DNA from: Nitrosospira sp. 56-18
GTDB lineage: Bacteria > Pseudomonadota > Gammaproteobacteria > Burkholderiales > Nitrosomonadaceae
Assembly: GCA_001899235.1 (NCBI GenBank)
Contig: MKVR01000014.1
Coordinates: 58,350-122,349, forward strand
Direction of reading: 5' to 3'
Length of the DNA stretch: 64,000 nucleotides
In this document: positions 1 to 64,000 of the stretch, in pieces
Numbering within the stretch: the stretch's first letter is position 1
Layout of the letters: every line of letters starts with the position of its first letter
Position numbers and translations under genes: made by a program
Notes under the pieces: model-generated
Databases searched by the model: none
The model's input: only the letters and a program-made list of their open reading frames with translations
Told to the model about the DNA's origin: nothing

Positions 1-2849
<2,849 letters not shown>

Positions 2850-2895
2850 TGCTGCAATGATCCCAAATCCGGCAGTTGTCTCTACGCAGCCATAC

Positions 2896-4041
2896 TCATG
2901 GTTTGCGTCCTGTTTCCATCAGGCCCGTGAATTTCTCGAACAAATAATCCATATCGTGCGGACCAGGACTGACTTCAGGATGTCCCTGAAAGCAGAACGC
3001 GCGGGCGCCAGCCAGCTCGAACCCCTGGAGGCTGCCGTCAAACAATGACACATGCGTAATACGAGCATGCTGTGGCAGGCTATCGATATCGACCGCAAAG
3101 CCGTGGTTCTGGCTGGTAATCATGACTCTTCCGCTATCGAGATCCTGCACCGGATGATTGGCTCCATGATGTCCGAATTTCATTTTCATGGTCCTGGCGC
3201 CGCTGGCCAGACCCAGCAATTGATGCCCCATGCATACTCCGAAAATAGGGACGTCATTATCCAGCAGTTTTTTGGTGGCGGCGATAGCGTAATCGCAAGG
3301 CTCGGGATCGCCCGGGCCGTTGGAAAGAAACACGCCATTGGGGTGCAATGCCAGAATCTCTTCGGCGGACGTGCTGGCTGGCAAGACGGTGACTCTGCAA
3401 TTGTGCTGAGCCAATTTTCGAAGCAGATTGCGCTTGATTCCAAAATCCAGCGCGGCAACGTGAAAGCGCGGGTTTTGCCGAAGAACAGGACTCCTTCCCC
3501 GCTCCCATTCTCCTTCGATCCACTCATAGCGTTTATCGCAGCTCACCTCCCTCGCGAGATCCATTCCCACCAGCCCTGGAAACGATCTCGCCCGTTCCAG
3601 CGCTTCCGCTTCATCGACGAAGCCAGCCATGAGGCATCCCGATTGCGCACCTTTCTCGCGCAGTATGCGCGTGAGCTTGCGGGTATCGATATCGGCAATC
3701 GCGACCACCTCCCGCTGCCTGAGATATTCAGGCAAGGTCTGCGTTTGCCGCCAATTGCTGGAAAGTATCGGCAAATCTCGGATAATGAGTCCTGCCGCAA
3801 ATACCCGATCGTCGCTGCCGGATTCGATATCTTCGAAATTGGCTCCTGTATTGCCGATATGAGGATAAGTCAGCGTGATGATCTGCCTGCAGTAGGAGGG
3901 GTCGGTAAGAATTTCCTGATAACCCGTCATGGACGTGTTGAACACCACCTCGCCGACACTGGCTCCATCCGCTCCGATGGAGATGCCACGAAAAATTGTG
4001 CCGTCGGCAAGCGCGAGAACGGCAAACGGGCGTTGTAACAA
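2896..4041 (-). CDS. carA: Carbamoyl-phosphate synthase small (glutaminase) subunit
   Basis: Hydrolyses glutamine and channels ammonia to CarB. The N-terminal CPSase_sm domain contains [20 protein letters not shown]. The C-terminal class I glutamine amidotransferase shows the nucleophile motif [13 protein letters not shown] and the His/Glu pair in [12 protein letters not shown]. The frame is open to an ATG at 4071, but I prefer the TTG at 4041: AGGAG lies 7 nt upstream of it, and the protein then starts [15 protein letters not shown], matching where the family begins. The ATG start would add ten residues with no obvious ribosome-binding site. The gene is transcribed toward carB. Confidence 0.95.
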
Positions 4042-4199
4042 CGGAAAACTCCTGGAATGAGGACAAGGCATGGAAACAGGGCAGGCAGTGTCGACCCTGT
4101 CGATGAAGGCGAATTATACGTTGAAAAGGATGCTTGCTCAACGAAGCCGCCACGTGCCCGGCTGGGGAGAGAATAGCGAGCGCCAGCGCAGAAGATGGC

Positions 4200-5006
4200 C
4201 TAACGCAGCGCCAGCACGTCCTGCATATCGAACAGGCCGCTTTGCTTGTGCGCCAGAAAGCGGGCAGCCCGCATGGCCCCTGCGGCAAAGGTGGCGCGAC
4301 TCCCGGCCTTGTGCGAAATTTCCATGCGCTCGCCCGGCCCGGCAAACAACACCGTGTGGTCGCCAATGATATCGCCTCCGCGCACGGTGGAAAAACCGAT
4401 CGCTCCAGGGACTCGCTCACCGGTAATACCCTCCCGTCCGTATATCGCAACTTCGGAGAGATTTTTTCCACGTGCCTCCGCCGCCACTTCACCCATGCGC
4501 AAGGCGGTGCCGGAAGGAGCATCGACCTTGTGGCGATGATGCGCCTCCATGATCTCGATATCGTAATCCTCTTGGAGCACCCTGGCCGCCAATTCCACCA
4601 GCTTGAGCGTAACGTTTACTCCAACGCTCATATTGGGAGCCAGCACAATCGGAATATGTTGCGAGGCAGCGCGGATTTCTTCTTTTTGCTTCACGGAAAA
4701 ACCGGTGGTGCCGACAACCATTTTTACTCGTTCTGTCCGGCATACATCGAGATGCATGAGCGTGCCTTCAGGGCGGGTAAAATCGATCAGCACATCGCAG
4801 CCTGGAAGAGCAAGGGCGGCATCGTCCGTAATATGGACGCCGCAAGCCGTGCCGATCAACTCACCCGCATCCCTTCCCAGATAAGGGCTGCCGGTCTGAT
4901 CGAGGGCAGCGCATAATCGCATGCCCTCACCCTGCATTACGGCTTCCAGCAACACGCGTCCCATTCGGCCTGAACTTCCGGCGATTGCGATATTCAATGT
5001 CGTCAT
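4200..5006 (-). CDS. dapB: 4-hydroxy-tetrahydrodipicolinate reductase
   Basis: NAD(P)H-dependent reductase of the diaminopimelate/lysine pathway. The Rossmann motif [12 protein letters not shown] is at the N-terminus. The family signature [16 protein letters not shown] carries the catalytic His and Lys. At 268 aa it has the usual length. The frame runs on upstream to 5063, but the ATG at 5006 is preceded by GAGAG and places the Rossmann motif at the usual distance from the start. It sits between bamE and carA, all on the minus strand; this bamE-dapB-carA-carB order is common in betaproteobacteria. Confidence 0.95.
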
Positions 5007-5059
5007 TTCCACTCTCTCGCCGTTATCAGCGGTTGATTGCCTACCCATTGCTGCTGCCG

Positions 5060-5767
5060 TCACTCCTTGGGCTGATCCGCCTCTCCCTCTCCGGTATCCA
5101 GGGCTTGCGACGGCGCCTGCCGGGTGCTCCGGGCGATTGCGTGGGCCGACTGAGCACCTGTCAAGGCGGCGCCTCCGTCCTCTTTGATAACCGGCCGGGC
5201 GGCTTCCGCCGGTTGAGGCAAGACCGCGGCCTGCATCGGCATTTGTCCGGAACCAGGCGGGACCGGCGAACCCGCGGCTGGAACCTGGGGTAGAACCGCT
5301 GCTTGTGGGGTCGTCGGGACGAATGCTGAAGCAGCGCGTTCCGGTTCGGATACAATCGCAGACGCAGCGCCTGCTTGCGTGGCTGCGCTGCGAAGCTCCT
5401 CGGCCGGGCTGGCCGGTTCAGCGGGGGGTGCTGGAGCGAAAGCAATCGAAGGCGAAAACGTGCCATCGATACGCACCAGCTTATCGCCCTCGAAAAACAC
5501 GGTCAGCTTCCGCTGCTCCACCAGCTGCCCCCTTTGCTCAAGCCGATAAATATAATCCCAGCGGTTTTCATGAAACGGGTCGCTGATCAAAGGCGAACCA
5601 AGCACAAAGCGCACCTGCGAGCGGGACATGCCGGGCTTTAGCTTATCCACCATATCCTGGGTAATGACGTTACCCTGCTGAATCTCGATTTTGTATAGTA
5701 CGGATGGAACAGACGAACATCCGGCAAGCGATAGCAATACAAGCAGCGGAAGTATTCTTGCGCGCAT
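5060..5767 (-). CDS. bamE: Outer membrane assembly lipoprotein BamE with long C-terminal extension
   Basis: Lipoprotein of the BAM complex that inserts beta-barrel proteins into the outer membrane. The start at 5767 gives [17 protein letters not shown], a short signal with the lipobox LAGC; an ATG at 5788 would add seven residues. The SmpA/OmlA domain follows ([18 protein letters not shown], then [13 protein letters not shown]). After about residue 115 comes a roughly 120-residue tail rich in Ala, Pro and Gln, with no counterpart in the enterobacterial protein of about 113 aa. The gene diverges from fur. Confidence 0.9.
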
Positions 5768-5834
5768 CGAGGCAGCGTATGTCTTCAAAACAAACCAGTG
5801 TAGTGAATCGTAAATTCATTGCATAAAAACCCCC

Positions 5835-5916
5835 GTCATTCCGGACGCCGCGCCAGCGGCGAGCCGGAATCCAGAGCTTTTTCAAGCTACCGGATTCAAG
5901 CCTTCGCGGAAATGAC
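5835..5916. repeat. REP-like palindromic intergenic repeat
   Basis: The core at 5838-5870 is a hairpin: ATTCCGG and GCCGC pair with GCGGC and CCGGAAT, with a two-base mismatch. The larger unit begins GTCATT and ends AATGAC, so the whole 82 bp is itself imperfectly palindromic. Such GTCATTCCGG-type repeats are common in proteobacterial spacers. It lies in the bamE-fur spacer just before a MITE copy. Confidence 0.7.
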
Positions 5917-5952
5917 CCAAGTATTTATTCAACGTATTTCCGGTTCAGGATA

Positions 5953-6251
5953 CCAGGGAAGCGCTGAACAAATTCTCGCTGCGCGCGTTGCTGGTAAAAT
6001 CGGGATGATCATAAGGTGCAACGAGGTCCGCAGCTGGGCAACGATGCAGAAGAGCACCTAAACTCCCCCTGGGGCGCCGCTCGAGGAGTCTCTGCAAGGT
6101 GGAGGTTGGAGCGGCAAGGATGCCCGGACCGCCGGCAAGGTTGGCGCAGCCGCAATCCGCCATGCGGTCCAATTGCGCCGCCTTTCAGCATACCATCCCA
6201 CCCAGCGACGCTGCCGTCGCACCCGCGAAAACTTGTTCAGGGATTCCCTAA
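5953..6251. mobile_element. MITE-like element, copy A
   Basis: Terminal inverted repeats: GGAAGCGCTGAACAAATT at 5957 and, reading in from 6247 on the other strand, GGAATCCCTGAACAAG. It shares the internal block GTTGCTGGTAAAATCGGGAT with the copies at 37.7, 58.8 and 59.8 kb. The flanking tetranucleotides are CCAG on the left and CTAA on the right. No coding capacity is seen. The right end is about 40 bp upstream of the fur start, so it probably lies in or next to the fur promoter region. Confidence 0.8.
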
Positions 6252-6291
6252 CGTTATATGATACAGCAAAACAACCCGATGGATGGACGCC

Positions 6292-6747
6292 ATGAGTAAA
6301 TCGAACGACCTCAAAACCATGGGCCTGAAGGCGACCCTGCCGAGGTTGCGCATCCTGAGCCTATTTGAAAGCAGTCCCGTGCGCCATCTGTCCGCGGAAG
6401 ATGTCTACAAGACACTCATCAGTGAGGGAGAAGACATCGGTCTCGCAACCGTATATCGCGTGCTCACCCAGTTCGAGCAAGCTGGCCTGCTGGAGCGCCA
6501 CCATTTTGAAGGGGGAAAAGCTGTTTTTGAACTTGCCAGCACCACCCACCACGACCATCTGGTATGCCTGCAATGTGGAAGGGTTGAAGAATTTTACGAT
6601 GCCGAAATCGAAAAACGGCAAGCCAGGATTGCCAAAGATCGTGGTTTCATCATCCATGAACACTCGCTATCGCTTTATGCGGATTGTACCAAGCCCGCGT
6701 GCCCGCATCGAAAAACCGAGGACCGGGGAATCGCCGAAAGAAGCTGA
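6292..6747 (+). CDS. fur: Ferric uptake regulator Fur
   Basis: Metal-sensing winged-helix repressor. The DNA-binding half includes [16 protein letters not shown] and [19 protein letters not shown]. The metal and dimerisation half has [18 protein letters not shown] with the CxxC pair, and a second pair in CTKPAC. I use the ATG at 6292 (MSKSND); an in-frame ATG at 6283 would add MDA. The 151-residue protein has normal length. It diverges from bamE, a conserved arrangement. Confidence 0.95.
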
Positions 6748-6884
6748 GCCTGCTTTTCCCTTTTTTGATTCCGATGGAAGCCCGGCTGGCGGCAGCAAGA
6801 ACACTTCTCTTGCATAATCCTGAATGAAGCTTCGGACACCGGCGCAACTCCTCCGTTCTCCGGGTCGCCGAGGCGCGAGGTCGG

Positions 6885-6912
6885 TTAAGGAAGCGCTGAA
6901 CAAATCCCCGCT
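6885..6912. repeat. Solo left end of the MITE family, copy B
   Basis: TTAA followed by GGAAGCGCTGAACAAATC and CCCGCTGGCGC, matching the outermost part of the full copies. I could not find a matching right end before ilvB, so this is a remnant or a one-ended truncation. It lies between fur and the ilvB promoter. Confidence 0.65.
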
Positions 6913-7001
6913 GGCGCAGCGTCCCCTCCTACTTCGGAAGAATACCCCGGAAATCGCTGTTATCCCTGAGTCTCTTCGCGCCGCCAGCCGTTGGATAGGG
7001 G

Positions 7002-7030
7002 TTGACCAGCGGCTCGCTAACCGTTACTGT
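7002..7030 (+). promoter_or_regulatory. Candidate sigma-70 promoter of ilvB
   Basis: TTGACC at 7002-7007, a 17-nt spacer, then TACTGT at 7025-7030, about 50 bp ahead of the ilvB ATG, which has AGGAAAGC as ribosome-binding site. I see no leader peptide with a run of branched-chain codons and no attenuator hairpin. Confidence 0.45.
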
Positions 7031-7080
7031 TCAGTATTTTTTCATTATTTCTGGCAGCACCTATTTGGATTCAGGAAAGC

Positions 7081-8784
7081 ATGGAAACGGAATTGACGGG
7101 CGCTGAGATTACAGTGCGTTGTTTGCAGAAAGAAGGGGTCGATTATATTTTTGGCTACCCCGGCGGCGCCGTGCTATTCATTTACGATGAACTGTTCAAG
7201 CAGGACAAAGTCAGGCATGTCCTGGTACGGCATGAGCAGGCAGCCGTACATGCCGCCGACGGCTACGCGCGCTCCAGCAACAAGGTAGGGGTGGCACTGG
7301 TCACGTCCGGACCTGGCGTAACCAATGCGGTAACAGGCATCGCCACCGCCTACATGGATTCGATTCCGCTGGTGGTCATCAGCGGGCAGGTTCCTACCCA
7401 CGCCATAGGGCTGGATGCGTTTCAGGAAGTCGATACCGTAGGCATCACGCGTCCCTGCGTCAAACATAACTTTCTGGTCAAGGAGATCGGGGAACTGGCG
7501 GCAACCATTAAAAAAGCCTTCTATATCGCATCCACCGGTCGCCCAGGCCCCGTGCTGGTTGACATTCCAAAGGACGTGAGCCAGCAGACGACAGTATTCA
7601 GGTACCCCGAAAGTGTCGCCATGCGATCCTACAATCCCGTCACGAAAGGGCATTCCGGACAGATAAAAAAAGCGGTCCAGCTGATACTCGGCGCGAAGCG
7701 CCCCATGATATACGCGGGGGGAGGCGTCATCCTGAGCGATGCCGCCCCGCAGTTGACGGAGCTCGTGCAAATGCTGGGGTTTCCGTGCACGAACACCTTG
7801 ATGGGGCTGGGAGGCTACCCCGCGACCGATCCGCGGTTCGTGGGTATGCTGGGCATGCACGGAACATACGAAGCCAACATGGCAATGCAGCATTGTGATG
7901 TACTGGTAGCAATAGGCGCCCGCTTCGATGATCGCGTCATCGGCAATCCCAAGCATTTCTTCAATGAGGAACGCAGGATCATACACATCGATATCGATCC
8001 CTCGTCCATCTCCAAGCGTGTAAAGGTGGATGTTCCCATTGTTGGCAGCGTCTCCGATGTACTGGTCGAGTTGATAAAACAGCTCAAATCCCGCAAAGAG
8101 ACGGTGGACCAGGCCGCACTCGATGCATGGTGGGCACAAATCGAGTCGTGGCGCTCCCGCGACTGCCTCAAATATGATCGCGAGGCTCCGGTCATCAAGC
8201 CGCAAATGGTCATTGAGAAACTCTACAAGGTCACTGGTGGAAATGCTTTCATCACCTCGGATGTAGGCCAGCACCAGATGTGGGCGGCGCAGTTTTACAA
8301 GTTCGACAAGCCACGCCGCTGGATCAATTCCGGGGGTCTGGGGACCATGGGCTTCGGCCTTCCCGCAGCGATGGGCGTGCAATTCGCCAATCCCGGAAGT
8401 CCCGTGGCCTGCGTTACCGGGGAAGCCAGTATTCAAATGTGCATCCAGGAATTATCCACCTGCAAGCAATACAATCTCCCGATCAAAATCATCAACCTGA
8501 ACAATCGCTACATGGGCATGGTGCGGCAATGGCAGGAATTTTTTCATGGCAATCGTTATGCCGAATCGTATATGGATGCGCTTCCTGACTTCGTCAGGCT
8601 GGCCGAGAGCTACGGCCATGTCGGCATGAAAATCCAGCAGCCGGGCGATGTCGAGGACGCATTGCGAGAGGCTTTCGGGCTTAAAGACAAACTCGTATTC
8701 ATGGATTTTGTCACCGACCAGACGGAAAACGTCTTCCCCATGGTGCCAGGGGGCAAAGGCCTCTCCGAAATGATTCTGGTATAG
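7081..8784 (+). CDS. ilvB: Acetolactate synthase large (catalytic) subunit
   Basis: TPP-dependent condensation of two pyruvates, or pyruvate and 2-oxobutyrate, the first common step of branched-chain amino acid synthesis. The N-terminal PYR domain contains FGYPGGAVLFIYDEL and the catalytic Glu in RHEQAAVHAADGYAR. The C-terminal PP domain has GEASIQMCIQELSTC followed by INLNNRYMGMVRQWQEFF; Glu replaces the usual Asp in the GD(G/A)S cofactor motif. The 567 aa length is typical. ilvH begins 2 nt after the stop codon, so the two are translationally linked. The symbol ilvI would be equally defensible. Confidence 0.96.
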   Translation: METELTGAEITVRCLQKEGVDYIFGYPGGAVLFIYDELFKQDKVRHVLVRHEQAAVHAADGYARSSNKVGVALVTSGPGVTNAVTGIATAYMDSIPLVVISGQVPTHAIGLDAFQEVDTVGITRPCVKHNFLVKEIGELAATIKKAFYIASTGRPGPVLVDIPKDVSQQTTVFRYPESVAMRSYNPVTKGHSGQIKKAVQLILGAKRPMIYAGGGVILSDAAPQLTELVQMLGFPCTNTLMGLGGYPATDPRFVGMLGMHGTYEANMAMQHCDVLVAIGARFDDRVIGNPKHFFNEERRIIHIDIDPSSISKRVKVDVPIVGSVSDVLVELIKQLKSRKETVDQAALDAWWAQIESWRSRDCLKYDREAPVIKPQMVIEKLYKVTGGNAFITSDVGQHQMWAAQFYKFDKPRRWINSGGLGTMGFGLPAAMGVQFANPGSPVACVTGEASIQMCIQELSTCKQYNLPIKIINLNNRYMGMVRQWQEFFHGNRYAESYMDALPDFVRLAESYGHVGMKIQQPGDVEDALREAFGLKDKLVFMDFVTDQTENVFPMVPGGKGLSEMILV

Positions 8785-8786
8785 AC

Positions 8787-9278
8787 ATGCGCCACATCAT
8801 CTCACTGCTCATGGAAAACGAGGCGGGCGCCCTATCCCGCGTCGCCGGCCTGTTTTCCTCTCGAGCCTATAACATCGAATCGCTTACGGTGGCGCCAACG
8901 GAAGACCCGACCTTGTCACGCATGACCGTGGTTACCACGGGGTCAGACGACGTGGTCGAGCAGATCACGAAGCAATTGAACAAGCTGATCGAAGTAGTCA
9001 AAGTTGTGGATTTAAGCGAAGGCGATCATATCGAGCGCGAGATGATGCTGATAAAGCTGCGGGCGGTAGGCGAAGATCGCCAGGAAATAAAACGCATGGC
9101 CGATATCTTTCGCGGCCGCATCATTGACGTTACGGATAAGTCCTACACTATCGAGCTGACGGGTACGGGGTCAAAGCTCGATGCGTTTCTCGATGGGGTC
9201 AACCGCAGCGCCATCCTGGAGACGGTGCGTACCGGTGCGTCGGGTATCGGCCGGGGCGAGCGGATACTTAAGGTTTAA
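8787..9278 (+). CDS. ilvH: Acetolactate synthase small (regulatory) subunit
   Basis: Binds the end-product valine and raises the activity of the large subunit. The N-terminal ACT domain reads HIISLLMENEAGALSRVAGL and continues FSSRAYNIESLTV. The family C-terminal domain ends in RGERILKV. At 163 aa it has normal length. The stop codon TAA (9276-9278) lies in the TTAA that flanks the left end of a MITE copy, so the element inserted exactly at the end of the gene. Confidence 0.96.
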   Translation: MRHIISLLMENEAGALSRVAGLFSSRAYNIESLTVAPTEDPTLSRMTVVTTGSDDVVEQITKQLNKLIEVVKVVDLSEGDHIEREMMLIKLRAVGEDRQEIKRMADIFRGRIIDVTDKSYTIELTGTGSKLDAFLDGVNRSAILETVRTGASGIGRGERILKV

Positions 9279-9556
9279 GGGAGCGCTGAATAAATCTCTG
9301 GTGGCGCGGCGGTGGCTTTGCGGGATGGGATGCGCCGAAAAGCGACGACGCGAATGGTTGATCCCCTTCGTCAGGAGCCTGACAAGGCAGACCGCTCGCA
9401 AAGCCCCGCCCCATAAGGGTTGTGGTAAAATCGCATGCTCATGGCGTTGCACTCCCTGGCATCGTAGGCCCAGCTACGACCTGTGTCGCGCGCCTTATGA
9501 TCATCCGGATTTTACCGGCAACGCGCTCAGCGAGGATTTATTCAGCGTTTCCTCAA
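9275..9556. mobile_element. MITE-like element, copy C, between ilvH and ilvC
   Basis: The left flank TTAA overlaps the ilvH stop. The left end is GGGAGCGCTGAATAAATC, and the right end reads GATTTATTCAGCGTTTCC to 9552, flanked by TCAA (one base from TTAA). The interior is the reverse complement of copy F at 59.8 kb (shared CCCCGCCCCATAAGGGTTG and CGTCAGGAGCCTGACAAGG), so this copy is in the opposite orientation. It fills most of the 363-bp ilvH-ilvC spacer. Confidence 0.88.
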
Positions 9557-9638
9557 GATCATTCTGCCATAGGCTGGCCCATGCCCTGGTGTTGTCTCTC
9601 GTCAACCCTTTGACGCTTTTCCATTTTACAGAAGGTGA

Positions 9639-10658
<1,020 letters not shown>

Positions 10659-10841
10659 CATCGCGCAGGTGGATGGGAGGCGGCGGGCAACGCCATTTTT
10701 CATATGTGATGCGCAGCCTTCCAGATGTCATCCCATCCCTTCTGCACCTCTTTTTCTGACGCTGATGCTATTTATCCGCTATCCATATAAACGGGCTATC
10801 ACTCGTTTTACCATCCTCCGCCCTTCCAGCGGCTTGCGCAG

Positions 10842-11609
10842 ATGACGCATGAACCACAGTCCCGCCTCGTTCTCAGATCCAAGCTGCGGCGGCGCGGAAT
10901 CTATCTCCTTCCGAACCTGTTCACCACTGCTGCACTATTCGCCGGATTTTATGCGATCGTGCAAGCGATGAATGGGCGGTTCGAACACTCGGCAGTTTCC
11001 ATTTTCATTGCCATGGTGCTGGACGGGCTGGATGGCCGCGTGGCACGCCTTACTCATACCCAGAGCGAATTCGGCGCGGAATACGACAGCCTGGCGGACA
11101 TGGTTTCGTTTGGCGCTGCCCCAGCACTGGTCATATATGAGTGGGCGCTGAAAGGCATGGGTAAACTCGGATGGATCGCAGCATTCATCTATTGCGTATC
11201 CGCGGCGCTGCGCCTTGCACGTTTCAACACCAATGCAGAAGTGATCGACAAGCGTTTTTTTCAGGGATTGCCCACCCCCGCGGCTGCCGCGCTGATAGCG
11301 GGGCTGGTCTGGGTGATGCTGGACTTCGATATCGCAGGGTCCGATGTCAGATGGCTTGCATGGTGCATCACACTGTTCGCTGGGCTGACCATGGTCAGCA
11401 ATCTCCCCTATTACAGTGGAAAAGAGATCAATCTGCGCAAAAGCGTGCCATTCATCACCGTGTTGCTGCTGGCGCTGTTCTTTTTTGTGCTGATACCCAG
11501 CCATCCGCCGGTCGTTCTCTTCTGTCTTTTCCTTCTCTACGCGTTGTCCGGCTATGGTCTTCGGCTTTGGCGGCTGATGAAGAGAAAAAGGATGAGTGCT
11601 CCGCAATAG
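10842..11609 (+). CDS. pssA: CDP-diacylglycerol-serine O-phosphatidyltransferase
   Basis: Integral membrane enzyme making phosphatidylserine, the precursor of phosphatidylethanolamine. The CDP-alcohol phosphotransferase signature DG-x2-AR-x8-G-x3-D-x3-D is present as DGLDGRVARLTHTQSEFGAE followed by YDSLAD. Several hydrophobic segments surround it (for example LPNLFTTAALFAGFYAIV and VPFITVLLLALFFFVLIP). The tail is basic. It follows ilvC by 183 bp. The psd gene often found beside it is not in the window, and leuA, its common downstream neighbour, is 20 kb away. Confidence 0.93.
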   Translation: MTHEPQSRLVLRSKLRRRGIYLLPNLFTTAALFAGFYAIVQAMNGRFEHSAVSIFIAMVLDGLDGRVARLTHTQSEFGAEYDSLADMVSFGAAPALVIYEWALKGMGKLGWIAAFIYCVSAALRLARFNTNAEVIDKRFFQGLPTPAAAALIAGLVWVMLDFDIAGSDVRWLAWCITLFAGLTMVSNLPYYSGKEINLRKSVPFITVLLLALFFFVLIPSHPPVVLFCLFLLYALSGYGLRLWRLMKRKRMSAPQ

Positions 11610-11969
11610 ATTGTCCATGCCCGCAAAGGCTTTTCGCGGTACTCGGCGTTCACCCTATATTCTCCTGTATGGTGCGTTCGCTACAACTGCCGGATTCAGG
11701 TTGAACACCGCCTTAACATTTTCTTGATGCCTGCTGTGCTAGATTTCTGAACGCTGGGCTTGCTACACTTCATGGATCGGCCGCGTCCGGAGATAAATGC
11801 CTGGGGCGAGCCGGTTTTGATACCAAGCACCGAATGCCCGACGTGGGGCAGGCGAATGAAACCACATGAAGCCCTGCTCTGCCGTGTGTAACCTATCAAA
11901 CGGACTGCTGGATACTGGCAGATCCTGCCGAACGGGAGCGATCATGAATACACAACGCGTGAGGCTGAC
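11610..11969. other. 360-bp spacer with no recognised feature
   Basis: I see no conserved gene, MITE end, strong terminator or clear promoter between pssA and pgi. Short frames on the minus strand here have no recognisable composition or ribosome-binding site. Confidence 0.4.
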
Positions 11970-13646
11970 ATGAGTGTCGAACCTCCGGTCTCGATTCAAC
12001 CCGGCACCCCATCCCTGACGGAGTTTCCCGCGTGGAAAGCACTCTCATCTCATTTCAAAGCAATCCGTGACAAGCATCTCCGCGAATTTTTTGCGGATGA
12101 CGCCCGGAGGGGCGAGCGCTTCACGGCTGAAGCTGCTGGCCTTTACCTTGACTACTCGAAAAATCGCATTACCGCCGAAACGCTTCGGTTGCTGGTTCAG
12201 CTCGCGGAAGAATGCGGATTGCAAAAGCGCATTGCCGCCATGTTCGAAGGCAAGCCGATCAACTCGACGGAGCGGCGCGCCGTCCTGCATACCGCCTTGC
12301 GCGCACCCAGGGATGCGCAAATCATGGCGGATGGAATCAATGTGGTGCCGGAAGTACACGCAGTGCTTGATCGAATGACGACCTTCGCCAATGAATTATG
12401 CAGCGGCGGATGGCGCGGCCATACCGGCAAACGAATCCGGAACATCGTCAATATCGGCATAGGCGGATCCGACCTGGGGCCGGTAATGGCCTATGAGGCC
12501 TTGCGTGCATACAGCCAGCGAGACATGGTCTTCCGCTTCGTCTCGAATGTGGATGGCACCGATTTCAGGGAAGCCACCAGGGATATCAGCCCCGAGGAAA
12601 CATTATTCATCGTTTGCTCGAAAACATTCACGACCACGGAAACGCTTGCCAACGCCCACGCCGCTCGCCAATGGATGCTGGATGCGTTCGATGATGCGCG
12701 CGCCGTGAGCAAGCACTTCGTTGCCGTCTCCACCAACACCGTGGAAGTCTCGGATTTCGGAATCGACCCGGCAAATATGTTCGGTTTCTGGGATTGGGTG
12801 GGGGGCCGCTATTCGATGGACTCGGCAATAGGTCTTTCAACCATGATTGCCATAGGTCCCCAGAATTTTCGCTCCATGCTGGCAGGCTTTCATGCGATGG
12901 ACGAGCACTTTCGCACTACGCCATTTGACAGGAATCTGCCTGTCATCATGGGGCTGCTGGCAATCTGGTACAACAATTTTTTCGGCAGCGAGACGCTTGC
13001 CGTGCTGCCTTATGACCAATATCTCAAACGCTTTCCGGCTTATCTGCAGCAACTGGCAATGGAAAGCAATGGCAAGCAGGCGAGGCTGGATGGCTTTCCT
13101 GTCAATTACCAGACGTCCCAGATAGTTTGGGGCGAGCCAGGCACCAATGGACAGCACTCGTTCTATCAGTTGATACACCAGGGAACTCGCCTGATCCCAT
13201 GCGACTTCATCGGATTTTGCCAGACGCTTAATCCCCTTGGAAATCATCATGATCTGCTTATGGCCAACCTTTTTGCCCAGACGGAAGCCCTGGCTTTCGG
13301 TAAAACCAGCGAAGAGGTCAAGTCAGAAGGAACGCCCGACTGGCTTTGTCCACATCGGACATTTCCAGGCAATCGCCCGACCAACACGATTCTCGCCGAA
13401 CGCCTCACTCCTTATACGCTCGGAACACTGGTTGCCCTCTATGAGCACGCCGTCTTTACGCAAGGAGCTATCTGGAATATCGATTCCTTCGACCAATGGG
13501 GCGTTGAGCTCGGCAAGGAACTCGCCAAACGCATCGTCAAGGAGATGGCACCCATGGGCGACCCGAATCTGAAGCATGACAGTTCGACCAATGCGCTCAT
13601 CAGGCGTTATGTCGGATGCAGAGACGGGGGCGGGATAACAGGCTGA
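11970..13646 (+). CDS. pgi: Glucose-6-phosphate isomerase
   Basis: Interconverts glucose-6-P and fructose-6-P. Family motifs in order: [20 protein letters not shown], the phosphate-binding [27 protein letters not shown], and the catalytic stretch [19 protein letters not shown]. Near the C-terminus is [17 protein letters not shown] with the active-site Lys. At 558 aa it is full-length. It opens a run of sugar-phosphate genes (pgi, pgm, gnd, zwf) on one strand. Confidence 0.97.
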
Positions 13647-13819
13647 TCGCGTCTTGAAATAACGGCATCGGGAACCGGGAATGCCGGCACGCCGGCTCCT
13701 CCTGTTATGGTAGCCCGGCTATCTTCGAACCTTGCCAGCGGGCCCGCCAGTTTCTTCTCGTATCAGTTTGATATGTTGTGCTGCAGTTTCTTACCGCCAC
13801 TATTCGAAGCGAGACTATT

Positions 13820-15499
13820 ATGGCCACCGAAAAGGCTGCTCCAAAAATCAACCCATTCGCCGGCAAAGCGGTCCCAGCGGATATGCTCACGAATGTACCC
13901 CGGCTTGTTACCGCCTACTATGCGAAAATCCCTGACTGGTCCGTACCGGCCCAAAGAGTTGCCTTTGGAACCTCGGGGCACCGCGGTTCCTCTCTGGAAA
14001 CCAGCTTCAACGAATGGCACGTACTCGCCGTTACCCAAGCCATCTGCCAATACCGAAGGCAAACGAACATAGATGGGCCGCTGTTTCTCGGCATCGACAC
14101 CCATGCGCTTTCCGAACCTGCCTTTGCCAGCGCGCTGGAAGTGCTTGCCGCTAACGGCGTGGACGTAATGCTGGCAAGCGGGGGGGAATATACCCCCACC
14201 CCCGCAGTTTCACATGCCATACTGACATACAACCAGGGACGAAGCGCAAAACTTGCGGATGGCATCGTGATCACGCCATCGCACAACCCGCCGGACAGCG
14301 GCGGATTCAAATACAACCCGTATCATGGCGGGCCGGCCGGCGTCGAAGCCACCGCCATAATCGAATCCCTTTCCAATGAGTTTCTAAAAAATAATCTTTC
14401 GGGGGTTCGAAGGACAGGCTTTGAAAAGGCATTGGCTGCTCCCACCACGCATGTTCACAGTTTTCTCGATAGCTATGTCGGTGATCTCGGGGCTGTGATC
14501 GATATGTCCTCGATTCGCGAATCGGGCATCCGCATGGGGGTGGATCCGCTAGGTGGCGCAGGAGTCCATTATTGGGAAGCCATTGCTGCGCGCTACGGCA
14601 TCGACCTTGAAGTTGTAAACAAGACAGTAGATCCCACTTTCCGCTTTATGACTCTGGATTGGGATGGGAAGGTTCGCATGGATCCGTCCTCATCCTACGC
14701 CATGCAGGGGCTGATCGGCTTGAAAGACAGTTTCGATATTGCCTTTGCCTGCGATACCGATCACGACCGGCATGGTATCGTCACCCGAAGCTCGGGCCTG
14801 CTGCCCGCCGATCATTACCTCTCGGCTGCCATTCACTATCTTTTTGCCAACAGGCCGAAATGGAACGCCAATGTGGCGATCGGGAAAACGGTAGTAAGCA
14901 GCCACATGATCGATCGGGTTGCGGGCGGAGCCGGCAGAAAACTATATGAGACGCCAGTTGGATTCAAATGGTTTGTAGATGGCCTGCTCGATAGCTCCCT
15001 GGGTTTTTGTGGGGAGGAAAGTGCAGGGGCTTCCTTTCTTCGCATCGATGGCACCGCCTGGACAACAGATAAGGACGGGATCACGGCGGCACTGCTGTCA
15101 GCGGAAATAACGGGGAGAATGGGAAAGGACCCCGGAGAAATATACCGCGGGCTGGAACAGGATTTTGGCAAATTCTTCTTCGAACGCGTCGATGCTCCGG
15201 CAACACCCGACCAGAAGAAAATCCTGGCCGGACTCTCGCCGCAACAGGTGCTCTCCAAGGAGCTCGCCGGGGAGAAAATAGAGACGATCCTTACTCGTGC
15301 GCCGGGCAACGACGCTTCCATAGGCGGCATCAAAGTCATGGCAAAAAATGGATGGTTTGCCGCGCGCCCATCCGGCACGGAAAATATCTATAAGATCTAC
15401 GCGGAAAGTTTTAACGGCACGGATCATCTGCAGCACATTGTCGATGAGGCCCAATCCATCGTTAGCGCCGCCCTGGCTGGGGCCAAGCCAGCGGCATAG
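13820..15499 (+). CDS. pgm: Phosphoglucomutase (alpha-D-glucose phosphate-specific)
   Basis: Interconverts glucose-1-P and glucose-6-P, linking glycogen or sugar-nucleotide metabolism to glycolysis. The start is the ATG at 13820 (MATEKAAPK); the frame extends 14 codons further upstream. Motifs: RVAFGTSGHRGSS, the phosphoserine loop ITPSHNPPDSGGFKYNPY, the metal loop CDTDHDRHG, the sugar-binding CGEESAGASF, and the phosphate-binding RPSGTENIYKIYAES. At 559 aa it matches the PgmA type rather than the shorter phosphomannomutases. Confidence 0.94.
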   Translation: MATEKAAPKINPFAGKAVPADMLTNVPRLVTAYYAKIPDWSVPAQRVAFGTSGHRGSSLETSFNEWHVLAVTQAICQYRRQTNIDGPLFLGIDTHALSEPAFASALEVLAANGVDVMLASGGEYTPTPAVSHAILTYNQGRSAKLADGIVITPSHNPPDSGGFKYNPYHGGPAGVEATAIIESLSNEFLKNNLSGVRRTGFEKALAAPTTHVHSFLDSYVGDLGAVIDMSSIRESGIRMGVDPLGGAGVHYWEAIAARYGIDLEVVNKTVDPTFRFMTLDWDGKVRMDPSSSYAMQGLIGLKDSFDIAFACDTDHDRHGIVTRSSGLLPADHYLSAAIHYLFANRPKWNANVAIGKTVVSSHMIDRVAGGAGRKLYETPVGFKWFVDGLLDSSLGFCGEESAGASFLRIDGTAWTTDKDGITAALLSAEITGRMGKDPGEIYRGLEQDFGKFFFERVDAPATPDQKKILAGLSPQQVLSKELAGEKIETILTRAPGNDASIGGIKVMAKNGWFAARPSGTENIYKIYAESFNGTDHLQHIVDEAQSIVSAALAGAKPAA

Positions 15500-15638
15500 C
15501 GGCTCGGACCACGCCCGGCGCCAGGGGGATGCTCCACCCGGCACGACCCGATTTGCCGCAAACAGTCCTGATTTGCAAGGTTCGCCGGCTATATGGCGTG
15601 GCGGATTACCTGATACGCTTGATTGATGGAGGTGCAAA

Positions 15639-16655
15639 ATGCAACTGGGAATGATCGGATTGGGACGGATGGGAATCAACATGGTCGGCCGCCTGCTCAA
15701 AGCAGGTCACGAATGCGTGGTCTACGATGAACGGGCGGAGGCGGTGAACGAACTTCAACAGCAGGGTGCCATCGGAACGGGTACATTGGAGGAATTCGTT
15801 GACGGATTGGCCAAGCCCCGCGCAATGTGGCTAATGGTCCCCGCGGCCGTAGTTGACGGACTTATTGCAAAGCTGATGGCCCTTGCCGATCCCGGCGACA
15901 TCATCATCGACGGCGGCAACTCCTACTATCACGACGATATCAGGCGCGGCGCGGATCTCCTGTCCAAAGGCATACATTATGTCGACGTGGGAACAAGCGG
16001 CGGCGTAGCGGGACGGGAACGCGGGTACTGTCTGATGATAGGAGGGGACGAGAAAGTCGTTCAGCGCCTGGATCCCATCTTTGCCGCACTCGCGCCCGGC
16101 ATTGGAGCGGCCCCGCGCACACCGGGACGCAAGCAAAAGGGAACAGCCGAGCAGGGGTACCTCCACTGCGGTCCGTACGGAGCCGGCCATTTCGTGAAGA
16201 TGGTGCATAACGGGATTGAGTATGGCCTGATGGCCGCCTATGCGGAAGGACTGAATATCCTGCACAGCGCGAATGCAGGCAAGCGTGTGCTGGAAGCGGA
16301 CGCGGAAACGACACCGATGCGCAACCCTGAATTCTACCAGTACGAACTGGATCTGCCCGAAATCGCCGAGGTCTGGAGGCGGGGCAGCATCGTTGCTTCC
16401 TGGTTGCTCGACCTGACTGCGGAAGCCTTGCTGGAAGATGCCACTCTGGCTGGGTTTTCCGGCAGGGTGTCCGATTCGGGCGAGGGAAGATGGACCACGC
16501 TGGCCGCGGTGGATGAGGGTGTGCCGGTCCCGGTGATTAGCGCGGCACTCTTCAGCCGCTTTGAGTCGCGCGGCAATGCCGAATTCGCTGACCGGTTGCT
16601 CTCGGCGATGAGAAAACGATTCGGGGGACATCACGAAAAGAAGGAGGAAGGCTAA
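15639..16655 (+). CDS. gnd: 6-phosphogluconate dehydrogenase, short decarboxylating form
   Basis: Oxidative decarboxylation of 6-phosphogluconate to ribulose-5-P. The N-terminal Rossmann motif is [31 protein letters not shown] and [20 protein letters not shown] are substrate motifs; [16 protein letters not shown] holds the catalytic Lys and Asn. At 338 aa it is the short form, often NAD-preferring, rather than the ~470-aa enterobacterial enzyme. GGAGG precedes the ATG. The stop codon overlaps the zwf start by one base (TAATG). Confidence 0.94.
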
Positions 16656-18061
16656 TGAGCGGGATAACGGATACATCCACAAATTCTCCCGCCTCAGGCG
16701 CCCTGGTACTGTTCGGCGTCACCGGAGATCTCGCCTACAAAAAAATTTTTCCGGCGCTTTATGCCCTGATCAGGCAGAAAGCGCTCGATGTGCCTGTCAT
16801 CGGCGTCGCATCGAGCCGCTGGAATCTTGACCAACTCCGCGAACGCGTGATCGAATCACTGAAAAAATGGGGAAAGATCGACGACCAGGATGCGCTCGAT
16901 CGCCTTCTCAAGCTGTTTCGCTATGTGCCGGGAGACTACAACAATCCGGATACTTTCCAGGCGCTCAAGCGCGCGCTGAAGGACATCGGGCGGCCCACCT
17001 ATTATCTCGCCATTCCCCCCTCGCTTTTCGAAACCGTCATCACCGCGCTGGGTTCCGTCGGGTTGGCGAAGGATGCGAGCGTGATCGTCGAAAAACCCTT
17101 CGGGCGGGATCTCGCCTCTGCTCAGGAACTCAATCGGGTTGCCCGCTCCGTGTTCCCGGATGAATCGATCTTCCGCATCGATCATTTTCTCGGAAAGGAG
17201 GCGATCATGAATATCCTCTATTTCCGCTTCGCCAATTCCTTCCTCGAGCCGATATGGAACCGTAATTATATAGCCAGCGTCCAGATCACCCTTGCCGAGA
17301 ATTTTGGCGTGGAAGGACGCGGGGCGTTTTACGAATCGGCGGGTTGTCTGCGCGACGTGATCCAGAATCACCTGTTTCAGATCGTCGCTCTGCTTGCAAT
17401 GGAACCGCCCTCTTACAAGGGCTTCCGAGCCGTCCAGGAGGAAAAGGCCGGCGTCTTCAAAGCCATGCGGCCAATCGATCCGGACGAAGTCGTGCGCGGC
17501 CAGTATGCAGGCTACCGCGAGGAGAAGGGTGTAAACCCGGACTCGGATGTGGAAACATTCTGCGCCTTGCGTCTTCATATCGACTCGTGGCGCTGGGAGG
17601 GAGTGCCGTGGTACTTGCGTTCCGGCAAGTTTCTCGCGGATACCGCCACTGAAGTTGTCGTTCAGTTGAAATCACCGCCGCAAAAGTTGTTTGCCGATTC
17701 GGCACGCGCGGCGTGCGACGCCAACTATTTTCGCTTTCGCCTTTCTCCTGTTTCCACTATCGCGCTGGCCGCTCGAGTCAAGCGCGGCGGGAAGGAATTC
17801 ATTGGCGACCAGGAGGAACTCTGTCTGGTGGAGGAACACTTTGGTCAGGAATTGCCCTACGAAAGGCTGTTGCATGATGCGATGATCGGCGAGGGCGCAT
17901 TGTTTGCCCGGGAAGAAGCAGTCGAAGCCGCCTGGGTGGCGGTGGATGACGTGCTAACCAGACACCATTCCGCGCTTCCCTATGAGCGCGGCAGTTGGGG
18001 GCCGGGAGCCGCCGACGCTCTGATCGAACCTGATGGCTGCTGGCATAATCCACAAACATAA
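16655..18061 (+). CDS. zwf: Glucose-6-phosphate 1-dehydrogenase
   Basis: First step of the oxidative pentose phosphate pathway. The nucleotide-binding motif is [19 protein letters not shown]. The active-site signature [15 protein letters not shown] contains the catalytic His region. At 468 aa it is slightly short for the family but appears complete. It is coupled to gnd by a one-base overlap. No 6-phosphogluconolactonase gene lies beside it, so the middle step must be encoded elsewhere or occur spontaneously. The last codons and stop are part of a 14-bp tandem duplication. Confidence 0.95.
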
Positions 18062-18093
18062 TCCACAAACGTGATGCGAAGCGGTCGGAAACA

Positions 18094-18113
18094 GTGTCTC
18101 CCGTTGGAGACAC
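18094..18113 (+). terminator. Perfect 8-bp hairpin downstream of zwf
   Basis: GTGTCTCC, loop CGTT, GGAGACAC. A second short palindrome (GCTCCCGGGGGAGC) follows closely. There is no T-run, so this may be an mRNA 3' stabiliser or a Rho-assisted site rather than a classical intrinsic terminator. Confidence 0.45.
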
Positions 18114-18347
18114 CGAGTGGCTCCCGGGGGAGCGCGGAAGATGGAAAACCGAAACAACCCAATGAAATTAATGATAAAAATAATAGGGAAAATAGCAACA
18201 AGCCATTCGGCTCCATTCCTCCGGCTTGACGAATTCTTTATATTTAAGACACTTTTTTTTCACATAGGCCATGCTAGATTTAAGCTGCATAATGCGATTT
18301 CCACCTTTCATACTTTTTCGTCATAAATTTTTATAAGGGACGTCACT

Positions 18348-19226
18348 ATGGACAGATCACTGTTTCGACTGCTGCCTCTTGCAACGCTCGGCTCCGCTCT
18401 TTTCCTGGTCTCGCTGCCTGCGGCACACGCGGGTACTTTGGCGGAAAATCTGGCCACGATGGAGCAACAAAGCCCGATAGACATCACTTCGCAAGATACG
18501 AAGTTCCAGGCGCTGCCGCCGCTGCAGTTCAACCTGAGCTCGGATACCACGCTCAGCGTGATCAATAACGGCTCGCCTGATGTGTATGCAACCGCCGCCA
18601 GGGCAATCGTTCCCGCGGGTGCAGGATCGGTAACGCTGAACGGAGACACGTATAATCTGGCGCAGTTCCATTTTCACACGCCGGCCGAGAACCTGGAAAA
18701 CGGCCATACCTATCCCATGGAAATGCACCTTGTATTCAGCGATGCCAGCAATAATCTACTCGTGGTAGGCCGATGGGTGGACGCATCCGATGCGCATAAC
18801 CCCCCGCAGACGTCGCTGGACCCCATTTTTTCGGATCTGCCCAAAACCACGACAGAGACGCACGTCTTCAACCACTTCGATCTGAATACGCTCCTGCCAA
18901 GCAACCTGGAATCCTTCCGCTACGACGGCTCGCTGACAACCCCGCCGTTTTCGGAAGGGGTAAAATGGGTTGACCTGGCACAGCCGCTGTATATCTCCCA
19001 GGCCGACATCAATGCATATAGCTCCCTCTTTCCGAATGGCGATGCGCGGGAGATCCAAGATCTCAACGGGCGTATCGTGCTGACGGATGTGCCGGGATTT
19101 GCTTCCGCGGTTCCGGAGCCCGAAACCTATGCCATGCTGCTCGCCGGATTGGCCCTGATAGGCTTTGTAGCCGCCCGGAGAAGCAGGTCCAGGAGTTCGT
19201 TTGGATCGATGGGCTCCATTGCCTAG
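18348..19226 (+). CDS. Exported alpha-carbonic anhydrase with PEP-CTERM sorting signal
   Basis: Reversible hydration of CO2 outside the cytoplasm. A signal peptide (residues 1-28, ending AAHA) precedes the alpha-CA domain with QQSPIDI near its start. The three zinc ligands are visible: His108 and His110 in FHFHTPAEN, and His127 in EMHLVF. From residue 255 the tail is VPEPETYAMLLAGLALIGFV followed by AARRSRSR, a PEP-CTERM motif (Pro-Glu-Pro, transmembrane helix, Arg cluster) of the kind cut by exosortase. AAGGGACG precedes the ATG. No exosortase gene lies in the window. Confidence 0.93.
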   Translation: MDRSLFRLLPLATLGSALFLVSLPAAHAGTLAENLATMEQQSPIDITSQDTKFQALPPLQFNLSSDTTLSVINNGSPDVYATAARAIVPAGAGSVTLNGDTYNLAQFHFHTPAENLENGHTYPMEMHLVFSDASNNLLVVGRWVDASDAHNPPQTSLDPIFSDLPKTTTETHVFNHFDLNTLLPSNLESFRYDGSLTTPPFSEGVKWVDLAQPLYISQADINAYSSLFPNGDAREIQDLNGRIVLTDVPGFASAVPEPETYAMLLAGLALIGFVAARRSRSRSSFGSMGSIA

Positions 19227-19390
19227 CTTGGCTAGCTGGTCATAGAAATTATATTTATATAGTATATAGATAAGGCCGCTCGTGTACGCCCTATATGCGA
19301 AAGCTTCCTTCTTCCTGCATTCCGCCATCTCGACCTCACAGCTGAAGGCAGGAAGAAGTTTCCAGAGGTTGTTGCTGCGATCTTGACCTC

Positions 19391-19435
19391 AGCCGGTTCC
19401 GCGGGCCCTGCCCCGCCCGCGGAACCGGCTTTTTA
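19391..19435 (+). terminator. Strong intrinsic terminator
   Basis: A 15-bp perfect stem, AGCCGGTTCCGCGGG at 19391-19405 pairing with 19416-19430, closes a 10-nt loop and is followed by TTTTT. It lies 165 bp after the carbonic anhydrase and 210 bp before the next gene, so it isolates the two. The remaining spacer from 19436 to 19642 has no obvious feature apart from the ribosome-binding site of the next gene. Confidence 0.85.
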
Positions 19436-19642
19436 TTCCTGCTGTTCTTGTCGCCTGAAAAAGGCTTTCCGGGCGCTTCCCTATATTCCCTCCATGCTCC
19501 CGCAACGAAAACCAACGGCGGCCGCTCTCTGCCAAGGAAGTGCGGGACAAAAAGGTTTTTTGGGTCTCTCTGTCGGAATGGATAAAAAAATGGAGTAGTA
19601 TCATTTCCTTCATTCACCTTTTCCAACAGGAAACGTACCACG

Positions 19643-20029
19643 ATGAAATTCACATTCAATAGCTTGACATCAATTGGCGCATTTTTTATCGCCCTGTTTT
19701 TTCTGGGGAACGGCATTGCGCACGCCCAGTCGAACTCAGGGCAGCACTCCGCTCCATGGGGAGATGCTGCAAAAAAACAAGGGGCGAGCCAGGGGAGCAA
19801 TCAGACAAATACAGCGCCCAATGCGGAAAACCCGCCGCCACCGGCGCAGACTGCCAGCTTCGAGCCCAGCGCGACCTCTGAGAGAGATCCCGGGTCATGC
19901 GCCTACTCCACCCCGGAGGACGAGACTTTTCTTTGCAAGATGATCCGGATCTTTTACGGCCCCGATACGCCACGCGGACCCAACCGCGATGTGGAGGAAA
20001 ATCTCTCCGCCGGAGGAGCCGGGGGCTGA
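19643..20029 (+). CDS. Small secreted protein of unknown function, sister 1
   Basis: I do not recognise a family. The 128-aa product has a signal peptide ending AHAQ (about residue 29), a low-complexity Asn/Gln/Pro/Ala middle, and a compact C-terminus. That end has two cysteines (SCAYSTPEDETFLCKM) and then IRIFYGPDTPRGP and DVEENLSAGGAGG. The last ~26 residues align with those of the next gene. AGGAAAC precedes the ATG. It is 16 bp upstream of its sister and probably co-transcribed. It is likely periplasmic or secreted; no function is assigned. Confidence 0.75.
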   Translation: MKFTFNSLTSIGAFFIALFFLGNGIAHAQSNSGQHSAPWGDAAKKQGASQGSNQTNTAPNAENPPPPAQTASFEPSATSERDPGSCAYSTPEDETFLCKMIRIFYGPDTPRGPNRDVEENLSAGGAGG

Positions 20030-20044
20030 TATCGCGGCTTTGAT

Positions 20045-20443
20045 ATGAAAAAACCGCATGAAAGATTTGGCCTCAGGCAGATCCCTGTCAGCGCGGCGAG
20101 ATACGGTAGCATGCTCGCCGCCTTGGGCTGCCTGAGCCATGCAGGCATTGCAATGGCGGAAAAGGAGCCTGCCAAACCGATAACCGTGGAAACGGCGTCC
20201 CCGTTCAAGGGAGAAGACAAGGGGGAAAAAGCGGACAAGCCGGACCAGAATACTTTCCCGCCGCCAAACCCGGCATCTTCCGAAGCATACGATGTGCAAC
20301 CGGGCAACTCGTGGTGGGAGCATGCGGAGGGAGACAGCGTGCTTCGCAGATTCATAAAGCTTTTTTACGGACCAGACCGGCCGCCCGGACCGGATCCGGA
20401 TGTGGATACCAATATATCCGCAGGCGGCGCCGGAGGCGGATAG
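20045..20443 (+). CDS. Small secreted protein of unknown function, sister 2
   Basis: The 132-aa product has an N-terminal signal-like segment (SMLAALGCLSHAGIAMA, cut near residue 38), a charged, Lys/Asp/Pro-rich middle, and the C-terminus FIKLFYGPDRPPGPDPDVD plus TNISAGGAGGG. This matches sister 1 at FYGPD-x-P-x-GP-x2-DV-x2-N-(L/I)-SAGGAGG. The cysteines of sister 1 are replaced by a WWEH segment. The two genes look like a tandem duplication with diverged N-terminal halves and a conserved tail. No known domain is recognised. Confidence 0.72.
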   Translation: MKKPHERFGLRQIPVSAARYGSMLAALGCLSHAGIAMAEKEPAKPITVETASPFKGEDKGEKADKPDQNTFPPPNPASSEAYDVQPGNSWWEHAEGDSVLRRFIKLFYGPDRPPGPDPDVDTNISAGGAGGG

Positions 20444-20987
20444 GCTCCCCGGCAGCCAGAATCCGGTGCGGTAATGATGAATGGCTGAAATCTGTTCATT
20501 GATGAACACTGCCGTTCTAACCCACCCGGCCCATTCCGGAATCAGGTATGGAAAAGTGGGCGCCATCTCTTCAAATTCTCAAAAAAGTTCCACGCGATCT
20601 CCTGCATGCACCATTTCAAACGTGTTTTCGGCGGCCTCCATTCCCGCGGGTTTTGTATCGCCATAACGCCCATTGCTGCCTTCGCGCAAATTCCTTGCCC
20701 CGGAAATAAATTCGCTGTCATAATTAGCTTCCTGGCCACCACTTTCAGGAGATCAAAAACCATTCTTTTATCATGGTTTGGGATAGACCCTGCGATTCCT
20801 GGGCAGCACCGCCAGATTAACCAAATCTTCACTTTCACTTGACATTTAGTTGACGTCTGTTGTGCTAACTTCAGTTACAATCAGAAAATGAAAAAATAAC
20901 GGAAACAGCATTGGGCAAAAGATTTCCGATATTCAAATAGAATAATCTTGACTTAATTTCAATCTTCAACGTGGGGGGAATCATTTA
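20444..20987. other. 544-bp spacer, probable promoter region of the porin
   Basis: No gene is supported; short frames on both strands look random. Near the end, TTGACA at 20839 could be a -35 element, but no good -10 follows at 16-18 nt. The sequence becomes AT-rich from 20860 to 20985. Confidence 0.4.
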
Positions 20988-22625
20988 ATGAAACCTAGTC
21001 TTTCATTAATAGCTGCTGCTTGTTGCCTTGTTTCGACTTCCTTATATGCGCAGGACAAGCAAACCGCGGGAGGCGCGGATGCTTCATCGTCAAAGGGCTA
21101 TACCATAGACCTCTATGTCGATACCAAGACCAAGCAGATCTATGCAGAACCTGGAGAGGGGCGGGTACGCATGGGGTCTTTTGAAAAAGTATCGGATATG
21201 CCGAAAGCTCCCGCAAGCGCCGCTGGGGCTGTCCCGCCCGCTCCCACGAGCAGGGAGGGCGCGGTCGCCGCCACCGCAGCGGCAATTCCCGCGGGCACTG
21301 CCCCTGGTGCGCCAAAACCCGGTGGATTTGGATACTCGGATTGGGTGAAAGCAGACCCGTTCAAGCTGAACCTGAACGGCGATGGCAGCCAGTACATCAA
21401 ACTCGGCATGCTTAACCAGGTTCAGTTGGCATACGAGCAGAACAACCCAGGATCGATGATTCAGAACCAGCCAGTGACCGACACAACCGAAGTCAGCTTG
21501 CGCCGGACCCGTCTGGTATTGCAGGGGCAGCTTACCGATAGAGTGTACTTTTACACGCAATACGGGATCAATAATTTCAACTTCATTGCTCAGCAGAATG
21601 ACAACCGCCATATCGCGGCCATGCCCTACTTTCACGATGCCTTCACCGAGTTGCGCCTGACGCAGGGGCATCAGATGATTGCAGGCGGCGGCCTCTCGAT
21701 GGCTAATGGACTATCGCGCTTCACTTCTCCCAGCGTCAGCACCATCATGACCCTGGATGTTCCTGTCGGGGCGCAGTACGCCACGGAAAGAACCCAACTC
21801 TTCAATAGAAACCTGGGAATCTGGCTTCGCGGCCAGATCAGCAAGTTCCGCTACCGGATAGCCGCGCAGGATTCGTTCCCCGTTACAACCGACGGACTAG
21901 CACAACCCGCTATTTCTCCAACAGTTTCGGATTTTGCCCAGGTTGGCCATAAGAAACAATATGGCGGCATGTTCTACTGGAACTTCTGGGATACGGAACC
22001 CATAACCAATGACTACATGCAAGGAACCTACCTGGGCAAGAAGGACATACTGAATCTCGAAGCCGGCTTCATCACCGAGAAAAATGCGATGTGGACCGGC
22101 ACCAGTCCATCAACCGCCCAATATCACGACATGACCCACTGGTCGGTTGCCATGTTTCTGGACGCGGCGGTGGATAAGGTGAAGGAAACGGCGGTCTCCG
22201 CCTATATCGGTTACTTCGTTTATGATTATGGCCCGAATTATCTCCGGATGAACGGCAATGGCGCGAACACGGCCAATGGCCTTGGCGCAGGGGGAAGTTT
22301 CAATGGAGCAGGCAACACCTTCCCGATGTTCGGCACGGGGGAAGTGTGGTATGCCCAGTTCGGCTATCTGCTGCCCAAGGACCTGATCCCCGGGAATAAC
22401 GGCCAGCTACAGATCTACACCTCCCTGTTGAGCGCAAACTACAAGCGGCTTCACGACCAGATGAATGTCTTCAACGGCGGCGTGAACTGGTTGCTGAAGG
22501 GCCACAACAGCAAGATCACCTTCGACTACCAGAACAGGCCTATTTTCAACTTCGACCCGATGGGCGACATCGTCAAAACCTCCAGCAGGGGACGTTTCGT
22601 ACTCCAGTACCAAGTCGCCTTCTAG
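20988..22625 (+). CDS. OprP/OprO-like outer membrane porin with N-terminal extension
   Basis: Signal peptide MKPSLSLIAAACCLVSTSLYA. A short domain follows (YTIDLYVDTKTKQIYAEPGE), then an Ala/Pro-rich linker (residues ~70-110). The barrel starts near FKLNLNGDGSQYIKLGMLNQ, with repeated aromatic beta strands, and ends in the C-terminal Phe of LQYQVAF, the usual BAM recognition residue. It resembles phosphate-selective porins, but the substrate cannot be read from the sequence. GGGGGGA precedes the ATG. A terminator follows closely, so it is probably monocistronic. Confidence 0.8.
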   Translation: MKPSLSLIAAACCLVSTSLYAQDKQTAGGADASSSKGYTIDLYVDTKTKQIYAEPGEGRVRMGSFEKVSDMPKAPASAAGAVPPAPTSREGAVAATAAAIPAGTAPGAPKPGGFGYSDWVKADPFKLNLNGDGSQYIKLGMLNQVQLAYEQNNPGSMIQNQPVTDTTEVSLRRTRLVLQGQLTDRVYFYTQYGINNFNFIAQQNDNRHIAAMPYFHDAFTELRLTQGHQMIAGGGLSMANGLSRFTSPSVSTIMTLDVPVGAQYATERTQLFNRNLGIWLRGQISKFRYRIAAQDSFPVTTDGLAQPAISPTVSDFAQVGHKKQYGGMFYWNFWDTEPITNDYMQGTYLGKKDILNLEAGFITEKNAMWTGTSPSTAQYHDMTHWSVAMFLDAAVDKVKETAVSAYIGYFVYDYGPNYLRMNGNGANTANGLGAGGSFNGAGNTFPMFGTGEVWYAQFGYLLPKDLIPGNNGQLQIYTSLLSANYKRLHDQMNVFNGGVNWLLKGHNSKITFDYQNRPIFNFDPMGDIVKTSSRGRFVLQYQVAF

Positions 22626-22650
22626 AAAGCTGACAGCAATCCCCTTCCAC

Positions 22651-22699
22651 TGACCCCGAGCATGGCCTGACCTGGCCGTGCCGGGGTCAGGTTCTTTTT
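22651..22699 (+). terminator. Intrinsic terminator of the OprP-like porin gene
   Basis: TGACCCCG at 22651-22658 pairs with CGGGGTCA at 22682-22689; an inner stem GGCC/GGCC extends it. The tract GGTTCTTTTTA follows. It lies 26 bp after the porin stop. Confidence 0.8.
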
Positions 22700-22939
22700 A
22701 GGCCTCCTTCCGCTTGAATTCGCAACAAACCTTGTTTCCTCTCTCCCGTATCTCCTCTTTACTTCCTTTGCGTTCGCGTCGCTATTCCTCCCTTCCAACC
22801 TATCTTTGCATGATTTTCGCACACTAAAGACTGACATGCGAACATGACCGATGGCCATAATCTTTGCCTCGCCGACCGAAAAGGAAAGTGACACTACTTA
22901 TGGCGCCAAGCTTATCACACGAGACTGTTACTCAAACCT

Positions 22940-22966
22940 CCACACATATCTCACAGTTATTTCACC
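22940..22966 (+). promoter_or_regulatory. Three CACA-type direct repeats phased by 11 bp
   Basis: CCACA at 22940, TCACA at 22951 and TCACC at 22962 recur every 11 bp, one helical turn, upstream of the TPP enzyme gene. Such spacing is typical of OmpR/PhoB-family binding sites. The rest of the 22700-23118 spacer shows no gene; a frame open from 22996 is an upstream extension of the next gene. Confidence 0.35.
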
Positions 22967-23118
22967 GATATCTTCCTTGCGTGAAAAAAATGTGAGTGCT
23001 CTTGCGAACAGAAACGGCTGAAGCAAAGCGTAGCATAAGCACAACGATTTTTTGCGCCAGCGGCGGACGAGATACGTGGAGTAAGCCGGCGATTGCCCCT
23101 CCGGCAGGAGATCACGCG

Positions 23119-24885
23119 ATGAGCCAGAATGTCAGCGATTTTTTATTGCGGCGCCTGATGGAATGGGGAGTCCGGCGGATATTTGGTTATCCGGGGGATG
23201 GCATCAACGGCATCATGGGCGCGCTTAACCGCAAATCGCAAGAACTGGATTTCGTGCAGGTACGCCATGAGGAAATGGCCGCATTCATGGCCTGCGCGCA
23301 CGCCAAGTTCACCGGGGAAGTAGGAGTTTGCCTCGCAACTTCGGGACCCGGCGCCATTCATTTGCTCAATGGCTTGTACGACGCAAAGCTCGACCACCAG
23401 CCAGTCGTTGCCATTGTAGGCCAGCAAAAACGTGCAGCGCTCGGCGGCAACTATCAACAGGAAATCGATCTCATTTCACTGTTCAGGGATGTAGCCCATG
23501 AATATGTGCATATGGTGACGACGCCCATGCAGATGCGCCACATCGTCGATCGCGCCATGCGCATTGCCCAGGCGGAGCGAAGCGTGTGCTGCATTATCAT
23601 CCCGAACGATATTCAGGAGATGGAAGCGGAAAAACCTGGCCGCGAACACGGCACGGCGCATTCCGGCACCGGCTACGAGGCTCCCCGGATCGTGCCGAAA
23701 GCGGAGGATTTGCGCCATGCTGCCGATATATTGAATGCGGGCTCCAAGGTGGCGATGCTGGTCGGGGCAGGCGCGCTCAACGCCACCCGGCAGGTGCTCG
23801 AGGTTGCCGACCTTCTCGGCGCCGGCATTGCCAAGGCATTGCTGGGCAAAGCTGCCGTTCCCGACGAGCTGCCGTACGTGACTGGTTCCATTGGTCTGCT
23901 GGGTACCGAGCCCAGCTATGACATGATGATGGAATGCGATACGTTGTTGATGGTCGGTTCGAGCTTCCCGTATTCCGAATTCCTGCCGGAAGAAGGTCAA
24001 GCGCGCGGAGTTCAGATCGACATCAACGGACGCATGATGAGTATCCGCTATCCGATGGAAGTCAATCTCGTCGGAGATGCCGCGGAAACCCTGAACCAGC
24101 TTATCCCGCTATTGAAAAGAAAAGAAAATCGCCGTTGGCGCAGCGACATCGAAGAATATGTCCGCCACTGGTGGAAAACGATGGAGGCGCGCGCCATGGA
24201 GCCAGCTAATCCAATCAACCCGCAAAGGGTTTTCTGGGAACTGTCCCAGCGGTTGCCGGATAACTGTATTCTCACCTGCGACTCAGGCTCGTCAGCCAAC
24301 TGGTATGCGCGCGACCTCAAGACCCGCCAGGGCATGATGGCTTCGCTCTCGGGAGGACTTGCGACCATGGGGCCCGGCGTCCCCTATGCCATCGCGGCAA
24401 AATTTGCCCATCCCGATCGCACGGCGATCGCGATGGTGGGTGACGGCGCCATGCAGATGAACGGGATGAACGAACTGATCACCATCGGCAAATACTGGCA
24501 GCGCTGGAGCAATCCCAATCTCGTCGTCATGGTTCTCAATAATCGGGATTTGAACCAGGTGACGTGGGAACAGCGGGCAATGGAAGGCGATCCGAAATTC
24601 CCGGCTTCGCAGGATGTGCCTAATTTCCCCTATGCCTCGTATGCGGAACTGATCGGCCTTCGCGGGCTTCGCGTCGATGAGCCGGAAAAAATTGGCGCTG
24701 CCTGGGACTACGCGATCCATGCTGACCGACCGGTAGTGCTTGAGGTCATTTCCGACCCCGATGTTCCACCGCTTCCGCCGCACATCACCTTCAAACAGGC
24801 GCGAGCCTATGCTTCGGCGATGCTCCATGGCGACCCCGACTCGGCAGGAATCATAAGGCAATCGATCAAACAGATTTTTGCGTGA
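23119..24885 (+). CDS. TPP-dependent enzyme, pyruvate oxidase/dehydrogenase-like
   Basis: Member of the PoxB/acetolactate synthase superfamily. The PYR domain has FGYPGDGINGIMGAL and the catalytic Glu in RHEEMAAFMACAHAKF. The PP domain has the cofactor motif GDGAMQMNGMNELITI and, about 25 residues on, VLNNRDLNQVTWEQR. The start at 23119 (MSQNVSDFL) is preceded by GGCAGGAG; the frame runs 41 codons further upstream. At 588 aa it is nearer to PoxB than to acetolactate synthase, and no small subunit adjoins. The oxidase genes follow directly, which suggests, without proving, electron transfer from pyruvate into that chain. Confidence 0.8.
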   Translation: MSQNVSDFLLRRLMEWGVRRIFGYPGDGINGIMGALNRKSQELDFVQVRHEEMAAFMACAHAKFTGEVGVCLATSGPGAIHLLNGLYDAKLDHQPVVAIVGQQKRAALGGNYQQEIDLISLFRDVAHEYVHMVTTPMQMRHIVDRAMRIAQAERSVCCIIIPNDIQEMEAEKPGREHGTAHSGTGYEAPRIVPKAEDLRHAADILNAGSKVAMLVGAGALNATRQVLEVADLLGAGIAKALLGKAAVPDELPYVTGSIGLLGTEPSYDMMMECDTLLMVGSSFPYSEFLPEEGQARGVQIDINGRMMSIRYPMEVNLVGDAAETLNQLIPLLKRKENRRWRSDIEEYVRHWWKTMEARAMEPANPINPQRVFWELSQRLPDNCILTCDSGSSANWYARDLKTRQGMMASLSGGLATMGPGVPYAIAAKFAHPDRTAIAMVGDGAMQMNGMNELITIGKYWQRWSNPNLVVMVLNNRDLNQVTWEQRAMEGDPKFPASQDVPNFPYASYAELIGLRGLRVDEPEKIGAAWDYAIHADRPVVLEVISDPDVPPLPPHITFKQARAYASAMLHGDPDSAGIIRQSIKQIFA

Positions 24886-24919
24886 TCCCGCTAAACGGCA
24901 AACCGAATTCATCCTGCTT

Positions 24920-25993
24920 ATGGAACAACGATTTCATCCTCGCATAGCCCCGGAAAACATGGGCCAAAGCCTTTCCGTCCTCCGGCCAGCTGCGGCACTG
25001 GCACTGGCATTGCCAAGCCCGGTGAATGCAGCGCAAGCAGCGGAAGCGCCCCTGAATTATTTCATGCGCAGCTATGGTCCAGCGTCCGAACCAACCATGT
25101 ATCTTGGGTGGGTGCTCGCTGGCCTGTCAGTGATCATTATGCTGATTATCTCATTGCTCCTGATAGTGGCCTTGCTGCGCAATCGCCCTTCCATGGATAT
25201 GCGAATGATCGGGCCCGAAAGTGGAGGATTAAGATGGATTTATATTGGTACCGGTATTTCAACGTTCATCCTCTTTGGGCTCGTCATCTATTCTCTGCTC
25301 GTACTCGATGCGGTCGCGAAACCTCCTTCGACCCCAGCCATCACCGTGACGGTAACCGGGTACGACTGGTGGTGGAGAATCGAGTATGAGCATGATGATC
25401 CCGAGCAGACTGTCACGACTGCCAACGAACTGCATATTCCCGTGGGCGAGCCTGTCCTCATCAGGCTCAAAAGCGCCGATGTCATCCACGCTTTTTGGGT
25501 GCCGACTCTCGCGGGGAAAACACAGATGATCCCAGGGCTGATAAACCAGCAATGGATTCAAGCCGACTCCCCTGGCATATATGCCGGCCAATGCGCGCAG
25601 TTTTGCGGTGCCGGCCATGCCCGCATGAGCCTCGAAGTGGTGGCAGAAAGTGCCGAGGATTTCGAAAGATGGCGAAACGCCCAGCGCCGCCCGGTTTCAT
25701 CCCCTTTCAGGCCAGGCTCAACCGGCGAATTCGGACAGAGGCTGTTCATGGATCGCTGTGGGGGTTGCCATGCCGTCCGTGGTACCGATGCTGCGGGCCG
25801 GCATGCCCCGGATCTGACCCACCTCAATTCGCGCCGCTGGCTTGCAGCAGGACTGCTTCTCAATACGCCGGAAGATTTGATGAACTGGATCGTCAATGCG
25901 CAGCGGCTCAAGCCCGGATCGCGCATGCCGAGCATTGCATTATCGGAGACCGAGAAATCGGCTCTTTCCACTTATCTTTCAACCCTTGACTGA
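24920..25993 (+). CDS. Cytochrome c oxidase subunit II fused to cytochrome c (caa3 type)
   Basis: Accepts electrons through CuA. Two transmembrane helices (WVLAGLSVIIMLIISLLLIV and YIGTGISTFILFGLVIYSLL) precede the cupredoxin domain. Its CuA ligands are His in DVIHAFWVP and the cluster GQCAQFCGAGHARM. The C-terminal domain has one heme site, CGGCH, and the distal Met probably in SRMPSIAL. The start is uncertain: the frame opens at 24878, overlapping the previous gene, and ATGs at 24920 and 24959 are alternatives. I chose 24920. Corresponds in position to coxM-type genes. Confidence 0.9.
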   Translation: MEQRFHPRIAPENMGQSLSVLRPAAALALALPSPVNAAQAAEAPLNYFMRSYGPASEPTMYLGWVLAGLSVIIMLIISLLLIVALLRNRPSMDMRMIGPESGGLRWIYIGTGISTFILFGLVIYSLLVLDAVAKPPSTPAITVTVTGYDWWWRIEYEHDDPEQTVTTANELHIPVGEPVLIRLKSADVIHAFWVPTLAGKTQMIPGLINQQWIQADSPGIYAGQCAQFCGAGHARMSLEVVAESAEDFERWRNAQRRPVSSPFRPGSTGEFGQRLFMDRCGGCHAVRGTDAAGRHAPDLTHLNSRRWLAAGLLLNTPEDLMNWIVNAQRLKPGSRMPSIALSETEKSALSTYLSTLD

Positions 25994-26003
25994 AAACACG
26001 CCC

Positions 26004-27998
26004 ATGTCTGCCATAACACGTCCCCCCAGTGATAGCCGGCTGCGGCGTTCCCCGGACATCGGGCAAGCTCCTGTCGGCTCGGATGCGGAGATACGGCTTG
26101 CCGAAATATGGGAATCGCTCCCCGGATGGAAGGGTTGGCTTTCGACGGTGGATCATAAGGTCATCGGCCTGCGATATATCGTCACTGCTTTCGTTTTCCT
26201 GCTGATCGGCGGAATGGAAGCATTGATCATGCGTCTGCAACTGGCCGGCCCCAACCTGACGCTGTTGACTCCAGAGCAATACAATCAGCTCTTCACGATG
26301 CACGGCGTGACCATGATCTTTCTGTATGCGCTGCCCATATTATCCGGATTTTCGAATTATCTCTGGCCGCTGATGCTGGGCTCGCGCGATATGACTTTCC
26401 CGCGCCTCAATGCGCTCTCCTACTGGATTTTCTTGTTTGCCGGCATTTTCATGTATGCGAGCTTTCCGTTGGGACAGGCGCCGAATGCGGGATGGTTCAA
26501 TTATGTACCTTATTCGGGCCCGATCTATAACACGGGCCCGAATATCGACGTTTTTGCGCTCGGCATGGTATTGCTTGGAGTATCCACGACGGTCGGATCG
26601 GTGAATTTCGTAGTGACCCTGTTCAAGATGCGGGCACCCGGAATGACCATCAACCGCGTGCCGATCCTGGTCTGGGGCACCCTGACCGCATCCGTAGCCA
26701 ACCTGCTGGTCATTCCCTCGGTCAGCCTCGCATTCTTCCTGCTGTGGCTGGACCGCCAGGTCGGGACCCACTTTTTTGATGTGGCGAACGGCGGCAAGCC
26801 ATTGTTGTGGCAACACCTGTTCTGGATTTTCGGCCACCCCTGGGTTTATGCCATCGTTCTCCCCGCGATGGGAATCGTGTCCGACGCATTGCCGACTTTC
26901 TGCCGCCGTCCGCTGGTAGGCTATGCATGGGTAGCGCTCGCCACCATGGCAACCATGCTGGTCGGTTTCGAAGTCTGGATCCACCACATGTTCGCCACCG
27001 GCCTGCCGGCGGTTGCCCTGTCGATCTTCGGCGCCGCCAGTTTCGTGATCTCCATCCCGAGCGCCGTGGCAGTGTTCGCCTGGATCGCGACGATCTGGCT
27101 CGGAACGCCCGTCTTCAAGACACCTTTTCTGTTTTTTGCGGGATTTGTCATCCTGTTTGTCATCGGGGGGCTGTCGGGAGTAATGACCGCCGCCGTACCG
27201 CTCGACTGGCAACTTAACGAAACCTATTTCATCGTCGCCCACCTGCACTACGTTTTGCTTGGAATCAATGTATTTCCAGTCGTAGGGGGCATCTATTACT
27301 GGTTCCCCAAATTCACCGGGCGCATGATGGATGAAAAAATAGGCAAGTGGAGCTTCTGGGTCATGTTCATCGGCTTCAATGCCGGATTTTTTCCCATGCA
27401 TCTGGCGGGCCTGCTGGGCATGCCGCGAAGGATCTACACCTATTCATCCCGGATGGGGTGGGATACGGTAAATCTGATCACATCAATCGGCTCCTTCGTG
27501 TTCGCCATCGGCGTACTGATCTTCCTGGTCAATGTCGCGGTCAGTCTCCGGCGCGGTACCCGCGCGGGAAGCAATCCCTGGGATGCAGCTACCTTGGAGT
27601 GGTCCGTACCTTCCCCACCTCCAGCCTACAATTTTGCCGTGATTCCCCATATCGCCAGCAGGCATCCTCTTTGGGAGGATCGACTGAATGAGGGTGAAGG
27701 AACGGGTCAGTCCAGTCTGGAAAAAGGATACTTACTGATGGAAGGACGCGAAACGATCGGCACCTCCCCCATAGATGCCACTCCGGAGATCATCCTGAAA
27801 ATGCCCGGCGATTCCGCCACTCCGTTCTTCGTCGGGCTATTTCTCTCACTCGCGTTCGCAGGCATGTTGCTCCACTGGTGGAGTTTTACGGGGCTGATGA
27901 TACTTTCATGCATCATAGCGCTGATGGTATGGATGTGGCCGGAAAAAGCGCTGGCGCAACGAAGCCCGACGGATTCATCGCGAGAGGCCCATGTCTGA
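26004..27998 (+). CDS. Heme-copper oxidase subunit I, atypical proton-channel residues
   Basis: Catalytic heme-copper subunit, 664 aa. The start at 26004 (MSAITRPPS) is 10 nt after subunit II. CuB ligands are present: His278 with the cross-link Tyr282 in FGHPWVYAIVLPA, and His327-His328 in VWIHHMFATGLP. The heme region HLHYVLLGINVFPVVGGIYYW is intact. Trp280 stands where A-type enzymes have the HPEVY glutamate, and Ala356 in IPSAVAVFAW where they have the K-channel lysine; the D-channel entry Asp129 is kept (GSRDMTFPRLN). Two extra helices at the C-terminus follow a hydrophilic stretch. It overlaps subunit III by 8 nt (ATGTCTGA). Confidence 0.92.
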   Translation: MSAITRPPSDSRLRRSPDIGQAPVGSDAEIRLAEIWESLPGWKGWLSTVDHKVIGLRYIVTAFVFLLIGGMEALIMRLQLAGPNLTLLTPEQYNQLFTMHGVTMIFLYALPILSGFSNYLWPLMLGSRDMTFPRLNALSYWIFLFAGIFMYASFPLGQAPNAGWFNYVPYSGPIYNTGPNIDVFALGMVLLGVSTTVGSVNFVVTLFKMRAPGMTINRVPILVWGTLTASVANLLVIPSVSLAFFLLWLDRQVGTHFFDVANGGKPLLWQHLFWIFGHPWVYAIVLPAMGIVSDALPTFCRRPLVGYAWVALATMATMLVGFEVWIHHMFATGLPAVALSIFGAASFVISIPSAVAVFAWIATIWLGTPVFKTPFLFFAGFVILFVIGGLSGVMTAAVPLDWQLNETYFIVAHLHYVLLGINVFPVVGGIYYWFPKFTGRMMDEKIGKWSFWVMFIGFNAGFFPMHLAGLLGMPRRIYTYSSRMGWDTVNLITSIGSFVFAIGVLIFLVNVAVSLRRGTRAGSNPWDAATLEWSVPSPPPAYNFAVIPHIASRHPLWEDRLNEGEGTGQSSLEKGYLLMEGRETIGTSPIDATPEIILKMPGDSATPFFVGLFLSLAFAGMLLHWWSFTGLMILSCIIALMVWMWPEKALAQRSPTDSSREAHV

Positions 27999-28590
27999 AG
28001 CAAGGCAATTGCTGGATCAGCCGCTGCCGGTAGGCAGCGAAGGTAAGCTTGCCGGCGGATGGTGGGGCATAGTGGCGCTGATCGTGACCGAAGGATCGCT
28101 TTTCGGATATCTCCTGTTCAGCTATTTTTACCTGTCCTCGCAAGCCGAGCGCCATTGGCCACCGGAAGGCCTGCCCAGCCTGCTTCTCCCCAGCATAAAT
28201 ACGGCGATTTTAATAGCAAGCAGTGTTTTTGTCTGGGCAAGCGAGTACTGCCTGGCACGCAAAAGAAAACGAGGAAGCGTGGTGATGATGTTAGTAGCAA
28301 TCGTGCTGGGCGCCCTTTTTGTAGGAATTCAGCTTAAGGAATGGAGCAGCAAGACCTACGGCATGACTTCCGATCTCTACGGCTCGCTTTATTTCACAAT
28401 CACGGGATTTCATATGCTCCATGTCGTGATCGGCCTCGTCATTCTTTTGCTCCTGCTTGCCTGGATTTCGTTCAGGTACTTTGACGAGAAACGCCATGCG
28501 GCCATCACTATAGGCGGAATTTACTGGCACTTTGTCGACGTGGTCTGGCTGTTCGTTTTTACAACCCTATACCTGTTCCCCTATATGTAG
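27991..28590 (+). CDS. Cytochrome c oxidase subunit III
   Basis: A 199-aa integral membrane subunit with about five helices, the short form found in caa3-type operons. Motifs: WWGIVALIVTEGSLFGYLLF near the start, TGFHMLHVVIGLVILLLLLA, and YWHFVDVVWLFVFTTLYLFP at the C-terminus, the most conserved part of the family. Translation is probably coupled to subunit I through the 8-nt overlap. Confidence 0.9.
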   Translation: MSEARQLLDQPLPVGSEGKLAGGWWGIVALIVTEGSLFGYLLFSYFYLSSQAERHWPPEGLPSLLLPSINTAILIASSVFVWASEYCLARKRKRGSVVMMLVAIVLGALFVGIQLKEWSSKTYGMTSDLYGSLYFTITGFHMLHVVIGLVILLLLLAWISFRYFDEKRHAAITIGGIYWHFVDVVWLFVFTTLYLFPYM

Positions 28591-28660
28591 ACACGGATCG
28601 GCATGGACAGGATTCATGAAATGAATGCTCGAAACACTTCCCCTATAACCGGGGAAAATC

Positions 28661-29044
28661 ATGCTTAGAACCATTGTGAGCCTGTTTGGCGCGGCAGCGG
28701 CCTGGGTTGCTCAAATGTCCCTGAGCGAGCCCCTCGCAGCCTACGGATGCTATCCGCACGAAGCTCCGCTTCCCACTCCTCTCTGGGCCAGTCTTCCGGC
28801 TATCCTGATTACAATCAGCCTTGCCTGTCTGGCTGCCGGCCTGGTTTCCGGATATATCGCTCGGGGTTTATGGAAACAGGCCGGCACCGGGCATGCGATC
28901 GCTGCGGGGAGCGGTTCCTTCGATGGCGGCCAGGGACGATTCCTTGGGATACTGGGGCTGCTATCGAGTTTCGTCTTCATTATTGCAATCCTGTTTACCA
29001 GTTGCGCGGTTATCCTGGTATCGCCTTGCAGCCCCTGGGTTTAG
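28661..29044 (+). CDS. Small membrane protein of the oxidase operon
   Basis: The 127-aa product has three predicted transmembrane segments (residues ~5-28, 42-68 and 93-120) and four scattered cysteines, one in YGCYP and one in the C-terminal SPCSP. It follows subunit III by 70 bp, where alternative oxidase operons of the coxMNOP type carry a small CoxP-like gene; the identity is inferred from position only. The next gene begins 3 nt after its stop. Confidence 0.7.
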   Translation: MLRTIVSLFGAAAAWVAQMSLSEPLAAYGCYPHEAPLPTPLWASLPAILITISLACLAAGLVSGYIARGLWKQAGTGHAIAAGSGSFDGGQGRFLGILGLLSSFVFIIAILFTSCAVILVSPCSPWV

Positions 29045-29068
29045 CTTATGACAGTATGCAGCCCGCCA

Positions 29069-30355
29069 ATGAATTCGTTTTACCGGGCCTTTGTCTGCCC
29101 GCTCGTCGCTACGCTGGCGCTCGCCTCAGCCTTTGCACAAGCTCAGGCAGCAGACCCGGAGACGATAGCGCGCGGCGCCTACCTGGCCAAGGCTGCAGAC
29201 TGCGCGGGCTGCCATACAGCGGGACCAGGCCACCCGCCTTTCGCCGGCGGCCTGCCGATCAATTCCCCTTTTGGGGTCATCTATTCCACCAATATTACAC
29301 CCGACCCGGTCACTGGCATCGGCCAATATAGTTATGCTGATTTCAGTCGCGCGGTACGCCAGGGCATCGCCAGGGATGGAAGGCGCCTTTACCCTGCCAT
29401 GCCATTTGCATCGTTTGCAGCGGTGCTGGAAAGCGATATCGAGGCCCTATACGCATATTTCATGAGTGAGGTAAAACCTGTAAGGCACGCTCCACCGCAA
29501 ACGAAACTGCCGTTTCCTTTCAACCAGCGCTGGACACTCTGGTTCTGGACGGCAGCGTTTGCGACGCAGGAACCATTCAAAGCCCGGCCCGACCGCAACA
29601 ATCGATGGAATCGCGGTGCTTACCTGGTGCAAACTCTGGGCCACTGCGGAGCCTGCCACACTCCGCGCGGCCTGGCTTATCAGGAAAAAGCATACTCGGA
29701 AACCTCTCTGGATTACCTGAGCGGCGCGGTCGTTGATAACTGGTTCGCCGGGAACCTGACTGGCAACCAGGCATCCGGCCTGGGAAGATGGACCGAGAAC
29801 GAAATCTCGGCCTTTCTCCAAACGGGCCACAATGAGCATACAGTGGCATTTGGCAGCATGGTTTTAGTGATCGGAAACAGTACTCAGCATCTCAGCGAGG
29901 AGGATTTGAATGCTATCGCGCACTATCTTAAATCGCTTCCGGCTAAAAAAGGACAAGCATCCTACAAGCCCCAGGCTCGGAAAACCGATATAGTTCTGGC
30001 GGGAACCGTGTCGGGTCCGTTTGAACCACCGGGCGCCGGACTTTATTCCGGTTTTTGCGCCAAATGCCATGAAAAGAGCGGTTTGGGCAAGGCTCCCAGG
30101 ATTCCACGACTGGCTGGCAGCCCGATGGTGCTATCCGAAAATGGCACCTCTCTCATCCGTCTGGTATTGGAAGGGGGAAAAGGACCGGCAACCAGGCTAG
30201 GGCCGAAACCAAAAAAAATGCCGGGGTATGCAGCAGAATTGACTGATCGGGAGATTGCCGACGTACTGACGTTCATTCGCAACAACTGGGGTAACAATGC
30301 GTCGGCAATCACGGCTCGCGATGTATCCCTGCTCAGGGAAGAACTACGGCAATAA
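29069..30355 (+). CDS. Triheme cytochrome c (alcohol/gluconate dehydrogenase cytochrome subunit type)
   Basis: Three c-type heme sites: CAGCH, CGACH and CAKCH. A signal peptide (MNSFYRAFVCPLVATLALAS ... AQA) implies a periplasmic protein. I start at the ATG at 29069, because the upstream ATG at 29048 would put seven polar residues before the signal. The arrangement of three cytochrome domains over ~430 aa matches cytochrome subunits of membrane alcohol and gluconate dehydrogenases. No dehydrogenase subunit lies nearby, and the gene follows the oxidase genes closely, so a role passing electrons to the oxidase is plausible. Confidence 0.88.
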   Translation: MNSFYRAFVCPLVATLALASAFAQAQAADPETIARGAYLAKAADCAGCHTAGPGHPPFAGGLPINSPFGVIYSTNITPDPVTGIGQYSYADFSRAVRQGIARDGRRLYPAMPFASFAAVLESDIEALYAYFMSEVKPVRHAPPQTKLPFPFNQRWTLWFWTAAFATQEPFKARPDRNNRWNRGAYLVQTLGHCGACHTPRGLAYQEKAYSETSLDYLSGAVVDNWFAGNLTGNQASGLGRWTENEISAFLQTGHNEHTVAFGSMVLVIGNSTQHLSEEDLNAIAHYLKSLPAKKGQASYKPQARKTDIVLAGTVSGPFEPPGAGLYSGFCAKCHEKSGLGKAPRIPRLAGSPMVLSENGTSLIRLVLEGGKGPATRLGPKPKKMPGYAAELTDREIADVLTFIRNNWGNNASAITARDVSLLREELRQ

Positions 30356-30419
30356 GTCATCGGCAATACGGCGCCCTAATATTTCCAGGGGATTTCCTCC
30401 TATATCTGCAACAAGGGAT

Positions 30420-31241
30420 TCAGCCGTGCGATCGCGTCGCAAGCAGCCTTTCAGATACCAGTTCCTTGCGCACCACGATCAAAATTCCCATCATGCTCAT
30501 CATCGCGCCATGAATCCAGAGGATTATTCCGCCGATTTGCTGATCCCCAACCGCGCTCAGCCCGTCTATTGCCCGGCCGCAAACCGTATAGACGGTATAG
30601 AGTTCCTGCGAGGCGAAAAAGATGATGGCCCCCAGTACAATCTGGGGTGGAACAACCGCCAGCATCATTGCAATCCGAGTCCACGGCGATAAATTCGGGG
30701 AAAACGGGGAGCGCCGGTTCAACACGAGACCCCAGAAAACCAAGCCGCTTACTATTACGCTCCAGTTCATGAAGCGATATAACCGCCAGTCGATCATCGC
30801 GGTGAAGTGAACTGGCGGCAGGAGCCAGAAGCCGATAACGCCGATGAAGAGCACGACTGCGACAAACGGATTGCATAAAACCCCTGCAGCAAAGGTAACC
30901 GGTTTCCACCGGGATGCCGCCACGAAAAACTTCCTCCCCTTTTCGGGCATGCCACTCGCAAGCAGAGGCAGGGGATGGCTCAATGCGATCAAAAAAGGCC
31001 CCAGATGATGCAATACGACATGCTGAAACCGATGAATGAAGAACTGATGCTCTGCATAATAATCGAGCTGGGTATGAGAAGCCAGATAGATCGCGGCAAG
31101 CCCGGCCCAGAAGGCGGCTTTTCGTCGAAATTCCGGTTCGTTTCTGGCACAACCTCTTGAAAATAGCACCGCCACGGCGCTGATCAGCACCACGAGGGCG
31201 GGCGATTCTTCCCAGGGAATGAACCAGTGCAGCAAGTCCAT
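30420..31241 (-). CDS. ctaG: CtaG-type (caa3) cytochrome c oxidase assembly factor
   Basis: Multi-pass membrane protein (273 aa, about seven helices) of the caa3_CtaG family, needed for maturing the CuB site in caa3 oxidases. Conserved His-rich stretches include HRFQHVVLHHLGPFL and WIHGAMMSMMGILIVV, and HTQLDYYAEHQFF lies nearby. It is convergent with the triheme cytochrome gene and follows SCO1 by about 64 bp on the same strand, so the two assembly genes form a unit facing the oxidase operon. Confidence 0.85.
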   Translation of the reverse strand: MDLLHWFIPWEESPALVVLISAVAVLFSRGCARNEPEFRRKAAFWAGLAAIYLASHTQLDYYAEHQFFIHRFQHVVLHHLGPFLIALSHPLPLLASGMPEKGRKFFVAASRWKPVTFAAGVLCNPFVAVVLFIGVIGFWLLPPVHFTAMIDWRLYRFMNWSVIVSGLVFWGLVLNRRSPFSPNLSPWTRIAMMLAVVPPQIVLGAIIFFASQELYTVYTVCGRAIDGLSAVGDQQIGGIILWIHGAMMSMMGILIVVRKELVSERLLATRSHG

Positions 31242-31305
31242 CGGTATGCCTTATAAGGATTTGCCTCTCCTGAAACTGCACAGGAAGCCCACGGCAACAC
31301 TTCGG

Positions 31306-31929
31306 CTAATGCCCGGCCTTCAACAGGCGCCGGATATCTTCGGCCACGTCCTCGTCGGGATGAGATGATGTGGCGAGCAGACGTGCACGCCCTTGCGAAT
31401 CGAAGATGTAGATAGCGTCTCCATGAGTAATGCCACCTCCGTTACCCGCTTTCGAGCGGGGGCGATAGGCAACCCGGTACCGCTTGGTAAGGCTCTGGAT
31501 ATCGGCCGGCGAACCCGTCAGTCCGACGGTCCGTTCCGCATCAAATTGCGTTATGTAACGACGTAATACCGGCGGACCATCATGCTCAGGATCAAGGGTG
31601 ACAAACAGGATGCGGACACGATCGGCATTTTTTCCCAAAAGCTGCATTACATGCGCAAGGCGCGCCATCGAGACCGGGCATTCAGTCTTGCAACTCGTGA
31701 ATCCGAAATACATGAGCAATGTGTAGCCGCCATAAGTTTTCGCCGTGGCGGCGCCCCCGTCATCAGCGGTCAACGTAAATTCCAGATCCGGCAGGTGCCC
31801 CGCGACCTCTTCCACGCGCCAATCTCCATGCGAAAAGCAACCGCTTATCAGGAATGCGGCCATCATCCCACAAATGCAGCGGCGAAGATGGAAGGCCTGT
31901 ACACTGATCATCTGCTCGCGCTTGAACAT
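31306..31929 (-). CDS. SCO1/SenC family copper chaperone
   Basis: Delivers copper to the CuA site of oxidase subunit II. The thioredoxin-like fold shows the CxxxC copper motif in FTSCKTECPVSMARL and the third ligand His in GITHGDAIYIFDSQG. A hydrophobic N-terminus with FLISGC suggests a lipoprotein signal. The frame opens at 32025, but the ATG at 31929 (MFKREQM), or at 31911, fits the signal better. It diverges from leuA and is followed by ctaG. Confidence 0.88.
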   Translation of the reverse strand: MFKREQMISVQAFHLRRCICGMMAAFLISGCFSHGDWRVEEVAGHLPDLEFTLTADDGGAATAKTYGGYTLLMYFGFTSCKTECPVSMARLAHVMQLLGKNADRVRILFVTLDPEHDGPPVLRRYITQFDAERTVGLTGSPADIQSLTKRYRVAYRPRSKAGNGGGITHGDAIYIFDSQGRARLLATSSHPDEDVAEDIRRLLKAGH

Positions 31930-32262
31930 AGTCCGTTTGCTTTGCAATCCGTTTTTTAGACATCTCGATTGCACCCGGGTTGCGAAAAGCCGCAGCGAGA
32001 AGAAAAATGAGCCGGGCGAACGCAATACCGGGGCTATTGCACAAATGGGGGAAACGCATTATATTTCTTTCATGAAGCAGACCAGCTGCATTTTCCCCTC
32101 GCGAGTTTCACGCAATCACATGCTTTCGGCACGTCCGCTGCTGCGCTTCGCGCGCTAACGACCTCATTTTTCCTTCTCCTCCGCTTGTTATTCCGCAGAA
32201 TCTGCGTAGGTTCTGTATTTCAGTCTCACAGTTCGAGTATTCTTTCTCAAACGGAGAAACCA

Positions 32263-33795
32263 GTGAAAGACCATCTCATTATTTTCGATACGACCCTGCG
32301 CGATGGCGAGCAGAGTCCGGGCGCATCCATGACCAGGGAGGAAAAAGTCCGTATTGCGCGACAGCTGGAGCGCATGCACGTCGATGTCATCGAAGCCGGT
32401 TTTCCCGCCGCTTCCAATGGCGATTTCGAAGCGGTGAAAGCGGTGGCCGACGTAATCAAGGACAGCACGGTATGCGGCCTCGCGCGGGCGACAGAAGCGG
32501 ATATCAGGCGCGCGGGCGAGGCGCTGCTGGGCGCGTCTTCATCCAGGATCCATACTTTTATCGCGACCTCGCCCATACACATGGAAAAAAAGCTGCGCAT
32601 GACACCCGGCCAGGTAATAGAACAAGCGGTAAAGGCGGTAAACTGGGCTCGTGAGTACACGGATGATGTGGAATTTTCACCGGAAGATGCCGGCCGCTCG
32701 GACATCGCCTTCCTATGCCAGGTACTGGAAGCAGTCATTAATGCCGGCGCAACCACCCTGAATATACCCGACACCGTTGGCTACACCATGCCGGAGCAAT
32801 TCGGCAGGCTTATCCATACCTTGCGCGAGCGCATCCCGAATGCCGACAAAGTGGTATTCTCGGTGCACTGCCACAATGATCTGGGACTGGCGGTCGCCAA
32901 TTCTCTGTCCGCGGTGATGAATGGCGCACGGCAGGTGGAATGCACGATAAATGGTCTTGGGGAGCGGGCAGGCAATGCTGCGCTGGAAGAAATCGTGATG
33001 GCCGTCCGGACGCGCCAGGATTATTTCCATTGCGACAGCAAGGTCGATACTGTCCATATCGTTCCCGCCAGCAAACTCGTATCGGGCATTACCGGGTTTC
33101 CCGTGCAGCCGAACAAAGCCATCGTCGGCGCAAATGCCTTTGCCCATGAGTCCGGCATACACCAGGACGGCGTGCTGAAGCATCGCGAGACCTATGAAAT
33201 CATGCGTGCAGAAGATGTCGGCTGGGGAGCGAACAAACTATTGCTCGGAAAACATTCCGGGCGCAACGCGTTTCGCACCCGCCTGGCGGAGCTTGGCGTC
33301 GAGCTGGACTCGGAAGAAATGCTGAATGTCACCTTCGCACGGTTCAAGGAACTGGCCGATAAGAAGCACGATATTTTCGATGAAGATCTGCACGCCCTGG
33401 TTTCCGATGATGCGGTAACGCTGCATGAACACTACAAGCTGGTTTCGCTGACGGCGCATAGCGAAACAGGCGAGACACCTGAGGCAATAATAGTCATCTC
33501 CGAGGAAGGCAGGGAGTCCAGAGCGGAATCCGAGGGAAGCGGCCCGGTAGATGCCGCGTTCCGGGCCATTGAAAAAATCGTGGTCAGCGGGGCCGAGTTG
33601 CAGTTGTTTTCGGTCAACGCCATTACCAGCGGTACCGATTCTCAAGGAGAAGTCACGGTCCGATTACAGAAATCCGGGCGGATCGTGAATGGCAGTGGCG
33701 CAGATACCGATATCGTGGTGGCTTCCGCCAAAGCTTATCTCAGCGCGCTCAACAAACTGCACAGCAAGCTGGAGCGAGCGCATCCTCAGGTATAG
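32263..33795 (+). CDS. leuA: 2-isopropylmalate synthase
   Basis: Condenses 2-oxoisovalerate with acetyl-CoA, the first leucine-specific step. The N-terminal motif [18 protein letters not shown] holds the catalytic Arg and metal Asp, and [15 protein letters not shown] holds the metal His pair. The C-terminal LeuA regulatory domain is present (roughly residues 385-505). I use the GTG at 32263 preceded by ACGGAG; the upstream in-frame ATG at 32185 would add 26 residues of unlike composition. The 510-aa length then matches the family. Confidence 0.95.
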
Positions 33796-33962
33796 GAAAC
33801 CTCGAAATCAATCCCCTGGGAACGGGAATCCTGGGGGTGCACGAAAGACGACGACGCGAATGTTGCGGGGAGGGGGGCCTCTTCCGAAGGAAGATGCAAT
33901 TTGACGCGATCTGGTTTGCCCGGCGCCGCTCGATCCCGTGCCGACTGACAATGTAGCGACTC
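33796..33962. other. Spacer with a decayed MITE-like fragment
   Basis: Within 33837-33900, CGAAAGACGACGACGCGAAT and CTTCCGAAGGAAGATGC resemble interior pieces of the MITE copies at 59.8 and 37.7 kb. Clear terminal repeats are absent, so this is at most a degenerate remnant. Confidence 0.35.
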
Positions 33963-35267
33963 ATGAAATCGTCCCAACCTCTTGATTTCCTGCGTTATCT
34001 TCTCGCACGCTTCCTTCAACACAACTGCGCGGAGGTCGCGGCCAGTCTTACCTTTACCACCCTGCTTTCGCTGGTGCCATTGATCGCCATCGGGCTATCC
34101 TTCGTAGCCGCGTTTCCCGCGTTCGCGGATTATTCCACCCAGATCAAAAACTTCATTCTCGACACCATGGTGCCCGAAGCGGCTAATAAGGTGATCGCGG
34201 TCTACGTGCAGCAGTTCGCCGACAACGCGATTCGCCTCACCGCCATCGGGACCGCCTTTCTGGGAGTGACTGCCCTGGCTTTGATGCTGACCATCGACAA
34301 GTCCCTCAATGCCATCTGGAGAGTAACGCGGCTGCGTCCGTTGCTGCATCGTTTGCTCATTTACTGGGCTACGCTCACGATAGGACCGCTGCTGATTGGC
34401 GCGAGCCTGTCTCTCACTTCATGGGTGATGAGAATGTCCATGGGGCTGACCCAGAACATTCCGGGGATAAATGGCGCGCTTCTGCAACTGGCTCCTCTGG
34501 TCCTGACAAGCATCGCATTCTCGATTCCCTATCTTATCGTACCCAACAGGCGGGTTTCCTGGCGCCACGCGCTAGCCGGAGGCGTTACCGCGGCAGTGGG
34601 ATTCGAAGCAATGAAACGTGGATTCGCATTTTATATTACCCATTTTCCCACCTACCAGGCAGTGTACGGGGCATTCGCCACCATTCCGATCTTCCTGCTA
34701 TGGATCTATCTCTCCTGGCTCATGGTTCTGCTGGGGGCGGTAATCGCTGCCTCGCTATCGAGCTGGCGATTTCAAAAATGGCAGCCGGACCCGACAGGCC
34801 CGGGCAGGCAGTTTATCGACGCCCTGCGACTGCTGGAAGTCCTCGGGGAAGCCTTCCGGAATGGCGCCGTGGAAACCTATGGCAGTTTGCATAAGCGCCT
34901 CTCTCTGACTTTCGAAGACATGGAGCAGATGCTGGATCTGATGAGTCGCGCCAATCTGGTCAGGCAGGTGAAGAGCGGAGGGTGGGTCCTGATACTTGAT
35001 CCAGCAAGGATCACGGTGGCCGACATATTCCATCTGTTCACCTTCCGGTCGGCTGCGGCGCGCACGGCAGCCGAAGATAATGCGAAGCTCGAATTGCTGC
35101 TCGATGATATTGCGGCTGGAATCGATGAAAAAATGAACTTGCCACTGTCGCAGCTTTTCAGCGAAAACAATACTCCGGAATCGCCATTGCCGCCTCCGCC
35201 ACCCGATGGGATAGAATTGAATCCACCCGCCAAGACTCCAGAAGTTGCTGAGACCGCCCATAGATAA
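33963..35267 (+). CDS. YihY/virulence factor BrkB family membrane protein
   Basis: 434 aa with about six transmembrane helices in the first 270 residues (for example TFTTLLSLVPLIAIGLSFVA and IPIFLLWIYLSWLMVLLGAV). The family signature region HFPTYQAVYGAFATIPIFLL is present. The hydrophilic C-terminal ~150 residues resemble a winged-helix-like cytoplasmic part seen in longer members, and end in a Pro-rich tail. Once called ribonuclease BN, the family's biochemical role is unsettled. It ends 5 bp before the TlpA-like gene. Confidence 0.88.
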   Translation: MKSSQPLDFLRYLLARFLQHNCAEVAASLTFTTLLSLVPLIAIGLSFVAAFPAFADYSTQIKNFILDTMVPEAANKVIAVYVQQFADNAIRLTAIGTAFLGVTALALMLTIDKSLNAIWRVTRLRPLLHRLLIYWATLTIGPLLIGASLSLTSWVMRMSMGLTQNIPGINGALLQLAPLVLTSIAFSIPYLIVPNRRVSWRHALAGGVTAAVGFEAMKRGFAFYITHFPTYQAVYGAFATIPIFLLWIYLSWLMVLLGAVIAASLSSWRFQKWQPDPTGPGRQFIDALRLLEVLGEAFRNGAVETYGSLHKRLSLTFEDMEQMLDLMSRANLVRQVKSGGWVLILDPARITVADIFHLFTFRSAAARTAAEDNAKLELLLDDIAAGIDEKMNLPLSQLFSENNTPESPLPPPPPDGIELNPPAKTPEVAETAHR

Positions 35268-35272
35268 AGCAA

Positions 35273-35782
35273 ATGCTACGCCTGTTCGCTGTATCATCCT
35301 TGTTGCTATTGCTGTCTTTTGGTGCACAGGCACAGGGATTCACTTTCACCGATACTTCCGGCAAAAAACTCACCCTTTCCGCCTACAAGGGGAAATGGGT
35401 GCTGATCAATTTCTGGGCTACCTGGTGCCCTCCCTGCCTCAAGGAAATACCTGATCTGGTCTCGCTTTATGAAAGCCGGAGAGACGTGGTTGTGATTGGA
35501 ATAGCGATGGATTATCGAGATCCGAAAACAGTCATGAAGTTTGTCAAATCTCTCTCCATCTCCTACCCGATCGTACTGGGCGACAGGAGAGTCGCTGCCC
35601 AGATCGGCCCCGTATCGATGCTTCCCACCACCTATCTATTCGACCCGCACGGGCAGCCCGCAGCCTATAAGGTGGGACTTGTTTCCCGCGCCGACCTGGA
35701 GGACTTCATGCGGGAGTATTCGCCTTCGCCGCGGAACGGCAGGCCGGACGGAACCCCGCAGGGAAAGGGAAAACAGAAATAA
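35273..35782 (+). CDS. TlpA-like thioredoxin-fold protein, exported
   Basis: Signal peptide MLRLFAVSSLLLLLSFGAQA, then a thioredoxin fold with the active site FWATWCPPCLKEIPDL and the cis-Pro region SMLPTTYLFDP. The protein is probably a periplasmic thiol-disulfide reductase of the TlpA/ResA group, used in cytochrome c or copper-site maturation. The basic C-terminal tail (RNGRPDGTPQGKGKQK) is unusual. It is probably co-transcribed with the preceding gene (5-bp gap). Confidence 0.87.
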   Translation: MLRLFAVSSLLLLLSFGAQAQGFTFTDTSGKKLTLSAYKGKWVLINFWATWCPPCLKEIPDLVSLYESRRDVVVIGIAMDYRDPKTVMKFVKSLSISYPIVLGDRRVAAQIGPVSMLPTTYLFDPHGQPAAYKVGLVSRADLEDFMREYSPSPRNGRPDGTPQGKGKQK

Positions 35783-35845
35783 GGCGTGGATTACGCAGAT
35801 GGGTACACTGCATCCCCAGGTGAAAACGGAAAAAGCTGAACGTAT

Positions 35846-37552
35846 TCAGCTACTCAGGACTTCCTTTATGAATGCGACGATTTCCTCAACCGCAACGGCC
35901 TGGGATTGGCTATCCCGGCGCCCCCGGTATTCGACGTTGCCTTCCTTGAGGCCACGCTCCCCGACCACGATGCGATGCGGAATGCCAATCAATTCCATAT
36001 CGGCAAACATGACGCCAGGACGATCATCACGGTCGTCCAGCAAAACTTCGATGCCTGCATCGGAAATATCCGTGTACAATTTTTCCACTTCGCTTCTCAC
36101 CAGCGCGCTTTTCTTCATGCCTATCGGGATAAGCGCAACCTGAAACGGCGCCATTGCAGCGGGAAAAATAATGCCGCGCTCGTCATGATTTTGTTCGATG
36201 GCGGCTGCCACGATGCGTGACACGCCTATCCCGTAGCAACCCATTTCCATCGCTCGCGGCTGGCCGGATTCATCGAGAAAGGTTGCCTTCATTGTTTCCG
36301 AATATTTTCTGCGAAGCTGAAAAATGTGCCCCACCTCGATGCCGCGGCAGATTTCCAGCTCCCCTCTGCCGTCGGGCGAGATATCCCCTGGAATCACGTT
36401 CCGGATGTCGAAAACATGATTGGGTTCTTTTACATCACGACCGAAATTCACGTTGATGAGATGATAGCCTTCCTCATTCGCGCCACACACGAAATTACCC
36501 ATCGGCGCCACGCTGCGGTCCGCAACGAGAGGAAGCCGCAATCCCGCGGGACCGATATACCCAGGGACACAGCCGAAATTGGCGAGAATTTCCTGTTCGT
36601 TCGCCAACCGGAAATCGGAAAGAAGCGAAATCTTGCGGGTTTTCGTTTCATTCAGGCAATGATCTCCCCGCAACAGCAAGAGAACCATTTTTCCATCCGC
36701 GATCACAGCCAGGGTCTTGACGGTTTTTTCCAGCGGAACCCGGAGAAAATGCGCGACTTCTTCGCAAGTTCTGGCGTCCGGCGTTGCCACCTTCTCCATC
36801 ATGCCGTCCGCCATATCCCTTGCCTCTGCGGGTGGCTGCGCCTCGGCCATCTCGATATTGGCGGCGTAATCCGAGTCAGGGCAGAAGGCGATTGCATCTT
36901 CCCCCGATTCCGCCAGTACGTGGAACTCGTGGGAACCGGTTCCACCTATTGCCCCGGTATCGGCTGTGACCGCACGAAATCCCAGCCCCAGACGGCTAAA
37001 TACCTCGCTATAGGCGCGGTGCATTTCCAGGTATGTTTCCTCCAGGCTGGAAATATCGGCATGGAATGAGTAAGCGTCCTTCATGATAAATTCGCGTGCG
37101 CGCATGACGCCGAAACGAGGCCGGATCTCATCGCGAAATTTGGTTTGTATCTGGTAGAAAGTCAAAGGCAACTGCCGGTAGCTCTTTATTTCCCTGCGAG
37201 CGATATCTGTTATGACCTCTTCATGCGTGGGGCCAAAACAGAAATCGCGGTCATGCCTGTCCTTGATCTTCAGCATCTGCGGACCAAACACATCCCAGCG
37301 GCCGCTTTCCTGCCACAATTCCGCGGGCTGGACGGCGGGCATCAGAAGCTCGACGGCTCCACTCCGGTCCATCTCCTCTCTGATGATGTTTTCCACCTTG
37401 CGCAGGACCCTCAAGCCCAGGGGCATCCAGGTATAGAGCCCGCTACCGAGCCGCTTGATAAGGCCGGCACGCAGCATCAGCTTGTGGCTGACCAGTTCCG
37501 CTTCGGCAGGCGCTTCCTTGAGAGTGGAAATAAAGAACTTTGATACGAGCAT
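35846..37552 (-). CDS. proS: Prolyl-tRNA synthetase
   Basis: Charges tRNA-Pro. The bacterial-type N-terminus [20 protein letters not shown] leads into class II motifs ([37 protein letters not shown]), an inserted editing domain (residues ~225-400) and the anticodon-binding domain. The ATG at 37552 fits the family start; the frame extends 32 codons upstream. At 568 aa it is full-length. Confidence 0.95.
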
Positions 37553-37730
37553 GATGTGTCCTGTTATGTCCTGTACTTGTCGATACTCCGCTGCTTCGAA
37601 AACGCGGTGGCTTGTTTTCCATGAAAAGATGATTTTATCCGTCGGCACAGAAAACCGCTTCCAAAAGGGGCGGCTGGTAGCGCCTTGCGGTGTCTTCCCG
37701 TCATATTATCGCTTATAAATCCACCGTACC

Positions 37731-38082
37731 TTAAGGAGGCGCTGAATAAATCCTCGCTGAGCACGTTGCTGGTAAAATCGGGATGATCATAAGGCGCGCG
37801 ACGAAGGTCGTAGCCGGGACTACGATGCCAGGGAGTGCTGCGCCATGGCTCCCCGGAGCTTCGCCCGAGGGGCCCCGCAGAGCGGGGATCTGGCAGCGGC
37901 GGAGATGCCAGAGCGCGCCAAAATATACATGGGGAGCCAGCAGCCCGCTACGGGGTCGCATCTTCCTTCGGAAGACACTGCTTTGCCCTGCGCGGTCGCA
38001 CCATTCGCGTCGTCGCCTTTCGCGCATCCCATCTCGCAAAGCCACCACCGCGCCAGCGGAGATTTGTTCAGCGCTTCCCCAG
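37731..38082. mobile_element. MITE-like element, copy D (longest)
   Basis: TTAA then GGAGGCGCTGAATAAATCC on the left; GATTTGTTCAGCGCTTCC on the right, flanked by CCAG. The left ~110 bp match copy F closely (GGTAAAATCGGGATGATCAT, GTCGTAGCCGGGACTACGAT). The centre is a different ~150-bp segment, then the right part (CGTCGTCGCCTTTCGCGCAT) matches again. It lies between proS and rppH, and an open frame runs from it into rppH. Confidence 0.88.
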
Positions 38083-38307
38083 ATCAAAACAGCCCCGAAT
38101 CATTCAGCGTCACTCGAGTCGCGTGTCTGCCCGCGCAGGTATGCGCCTGCACCGCTGCGAACCGGGGACTGCGGGCAATGGTTCTGCCAGAAAACGGTCT
38201 TCCCCCGCGCATCGCTAAAATCTCATGTCAGCTTTCAATCTGGGATAAAATGTGGAAAAATTTATCCTGTGCTTATTAAGATAAGATCGGTTGAATGGGT
38301 GATTCGC

Positions 38308-38865
38308 ATGATTGACCGTAGTGGATATCGCTCAAATGTCGGCATCATCCTGCTGAACTCGAAGAATGAGGTCTTCTGGGGGAAGCGCATCAAACAGGAT
38401 TCCTGGCAGTTTCCCCAAGGCGGCATCAAGCCTGGCGAGAGCCCTGAACAGGCAATGTATCGGGAATTGACGGAAGAGGTCGGCTTACACCCATACCATG
38501 TTGAAATCATCGGGCGCACCAGGGACTGGTTGCGCTATGATGTCCCCGATCAATGGATCAGGCGCGACTGGCGAGGAAATTACAAGGGCCAGAAGCAAAT
38601 ATGGTATTTGCTGCGGTTGCTCGGGCGCGATTGCGACGTGTCGCTGCGAACCAGTGTCCGGCCTGAATTTGATGCATGGCGCTGGAATCAGTACTGGGTA
38701 GAGCTGGAATCCGTGGTGGAGTTCAAGCGCCAGGTCTACAAACAGGCTCTCACGGAATTGGCGCGCTTGCTCAACCGCCCGCCCTTCGGCAGGAATGGCT
38801 ATGGCCAAACTGCTCACACTGACAAAGAACGGATTGCAGCAACTCCTACCAAGCAGGGAGAATAG
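38308..38865 (+). CDS. rppH: RNA pyrophosphohydrolase (Nudix)
   Basis: Removes pyrophosphate from 5'-triphosphate RNA ends, starting mRNA decay; acts in the cytoplasm. The start is the ATG at 38308 ([16 protein letters not shown]). The Nudix box [23 protein letters not shown] is complete, and the RppH features FPQGG and [20 protein letters not shown] are present. The frame is open back into the MITE (37783), but that part is not protein-like. At 185 aa it has typical length. Confidence 0.94.
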
Positions 38866-39181
38866 CGGTGCCGAACTTCTTTTCGCCTATCGGCTGGTGG
38901 AAAATCCCCCCATTTCCGGCAAGATGCCATGGGCATGCCTAGATCCTGGATGGGGGGTGATCGGTTCGCTCACTGTATTCCGCCTGAAGTCCGGCTTTAC
39001 GATTCCAAACCAGATTCCTGCGGCAGGAACTGCGTTCTGAACCGGATGATGCTTTTTCGTTTTGGTCGCGGGCAAAGGGAAACCTTCTCGTGTACCCTCC
39101 TTCAGATCGCCGCTTCCTTATGCAGATGTTATCAGGCGTAATCGGCTGCGCCATTACAGCCGTGTTTTTGGGGGATAAACA
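38866..39181. other. 316-bp spacer with no recognised feature
   Basis: No gene, MITE end or terminator is recognised between rppH and the peroxidase gene; GGGGGAT near 39171 is the ribosome-binding site of the latter. Confidence 0.4.
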
Positions 39182-40177
39182 ATGATAATGCGGGCATTAA
39201 TCGTATCGCTGCTATCGGTGGGAGCGGTTGCCATTCCAACCGCAGCATTTGCTGAAGAACCCATTCAGCCCATCACAGCCGCCAAGCCGAAGAATGAAAA
39301 GATGGTGGAACTCGGCAAGATGCTCTTTTTTGATCCACGCCTTTCCAAATCAGGCTTTATATCGTGCAATTCATGCCACAACCTGAGCATGGGGGGTACG
39401 GATAATCTGCAAACTTCCATCGGACACAACTGGCATCAGGGTCCCATCAATGCGCCGACAGTCTTGAATTCCAGCATGAATCTCGCGCAATTCTGGGACG
39501 GCCGCGCCAAGGACCTGAAAGAGCAAGCTGGCGGCCCGATCGCCAACCCCGGAGAAATGGGCTTTACGCATGAACTCGCGGTAGGTGTCCTGCAGTCCAT
39601 GCCGGAATACCGCACCCGCTTCAAACAATTATTCAATAAGGATAAAATCGATATCGGCATGGTAACCGACGCCATTGCGGCTTTCGAGGAAACTCTCGTC
39701 ACGCCGGATTCCCGTTTCGACAAATGGCTGAAGGGTGACAAGCAGGCCATAAACCAGACCGAGCTTGATGGCTACAAATTGTTCAAGGAAAGCGGCTGCA
39801 CAAGCTGCCACAACGGCGCGGCCGTGGGTGGCGGCTCCTTTCAGAAATTCGGCATCCATGAACCATACAAGACTACCAACAAGGCGGAAGGCCGGTTTGC
39901 CGTCACGGGGAAAGATGCAGACCGTTTCATGTTCAAGGTGCCCACGCTTAGAAACGTAGAACTGACCTATCCGTATTTTCATGATGGCGCCGCAGCAACC
40001 CTGGAAGAAGCGGTGGATACCATGGGCCGTCTACAGTTGGGACGCAAGTTCACGAAAGATGAGAATGCAAAGATCGTCGCGTTCCTGAAAACGCTGACGG
40101 GAAAGCAGCCTGAGATAACGCTGCCAATTCTCCCCCCGTCCGTGAAAGACACGCCCAAACCCAAGCCATTCGGATAA
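39182..40177 (+). CDS. Diheme cytochrome c peroxidase
   Basis: Periplasmic reduction of hydrogen peroxide with electrons from c-type cytochromes. A signal peptide ends near AAFAEE. The two heme sites are CNSCH (peroxidatic domain) and CTSCH (electron-transfer domain). Conserved CCP/MauG features include LGKMLFFDPRLSKSG, NAPTVLNSS and FKVPTLRNVELTYPYFHDGA. At 331 aa it is of classical CCP rather than the longer MauG length. GGGGGAT precedes the ATG. Confidence 0.93.
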   Translation: MIMRALIVSLLSVGAVAIPTAAFAEEPIQPITAAKPKNEKMVELGKMLFFDPRLSKSGFISCNSCHNLSMGGTDNLQTSIGHNWHQGPINAPTVLNSSMNLAQFWDGRAKDLKEQAGGPIANPGEMGFTHELAVGVLQSMPEYRTRFKQLFNKDKIDIGMVTDAIAAFEETLVTPDSRFDKWLKGDKQAINQTELDGYKLFKESGCTSCHNGAAVGGGSFQKFGIHEPYKTTNKAEGRFAVTGKDADRFMFKVPTLRNVELTYPYFHDGAAATLEEAVDTMGRLQLGRKFTKDENAKIVAFLKTLTGKQPEITLPILPPSVKDTPKPKPFG

Positions 40178-40211
40178 TAATCAGCATGCCGCACCTGCTG
40201 GCTTGATCTCC

Positions 40212-40240
40212 GCCCGGATTGCCTGCCTTGCAATCCGGGC
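40212..40240 (+). terminator. Hairpin downstream of the peroxidase gene
   Basis: GCCCGGATTG at 40212-40221 pairs perfectly with CAATCCGGGC at 40231-40240 around a 9-nt loop. The following AGGTTTATG is only weakly T-rich, so termination efficiency is uncertain. Confidence 0.6.
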
Positions 40241-40362
40241 AGGTTTATGCCTGAATGGCGCAGCCAGCATTCCGCCAAGCATTAAGGGGGGAAAGGATCG
40301 GATGGTTTCCCTCCTGCTTTCAAAAATACCCTATCGCGTTTTTTACTCCCTCTGAGCCCCCA

Positions 40363-40395
40363 CGCCAGCAAGGGATTTGTTCAGAGGTTCCTTAG
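40363..40395. repeat. Solo right end of the MITE family, copy H
   Basis: CGCCAGCAAGGGATTTGTTC then AGAGGTTCC matches the right terminus of the full copies, and is flanked by TTAG, a YTAR tetranucleotide. No left end is recognisable upstream. It lies about 70 bp ahead of hfq. Confidence 0.55.
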
Positions 40396-40467
40396 TCCGA
40401 GAATATGGATTTACTCTTGAAAATCAAGTAGAGTTATCTTTTGAATAATTACAATGCGGAGCCACTT

Positions 40468-40713
40468 ATGAGCGCAAAAGGGCAATTGTTACAAGACCCG
40501 TTTCTGAATACTTTGAGGAAAGAACATATTCCCGTATCGATTTACCTTGTCAATGGTATCAAGCTTCAGGGTCATATCGATTCCTTTGATCAGTATGTGG
40601 TACTGTTGAAAAATACCGTCACGCAGATGGTATACAAGCACGCAATCTCTACCGTGGTTCCCGCGAGAGCTGTCTCGATTCCATTTGAGGTGCCTGGCAC
40701 AACTGATGCTTGA
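40468..40713 (+). CDS. hfq: RNA chaperone Hfq
   Basis: Hexameric Sm-like protein that pairs small RNAs with mRNAs. The start is the ATG at 40468 ([20 protein letters not shown]) with GGAG upstream; a TTG at 40441 is in frame but unlikely. Sm1 ([20 protein letters not shown]) and Sm2 ([10 protein letters not shown]) motifs are intact. At 81 aa it has a short C-terminal tail. Its stop overlaps the hflX start by 8 nt. Confidence 0.97.
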
Positions 40714-41851
40714 TCACCCCACCGGCAACCTGGCCAGCGCGAACTCCGCCGTACTGGTCAATCTCGATTTCAGCAGTAGTGGGCATGCTGAAAGTCTGAA
40801 CGAGTTGCGGCAGCTGGCCTCCAGCGATGCACTCGAAATTTCCGCCGTTGTTCACGGTAAACGGGTCCGGCCCGACCCGGCGCTATTTGCCGGAACCGGC
40901 AAGATCGATGAAATAGCCTGGACACTGGAACAAACCGGTGCGTCGCTGGTTATTTTTAATCATGATCTTTCTCCCGCGCAGCAGCGAAATCTGGAGCGGC
41001 GCCTTGAATGCCGGGTGATTGATCGCACCAGCCTGATCCTGGATATTTTTGCTCAACGCGCCAAAAGCCACGAAGGCAAGCTGCAGGTCGAATTGGCGCA
41101 ACTCGAGCATCTCGCCACCCGGCTGGTGCGCGGATGGACTCACCTCGAACGTCAAAAAGGCGGTATCGGCTTAAGGGGGCCGGGCGAGACGCAACTGGAA
41201 ACAGACCGCAGGCTGCTGGGGAAACGCGTCAAGCTCCTCAAGGAGAAGCTTTCCAAATTCGAGCGTCAGCGTGGGCTGCAGCGCCGCTCCCGCCAGCGGG
41301 CGGATGTCATGGCAGTCTCCATCGTCGGCTACACCAATGCGGGCAAGTCGACCCTCTTCAATAGCCTGACCCGTGCCCGGGCGTATGTGGCTGATCAGCT
41401 ATTCGCAACGCTCGATGCTACAAGCCGCAAATTGTTCATTCCCGATCAGGGTCCAATAGTCATATCGGATACGGTGGGCTTCATCCGTGACTTGCCCCAC
41501 ACGCTGGTTGCCGCCTTTCGCGCCACCCTGGAAGAAACCGTGCAAGCCGATGTGTTGCTGCACGTGGTCGATGCGGGAAATCCGGACCGTGAGCAGCAGA
41601 TTGAGGAAGTAAACAAGGTTTTAAGGGAAATCGGCGCTGATAACATCCCGCAAATACTGGTATTTAACAAGATCGACCTGGGCAATTTATCACCGGGAGG
41701 GGCGGGGTATCGGCGGGATGAATATGGTAGAATCGTGCAAATTCGGCTGAGTGCGAAAACCGGCGAAGGAGTGGAGCTTGTCAAGGTCGCGCTGTCGGAA
41801 ACCATGAAACAGCGCAAGGACCGCTTAGCAGCAGTTGGCGAATATTCCTGA
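40706..41851 (+). CDS. hflX: Ribosome-associated GTPase HflX
   Basis: GTPase that splits stalled 70S ribosomes. The ATG at 40706 overlaps hfq (ATGCTTGA). The N-terminal HflX domain ends with the conserved [18 protein letters not shown]. The G domain shows G1 [14 protein letters not shown]3 [12 protein letters not shown] and G4 VFNKIDL. At 381 aa it is slightly shorter than the E. coli protein. The hfq-hflX-hflK-hflC order is conserved in proteobacteria. Confidence 0.95.
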
Positions 41852-41981
41852 CTTGGCCTTGAGCAGGTTCTCTACGATTCCTTATTCTGTCTCAATGATG
41901 ATCTATAAGGTTTCCTTGCGCCACTTTCATGATTTGCACGGCCTGATGGCTGTGTCTATATAAACAGAAAATGGGATTATC

Positions 41982-43175
41982 ATGGGCTTAAACGATCCCC
42001 AGTGGGGAAGAAAAAAAGGTAATTCCGGTCCACCTGATCTGGATCAATTGTGGCGCAACTTCAACAAGAAACTCAACAATCTTTTTAAACGCAAGATTGG
42101 CGGCAACCGCCCGGGCGGCACGGACGGACCCGAAAGCGGAAGTCCCAGGCGTTATGGAAGCAGCATCGGGCTGCTCGCCGGGCTGCTTCTGCTTATGTGG
42201 ATTTCGAGCGGATTTTACATCGTGAACGAAGGCCAGCGGGGGATCGTCCTCCGTTTCGGAAAATACGTGGAAACCACCCAGGCGGGGCTGCGCTGGCATA
42301 TGCCGTATCCCGTGGAAGTGGTGGAAACCGTCAATGTCAGCCAGGTGCGAACGGTGGAAATAGGCTATCGCAATAATGTGAGAAGCAAGGTATTGAAGGA
42401 ATCGCTGATGCTGACTGACGATGAAAATATCATCGATATCCAGTTTGCCGTCCAATATATCCTCAAGAACCCGGAAGAATTCCTGTTTACCAACCGGGAG
42501 CCGGAAAACGCCGTCCTTCAGGCAGCCGAGACAGCCATACGTGAAATCATAGGTAAAAGCAAAATGGACTTCGTGCTCTATGAAGGCCGCGAGCAGGTAG
42601 CGGCAAAAGCAACTCAACTCATGCAGGAGATACTCGACCGCTACAAGATCGGCATTGCCATCAGCAAAGTAACCATGCAAAACGCCCAGCCCCCGGAACA
42701 GGTTCAAGCGGCATTCGATGATGCCGTCAAAGCAGGGCAGGACAGGGAACGGCAGAAAAACGAGGGGCAAGCCTATGCCAATGACGTCATTCCCAAGGCC
42801 AAGGGTAACGCGGCCCGCCTGCTGGAAGAGGCGGAAGGGTACAAGCAAAGGGTGGTAGCCAACTCGGAGGGTGATGCAAGCCGTTTCAAGCAGGTCCTTG
42901 TCGAGTATAACAAGGCTCCCGGCGTAACACGGGACCGGCTCTATCTCGACATGATGCAGCAGGTATTTTCGAGCACCAGCAAAATCGTTGTGGACCAGAA
43001 AAGCGGAAGCAATCTGCTCTACCTGCCGCTGGACAAGCTGATACACATGAGCGGCTCTTCATCGTCATCCGCACAGACACTTGACATGCCATCCGCACCC
43101 CCACAAGAGTCCCAGCCCGACACCGCGGCTCGCACGCGAGAAGCATTCAGGGGCCGTGAACGGGAGACAAGATAA
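41982..43175 (+). CDS. hflK: FtsH protease modulator HflK
   Basis: SPFH-domain membrane protein forming, with HflC, a cage around FtsH. A Gly-rich basic N-terminus precedes the single transmembrane helix (IGLLAGLLLLMWISSGFYIV); the SPFH domain follows (EGQRGIVLRFGKYVETTQAG), then a helical region. The 397-aa length and Pro/Gln-rich C-terminus are typical. The hflC start codon directly follows the stop. Confidence 0.95.
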   Translation: MGLNDPQWGRKKGNSGPPDLDQLWRNFNKKLNNLFKRKIGGNRPGGTDGPESGSPRRYGSSIGLLAGLLLLMWISSGFYIVNEGQRGIVLRFGKYVETTQAGLRWHMPYPVEVVETVNVSQVRTVEIGYRNNVRSKVLKESLMLTDDENIIDIQFAVQYILKNPEEFLFTNREPENAVLQAAETAIREIIGKSKMDFVLYEGREQVAAKATQLMQEILDRYKIGIAISKVTMQNAQPPEQVQAAFDDAVKAGQDRERQKNEGQAYANDVIPKAKGNAARLLEEAEGYKQRVVANSEGDASRFKQVLVEYNKAPGVTRDRLYLDMMQQVFSSTSKIVVDQKSGSNLLYLPLDKLIHMSGSSSSSAQTLDMPSAPPQESQPDTAARTREAFRGRERETR

Positions 43176-44054
43176 GTGAAAAACTATACTTCAGGGATAC
43201 TCGTTGCTCTCGTCGCAATTTTCCTTATCGCGAGTTCATCCCTCTACATCGTCGATCAGCGGCAACAGGCTATTCTGTTTCAACTCGGCGAGGTCGTCGA
43301 TGTAAAGACCTCGCCAGGCCTGTATTTCAAGATTCCCCTGGCCCAGAACGTGCGCTATTTTGACTCCCGTATCCTGACAATGGATACCGCCGAGCCGGAG
43401 CGATTCATCACTTCCGAAAAGAAGAATGTGCTGGTGGATCTCTTCGTGAAGTGGCGTATTGTCGACGTGAAGCAATACTACATCAGCGTGCGTGGAGATG
43501 AGATGCTGGCGCAGACACGTCTTTCGCAGACGGTAAATTCCAGCCTGAGAGACGAGTTTGGTAATCGCACAGTACATGATGTCGTATCTGGCGAACGCGA
43601 CAAAATAATGGAGATCATGCGCCAGAAGGCGGATGCGGACGCGCGCAAGATCGGCGTGGAGGTGGTGGATGTGCGGCTGAAGCGGGTAGACCTGCCGCAG
43701 GAAGTGAGCGAGTCGGTTTACCGTCGCATGGAGGCAGAGCGCAAACGTGTGGCAAATGAGCTACGCTCCACCGGCGCAGCGGAGTCCGAGAAAATTCGAG
43801 CCGATGCGGACCGGCAACGTGAGGTTATCCTGGCGGAAGCCTACCGGCAGGCACAGGAGATAAAGGGGGAAGGCGACGCCAAGGCTTCGGCGATCTATGC
43901 CGGCGCTTTCCAGCCTAATCCTGAATTCTATGCGTTTTATCGCAGCATGGAAGCTTACAAGCAGAGTTTCAAGAACAAGAGTGACATGATGGTTCTCGAA
44001 CCCAACTCGGAATTTTTCAAGTATATGAAGAACCCAGGCCGGGGATCAAAGTAG
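43176..44054 (+). CDS. hflC: FtsH protease modulator HflC
   Basis: Partner of HflK. It starts with GTG at 43176 immediately after the hflK TAA. The N-terminal helix ILVALVAIFLIASSSLYIV is followed by the SPFH domain (VDQRQQAILFQLGEVVDVKT) and a charged coiled-coil stretch (AESEKIRADADRQREVILAE). At 292 aa it has normal length. Probably translated by coupling to hflK. Confidence 0.95.
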   Translation: MKNYTSGILVALVAIFLIASSSLYIVDQRQQAILFQLGEVVDVKTSPGLYFKIPLAQNVRYFDSRILTMDTAEPERFITSEKKNVLVDLFVKWRIVDVKQYYISVRGDEMLAQTRLSQTVNSSLRDEFGNRTVHDVVSGERDKIMEIMRQKADADARKIGVEVVDVRLKRVDLPQEVSESVYRRMEAERKRVANELRSTGAAESEKIRADADRQREVILAEAYRQAQEIKGEGDAKASAIYAGAFQPNPEFYAFYRSMEAYKQSFKNKSDMMVLEPNSEFFKYMKNPGRGSK

Positions 44055-44155
44055 CCCATAAGAGCGGGCTCTGGCTGGTCCGGCCGCTCGGTTCAACGCG
44101 GGGAAAGCTTGCATAGAAAAACAACAAAGCCGAGTGCCTGCCGAGATTGAATCTG

Positions 44156-44341
44156 ATGTGGGACATTTTTTTCATGGCGTTTGCACTCATGCTCGTATTG
44201 GAAGGACTCCTTCCCTTCCTGATGCCGGGCGTATGGCGTGACACCTTCCAGAAACTGACCGAAATTGGCGACAACCATATACGCTTCATTGGCCTGACCT
44301 CCATGCTTGCGGGGCTGTTGCTGCTTTACCTTGTCAAGTAG
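44156..44341 (+). CDS. DUF2065 (YjeT-like) small membrane protein
   Basis: The 61-aa protein has two transmembrane segments, IFFMAFALMLVLEGLLPFL and IGLTSMLAGLLLLYLV, joined by a short polar loop. LEGLLPFLMPGVWRD is typical of DUF2065, whose members lie between hflC and purA in many proteobacteria. The start is the ATG at 44156; a TTG at 44147 would add three residues. Function unknown. Confidence 0.85.
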   Translation: MWDIFFMAFALMLVLEGLLPFLMPGVWRDTFQKLTEIGDNHIRFIGLTSMLAGLLLLYLVK

Positions 44342-44385
44342 TCACACTCGCGCGTTTCTCTCAGATTTAGCCAAAACACCCCGAT

Positions 44386-45552
44386 ATGCGTGAGTGGATT
44401 CTTCCCGAATACATAGAGGATATCCTCCCCGCCGAGGCGCTGCATATCGAGCACATGCGCCGCCGTGTCCTGGACTGCCTATTGGTTCATGGTTATGAAC
44501 TGGTTGGCCCCCCGCTTCTGGAATTTGTCGAATCCTTGCTCACTGGCAGTGGAGGCGATAGTGATTTGCAAATGTTCAAGGTGGTGGATCAATCGAGTGG
44601 CCGCATGATGGGACTTCGCGCCGATATGACCCCCCAGGTGGCACGCATCGACGCGCACCTGCTTAACCGCAAGGGTGTTACCCGCCTTTGCTATGCAGGG
44701 AGTGTGCTCCACAGCATGCCTTCGGGGCTAACTCGAACCCGGGAACCACTGCAAATTGGAGCGGAACTTTACGGTCACAGTGGCCTTGAAAGCGATATGG
44801 AGATCCAGCGGCTCATGCTGGAGTCTCTCGCTATTGCCGGCGTGGGAAAAATTCATCTCGATCTCGGCCATGTAGCGGTATTCAGGGGCTTGGTCAAGGG
44901 AGCGGGCATACCGACTGAATCAGAGGCTGAATTATTTCGTGCGTTGCAGGCGAAAGATCACCATGCGCTCGGGAACCTTTGCGGCCGCCTGGATAACATC
45001 GACATGCAGGTGCGGCAAGGGCTGCTAATTTTGCCCGATCTCTACGGCGACGAGAAGATACTGGAACTCGCAAAAAAAGCGCTGCCTCCCTATCCCGACA
45101 TCATCAAGGCGCTCGACGAGCTGCAGTTGATGGGTTCCCAACTGAAAGCTATCGTGGATACGCTGGCTTTTGATCTTTCGGATTTGCGTGGTTACCACTA
45201 TCACAGCGGACTCGTATTTGCCGCATATACTCGCAATTGCTCGAATGCCATCGCCTTGGGCGGACGTTATGACGAGGTGGGTAAAGCGTTTGGGAGGGCG
45301 CGGCCGGCGACCGGCTTCAGCATGGATCTTCGGGAATTGTCGGGGCTGGTTCAGCGCGATCTTTGCCCTAAAGGCATTCTGGCGCCCTATCCCGCGGGGA
45401 ACAGCGCGCTGGAGGGAAAAATCGAGCAGCTTCGGAGTGAAGGGAGCGTGGTGATAGTCGAACTACCCGGCCATGAGCAAACGCAGGAGACGTTCAACTA
45501 CGATAGAAGGCTGGTATTGCGGGACGGCGAGTGGGTAATAACCGAGATTTAA
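44386..45552 (+). CDS. hisZ: ATP phosphoribosyltransferase regulatory subunit HisZ
   Basis: HisRS-like paralogue that activates the short form of HisG in histidine synthesis. It begins MREWILPEYIEDILPAEA. Class II-like motifs are present (MGLRADMTPQVARIDAHLLN, GLTRTREPLQIGAELYG), and GGRYDEVGKAFGRARPATGF lies near the end. It has no C-terminal anticodon-binding domain, so it is not a histidyl-tRNA synthetase. Its presence implies a short HisG elsewhere. It lies directly upstream of purA. Confidence 0.94.
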   Translation: MREWILPEYIEDILPAEALHIEHMRRRVLDCLLVHGYELVGPPLLEFVESLLTGSGGDSDLQMFKVVDQSSGRMMGLRADMTPQVARIDAHLLNRKGVTRLCYAGSVLHSMPSGLTRTREPLQIGAELYGHSGLESDMEIQRLMLESLAIAGVGKIHLDLGHVAVFRGLVKGAGIPTESEAELFRALQAKDHHALGNLCGRLDNIDMQVRQGLLILPDLYGDEKILELAKKALPPYPDIIKALDELQLMGSQLKAIVDTLAFDLSDLRGYHYHSGLVFAAYTRNCSNAIALGGRYDEVGKAFGRARPATGFSMDLRELSGLVQRDLCPKGILAPYPAGNSALEGKIEQLRSEGSVVIVELPGHEQTQETFNYDRRLVLRDGEWVITEI

Positions 45553-45562
45553 CGCTCGATGA

Positions 45563-46957
<1,395 letters not shown>

Positions 46958-46964
46958 GTCTCCC

Positions 46965-47414
46965 ATGCACCAGCAAAGCCAGTGGAACCTGAGAATTGCC
47001 AGCTGGCACACCGATAGGATGGCGTTGCATGCGGTACGTGAAGCCGTATTTATCCGGGAACAGCATGTCGCTCCCGAGCTGGAGTGGGATGAATTTGACA
47101 CGCATTGCATACACGTGCTGGCAACGAATGCGGTGGAAGGCGCTATCGGCACTGGAAGATTGTTGGCGAATGGGACGATCGGCCGCATGGCGGTGCTGAA
47201 GGCATGGCGCGGCAAGGGGGTAGGGCGAGCGATCCTCCTCCGGCTGATGGGAGAAGCAAGAAAGCAGCACCTGCAGCAGGTCGCCTTACATGCACAGTTG
47301 CACGCCAGGGAATTTTATCGAAAGTTCGGCTTCGAAACCAAGGGAGAGGAATTCATGGAAGCGGGAATTCCTCATATCAGAATGATATTGAAGCTCTGCG
47401 GCAGAGTTGAATGA
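46965..47414 (+). CDS. GNAT family N-acetyltransferase
   Basis: The 149-aa protein has the acetyl-CoA loop IGRMAVLKAWRGKGVGRAIL and the family's later LHAQLHAREFYRKFGF. The N-terminal AVREAVFIREQHVAPELEWD resembles the ElaA/YjcF subgroup. The substrate is unknown. The start at 46965 lies 7 bp after purA, so it is probably co-transcribed. Confidence 0.87.
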   Translation: MHQQSQWNLRIASWHTDRMALHAVREAVFIREQHVAPELEWDEFDTHCIHVLATNAVEGAIGTGRLLANGTIGRMAVLKAWRGKGVGRAILLRLMGEARKQHLQQVALHAQLHAREFYRKFGFETKGEEFMEAGIPHIRMILKLCGRVE

Positions 47415-47451
47415 GCTGTTGCGCAAAATTAAAGGCGCGGGTTAACTCAAC

Positions 47452-48792
47452 CTAAAATGGCAACATGAAATCGAGCGACAACACAACCTGGTCCTTGCGG
47501 CCCCCGAAAGGCCGGTATGTAGCGCCATGCATCGCGTCAACGTTATCGTACCGGACGTTCGGACGAACGTTGAACTGCTGTGCCGGTTTCCAGTCCAGCT
47601 TGAGTGTCTTTGCCGCTTTCCAGTTCATGCCTACCGTGATTGCATAATAATCTGCAGGGACCGCAGTGCTATTGCCGAGTTGCCCGGATCCCAGCGCGTA
47701 ACTGAACCCCCGGTTATTGGTGGCCGCTGAGACACGCCCGGGTGAAAAAACGCGAAAACCATCCTGATCCCGAAACCATTCGGCACGCATGCCTACGGAT
47801 AATTCAGGCGTCAGGTCATAGTATAAATGCGTGTTGATGCCATACCACTGAGCATTTTTATTGACGCCATTCAGCAAGACTCCGCTAGCGTAGCCGTGGT
47901 CGTGCTGGAATACAAAAAAAGTCTTTGGCGTAACCTGGTGCTTCATTACCAAGCTGTACATTCCCCAGGGCTCAGTGCTGCGCGTGGAAGTTTCGCCATA
48001 GGTACCGCTGAGATTGATTGAACTTCCCATGTCGTCGCTCGTCCAGGTTATACCAGCGATTCCGCCCCAGTTGCCCAGTTGTTTGTCAAAGCCGCCATCC
48101 CAGCCACCGGTCGCGCTACCCGTGGTAGTAGCCCCTACGAAAGACCAGTTCTTGTTGATCTTGTAGTTGCCCAATATGCCGGTATGCGTAAAGGGCTCGC
48201 CATATTGCATGGTATAGGCATGGGTATAGAAGAAGTTGTCCGGCGCGGGAACCGATTCGTATCCGATAGGAGTATAAAAATGGCCCATCTTGACATTCAG
48301 GCCATTGCCAACGGGAACATAAGCCTCCGCGTAGGCCTGTGGAAACGCAATGCCATAATACCGGGTTGAAGCGCAGCACACATCGAGATCCCAGTTGCTT
48401 CTCGCCAAGGGCTGGCCGGTATTCACGTCAAAGGAAGGGACACCGTAAGCCTGGGTAAATATGGCATCCGAGCCGAACATGAAATCGATTCGGCCTCCGA
48501 TATCCCAGGTGCTACCTTCCGCCACAACCGCACGCTGCACAAATATATTGAACTGGTTTAGCTGTGCACGGTTGGAACGATCGGCGAATGTAACCGGCCC
48601 GTTGAACCCCGCGCTCTGGCTGGGATTGAAAGTTGCCCCGCCATTGATCCACCCTCCTACCCTTATTCCGCTATCCCTCAGCAGCTTCATTACGCTGTTG
48701 TCATCGGTGTCGGCGGCTGCGCCGGCTGCCGCAGCCAGCAGGCCGCTCGCGAGGGCAAATGTCATAAGGCTCCTGCATTTTTGCATGCCCAT
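47452..48792 (-). CDS. Beta-barrel porin (BBP2-like), paralogue 1
   Basis: The 446-aa outer membrane protein has a signal peptide (ending near AAAGAAAD), an opening strand VGGWINGGATFNPSQSAGFN, many amphipathic strands and a C-terminal Phe (LDFMLPF). It is closely related to the two porins upstream: shared WDIGGR(I/F)DF, QAYxEAYVP(V/I)GNGLN and APDNFFYTHAY. A vicinal Cys139-Cys140 pair (WDLDVCCASTRYYGIA) is conserved in all three. Substrate unknown. The promoter region carries a palindrome and phased repeats. Confidence 0.82.
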   Translation of the reverse strand: MGMQKCRSLMTFALASGLLAAAAGAAADTDDNSVMKLLRDSGIRVGGWINGGATFNPSQSAGFNGPVTFADRSNRAQLNQFNIFVQRAVVAEGSTWDIGGRIDFMFGSDAIFTQAYGVPSFDVNTGQPLARSNWDLDVCCASTRYYGIAFPQAYAEAYVPVGNGLNVKMGHFYTPIGYESVPAPDNFFYTHAYTMQYGEPFTHTGILGNYKINKNWSFVGATTTGSATGGWDGGFDKQLGNWGGIAGITWTSDDMGSSINLSGTYGETSTRSTEPWGMYSLVMKHQVTPKTFFVFQHDHGYASGVLLNGVNKNAQWYGINTHLYYDLTPELSVGMRAEWFRDQDGFRVFSPGRVSAATNNRGFSYALGSGQLGNSTAVPADYYAITVGMNWKAAKTLKLDWKPAQQFNVRPNVRYDNVDAMHGATYRPFGGRKDQVVLSLDFMLPF

Positions 48793-48865
48793 AGGATGAT
48801 CCCTTTCCCCCCTCGGGTAAAGACACTACAATTGAAATGGTATTATGTCCACGAACGTATCACGG

Positions 48866-48882
48866 CATATATTAAATATATG
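48866..48882. promoter_or_regulatory. Perfect palindrome upstream of porin 1
   Basis: CATATATT-A-AATATATG, 8-bp arms with a one-base centre, 74 bp before the porin 1 start. Placed like an operator. Strand-symmetric AT-rich palindromes also occur by chance, so the support is modest. Confidence 0.4.
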
Positions 48883-48927
48883 TGAAGTTTATGTGAAACT
48901 TTTGTTAATTGTGAGAAATTTGTGAAC
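48881..48927 (-). promoter_or_regulatory. Two pairs of TCACA direct repeats, 11-bp period
   Basis: On the minus strand, TTCACA and CTCACA recur as two pairs, each with members 11 bp apart and with 18 bp between the pairs. They lie 90-135 bp upstream of the porin 1 start. The spacing resembles OmpR/PhoB-family sites. The rest of the 48928-49265 spacer has no recognised gene. Confidence 0.4.
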
Positions 48928-49265
48928 TGAGCCGGACGCCAAACGTGTCTCGCCCCTGGAATAGATTCCAGAATACCGGTCGAGATAAATCCTGCTTTCA
49001 AAAGCTGAGGTATTCAGCAGGAAATGAACAATCATCCCCTCTCGATGCAAGCAAGAAAACGAGATTGACAGATGATTCGGGAATAGGGAAAAATCAAGGA
49101 AGGAAACGGGATCGGCGCTTGGGAATGCCTGAGGAAGATTATTCTGCTGGCACCGGCGGTTCTGTGCAAGAAAGTGCCCGAGGTGATTGTCCATGCACGA
49201 ATTTTTATCTTATGCGCAAATCCGGATTTGGAATCCAGATCAGGATTAAATTGGCTGCAGCGGGA

Positions 49266-49895
49266 TTATTCCTCTTTTGCCTTGAGCCTGAAGCGGCAAA
49301 CATTGCCGCCACGGGCCATGCATTCGCTTTGCTCGACCTTGCTATCTGTAAAGGTTTCCATCAAACCCCGGTCAAGGTGGCAAATCTCCTGATCCCTTTT
49401 GGCCATGCTGTGGAAGACACAGTTGTCCGCTTCTATTACCGCTTCGCCCTGGGAATAAGTTGCCTTTCGCGCACTATATCCTAGCTGGTCCATTACTTCC
49501 GCCAACTTCTCGACCTTCTCCTCATGAGTGCTCAATCCTGGATATTGGCTTCTTATCTGCCTGGCGACATTGGCTCCAATCTCGTTCATGCGCTTGCCTA
49601 TATTCTCCAGGCCTTCCTCCTGCTTTACGGAAGCCAAGACTAATTGCGCAAGCCATGAATACTGCCGCGGCGACATCTCCATGCCCGATTCCGTGAGTAC
49701 ATATAATTGTTGCGGCCGGCCTCCCCCTGACGGCCGCGTGGATCCTGCGGCAACCAATCCCGCCGCTTCCAGCGATGAAAGATGCTGTCTCACCGCGTTC
49801 CGTGTGATCTCCAGTCCTTTCGACAACTCTTCCACGCTGAGGCCATTTCTGCCGCTACGCAGTAACTTGAGCAATTGTTTCTGCCGCTCACCCAT
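49266..49895 (-). CDS. Winged-helix regulator with four-cysteine C-terminal domain (SufR-like)
   Basis: The 209-aa protein has an N-terminal winged helix (residues ~1-75; LSVEELSKGLEITRNAVRQH and GGRPQQLYVLTESG), a helical linker, and a C-terminal domain with Cys159, Cys172, Cys192 and Cys200 (C-x12-C-x19-C-x7-C). The first C-x12-C spacing equals that of cyanobacterial SufR, an Fe-S cluster sensor; the rest differs. It is therefore likely to bind Fe-S or another metal, an inference. It lies between porin genes 1 and 2. A palindrome about 105-125 bp upstream could be its operator. Confidence 0.8.
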   Translation of the reverse strand: MGERQKQLLKLLRSGRNGLSVEELSKGLEITRNAVRQHLSSLEAAGLVAAGSTRPSGGGRPQQLYVLTESGMEMSPRQYSWLAQLVLASVKQEEGLENIGKRMNEIGANVARQIRSQYPGLSTHEEKVEKLAEVMDQLGYSARKATYSQGEAVIEADNCVFHSMAKRDQEICHLDRGLMETFTDSKVEQSECMARGGNVCRFRLKAKEE

Positions 49896-49999
49896 GATTA
49901 TCCGCCTTTCCAGGTATCAGGCATCTAGCCGTACCTGATAATATGATAGCTCGTTAATAATGGAATTTAGTTATTTCTCCATCAGTTATAAATAATCTA

Positions 50000-50020
50000 A
50001 AGTTATAACATATATAACTT
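50000..50020. promoter_or_regulatory. Inverted repeat overlapping a -35 element
   Basis: AAGTTATA (50000-50007), spacer ACATA, TATAACTT (50013-50020). A third half site, AGTTATAA, lies at 49984. The right arm shares its last two bases with TTGACA of the plus-strand promoter below. A candidate operator for the adjacent regulator. Confidence 0.5.
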
Positions 50021-50048
50021 GACAAAGTGTTTCACCCTATTATATTAT
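50019..50048 (+). promoter_or_regulatory. Near-consensus sigma-70 promoter with no downstream gene
   Basis: TTGACA at 50019-50024 and TATTAT at 50043-50048 with an 18-nt spacer (or ATATTA with 17). It points away from the regulator gene and into the 3' end of porin gene 2, which is on the opposite strand. Between 50049 and 50165 I see no ORF and no clear terminator hairpin. It could drive an antisense or small RNA. Confidence 0.5.
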
Positions 50049-50165
50049 ACTTTTGCTGCCCGTACGTTCAAATTCTTAAAAATAGGCTGGAAAAATCAAC
50101 GCAGGGTGTCCCGGTTTTGGGTCAAATTTTGGCGATGGGAGGGCACAGAAAGGCGTTCATTCTGA

Positions 50166-51503
50166 TTAGAAAGGAATAATTGCGTCCAAGGAAAAAAGGA
50201 ATTGATGCTTGTGATTATTGAAGGGCCTGAACGGCTGATCGATTCCATCCGCTCTATCGTAACGAAAATTGGGACGTATATTCAGTTTCTGCACAGGTTT
50301 CCAATCCATTTTCAGCCGCTTTGCCGGCTTCCAGTTCATGCCCAGGGTAATCGCATAATAATCGGAAGGCGCACTGATAAAGGGAAAATTGCCAGCGAAG
50401 CTGGCCCCCGTGTTATCGGTCGCGGCGAGTACCCGAAAGGGAGAAACAACCCGGAAACCATCCCTGTCGCGGAACCATTCACCCCGGATACCGATAGTGA
50501 GATCGTTCAACAGATCGTAATAAACATGCGTGTTGATTCCATACCATTCCGCATTCTTGGGCGCTCCATTCAATAAGACGCCACCTGCATAACCGTGCAC
50601 ATGATGGAGTACCAGATGCGTCCTGGACGTGATCCGGTGTTGCAGCACAAGGCTGTACATGCCCCAGGGCTCGTGGCTGCGCGTGGACGTGGCACTATAG
50701 GTTCCCGTGATATTGGCTGAAGTTCTTCGGTCGTCGCTGACCCATGTAATACCTCCCAGGCCACCCCAGTTTCCCAGCTGCCTATCAAAAGTGCCATCCC
50801 AACCACCGGTACTGCTTCCAGTGATCGCCCCTCCCATCAAAGACCAATTTCCGGTCAATGCGTAATTCCCCACCACGCCGATATGAGTAAACGGCTCGCC
50901 ATTCATGAAAGAATAGGCATGGGTATAGAAAAAATTATCGGGCGCGGCCACCGTCTCGTATCCCGTAGGCGAATAAAAATGACCCGCCTTGATGTTCAGT
51001 CCGTTGCCAATGGGCACATAGGCTTCCACATATGCCTGCGGAAGCGCGATGCCATAGGTGCGAGTGGATTTACAGCATATGTTGAGATCCCAATCTCCCC
51101 GCTTTAGAGGCTGGCCGGAGTTGACATCAAAGGGAGGAATGCCAAAGGTCTGCGTATAAATTGCATCGGTGCCGAACATGAAGTCGAAGCGCCCGCCTAT
51201 GTCCCAGGACTTGCCCTCCGTTACTACGGTGCGCTGCAAAAATACATTGAATTGATTTAACTGGAATCTATTTGCGCGGTCTGCGAAAGTGACCGGCCCG
51301 TTATAGCCGTTGCCGGGATTACCTGGGTTATAAGTCGCACCGGCATTTATCCACCCCCCCACCTTGAAGCCGCTTTCCTCGAAGAGATTTCCTATACGAT
51401 TTCCTATATCGCTTGCATTAACGCTGCCAGAACTCAGAATAACCAGCAAAAAACTACCCACGGCGAGAACAAGCTCGCCTCCGCGTTTCCGCACCCACTT
51501 CAT
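50166..51503 (-). CDS. Beta-barrel porin (BBP2-like), paralogue 2
   Basis: The 445-aa protein has a signal peptide (LVLAVGSFLLVILSSGSVNA), the same strand order as its neighbours and a terminal Phe (LDAIIPF). The Cys143-Cys144 pair is in WDLNICCKSTRTYGIALPQA. It is closer to paralogue 3 than to paralogue 1 (shared CCKSTRTYGIALPQAY and the KMDWKPVQKLNIRPN segment). It follows paralogue 3 by 177 bp on the same strand. Confidence 0.82.
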   Translation of the reverse strand: MKWVRKRGGELVLAVGSFLLVILSSGSVNASDIGNRIGNLFEESGFKVGGWINAGATYNPGNPGNGYNGPVTFADRANRFQLNQFNVFLQRTVVTEGKSWDIGGRFDFMFGTDAIYTQTFGIPPFDVNSGQPLKRGDWDLNICCKSTRTYGIALPQAYVEAYVPIGNGLNIKAGHFYSPTGYETVAAPDNFFYTHAYSFMNGEPFTHIGVVGNYALTGNWSLMGGAITGSSTGGWDGTFDRQLGNWGGLGGITWVSDDRRTSANITGTYSATSTRSHEPWGMYSLVLQHRITSRTHLVLHHVHGYAGGVLLNGAPKNAEWYGINTHVYYDLLNDLTIGIRGEWFRDRDGFRVVSPFRVLAATDNTGASFAGNFPFISAPSDYYAITLGMNWKPAKRLKMDWKPVQKLNIRPNFRYDRADGIDQPFRPFNNHKHQFLFSLDAIIPF

Positions 51504-51680
51504 TCGTGCATTTCCTCAAGTTCCACAGGCATGAGAACCGGGCAATGCACTGGTTCCTGGCTAAAGACAAGACCCAGATTCGCCGCTACTCCTTCTGCAT
51601 CTCCAGTTTGTCCAAACAACCTCGCCCCCATACAGGCGGGACGGCCCCTGCCCATTATGCCCAGCTTCGCACTCATTGCT

Positions 51681-53006
51681 TCAAAATGGAATGGTAGCGT
51701 CCAGCGAAAACAGGAACTGATCCTTCTTGCCGTCAAAAGGACGAAATGCGACATCGATGCCTTCCGCTCTGTCATACCGGATATTGGGGCGAATATTGAG
51801 CTTCTGCACCGGCTTCCAGTCCATCTTGAGCCTCTTGGCAGGCTTCCAGTTCATTCCCAGTGTAATCTCGTAATAATTCGCAGGAGCGCTGACAAGATGA
51901 TCCGGATCGCCAGCGAAACTGACACCCTTGTTATTGAGCGCCGACAATATTCGGTAGGGAGAAAAGACGCGCCAGCCATTCCGGTCATGAAAGCGCTCGA
52001 GACGAATGCCGATGGACAAATCCTTCAAGAGATCATAGGTCAAATGCGAATTGATGCTATACCATTCCGCATTCCTGATTCCGTCCTCGAGAAAAATCTT
52101 GCTGGCCCAGCCATGAGTATGGTGCAGGACGAAATGGGTTTTCGGGGTAATCCTATGCTGCAGCACGGTGCTGTACATGATCCACGGCTCATTGGTCGCG
52201 GTTTCTCCGTAAGTACCCCCTATGTTCAACGAGGTTCTTTTATCGTCGCTGGTCCAAATGATGCTGGCCAATCCTCCCCAATTCCTCAGTTGCTTGTCGA
52301 AACCGCCATCCCACCCACCAGTTGCGCTCCCGGTGGTGGCGCCGGCCAAAACGGACCAATTCGAGTTGACAGTATAGTTTCCGAGCAAACCGGTATGAGT
52401 AAACGGCTCGCCGCTATTCAGGATATAGGCGCGTGTATAAAAGAAGTTATCGGGCGCGGGAACCGTCTCATAGCCCAGGGGGGTATAAAAATGGCCAACC
52501 TTGACGTTGAGTCCGTTGCCAACAGGCACATAGGCTTCAAGATAAGCCTGTGGAAGCGCGATGCCATAGGTCCTGGTCGACTTACAGCACAGGTTAAGAT
52601 CCCAGTTGCCCCTTTGGGAAGGCTGTCCGGTATTTTCGTCAAATGCGGAAATACCAAATGCCTGGGCATAAATCGCATCAGTCCCGAACAGAAAATCGAA
52701 CCTCCCGCCGATATCCCACTCGGATCCTTCGGAAGGCACCGCACGCTGGATAAACACATTGAATTGATTCAACTGAAATCTGTTGGCGCGGTCGGCAAAG
52801 GTGACAGTCCCGTTAAAGCCATCGGCCGGATTGTTGGCGTTATAGGTAATTCCTCCATTGATCCAGCCGCCAACCTCCATTCCGCTTTCTTTCCATAGAT
52901 TCCTTAGATTACTGGCATATACGTCGTCCGGATTCAGCACCGCCATCAGAATGACCGTTCCGGCGTTAGATATGATCGCTTTTGCCCGCCTGCAGATACG
53001 TTCCAT
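51681..53006 (-). CDS. Beta-barrel porin (BBP2-like), paralogue 3
   Basis: I start at the ATG at 53006 (MERICRRAKAIISNAG), preceded by AAAGG and giving a signal peptide. The frame extends to 53141, but that would overlap the 3' end of ilvA. The 441-aa product has VGGWINGGITYNANNP, the Cys140-Cys141 pair (WDLNLCCKSTRTYGIALPQA) and a terminal Phe. It begins 58 bp after the ilvA stop on the same strand, so read-through is possible. Confidence 0.82.
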   Translation of the reverse strand: MERICRRAKAIISNAGTVILMAVLNPDDVYASNLRNLWKESGMEVGGWINGGITYNANNPADGFNGTVTFADRANRFQLNQFNVFIQRAVPSEGSEWDIGGRFDFLFGTDAIYAQAFGISAFDENTGQPSQRGNWDLNLCCKSTRTYGIALPQAYLEAYVPVGNGLNVKVGHFYTPLGYETVPAPDNFFYTRAYILNSGEPFTHTGLLGNYTVNSNWSVLAGATTGSATGGWDGGFDKQLRNWGGLASIIWTSDDKRTSLNIGGTYGETATNEPWIMYSTVLQHRITPKTHFVLHHTHGWASKIFLEDGIRNAEWYSINSHLTYDLLKDLSIGIRLERFHDRNGWRVFSPYRILSALNNKGVSFAGDPDHLVSAPANYYEITLGMNWKPAKRLKMDWKPVQKLNIRPNIRYDRAEGIDVAFRPFDGKKDQFLFSLDATIPF

Positions 53007-53064
53007 TGGCAACCTTTCATTTGAATCTATCATTCTTGGATGGCAAGAAACCACTAATCCAATT

Positions 53065-54576
53065 TCATCCCAGGAATAATTTATAAGCGGGATTCTTGGT
53101 CTCATCCCAGTAATGGTTATCGAGCTTGTGGAGAAATTCATCGAACTCGGCCTTCTCTTCCGGAGGAACTTCCATGCCGACCAATACCCGGCCGTAATCG
53201 GCGCCGTGATTCCGGTAGTGGAACAAACTGATATTCCAGTGATGGCTCATGCTGTTGAGGAATTTCATCAGCGCCCCCGGCCGGTCCGGGAATTCGAAGC
53301 GATAAAGGAGCTCGTTCTTGACCTCGCGCGCGCGCCCACCGACGAGGTGGCGTATATGAAGTTTTGCCATTTCGTTGTCGCTCAGATCCACCGTCTGCAG
53401 ACCGCTTTGCTGCAGGCTATGAATCAGCGCGGTCGCTTCGTCCCGATCGCGGACGGATACGGCCACAAATACATGCGCTTCTTTCGGATCGGCATAACGA
53501 TAATTGAATTCCGTGATGCTTTTTGTTCCGAGCATCGAACAAAATTTCTTGAAGCTGCCTGGCTCTTCGGGAATGGTTACCGCCATCACCGCTTCCCGCT
53601 GCTCGCCCAGTTCTGCTCTTTCGGATACGTGGCGCAGCCGGTCAAAATTCATATTGGCGCCTGAAGCAACAGCAACAAAGTTTTTGCCGCGTATATTCTC
53701 TCGCCTGGCATAGATTTTCGCACCGGCCACAGACAGGGCGCCAGATGGTTCCAGGATGGCGCGTGTATCCTCGAATACGTCTTTTATCGCCGCGCAGATC
53801 GTGTCTGTATCGACCAGTATGATCTCATCGACCAGTTCACGGCACAAACGCAGCGGTTCTGCGCCCACCTGTTTGACAGCAACGCCATCGGCGAACAACC
53901 CGACCTGAGGAAGCCTGACCAGCCGGCCTTTCTGCAATGATTGAAACATCGAGTTCGCATCAACGGGCTCGACCCCGATCATCTTGATATCCGGATAAAG
54001 CCTTTTTACGTAGGCCGCAATGCCGGAAATGAGCCCCCCACCCCCTACGGGCGCAAATATTGCATGAATGGGGCCAGGATGCTGCCGCAAGATCTCCATT
54101 CCAATCGTCCCCTGACCCGCGATCACGTCGGGATCATCATACGGATGAATGAATGTTGCGCGCTCTTCCGACGCCAGTTTCAACGCAAAGGCATAGGCGT
54201 CATCATAAGTGTCCCCGTGTATTACCACTGTTGCGCCGCGTGCTTCGACCGCCCGCATTTTGATTTGCGGGGTGGTAACAGGCATGACGATGGTTGCCCG
54301 GCAGCCCAGCTTCTGCGCAGCAAGAGCAACCCCTTGCGCATGGTTGCCTGCGGAAGCGGTTATCACACCCCGCTCGAGAACCGCGGAATCCAGCTTGACC
54401 ATCTTGTTATAAGCGCCCCGCACCTTGAATGAGAATACTTCCTGCACGTCTTCACGCTTCAGGTACAGCTGGTTGCCTATCCGTGCGGACAGGTTTGCAG
54501 CGAGCTCGAGTGGACTCTCCTTTGCCACGTCATAAACCTGGGCAGTGAGTATTCGTTCAAGATAATTATTTTTCAT
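53065..54576 (-). CDS. ilvA: Threonine dehydratase (biosynthetic)
   Basis: PLP-dependent deamination of threonine to 2-oxobutyrate, entry to isoleucine. The PLP Lys lies in FSFKVRGAYNKMVKL; the cofactor-phosphate loop is VGGGGLISGIAAYVKRL. Two C-terminal ACT-like domains (from ~residue 325: AVMAVTIPEEPGSFKKFC, and LLYRFEFPDRPGALMKFL) give isoleucine/valine control. At 503 aa it is the long allosteric form. Diverges from rpiA. Confidence 0.96.
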   Translation of the reverse strand: MKNNYLERILTAQVYDVAKESPLELAANLSARIGNQLYLKREDVQEVFSFKVRGAYNKMVKLDSAVLERGVITASAGNHAQGVALAAQKLGCRATIVMPVTTPQIKMRAVEARGATVVIHGDTYDDAYAFALKLASEERATFIHPYDDPDVIAGQGTIGMEILRQHPGPIHAIFAPVGGGGLISGIAAYVKRLYPDIKMIGVEPVDANSMFQSLQKGRLVRLPQVGLFADGVAVKQVGAEPLRLCRELVDEIILVDTDTICAAIKDVFEDTRAILEPSGALSVAGAKIYARRENIRGKNFVAVASGANMNFDRLRHVSERAELGEQREAVMAVTIPEEPGSFKKFCSMLGTKSITEFNYRYADPKEAHVFVAVSVRDRDEATALIHSLQQSGLQTVDLSDNEMAKLHIRHLVGGRAREVKNELLYRFEFPDRPGALMKFLNSMSHHWNISLFHYRNHGADYGRVLVGMEVPPEEKAEFDEFLHKLDNHYWDETKNPAYKLFLG

Positions 54577-54703
54577 GCACCGACCGGATTGGTAGAAACG
54601 GAACGTGATTTTAACATGGCAGAGCGAGGTCTAAATACCCGACTTCGTTGTTAAAATCGATGGATAGGATTATTCTCACTACTTTCCACCCATAATTATC
54701 GAC

Positions 54704-55363
54704 ATGACGCAAGACGAACAAAAACGCGCCGCCGCCGAGGCGGCTATTCAGTATGTTCCCGAGAATTGCATCGTCGGTGTCGGAACTGGCTCAACCGCCA
54801 ACTATTTCATAGATGCGCTAGCCAGGATCAAGCATAAAATCGAAGGCGCGGTAGCAAGTTCAGAGGCAACCAGCAGCCGGCTCGCGGCTCACGGGATAAG
54901 GGTATTCGACCTGAATGACATAGACTCGCTTACCGTATACATCGACGGCGCGGATGAAATCAACCGGGACTTACAGATGATTAAAGGGGGAGGCGGCGCG
55001 CTGACCCGGGAAAAAATTGTTGCGGCGGTGGCAGAAACATTTGTTTGTGTTGCCGACCAGAACAAGATTGTGCAGATTCTAGGAAAGTTTCCCCTGCCGG
55101 TAGAAGTCATTCCGATGGCGCGCAGCCATGTTGCACGCCAGATCATGCGGCTGGGCGGCCAGCCTGCGCTCCGCGAGGGCTTCATCACGGATAACGGCAA
55201 TATCATCCTGGATGTGCGCGGGCTGCAGATTCATCATCCGGCAGAACTGGAAGCAAGCCTCGACGAAATCACCGGAATCGTGACGAACGGGTTATTCGCG
55301 AAGCGTGGTGCCGACGTGCTGCTGCTCGGCACCGATAAAGGTGTCGAGACGATTTCCCGCTGA
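54704..55363 (+). CDS. rpiA: Ribose-5-phosphate isomerase A
   Basis: Interconverts ribose-5-P and ribulose-5-P in the pentose phosphate and Calvin cycles. Motifs: [46 protein letters not shown] and REKIVA with the catalytic residues. At 219 aa it has normal length. Follows a 127-bp spacer diverging from ilvA. Confidence 0.96.
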
Positions 55364-55441
55364 ATTGATGGGAAGTGCAACATCATTGTCATGCTGGCAA
55401 TGTATTATCTTTTATTTTGACCCATTATTGGCAGATGCGCG

Positions 55442-56149
55442 ATGATAAGCAGCGAGCACATATCCAAACAGTTTGACGCCGATCTCGAGGCTGTGCGTAC
55501 ACGCGTGCTGCATATGGGCGGGTTTGTGGAAGAGCAGATCGAAAAAGCAATTGAAGCGCTTACTTCCGGTAACGAAAACCTGATCGAGAGCATCATTACC
55601 GATGATCATCGCGTCAATGCGATGGAAGTGTCCATCGACGAAATCTGCAGTCAGATCATTGCGCGCCGCCAGCCCGCAGCGAGTGATTTGCGGATGATCA
55701 TGACAGTCATTAAAACGATTACCGATCTGGAGCGCATTGGCGATGAGGCGGAAAAGATAGCCCGCATGGCAAAGCTGATCTATGCGACGGATCGTATGCA
55801 TATGCCCCGCTTCGTCGAAATCAGGCATGTTGCCAATGTCGCTCTGGAGATGTTGCATAAATCGCTGGATGCCTTCGCGCGGCTGGATCTGGAATCTGCG
55901 GCGCAAGTCGTGCGCCAGGACGAGCAGGTGGACGAAGAATTCCGTTCCATCATGCGGCAGCTCATCACCTTTATGATGGAAGATCCGCGAAAAATTTCCA
56001 CGGCACTGGAAATACTCTTTATTGCGAAAGCGATAGAGCGTATAGGAGATCATGCAAAAAATATGGCGGAGTATGTGGTCTACATGGTGAAGGGCAGGGA
56101 TGTGCGCCACGTCACTGTTGAAGAGATCGAGCGCGAAGTAAGGGGGTAA
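55442..56149 (+). CDS. phoU: Phosphate signalling protein PhoU
   Basis: Negative modulator of PhoR/PhoB signalling and phosphate uptake. It has two PhoU three-helix repeats, each with the metal-binding pattern (for example TDLERIGDEAEKIARMAKLI and KAIERIGDHAKNMAEYVVYM). At 235 aa it is complete. The Pst transporter genes that usually adjoin it are not in the window; ppx follows by 36 bp, which keeps the phosphate theme. Confidence 0.95.
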   Translation: MISSEHISKQFDADLEAVRTRVLHMGGFVEEQIEKAIEALTSGNENLIESIITDDHRVNAMEVSIDEICSQIIARRQPAASDLRMIMTVIKTITDLERIGDEAEKIARMAKLIYATDRMHMPRFVEIRHVANVALEMLHKSLDAFARLDLESAAQVVRQDEQVDEEFRSIMRQLITFMMEDPRKISTALEILFIAKAIERIGDHAKNMAEYVVYMVKGRDVRHVTVEEIEREVRG

Positions 56150-56185
56150 GCGCCGCGACGACCTCCAAAGTCGGCCAGAAAGATC

Positions 56186-57742
56186 ATGCTTGAATATTCC
56201 ACCCTTGCTGCAGTAGATCTCGGTTCGAACAGCTTTCGTTTGCAGGTGGCAAGGGTGGAAGGCAAGCAGCTTTACCCGCTGGACAGCTTGCGTGAAATGG
56301 TTCGGCTCGCTGCCGGTCTTGGCGCGGACAAGCGGCTGGACGAGGATTCCCAGGCACGCGCGCTGGACTGTTTAAAACGCTTTGGCGAGCGTTTGCGGGG
56401 CTTTTCGCCTCACGCAGTTCGCGCAGTGGGAACAAATTCACTGCGCGTGGCCCGCAACGCCACGACTTTTCTCAAAAAAGCCGAAGCCGCCATAGGGTTT
56501 CCCATCGAAATCATCGCCGGACGCGAAGAGGCGCGGCTTATCTACCTGGGCGTGGCTCATGGCCTGCCTAATTCTGGAAGTCATCGGCTGGTGATGGATA
56601 TCGGTGGCGGCTCCACCGAATTCATCATTGGCAGTCGTTTGAAGCCGGTGAAGATGGAAAGCCTTTATATGGGGTGCGTCAGTTACAGTCTGCGATTTTT
56701 TCCCGAAGGTAAAATTACGCGCGGTGCGATGAAGCGGGCTGAGCTCGCGGCGGGCAGTGAAATACAAACCATTGCCACTGAGTTTTCCCGGGATCAATGG
56801 GAAGAGGCATTCGGCTCATCCGGCACTGCCCGGGCACTGGGCGAAATAATCAAACTGAACAATTTCGACCTTGCCTCGATTAATGGAGACATCACTAGGG
56901 ATGGCCTGGAAAATTTTCGCGAACACCTGCTCCGGGCAGGAGAGATAAAAAAACTGGAGATCCCCGGACTGCGCCCTGACCGCGCACCTGTAATCGTGGG
57001 AGGCTTCGCCATCATGTCGGCCGCCTTTTCCGAACTGGGTATCCCTAGGATGTCGCAAGCCATGGGAGCCCTGCGGCAAGGCGTGCTGTACGATTTGCTC
57101 GGGCGTTTCCATAAGCAGGATATGAGAGAGGTCACAGTAAAGCAGTTCATGCAGCGTTATCGAGTGGATGCTGCCCAGGCCGGGCGCGTGGAAGCATTGG
57201 CGCTATCGCTGGGAAAGCAGTTGCTTACAGTGAATCCGGACGAAACCGAAGAAATGCTTCAAATCCTCTCATGGGTGGCACGCCTCCACGAAGTAGGCAT
57301 TTCAGTGGCCCATTCCGGCTATCATAAACACTCCGCATACATTCTTGGTAACGCAGATATGCCAGGGTTTTCCACGATGGAACAACAGCGCATGAGCATG
57401 CTCGCGCGTGCCCACAGAGGAACCTGCAGCAAAGCGCACGAGTTCATGGTCGAGGCACATGATATTCCCCTGCTGCTGGCGCTGCGTTTCGCCACGCTGT
57501 TCTATCGCAGCCGCAGCGATGTTCCGTTACCCGACATTGGAATTCGGCTCGACGATAGGGAGATCGGACTAGCCATCGACAGCGGATGGCTGGAACGTAA
57601 CCCGTTGACACAAACCGCGCTGTCGGCAGAAATAGAGCAATGGGCGTGCCTTGGATTCGATCTCAGTATCGGGGATACCCCTGTATACGGCAATCCGGCG
57701 AACGGGATAGCCAGAAGCATGAAGGAAACGTGGATCCAGTAA
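56186..57742 (+). CDS. ppx: Exopolyphosphatase (Ppx/GppA family)
   Basis: Releases phosphate from polyphosphate ends. The actin-like ATPase fold shows AAVDLGSNSFRLQVARVEG and the second phosphate loop LVMDIGGGSTEFIIGS. The C-terminal half has an HD-like helical domain (LHEVGISVAHSGYHKHSAYI). At 518 aa it is typical for Ppx. GppA activity cannot be excluded by sequence. corA starts 4 nt after the stop. Confidence 0.92.
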   Translation: MLEYSTLAAVDLGSNSFRLQVARVEGKQLYPLDSLREMVRLAAGLGADKRLDEDSQARALDCLKRFGERLRGFSPHAVRAVGTNSLRVARNATTFLKKAEAAIGFPIEIIAGREEARLIYLGVAHGLPNSGSHRLVMDIGGGSTEFIIGSRLKPVKMESLYMGCVSYSLRFFPEGKITRGAMKRAELAAGSEIQTIATEFSRDQWEEAFGSSGTARALGEIIKLNNFDLASINGDITRDGLENFREHLLRAGEIKKLEIPGLRPDRAPVIVGGFAIMSAAFSELGIPRMSQAMGALRQGVLYDLLGRFHKQDMREVTVKQFMQRYRVDAAQAGRVEALALSLGKQLLTVNPDETEEMLQILSWVARLHEVGISVAHSGYHKHSAYILGNADMPGFSTMEQQRMSMLARAHRGTCSKAHEFMVEAHDIPLLLALRFATLFYRSRSDVPLPDIGIRLDDREIGLAIDSGWLERNPLTQTALSAEIEQWACLGFDLSIGDTPVYGNPANGIARSMKETWIQ

Positions 57743-57746
57743 GGCG

Positions 57747-58817
57747 ATGGCAGCCCACTCCCGGAAGAGATCGAGAAAATCGGGATTGCCACCCGGCACT
57801 CTGGTGCATCTCGGCAAGACCAGGGCGACCGCACCCCTCATCACGCTGACGGAATATGACGAAAGCGATATCCGGGAATCGGTGGTTCCCGCCTCCGAAC
57901 TGGCGCACAAGATCTGCTCAGCGCGGGGAACCATCTGGGTCAACCTGCATGGCTTGCACGACATCACCATACTTGAGCAAATGGGAGCGCTCTTCAACCT
58001 TCACCCCCTCGTTCTGGAGGACATACTCAATACGAACCAGCGGCCAAAGCTTGAGGATTACGGGAATTATCTCTACCTCGTGCTGAAGACCTTTGCTTAT
58101 AAAAATACGGTAGCCGAAGAAACGCTGGATTCGGATCAAGTCAGCCTGGTGCTGGGAAAAAATTTTGTCCTCACCTTTCTGGAAGGGGATGACGCTCAAT
58201 TCGACTCGGTTCGAGAGCGCCTGCATCTGGGCAAGGGGCAAATAAGGAAACTGGGAGCGGACTTCCTGATATACAGTTTGATCGATGCGATTGTCGACAG
58301 CTACTTCGTCATCCTGGAGCGGATTGATGAAAAAACCGAAGCACTGGAAGCGGAATTGATCGAGCGTCCTCAACCTTTCACCCTGCATTCGATTTATCGC
58401 CTCAAGCGCGAAGGCGTATTCCTGAGAAAATCACTCTGGCCGCTACGAGAAGTCATCAATTCGCTGCAAAGGGGGGATTCTCCGCTCATCGCCAGCAATA
58501 CCCTGCTTTATATGAGGGATGTGTATGACCATACCATCCATATCATCGACTCGGTCGAGTCGCTGCGTGACCTGACGGCGGGGATGCTTGATATATATAT
58601 GTCGAGCGTCAGTTATCGTATCAGCACAGTAATGAAAGTACTGACCGTCATCACAACCATATTCATGCCTTTGGGCCTGATAGCGAGCCTTTATGGCATG
58701 AATTTCAGATACCTGCCCGGGCTTGACTGGCATTGGGGATTTTTCGCGGTGCTGGGCGTGATGCTGACTATCAGCATCGGAATGCTGGCATTGTTTCGCT
58801 GGAAAAAATGGCTGTAG
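57747..58817 (+). CDS. corA: CorA-type magnesium/cobalt transporter
   Basis: Pentameric Mg2+ channel. A long cytoplasmic N-terminal domain is followed by two C-terminal transmembrane helices with the signature YGMNF (YGMNFRYLPGLDWHWGF) at the loop between them, and a basic C-terminus (FRWKKWL). At 356 aa it is of usual length. Translational coupling with ppx is likely. Confidence 0.93.
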   Translation: MAAHSRKRSRKSGLPPGTLVHLGKTRATAPLITLTEYDESDIRESVVPASELAHKICSARGTIWVNLHGLHDITILEQMGALFNLHPLVLEDILNTNQRPKLEDYGNYLYLVLKTFAYKNTVAEETLDSDQVSLVLGKNFVLTFLEGDDAQFDSVRERLHLGKGQIRKLGADFLIYSLIDAIVDSYFVILERIDEKTEALEAELIERPQPFTLHSIYRLKREGVFLRKSLWPLREVINSLQRGDSPLIASNTLLYMRDVYDHTIHIIDSVESLRDLTAGMLDIYMSSVSYRISTVMKVLTVITTIFMPLGLIASLYGMNFRYLPGLDWHWGFFAVLGVMLTISIGMLALFRWKKWL

Positions 58818-58848
58818 TGAGCCAGTGAACCGAATTGCCGGCAGCCTG

Positions 58849-58991
58849 CCAGGGAAGCGCAACAAATCCTCGCTGAGCGCGTTGTCGGTAAAATCGGGAT
58901 GATCATAAGGCGCGCGACGAAGGTCGTGGCCGGGAGCGCCCGATTTTACCGTAACCCTTATGGGGCGGGGCTTTATTCAGCGCTTCCCTAG
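58849..58991. mobile_element. MITE-like element, copy E (143-bp deletion form)
   Basis: CCAG then GGAAGCGC...AACAAATCC on the left; TTTATTCAGCGCTTCC then CTAG on the right. The interior matches copy F up to GGGGCGGGGCTTT, then jumps to the right end, so about 115 bp are missing. GGTAAAATCGGG and CCCGATTTTACC form an internal hairpin. CTAG contains the stop codon (TAG on the minus strand) of the following gene. Confidence 0.88.
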
Positions 58992-59752
58992 AATTCGAAT
59001 ACCTGCCCGCGTACCGCTCTCTCCATCTGGAAACCTTCAGCCGCCTTCCGGATTTCCGCCATCGTGGCATCTTCATTGCCGGGTTCCATATGGGTGATTA
59101 AAAAGTGGACTGATTTGTTCAGATGCTTTAATCCGAGCGCCAGCAGCTTTGGGCGCATATGGCCGGCAGCTCTGGCTGCAGCGGTATTGCAGTCAAGAAA
59201 TGTCGCCTCGATCATCAGGTAGCGCAGATTGGTAATGGCGCTCAAGGCATGCCAGAATGGGGGGTGATACGTTGTATCCCCGCTGAAGACGAAACTCGCC
59301 TTCGGACCTTCGAACTGATAGGCCACGCCTGGCACGGCATGTCGAACCGGCAGCGGCGTAATTCTTCTTCCCGATATGTCCACGGTGCAGCCGACGGCGA
59401 TTGTTCGAAAGACCAGGTAAGGATTGGCGAGCGTAGGCAAGGAAGTGTAATCCGGCCAGAGCCTGAAATTGAACATGTCCCGTTTCAGAATAGCGCAGGT
59501 TTCGGGCAAGGCATAAACAGTAAGAGGCTTGTCGCGGCGCGGTCCCACCATATCCGCAAGCATGGGCAGAAGCGCGGTATGGTCGAGATGGGAATGAGTG
59601 AGAAACACGGCGTCGATGCGCAGCATCTGTTCCATCGTCAGGTCGCCCACACCGGTGCCGGCATCCACAAGTATGTCATGATCGAGCATCAGGCAGGTGG
59701 TCCTTAGATCAGCCGCAATCCCGCCGGTACATCCCAGTATGGTTAATCGCAT
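58988..59752 (-). CDS. MBL-fold metallo-hydrolase, cyclic-nucleotide phosphodiesterase-like
   Basis: The metallo-beta-lactamase fold shows the metal motif LTHSHLDHTALLP and further ligands in FSGDTTYH and LITHMEPGN. N-terminus MRLTILGCTGGIAADLRTTC. At 254 aa with this arrangement it resembles class II 3',5'-cyclic-nucleotide phosphodiesterase-like proteins; the substrate is not certain. Convergent with corA, with a MITE between; its stop lies in the MITE flank. Confidence 0.82.
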   Translation of the reverse strand: MRLTILGCTGGIAADLRTTCLMLDHDILVDAGTGVGDLTMEQMLRIDAVFLTHSHLDHTALLPMLADMVGPRRDKPLTVYALPETCAILKRDMFNFRLWPDYTSLPTLANPYLVFRTIAVGCTVDISGRRITPLPVRHAVPGVAYQFEGPKASFVFSGDTTYHPPFWHALSAITNLRYLMIEATFLDCNTAAARAAGHMRPKLLALGLKHLNKSVHFLITHMEPGNEDATMAEIRKAAEGFQMERAVRGQVFEF

Positions 59753-59824
59753 CGCGTCTCCAGACGAATACCGCGGATTGCACTATCCATTCCATACCTC
59801 GCATCCAGTTTCGTTTCGTACCTC

Positions 59825-60105
59825 TTAAGGAAGCGCTGAATAAATCCTCGCTGAGCGCGTTGCTGGTAAAATCGGGATGATCATAAGATGCGCGACGCAG
59901 GTCGTAGCCGGGACTACGATGCCAAGGAGCGCAACGCAGTGAGCGCCCGATTTTACCGCAACCCTTATGGGGCGGGGCTTTGCGAGCGTTCTGCCTTGTC
60001 AGGCTCCTAGCGAAGGGGGTCAACCATTCGCGTCGTCGCCTTTCGCGCATCCCATCCCGCAAACCCACCGCCGCGCCAGCGGAGATTTATTCAGCGCTTC
60101 CTTAA
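59825..60105. mobile_element. MITE-like element, copy F (best-preserved)
   Basis: Perfect flanking TTAA on both sides and terminal inverted repeats GGAAGCGCTGAATAAATC, matching exactly over 18 bp and again at CGCTG. Total 281 bp including both tetranucleotides. Internal inverted repeat GGTAAAATCGGG (59865-59876) / CCCGATTTTACC (59946-59957), and a small CGTAG/CTACG hairpin. No ORF of note. The right TTAA contains the stop of the glycosyltransferase gene. Confidence 0.92.
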
Positions 60106-61115
60106 CTCCATTTCCAAGACACTATCTTCACGCCCCTTGCGCGCGCGCAGAATGCAAACAAGGCGGTGAGCAAGCGCGGCGCATCCGGCAAGATCCAGAT
60201 TTCCCTGAAGCATCTATGGGAATACCGGTTGTATATGAACAATCTTGCGAGGTCAACAAGAGGCAAGGAGCCAGCGCGCATCTGCAGACAGAGAAGCGGC
60301 CATGAGCGCCGCGGTGCAAGCCAATCCATATATCCCCCGTGCTGGAACACATTATCGACAGCATGCAATAACTCGGGGGGAAGCTGCGTAAGCGAACAGG
60401 TACCCGAGATCAATAGTATGTGGCGACCAGCATCTGGATAACGGGAAAGATACAGGTTCCGGTTATGGCGTGCCAGCTCCTTGAATGAGCGACCGCGGCC
60501 AAATGAACCTCCTCCCTTATGTTCTATGCGGGCCTCAGGATATACGCCGAGCCGCCAGCCTTGCAAGGCGAGCCTGCGGCCGAGATCCACATCCTCGTAA
60601 TAGCCCCGTCCGAACAGAGAGTCGAAACCCCCGATTTCGCTGAAGACATTTCTCCTGATAAGGAACGCATAACCGCGAAGCCGGTGGGTTTGCACGTAGC
60701 CTCCCGGCAGGCGCCGATATTTTTCCCATTCGTATTTGGTATATTCGTTACCCGCGGGAATAATGACAGCAAGTTGCGGATCGGCCGAGAATACGGCACA
60801 CAGCGCCGGCAGGAAATCCTCGCTGGCCACGATATCCGAATTGAGGATCAGGACATAGGCCGCATCCGAGCGCGCTACAGCGTCATTTACCGATTTTCCG
60901 AATCCCTGATTTTTCGGCGCGTGAAAGATACGCACGCTCTCATACGGTAGCTGGTCGAGCATTTCGCGGGTTTCGGCCTCGGACGCATCATCCTGGATAT
61001 GGATATATCTTATGGAGCGGCCGAGGTGCGCAACAACGGAATCAACGCACCGGCGGGTTAACGCAGGGGCATTGAATACGGGAATGACTGCATCAATAAT
61101 GGGTATGGCCGACAT
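60102..61115 (-). CDS. Family 2 glycosyltransferase
   Basis: 337 aa with a GT-A fold: N-terminal IDAVIPVFNAPALTRRCVDS, nucleotide-binding IQDDASEAETRE, the metal site LNSDIVAS, and the acceptor-side GRGYYEDVDLGRRLALQGWR with the probable catalytic acid. It resembles rhamnosyltransferase-like enzymes of O-antigen or exopolysaccharide synthesis; the sugar is unknown. It is 42 bp downstream of the next gene, in the same direction. Its TAA stop falls in the TTAA flank of a MITE. Confidence 0.88.
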   Translation of the reverse strand: MSAIPIIDAVIPVFNAPALTRRCVDSVVAHLGRSIRYIHIQDDASEAETREMLDQLPYESVRIFHAPKNQGFGKSVNDAVARSDAAYVLILNSDIVASEDFLPALCAVFSADPQLAVIIPAGNEYTKYEWEKYRRLPGGYVQTHRLRGYAFLIRRNVFSEIGGFDSLFGRGYYEDVDLGRRLALQGWRLGVYPEARIEHKGGGSFGRGRSFKELARHNRNLYLSRYPDAGRHILLISGTCSLTQLPPELLHAVDNVFQHGGYMDWLAPRRSWPLLCLQMRAGSLPLVDLARLFIYNRYSHRCFREIWILPDAPRLLTALFAFCARARGVKIVSWKWS

Positions 61116-61157
61116 GAGGCTCCAGTACGCCCCTATGCTAACCTTCGGCCTGGTTCA

Positions 61158-62477
61158 TCAGGCCGATGCGGGAGCCGATACGATATCCCGCTCATCGACC
61201 GATACCTCGCCGGACTTGGGTCGCACCTGTTCCTCGAGCAATGCAACGTATCGGGACAAGACATCCTTGCCTCCGACATCGATCATTTCCCTGATGAAAC
61301 GCTGGCGGTGCTCTTCTATATAAAAAGAATTGCAGCCATGATCCAGAAATCCCTGTATATGCTTATACACATCATCCCGGCAACGCAATTCTGTCTCCGG
61401 CATAAACTCAGCCAGGGCAGAACGGCCTGCATGCAGATAATCCCCCGCCATGACGGGCTTCCCGCCCTTGACGGCCTCGAATACGACCGAAGTCGCGAGA
61501 TCGATTATGACATCCGCCCAGTTCATGAGATAAATCGAATGAACGTTCCCAGCCACGCTCACGTTAGGCATGCGCCGAAGCGAGATATCCTTTGTGAGGG
61601 ATTGTTGCCAGCCTCCACGAGTATGAGGCTTGATCACGAGCTCCACTCCAGGAAAGCTGGCGATAACACGCACGACTTCCCCCACTTCTTCCCAGAACGT
61701 GGAAAAATTGCTCTTCCGCAAAAACATCACGACCTTGAGCTGGCTGTCGGAACGAACCAGGGGAGACGGAGGCATGAACGTGGCCAGCTTTTCCAGCCAC
61801 TCGTCACAGTATCGCGGCGAACCCAGAACCATCAGCTTGGTATTGTCCATGAAAGGACGAAACCGCACGGAGCATAACTCGTTCGGCACCACCACTTTCT
61901 CAAAAATGCCCGCGTTCGCAAACGTCGTGTCGGGTTCCAGCCGCAGTTCCCTGCGCCGGATCAACTGGCTCGCGTGCGGACTATCTCCATGAGGCAGCGA
62001 TATCGTGCCAAGACCCATCTCCCGTGCATTGGCCAGCACGATCGAAACCCATTCGACGCAAATGGACGAATTCCTTTCTATCCAGTCGAACACGACCACG
62101 CCCTCGTCATGGCGGCCAAAACTTCTTGTCAGCAAGCGCCGGGCCGTACTCTGCCAGACCGGCTCGCGCCGCTTGGCATCAAAAATTCCCGCCAGGTACA
62201 CCATGACGGGACCGATGAAAGGACGGCGCAAACTCCGGATCAATATCAGCGTTTGAAAAAACCACATGAAGAACTCGAATGGCGGCAGCACGTCTCCGAT
62301 GTAATCCAGGCGTACCCCCTTCAGTTTCTTCAAAAACTGGATGCGATAGTCCCCACGAAACCGCGAATTGCCGATCAGCACGACGTCACAGGTATGTCCT
62401 GCACCGACCCATTTGTATATGACAGGGGTGATATGATCTATGTCGTTGTAATGACGAAGGAAGAAAAGCGCTTTCAT
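61158..62477 (-). CDS. Putative surface-polysaccharide glycosyl/glycerophosphotransferase
   Basis: 439 aa, not confidently assigned. It looks like a two-domain GT-B-type fold: an N-terminal MKALFFLRHYNDIDHITPVI, a middle SLPHGDSPHASQLIRRRE, and a C-terminal ELVIKPHTRGGWQQSL followed by NWADVIIDLATSVVFEAVKG and GKPVMAGDYLHAG. These KPH and late Asp/Ser/Glu motifs recall CDP-glycerol glycerophosphotransferases and capsule polysaccharide transferases. It is in one unit with the glycosyltransferase. Confidence 0.6.
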   Translation of the reverse strand: MKALFFLRHYNDIDHITPVIYKWVGAGHTCDVVLIGNSRFRGDYRIQFLKKLKGVRLDYIGDVLPPFEFFMWFFQTLILIRSLRRPFIGPVMVYLAGIFDAKRREPVWQSTARRLLTRSFGRHDEGVVVFDWIERNSSICVEWVSIVLANAREMGLGTISLPHGDSPHASQLIRRRELRLEPDTTFANAGIFEKVVVPNELCSVRFRPFMDNTKLMVLGSPRYCDEWLEKLATFMPPSPLVRSDSQLKVVMFLRKSNFSTFWEEVGEVVRVIASFPGVELVIKPHTRGGWQQSLTKDISLRRMPNVSVAGNVHSIYLMNWADVIIDLATSVVFEAVKGGKPVMAGDYLHAGRSALAEFMPETELRCRDDVYKHIQGFLDHGCNSFYIEEHRQRFIREMIDVGGKDVLSRYVALLEEQVRPKSGEVSVDERDIVSAPASA

Positions 62478-62817
62478 ACCTGGGCTCTTGGCCTTTGATC
62501 ATTGCCTGAAGTCAGCATATCCATCATTCTGTCAATATCAGGCTGCCATTTATGACAGAAAAAGCGTGTGATTGTACATCGTAGCACCCCGGCTTACTAG
62601 GGAAGCGCTGAACAAATCCTCGTTGAGCGCGTTGCTGAAAAACCGGGGATGATTCATCGGAATGGTCATAAGGCACGCCTCGCCTGCTCCCAGCACAGCG
62701 GTATAGTGGTAATATGTCGGCCTGCGGCCTGCAACGGGCGCCGCGTAATGCAGAGCGCAGCCAATGATTGCTGCCGCATGAATTCGGTAACGACGATACG
62801 CTGGATATGATTCCCAA
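62478..62817. other. 340-bp spacer upstream of kdsB with a MITE left end (copy G)
   Basis: CTAG at 62597-62600 followed by GGAAGCGCTGAACAAATCC and TCGTTGAGCGCGTTGCTG matches the left end of the family; the similarity fades by about 62680 and no right end is found. The rest shows no gene. Confidence 0.6.
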
Positions 62818-63576
62818 ATGAAAACAATTGCTGTGATACCGGCACGCATGGGCTCGACACGCTTTCCCGGAAAACCGCTCGCCATGCTGCTGGGCCGAAC
62901 CATGCTGGAGCATGTCTACAAACGGGTTGCCATGAGCAAAGTTCTCCATGCGACGTATATTGCGACATGCGATGAGGAAATCCAGAACGCGGCGCAGGGG
63001 TTTGGTGCGCCGGTAATCATGACGGCCGACACCCATGAAAGAGCAAGTGATCGGGTAGCGGAAGCGGTAGCCGGAACCGACGCCGACCTCATCGTGATGG
63101 TGCAGGGTGATGAGCCGATGACACATCCGGAAATGATCGATGCCGCAGTAGCCCCTTTTCAGTCCGATCCGCAACTGGGGTGCGTCAACCTGGTAAAAAC
63201 CATCGAGTGCAAGGCTGAGTTCCTTGATCCAAACACGATCAAGGTCGTGATGAACCGGAAGGGGGATGCGATCTACATGTCGAGGCAACCGATCCCGACC
63301 GCCCCCCCATCGAATGCTCAGGAGTTTTTCCACCCCGCAGCCCATAAGCAGGTTTGCATCATTCCATTCAGACGGGAAACGCTGGCTGATTTTGCGCGAT
63401 TGCCATCCACTCCGCTGGAACAACTGGAGTCGGTAGACATGCTACGGCTGCTGGAACATGGATACCGGATAAAAATGGTGGAGACGCAGTTCAGTACTCA
63501 AGCGGTGGATACCCAGGCCGACCTGGAAAAGGTAGCCAGGCTGATGATGGCCGATCCCTTGCTGGCTTCTTACTGA
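62818..63576 (+). CDS. kdsB: 3-deoxy-manno-octulosonate cytidylyltransferase
   Basis: Activates Kdo as CMP-Kdo for lipopolysaccharide. The nucleotidyltransferase motif VIPARMGSTRFPGKPLAMLL and the metal Asp in MVQGDEPMTHPEMID are present, as are the Kdo-specific YMSRQPIPTAPP and FRRETLADFARLPSTPLEQL. At 252 aa it is normal. The next gene follows by 53 bp. Confidence 0.95.
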   Translation: MKTIAVIPARMGSTRFPGKPLAMLLGRTMLEHVYKRVAMSKVLHATYIATCDEEIQNAAQGFGAPVIMTADTHERASDRVAEAVAGTDADLIVMVQGDEPMTHPEMIDAAVAPFQSDPQLGCVNLVKTIECKAEFLDPNTIKVVMNRKGDAIYMSRQPIPTAPPSNAQEFFHPAAHKQVCIIPFRRETLADFARLPSTPLEQLESVDMLRLLEHGYRIKMVETQFSTQAVDTQADLEKVARLMMADPLLASY

Positions 63577-63629
63577 ACGATGCCCTCCGACCGGGCAATG
63601 ACGCTTTCCTGCTGGCATCTCGGATATCC

Positions 63630-64000
63630 ATGGAATTGAAATCAAGACTGGCGGCAAATGAACTGACCATCGGATCATGGATCACGCTGGGACACCCGGC
63701 AATCGCAGAAATCATGGCTTCCGCGGGTTTCGACTGGCTGGTGCTGGATACCGAGCACAGCGTTCTGGAACTGAGCGAGGTTCAGATGCTGATCCAGGTG
63801 CTCGACAGTCTGCGATGCCCGGCTATCGTACGGCTCACCTCGAATCATCCCGATCAGATCAAACGTGTCATGGATGCCGGCGCCACAGGCGTAATGGTTC
63901 CCATGGTCAACAAGGCTTCCGACGCTGAAGCGGCGGTGCAGGCTGTATATTATCCGCCTCGAGGCCGGCGCGGCGTGGGCTTGGCTCGCGCGCAAGGCTA
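63630..64000 (+). CDS. HpcH/HpaI family aldolase (partial, runs off the window)
   Basis: The ATG at 63630 opens a frame without stop to the window edge (about 123 codons). It reads MELKSRLAANELTIGSWITL, then AGFDWLVLDTEHSVLELSEV with the typical DxEH motif, and IKRVMDAGATGVMVPMVNKA. This is the class II pyruvate-dependent aldolase family (2-oxo-3-deoxy acid aldolases). Position after kdsB suggests a sugar-acid function, which is inference. Confidence 0.88.
   Translation, partial: MELKSRLAANELTIGSWITLGHPAIAEIMASAGFDWLVLDTEHSVLELSEVQMLIQVLDSLRCPAIVRLTSNHPDQIKRVMDAGATGVMVPMVNKASDAEAAVQAVYYPPRGRRGVGLARAQG

What the first reader, a model, noticed from the sequence alone, without database searches (positions are those of the whole stretch)
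59825..60105. A MITE-like family with YTAR target sites seeds the spacers of this region
Five two-ended copies (5.95, 9.28, 37.7, 58.85 and 59.8 kb) and at least three single ends (6.89, 40.37 and 62.6 kb) share the terminus GGAAGCGCTGAAYAAATC and internal blocks. Flanks are TTAA/TTAA, TTAA/TCAA, CCAG/CTAG, TTAA/CCAG, CCAG/CTAA, CTAG and TTAG: YTAR or one or two transitions away. IS5-group transposases are known to duplicate YTAR, so an IS5-like parent is a reasonable inference. None of the copies encodes a transposase.
Basis: partly seen in the sequence, partly recalled or inferred. Interest (0 to 1): 0.75.

Follow-up and report, generated by a model that had tools for sequence, protein, structure and literature searches.

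The report
Mix-and-match mobile repeats in Nitrosospira
This Nitrosospira-group genome holds 191 matches to the end of a short DNA repeat that comes in several block arrangements and sits mostly at YTAR sites; it was likely copied around by an IS5-family enzyme that our searches did not find in this genome, so a familiar kind of jumping DNA turns out to be put together like a construction kit.

Summary
The finding is real and much larger than the window. The terminus GGAAGCGCTGAAYAAATC (up to 2 mismatches) occurs 191 times in the genome, with none for the reversed control. Of 50 paired copies read, 31 have YTAR on both sides; 24 of these have identical 4-mers, against 8.8 expected from random re-pairing. 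So this is a YTAR-duplicating MITE family. The IS5 inference holds. Decayed transposase genes in two sister genomes lie next to the same 18-bp end (the G019 one is NCBIfam IS5 family, NF033581), and a near-complete cousin has that end with CTAA/CTAA. No such transposase was found in the host. Two things were not in the finding. First, copies are modular: L-M1-R, L-M2-R, L-M2-M1-R, L-M1-M2-R, as in BOX elements. The ~272-bp L-M1-R form recurs in four families of the order; its outer stem and L-M1 arm covary. Second, the ~150-bp cassette M2 also sits in a second MITE family with other ends and 5-bp duplications. Function is undetermined; template switching could explain the covariation. Verdict: a modular variant of a known kind.

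The parts
59825..59828 (.). TTAA, left target-site duplication of the reference copy
   Evidence: sequence; genome-wide YTAR flanks
59829..59940 (+). module L (terminal inverted repeat + subterminal block) of the L-M1-R copy
   Evidence: C14_118178: L 1-109, M1 113-195, R 196-273
59941..60023 (+). module M1
60024..60101 (+). module R (ends in the inverted terminus)
60102..60105 (.). TTAA, right target-site duplication; its TTA is the stop codon (TAA) of ORF 60102-61115 (-)
9275..9556 (-). L-M1-R copy (9279-9552) with flanks TTAA/TCAA; left TTAA holds the stop of ORF 8787-9278 (+)
37731..38082 (+). L-M2-R copy (37735-38078) with flanks TTAA/CCAG
58849..58991 (+). shortened copy (58853-58987, L + part of M1) with flanks CCAG/CTAG; the CTAG holds the stop of the ORF 58988-59752 (-)
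5953..6251 (+). old, diverged copy (5957-6247), L 87% and R 72%, flanks CCAG/CTAA
   Evidence: right end read by eye
6885..6921 (+). solo end with TTAA flank (about 33 bp match)
62597..62653 (+). solo end with CTAG flank, L 1-53 at 88%
40374..40395 (-). solo end of a diverged subfamily (GGAACCTCTGAACAAATC) with TTAG flank; no L/M/R match

Best explanation
The feature is one copy of a modular MITE family that lies between YTAR duplications and was likely mobilised in trans by an IS5-family (NF033581-type) transposase, a gene our searches did not find in this genome today. Shown: paired 18-bp inverted ends, 4-bp YTAR duplications, 191 ends in the genome, and internal blocks L, M1, M2 and R in a few fixed orders. 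Also shown: in related genomes the identical terminus lies beside an IS5-family transposase gene, and many cousins of that IS lie between identical YTAR 4-mers. Inferred: the transposase of such an IS bound the shared ends of these transposase-less elements and pasted them at YTAR sites; the IS itself has since been lost here or is missing from the draft. The middle blocks are likely passengers that were lost, gained and reordered, probably by recombination or template switching. M2 also sits in a second MITE family with other ends.
For: Ends and copy number. Target duplication: (of the 31 pairs with YTAR on both sides 24 identical vs mean 8.8, maximum 18, in 20,000 re-pairings). Parent: (L185/L208, L200/L237), L209 with CTAA/CTAA, family of the G019 protein, 33 related two-ended ISs. 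MITE and IS share only the terminal 18-23 bp. Not found in host: PF05598 0 hits, protein search 0 hits at E<=1e-20 and E<=1e-60. Of the host's seven PF01609 places none has these ends within 4 mismatches; four were classified and all best match IS5_3, three above its cut-off. Modules. Spread: (38 of 199 genomes, 9 of 64 genera at E<=1e-8). No pair of ends beside the same gene in eight syntenic relatives.
Against: No intact IS with exactly this pair of ends was found: the closest hit without stops over most of the query is 55% identical (399 order genomes drawn), and the G019 and G020 remnants lack a recognisable far end. 19 of 50 paired copies lack YTAR on at least one side (16 one side, 3 both), taken as decay but not proven. 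Nucleotide-level empty sites could not be shown: relatives are too diverged. The element body is not a deletion derivative of the IS. Of the 33 related ISs 9 lack YTAR on at least one side. The PF05598 control rang in only 3 of 14 named genomes, so that search may miss members.
Confidence: 0.88

Rival explanations
1. The transposase is present in the living strain but missing from the 54-contig draft, because the repeated IS broke the assembly.
For: Ten contig ends lie inside an element (C9 twice, C10, C16, C18, C24, C32, C35, C36, C40).
Against: All ten run in L, M1, M2 or R up to the contig edge or to within 8-23 bases of it, not into IS sequence (for C40). Three searches found no IS5_4 gene, at 99.89% estimated completeness.
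Confidence: 0.2
2. The elements are cross-mobilised by IS5-family transposases of another group that are present in this genome (IS5_3 type).
For: Seven PF01609 places exist in the genome; the four classified best match transpos_IS5_3, three above its cut-off.
Against: None of the seven loci has the terminus within 4 mismatches; a degenerate terminus gave only 4-mismatch sites. The four frames classified are 128-271 aa. That this group makes other duplications is recalled, not tested.
Confidence: 0.07
3. The folded L-M1-R body (outer stem and L-M1 arm) is kept by selection, as a transcribed RNA or as extruded DNA, and the family is more than a passive parasite.
For: Across 15 elements from 14 genomes: 29 of 97 pairs with changes on both sides (shuffle mean 13.6, 0 of 500; slid controls 5-9); L-M1 arm 13 of 37 (mean 6.4, 0 of 500). 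The element length is nearly constant (269-275 bp) in four families of the order. Fold z = -7.6 and -8.6 on the two strands.
Against: The M1-R arm shows no covariation (3 of 29; 193 of 500 shuffles). L-M2-R copies lack M1 yet several have clean duplications. No Rfam match. No gene-orientation bias. The shuffles do not remove relatedness.
Confidence: 0.25
4. The covariation is neutral: replication template switching between hairpin arms copies changes from one arm to the other, even into the flanks.
For: Four of 50 flank pairs are non-identical but perfectly complementary (TTAG/CTAA x3, TTGA/TCAA x1), against 0.4-0.9 expected under independent mutation of a duplication (P 0.0008-0.014). The flanks have no obvious reason to be selected for pairing. 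The mechanism has been described (PMC8794818 and PMC7202029, search listing and start of abstracts only).
Against: Small numbers. In the simulation the mutation rates and starting 4-mers were set by me.
Confidence: 0.45

Closest known systems
BOX elements of Streptococcus pneumoniae and S. suis
   Same: A-(B)n-C design: end modules with optional, repeatable middle modules; folded; sometimes supply a gene's stop codon; in S. suis two types with different end modules (boxA/C and boxE/F) surround the same boxB, a precedent for a shared middle module (PMC3049150, passages read)
   Different: YTAR duplication and IS5_4-type ends here; two different middle modules in either order; other phylum (recalled). 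BOX sequences were not compared
IS5 family, NCBIfam transpos_IS5_4 (NF033581)
   Same: terminus, YTAR duplications, transposase beside the identical terminus in sister genomes
   Different: no transposase gene, and no IS sequence beyond the terminal 18-23 bp
MITEs of prokaryotes in general (review PMC10969869, passages read)
   Same: short, direct repeats, stable stem-loop fold, intergenic tendency, thought to derive from IS elements
   Different: the review calls MITEs typically AT-rich; these copies average 62% G+C in a window of 55%, and have a block architecture

Membership tests
MITE | short element with terminal inverted repeats and no transposase | tested here: met
   47 of the 50 paired copies are 141-423 bp, the others 45, 70 and 106 bp; IS5_4-type transposase queries against the 67 fetched segments gave only chance hits, E 0.3 or worse
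MITE | direct target-site duplication | tested here: met
   24 of 50 pairs identical 4-mers, among them asymmetric direct repeats CTAA/CTAA x3 and TTAG/TTAG x1
MITE | ends match those of an autonomous element | tested here: met
   L185, L200 and L209 carry the 18-bp terminus next to an IS5-type transposase gene; all three genes are damaged and only L209 has a second, diverged end
MITE | transposition observed | not testable with these tools
   needs an assay or sister strains
IS5 family (as non-autonomous relative) | YTAR target | tested here: met
   31 of 50 pairs both sides, 30 of 40 single ends; that IS5-group elements use YTAR is recalled, and 24 of 33 related ISs show it on both sides here
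IS5 family | DDE transposase in the element | tested here: not met
   none of the IS5_4 type in the segments read or found in the genome
BOX elements | end modules with variable middle modules | tested here: met
   12 full L-M1-R, 17 L-M2-R (some with deletions), 6 L-M2-M1-R, 4 L-M1-M2-R among 50 pairs; L-M2-M1-M2-R in G001 and G012
BOX elements | boxA/boxB/boxC sequence identity | not tested
   BOX sequences were not compared; membership is not claimed, only likeness of design

The most novel reading that the evidence does not exclude
M2 is a hitchhiking cassette that moves between unrelated MITE chassis. One chassis ends in IS5-type YTAR termini, the other in CCTAAATCCGG termini with 5-bp duplications, so M2 is carried by two different transposases and often settles in a hairpin loop of its carrier. 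The chassis in turn is a folded element kept nearly constant in size in several families of the order. Bacterial MITEs would then be modular vehicles with exchangeable cargo rather than mere deletion remnants of an IS.
Probability: 0.3. Interest if true: 0.68.

Novelty: new variant of a known kind. Interest (0 to 1): 0.5.

Why it matters
It shows a bacterial MITE family whose body comes in interchangeable blocks and is shared across genera, while the ends differ between lineages and the likely enzyme was not found in the most heavily loaded genome seen. That makes two old questions testable: where MITE bodies come from when they are not IS remnants, and whether paired changes in their hairpins reflect selection or replication errors. 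It also warns assemblers and annotators of Nitrosospira genomes about a repeat with 191 ends in 3.3 Mb.

Tried and rejected
Parent among the genome's own PF01609 genes: rejected; seven places, none with the ends within 4 mismatches; four were classified, all best match IS5_3, three above and one below its cut-off; the other three were not classified. MITE as internal-deletion derivative of the IS: rejected; only 18-23 terminal bp shared. Preference for stop codons: 20 of 103 YTAR-flanked ends fall exactly on the stop of an ORF of >=150 codons, but outside ORFs 18 of 73 against 33 of 198 background YTAR sites is not significant (Fisher P = 0.16); the background count for non-coding sites was wrong (it dropped stop sites) and was replaced. 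Bias to convergent genes (terminator role): none; 30 tandem, 10 divergent, 6 convergent against 36, 7, 6 for window gene pairs, by crude ORF calling, 2 of the 48 copies of at least 100 bp left out at contig edges. Rfam: no match at gathering level for the window nor up to E = 1 for three element loci and three loci of the second family. Covariation of M2: weak, 4 of 35 pairs (z = -1.7); a first M2 alignment (A3) had one row cut at the wrong place and was redone without it. Solved structures of the transposase: none by sequence at E<=0.001. Papers: none holds both Nitrosospira and miniature inverted-repeat; in the other searches the rows listed (1 of 1, 15 of 19, 10 of 350, 10 of 74, 1 of 1, 8 of 1,253) show by title no paper on such repeats in Nitrosospira or Nitrosomonas. 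ISfinder was not available.

Full report
Where it is. The window is contig C14, 58350-122349, of a 3.29-Mb draft of 54 contigs. Its nearest named relatives at one flanking gene are Nitrosospira and Nitrosovibrio (70-77% amino-acid identity).

The observation. The terminus GGAAGCGCTGAAYAAATC with at most 2 mismatches occurs 98 + 93 = 191 times in the genome, 0 times for the reversed control. The 60 other genomes have 0-42 matches each. The highest, G016, has mostly its own variant (GGAAGCCCTGAACAAGTC). This is an expansion in one lineage.

Target sites. In the stretches I fetched, 140 ends with at most 3 mismatches gave 50 pairs and 40 single ends; 131 of the 191 ends with at most 2 mismatches are among them. 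Of the 50 pairs, 31 have YTAR on both sides, 16 on one side and 3 on none. All 24 pairs with identical 4-mers are among the 31; random re-pairing of those flanks would give 8.8 identical, never more than 18 in 20,000 trials. Of the 40 single ends, 30 have YTAR. Many single ends are chopped after 25-50 bp and run into unrelated sequence.

The parent. A search of 23 genus genomes for PF05598 gave 32 places, none in the host; 30 of the 32 were fetched. Two have the exact terminus close by: L185 (G019), with ...TTAA|GGAAGCGCTGAACAAATCACC, and L200 (G020). A third, L203 (G014), is a whole IS with variant ends and CTAG/CTAG. 234 residues of the 252-aa open frame in G019 match the IS5-family model NF033581 with 263 bits (cut-off 140), and PF05598 and PF01609. 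The G020 copy was not put to that model; its best piece is 76% identical to the G019 protein. Both copies are decayed: their frames are broken and no far end was found within 6 mismatches. A 70%-identical relative in G084 (L209, 1186 bp, one stop) has the identical 18-bp terminus on one side, a diverged one on the other, and CTAA/CTAA. Of 59 transposase loci (at least five were repeat fetches), 33 distinct elements had both ends by my scan, which did not use the flanks: 22 have identical 4-mers (20 of them YTAR) and 24 have YTAR on both sides. In the host this type was not found: no PF05598 (that control rang in 3 of 14 genomes), no protein match. Its seven PF01609 places lack these ends; three of four classified are IS5_3 above cut-off, the fourth below. 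MITE and IS share only the terminal 18-23 bp, so the MITE is not a simple deletion of this IS.

The new part: modules. The longer copies fall into size classes of about 273, 346 and 422 bp. The blocks are L (113 bp), M1 (83), M2 (155) and R (78), in one orientation in the G000 copies: 12 full L-M1-R, 17 L-M2-R (some with deletions), 6 L-M2-M1-R and 4 L-M1-M2-R; the rest of the 50 are shorter or deleted forms. L-M2-M1-M2-R occurs in G001 and G012. An inverted piece of L occurs in G014 (L259). Members of the 273-bp class are 91-98% identical to their majority sequence, apart from one odd 289-bp member at 78%. Of 199 genomes, 38 in 9 of 64 genera match at E <= 1e-8 (only the best three candidates per genome were scored, so copy numbers there are lower bounds). 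L-M1-R of 269-275 bp, with 71-93% identity of the blocks, was read in genomes of four families and five genera.

Fold. The reference copy folds into an outer stem and two arms, z = -7.6 and -8.6 on the other strand. I took this fold from the window copy and counted pairs on an alignment of that copy and 14 elements from 13 other genomes (G014 was left out because its L block is rearranged; G019 and partial copies were not aligned). 29 of 97 pairs have changes on both sides (shuffles 13.6, slid partners 5-9). The L-M1 arm alone has 13 of 37 (6.4; 0 of 500). The M1-R arm has 3 of 29 and is not supported. Relatedness of the sequences is not removed by these shuffles. The alternative of arm-to-arm copying is serious: 4 of 50 flank pairs are complementary but not identical, against 0.4-0.9 expected.

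A shared cassette. M2 hits without L or R led to a second MITE family with ends CCTAAATCCGGYAGTTG, about 236 bp without and 376-386 bp with M2 at the same internal point. It has 140 ends in the host and 200 in G011, and 0-2 in several others. 11 of the 20 two-ended rows have identical 5-mers at their flanks (some rows may be repeat fetches of one copy). 8 of those 20 carry M2 at 77-83% identity. M2 can sit in a hairpin loop in both families: between GGAATGG and CATTCC in family 2, and between GCGAAGG and CCATTCGC in L-M1-M2-R. In L-M2-M1-R it does not; there it lies within the L-M1 arm. In L041 and L282 of family 2 its right border is followed by CCATTCCGCGTCGTCGC or a near match, close to CCATTCGCGTCGTCGC in family 1, which suggests exchange by recombination there. 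This last step is inference. M2 itself shows little covariation. BOX elements of S. suis are a precedent for different end modules around one middle module (PMC3049150, passage).

Context. Three window copies abut a stop codon inside their flank (9278, 58988, 60102). Genome-wide this is common (20 of 103 YTAR-flanked ends at ORFs of >=150 codons) but not significantly above background. In BOX the same is described (PMC3049150, passage). In eight named relatives with the upstream gene in the same order (L038-L045, of nine loci), no pair of these ends lies beside the gene that has a copy on each side here. L044 has one end-like site with 2 mismatches in the gap, and L039 a small decayed element of its own at the stop.

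Judgement. The mechanism (a YTAR-duplicating IS5-family transposase acting in trans) is well supported but not observed. What lifts the case above an ordinary new MITE family is the block design, the near-constant chassis in several families, and a cassette common to two MITE families with different ends. Facts on the IS5 group's YTAR preference and on IS groups are recalled.

Noticed in passing
window 2862-2878 (+) and 11684-11700 (-); L041 4783-5158, L254 1342-1727: Second MITE family, ends CCTAAATCCGGYAGTTG, about 236 or 380 bp, 5-bp duplications in 11 of 20 rows; 140 ends in this genome and 200 in G011.
   Followed up: partly
L041 4762-5171 versus L042: A second-family copy lies between two genes in Nitrosovibrio Nv6 where Nv4 has a gap of about 28 bp: a filled and an empty site.
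   Followed up: partly
L039 just after position 4762: Nitrosospira NpAV has its own small decayed inverted-end element at the stop codon of the same gene that carries the 58.85-kb copy here (read by eye).
   Followed up: no
G000 C20:57700, C20:102568, C24:29126, C18:16343: Flank pairs that are complementary but not identical (TTAG/CTAA, TTGA/TCAA), as if one hairpin arm had templated the other beyond the element.
   Followed up: partly
G016 and G050 (many contigs): Many ends of the variant GGAAGCCCTGAACAAGTC (42 and 16 matches to the pattern within 2 mismatches, other variants included); several G050 contigs break within about 90 bases of it.
   Followed up: no
L247 1355-1663; L244 1460-1636: Tandem or partly repeated M2 units, like repeated boxB modules.
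   Followed up: no
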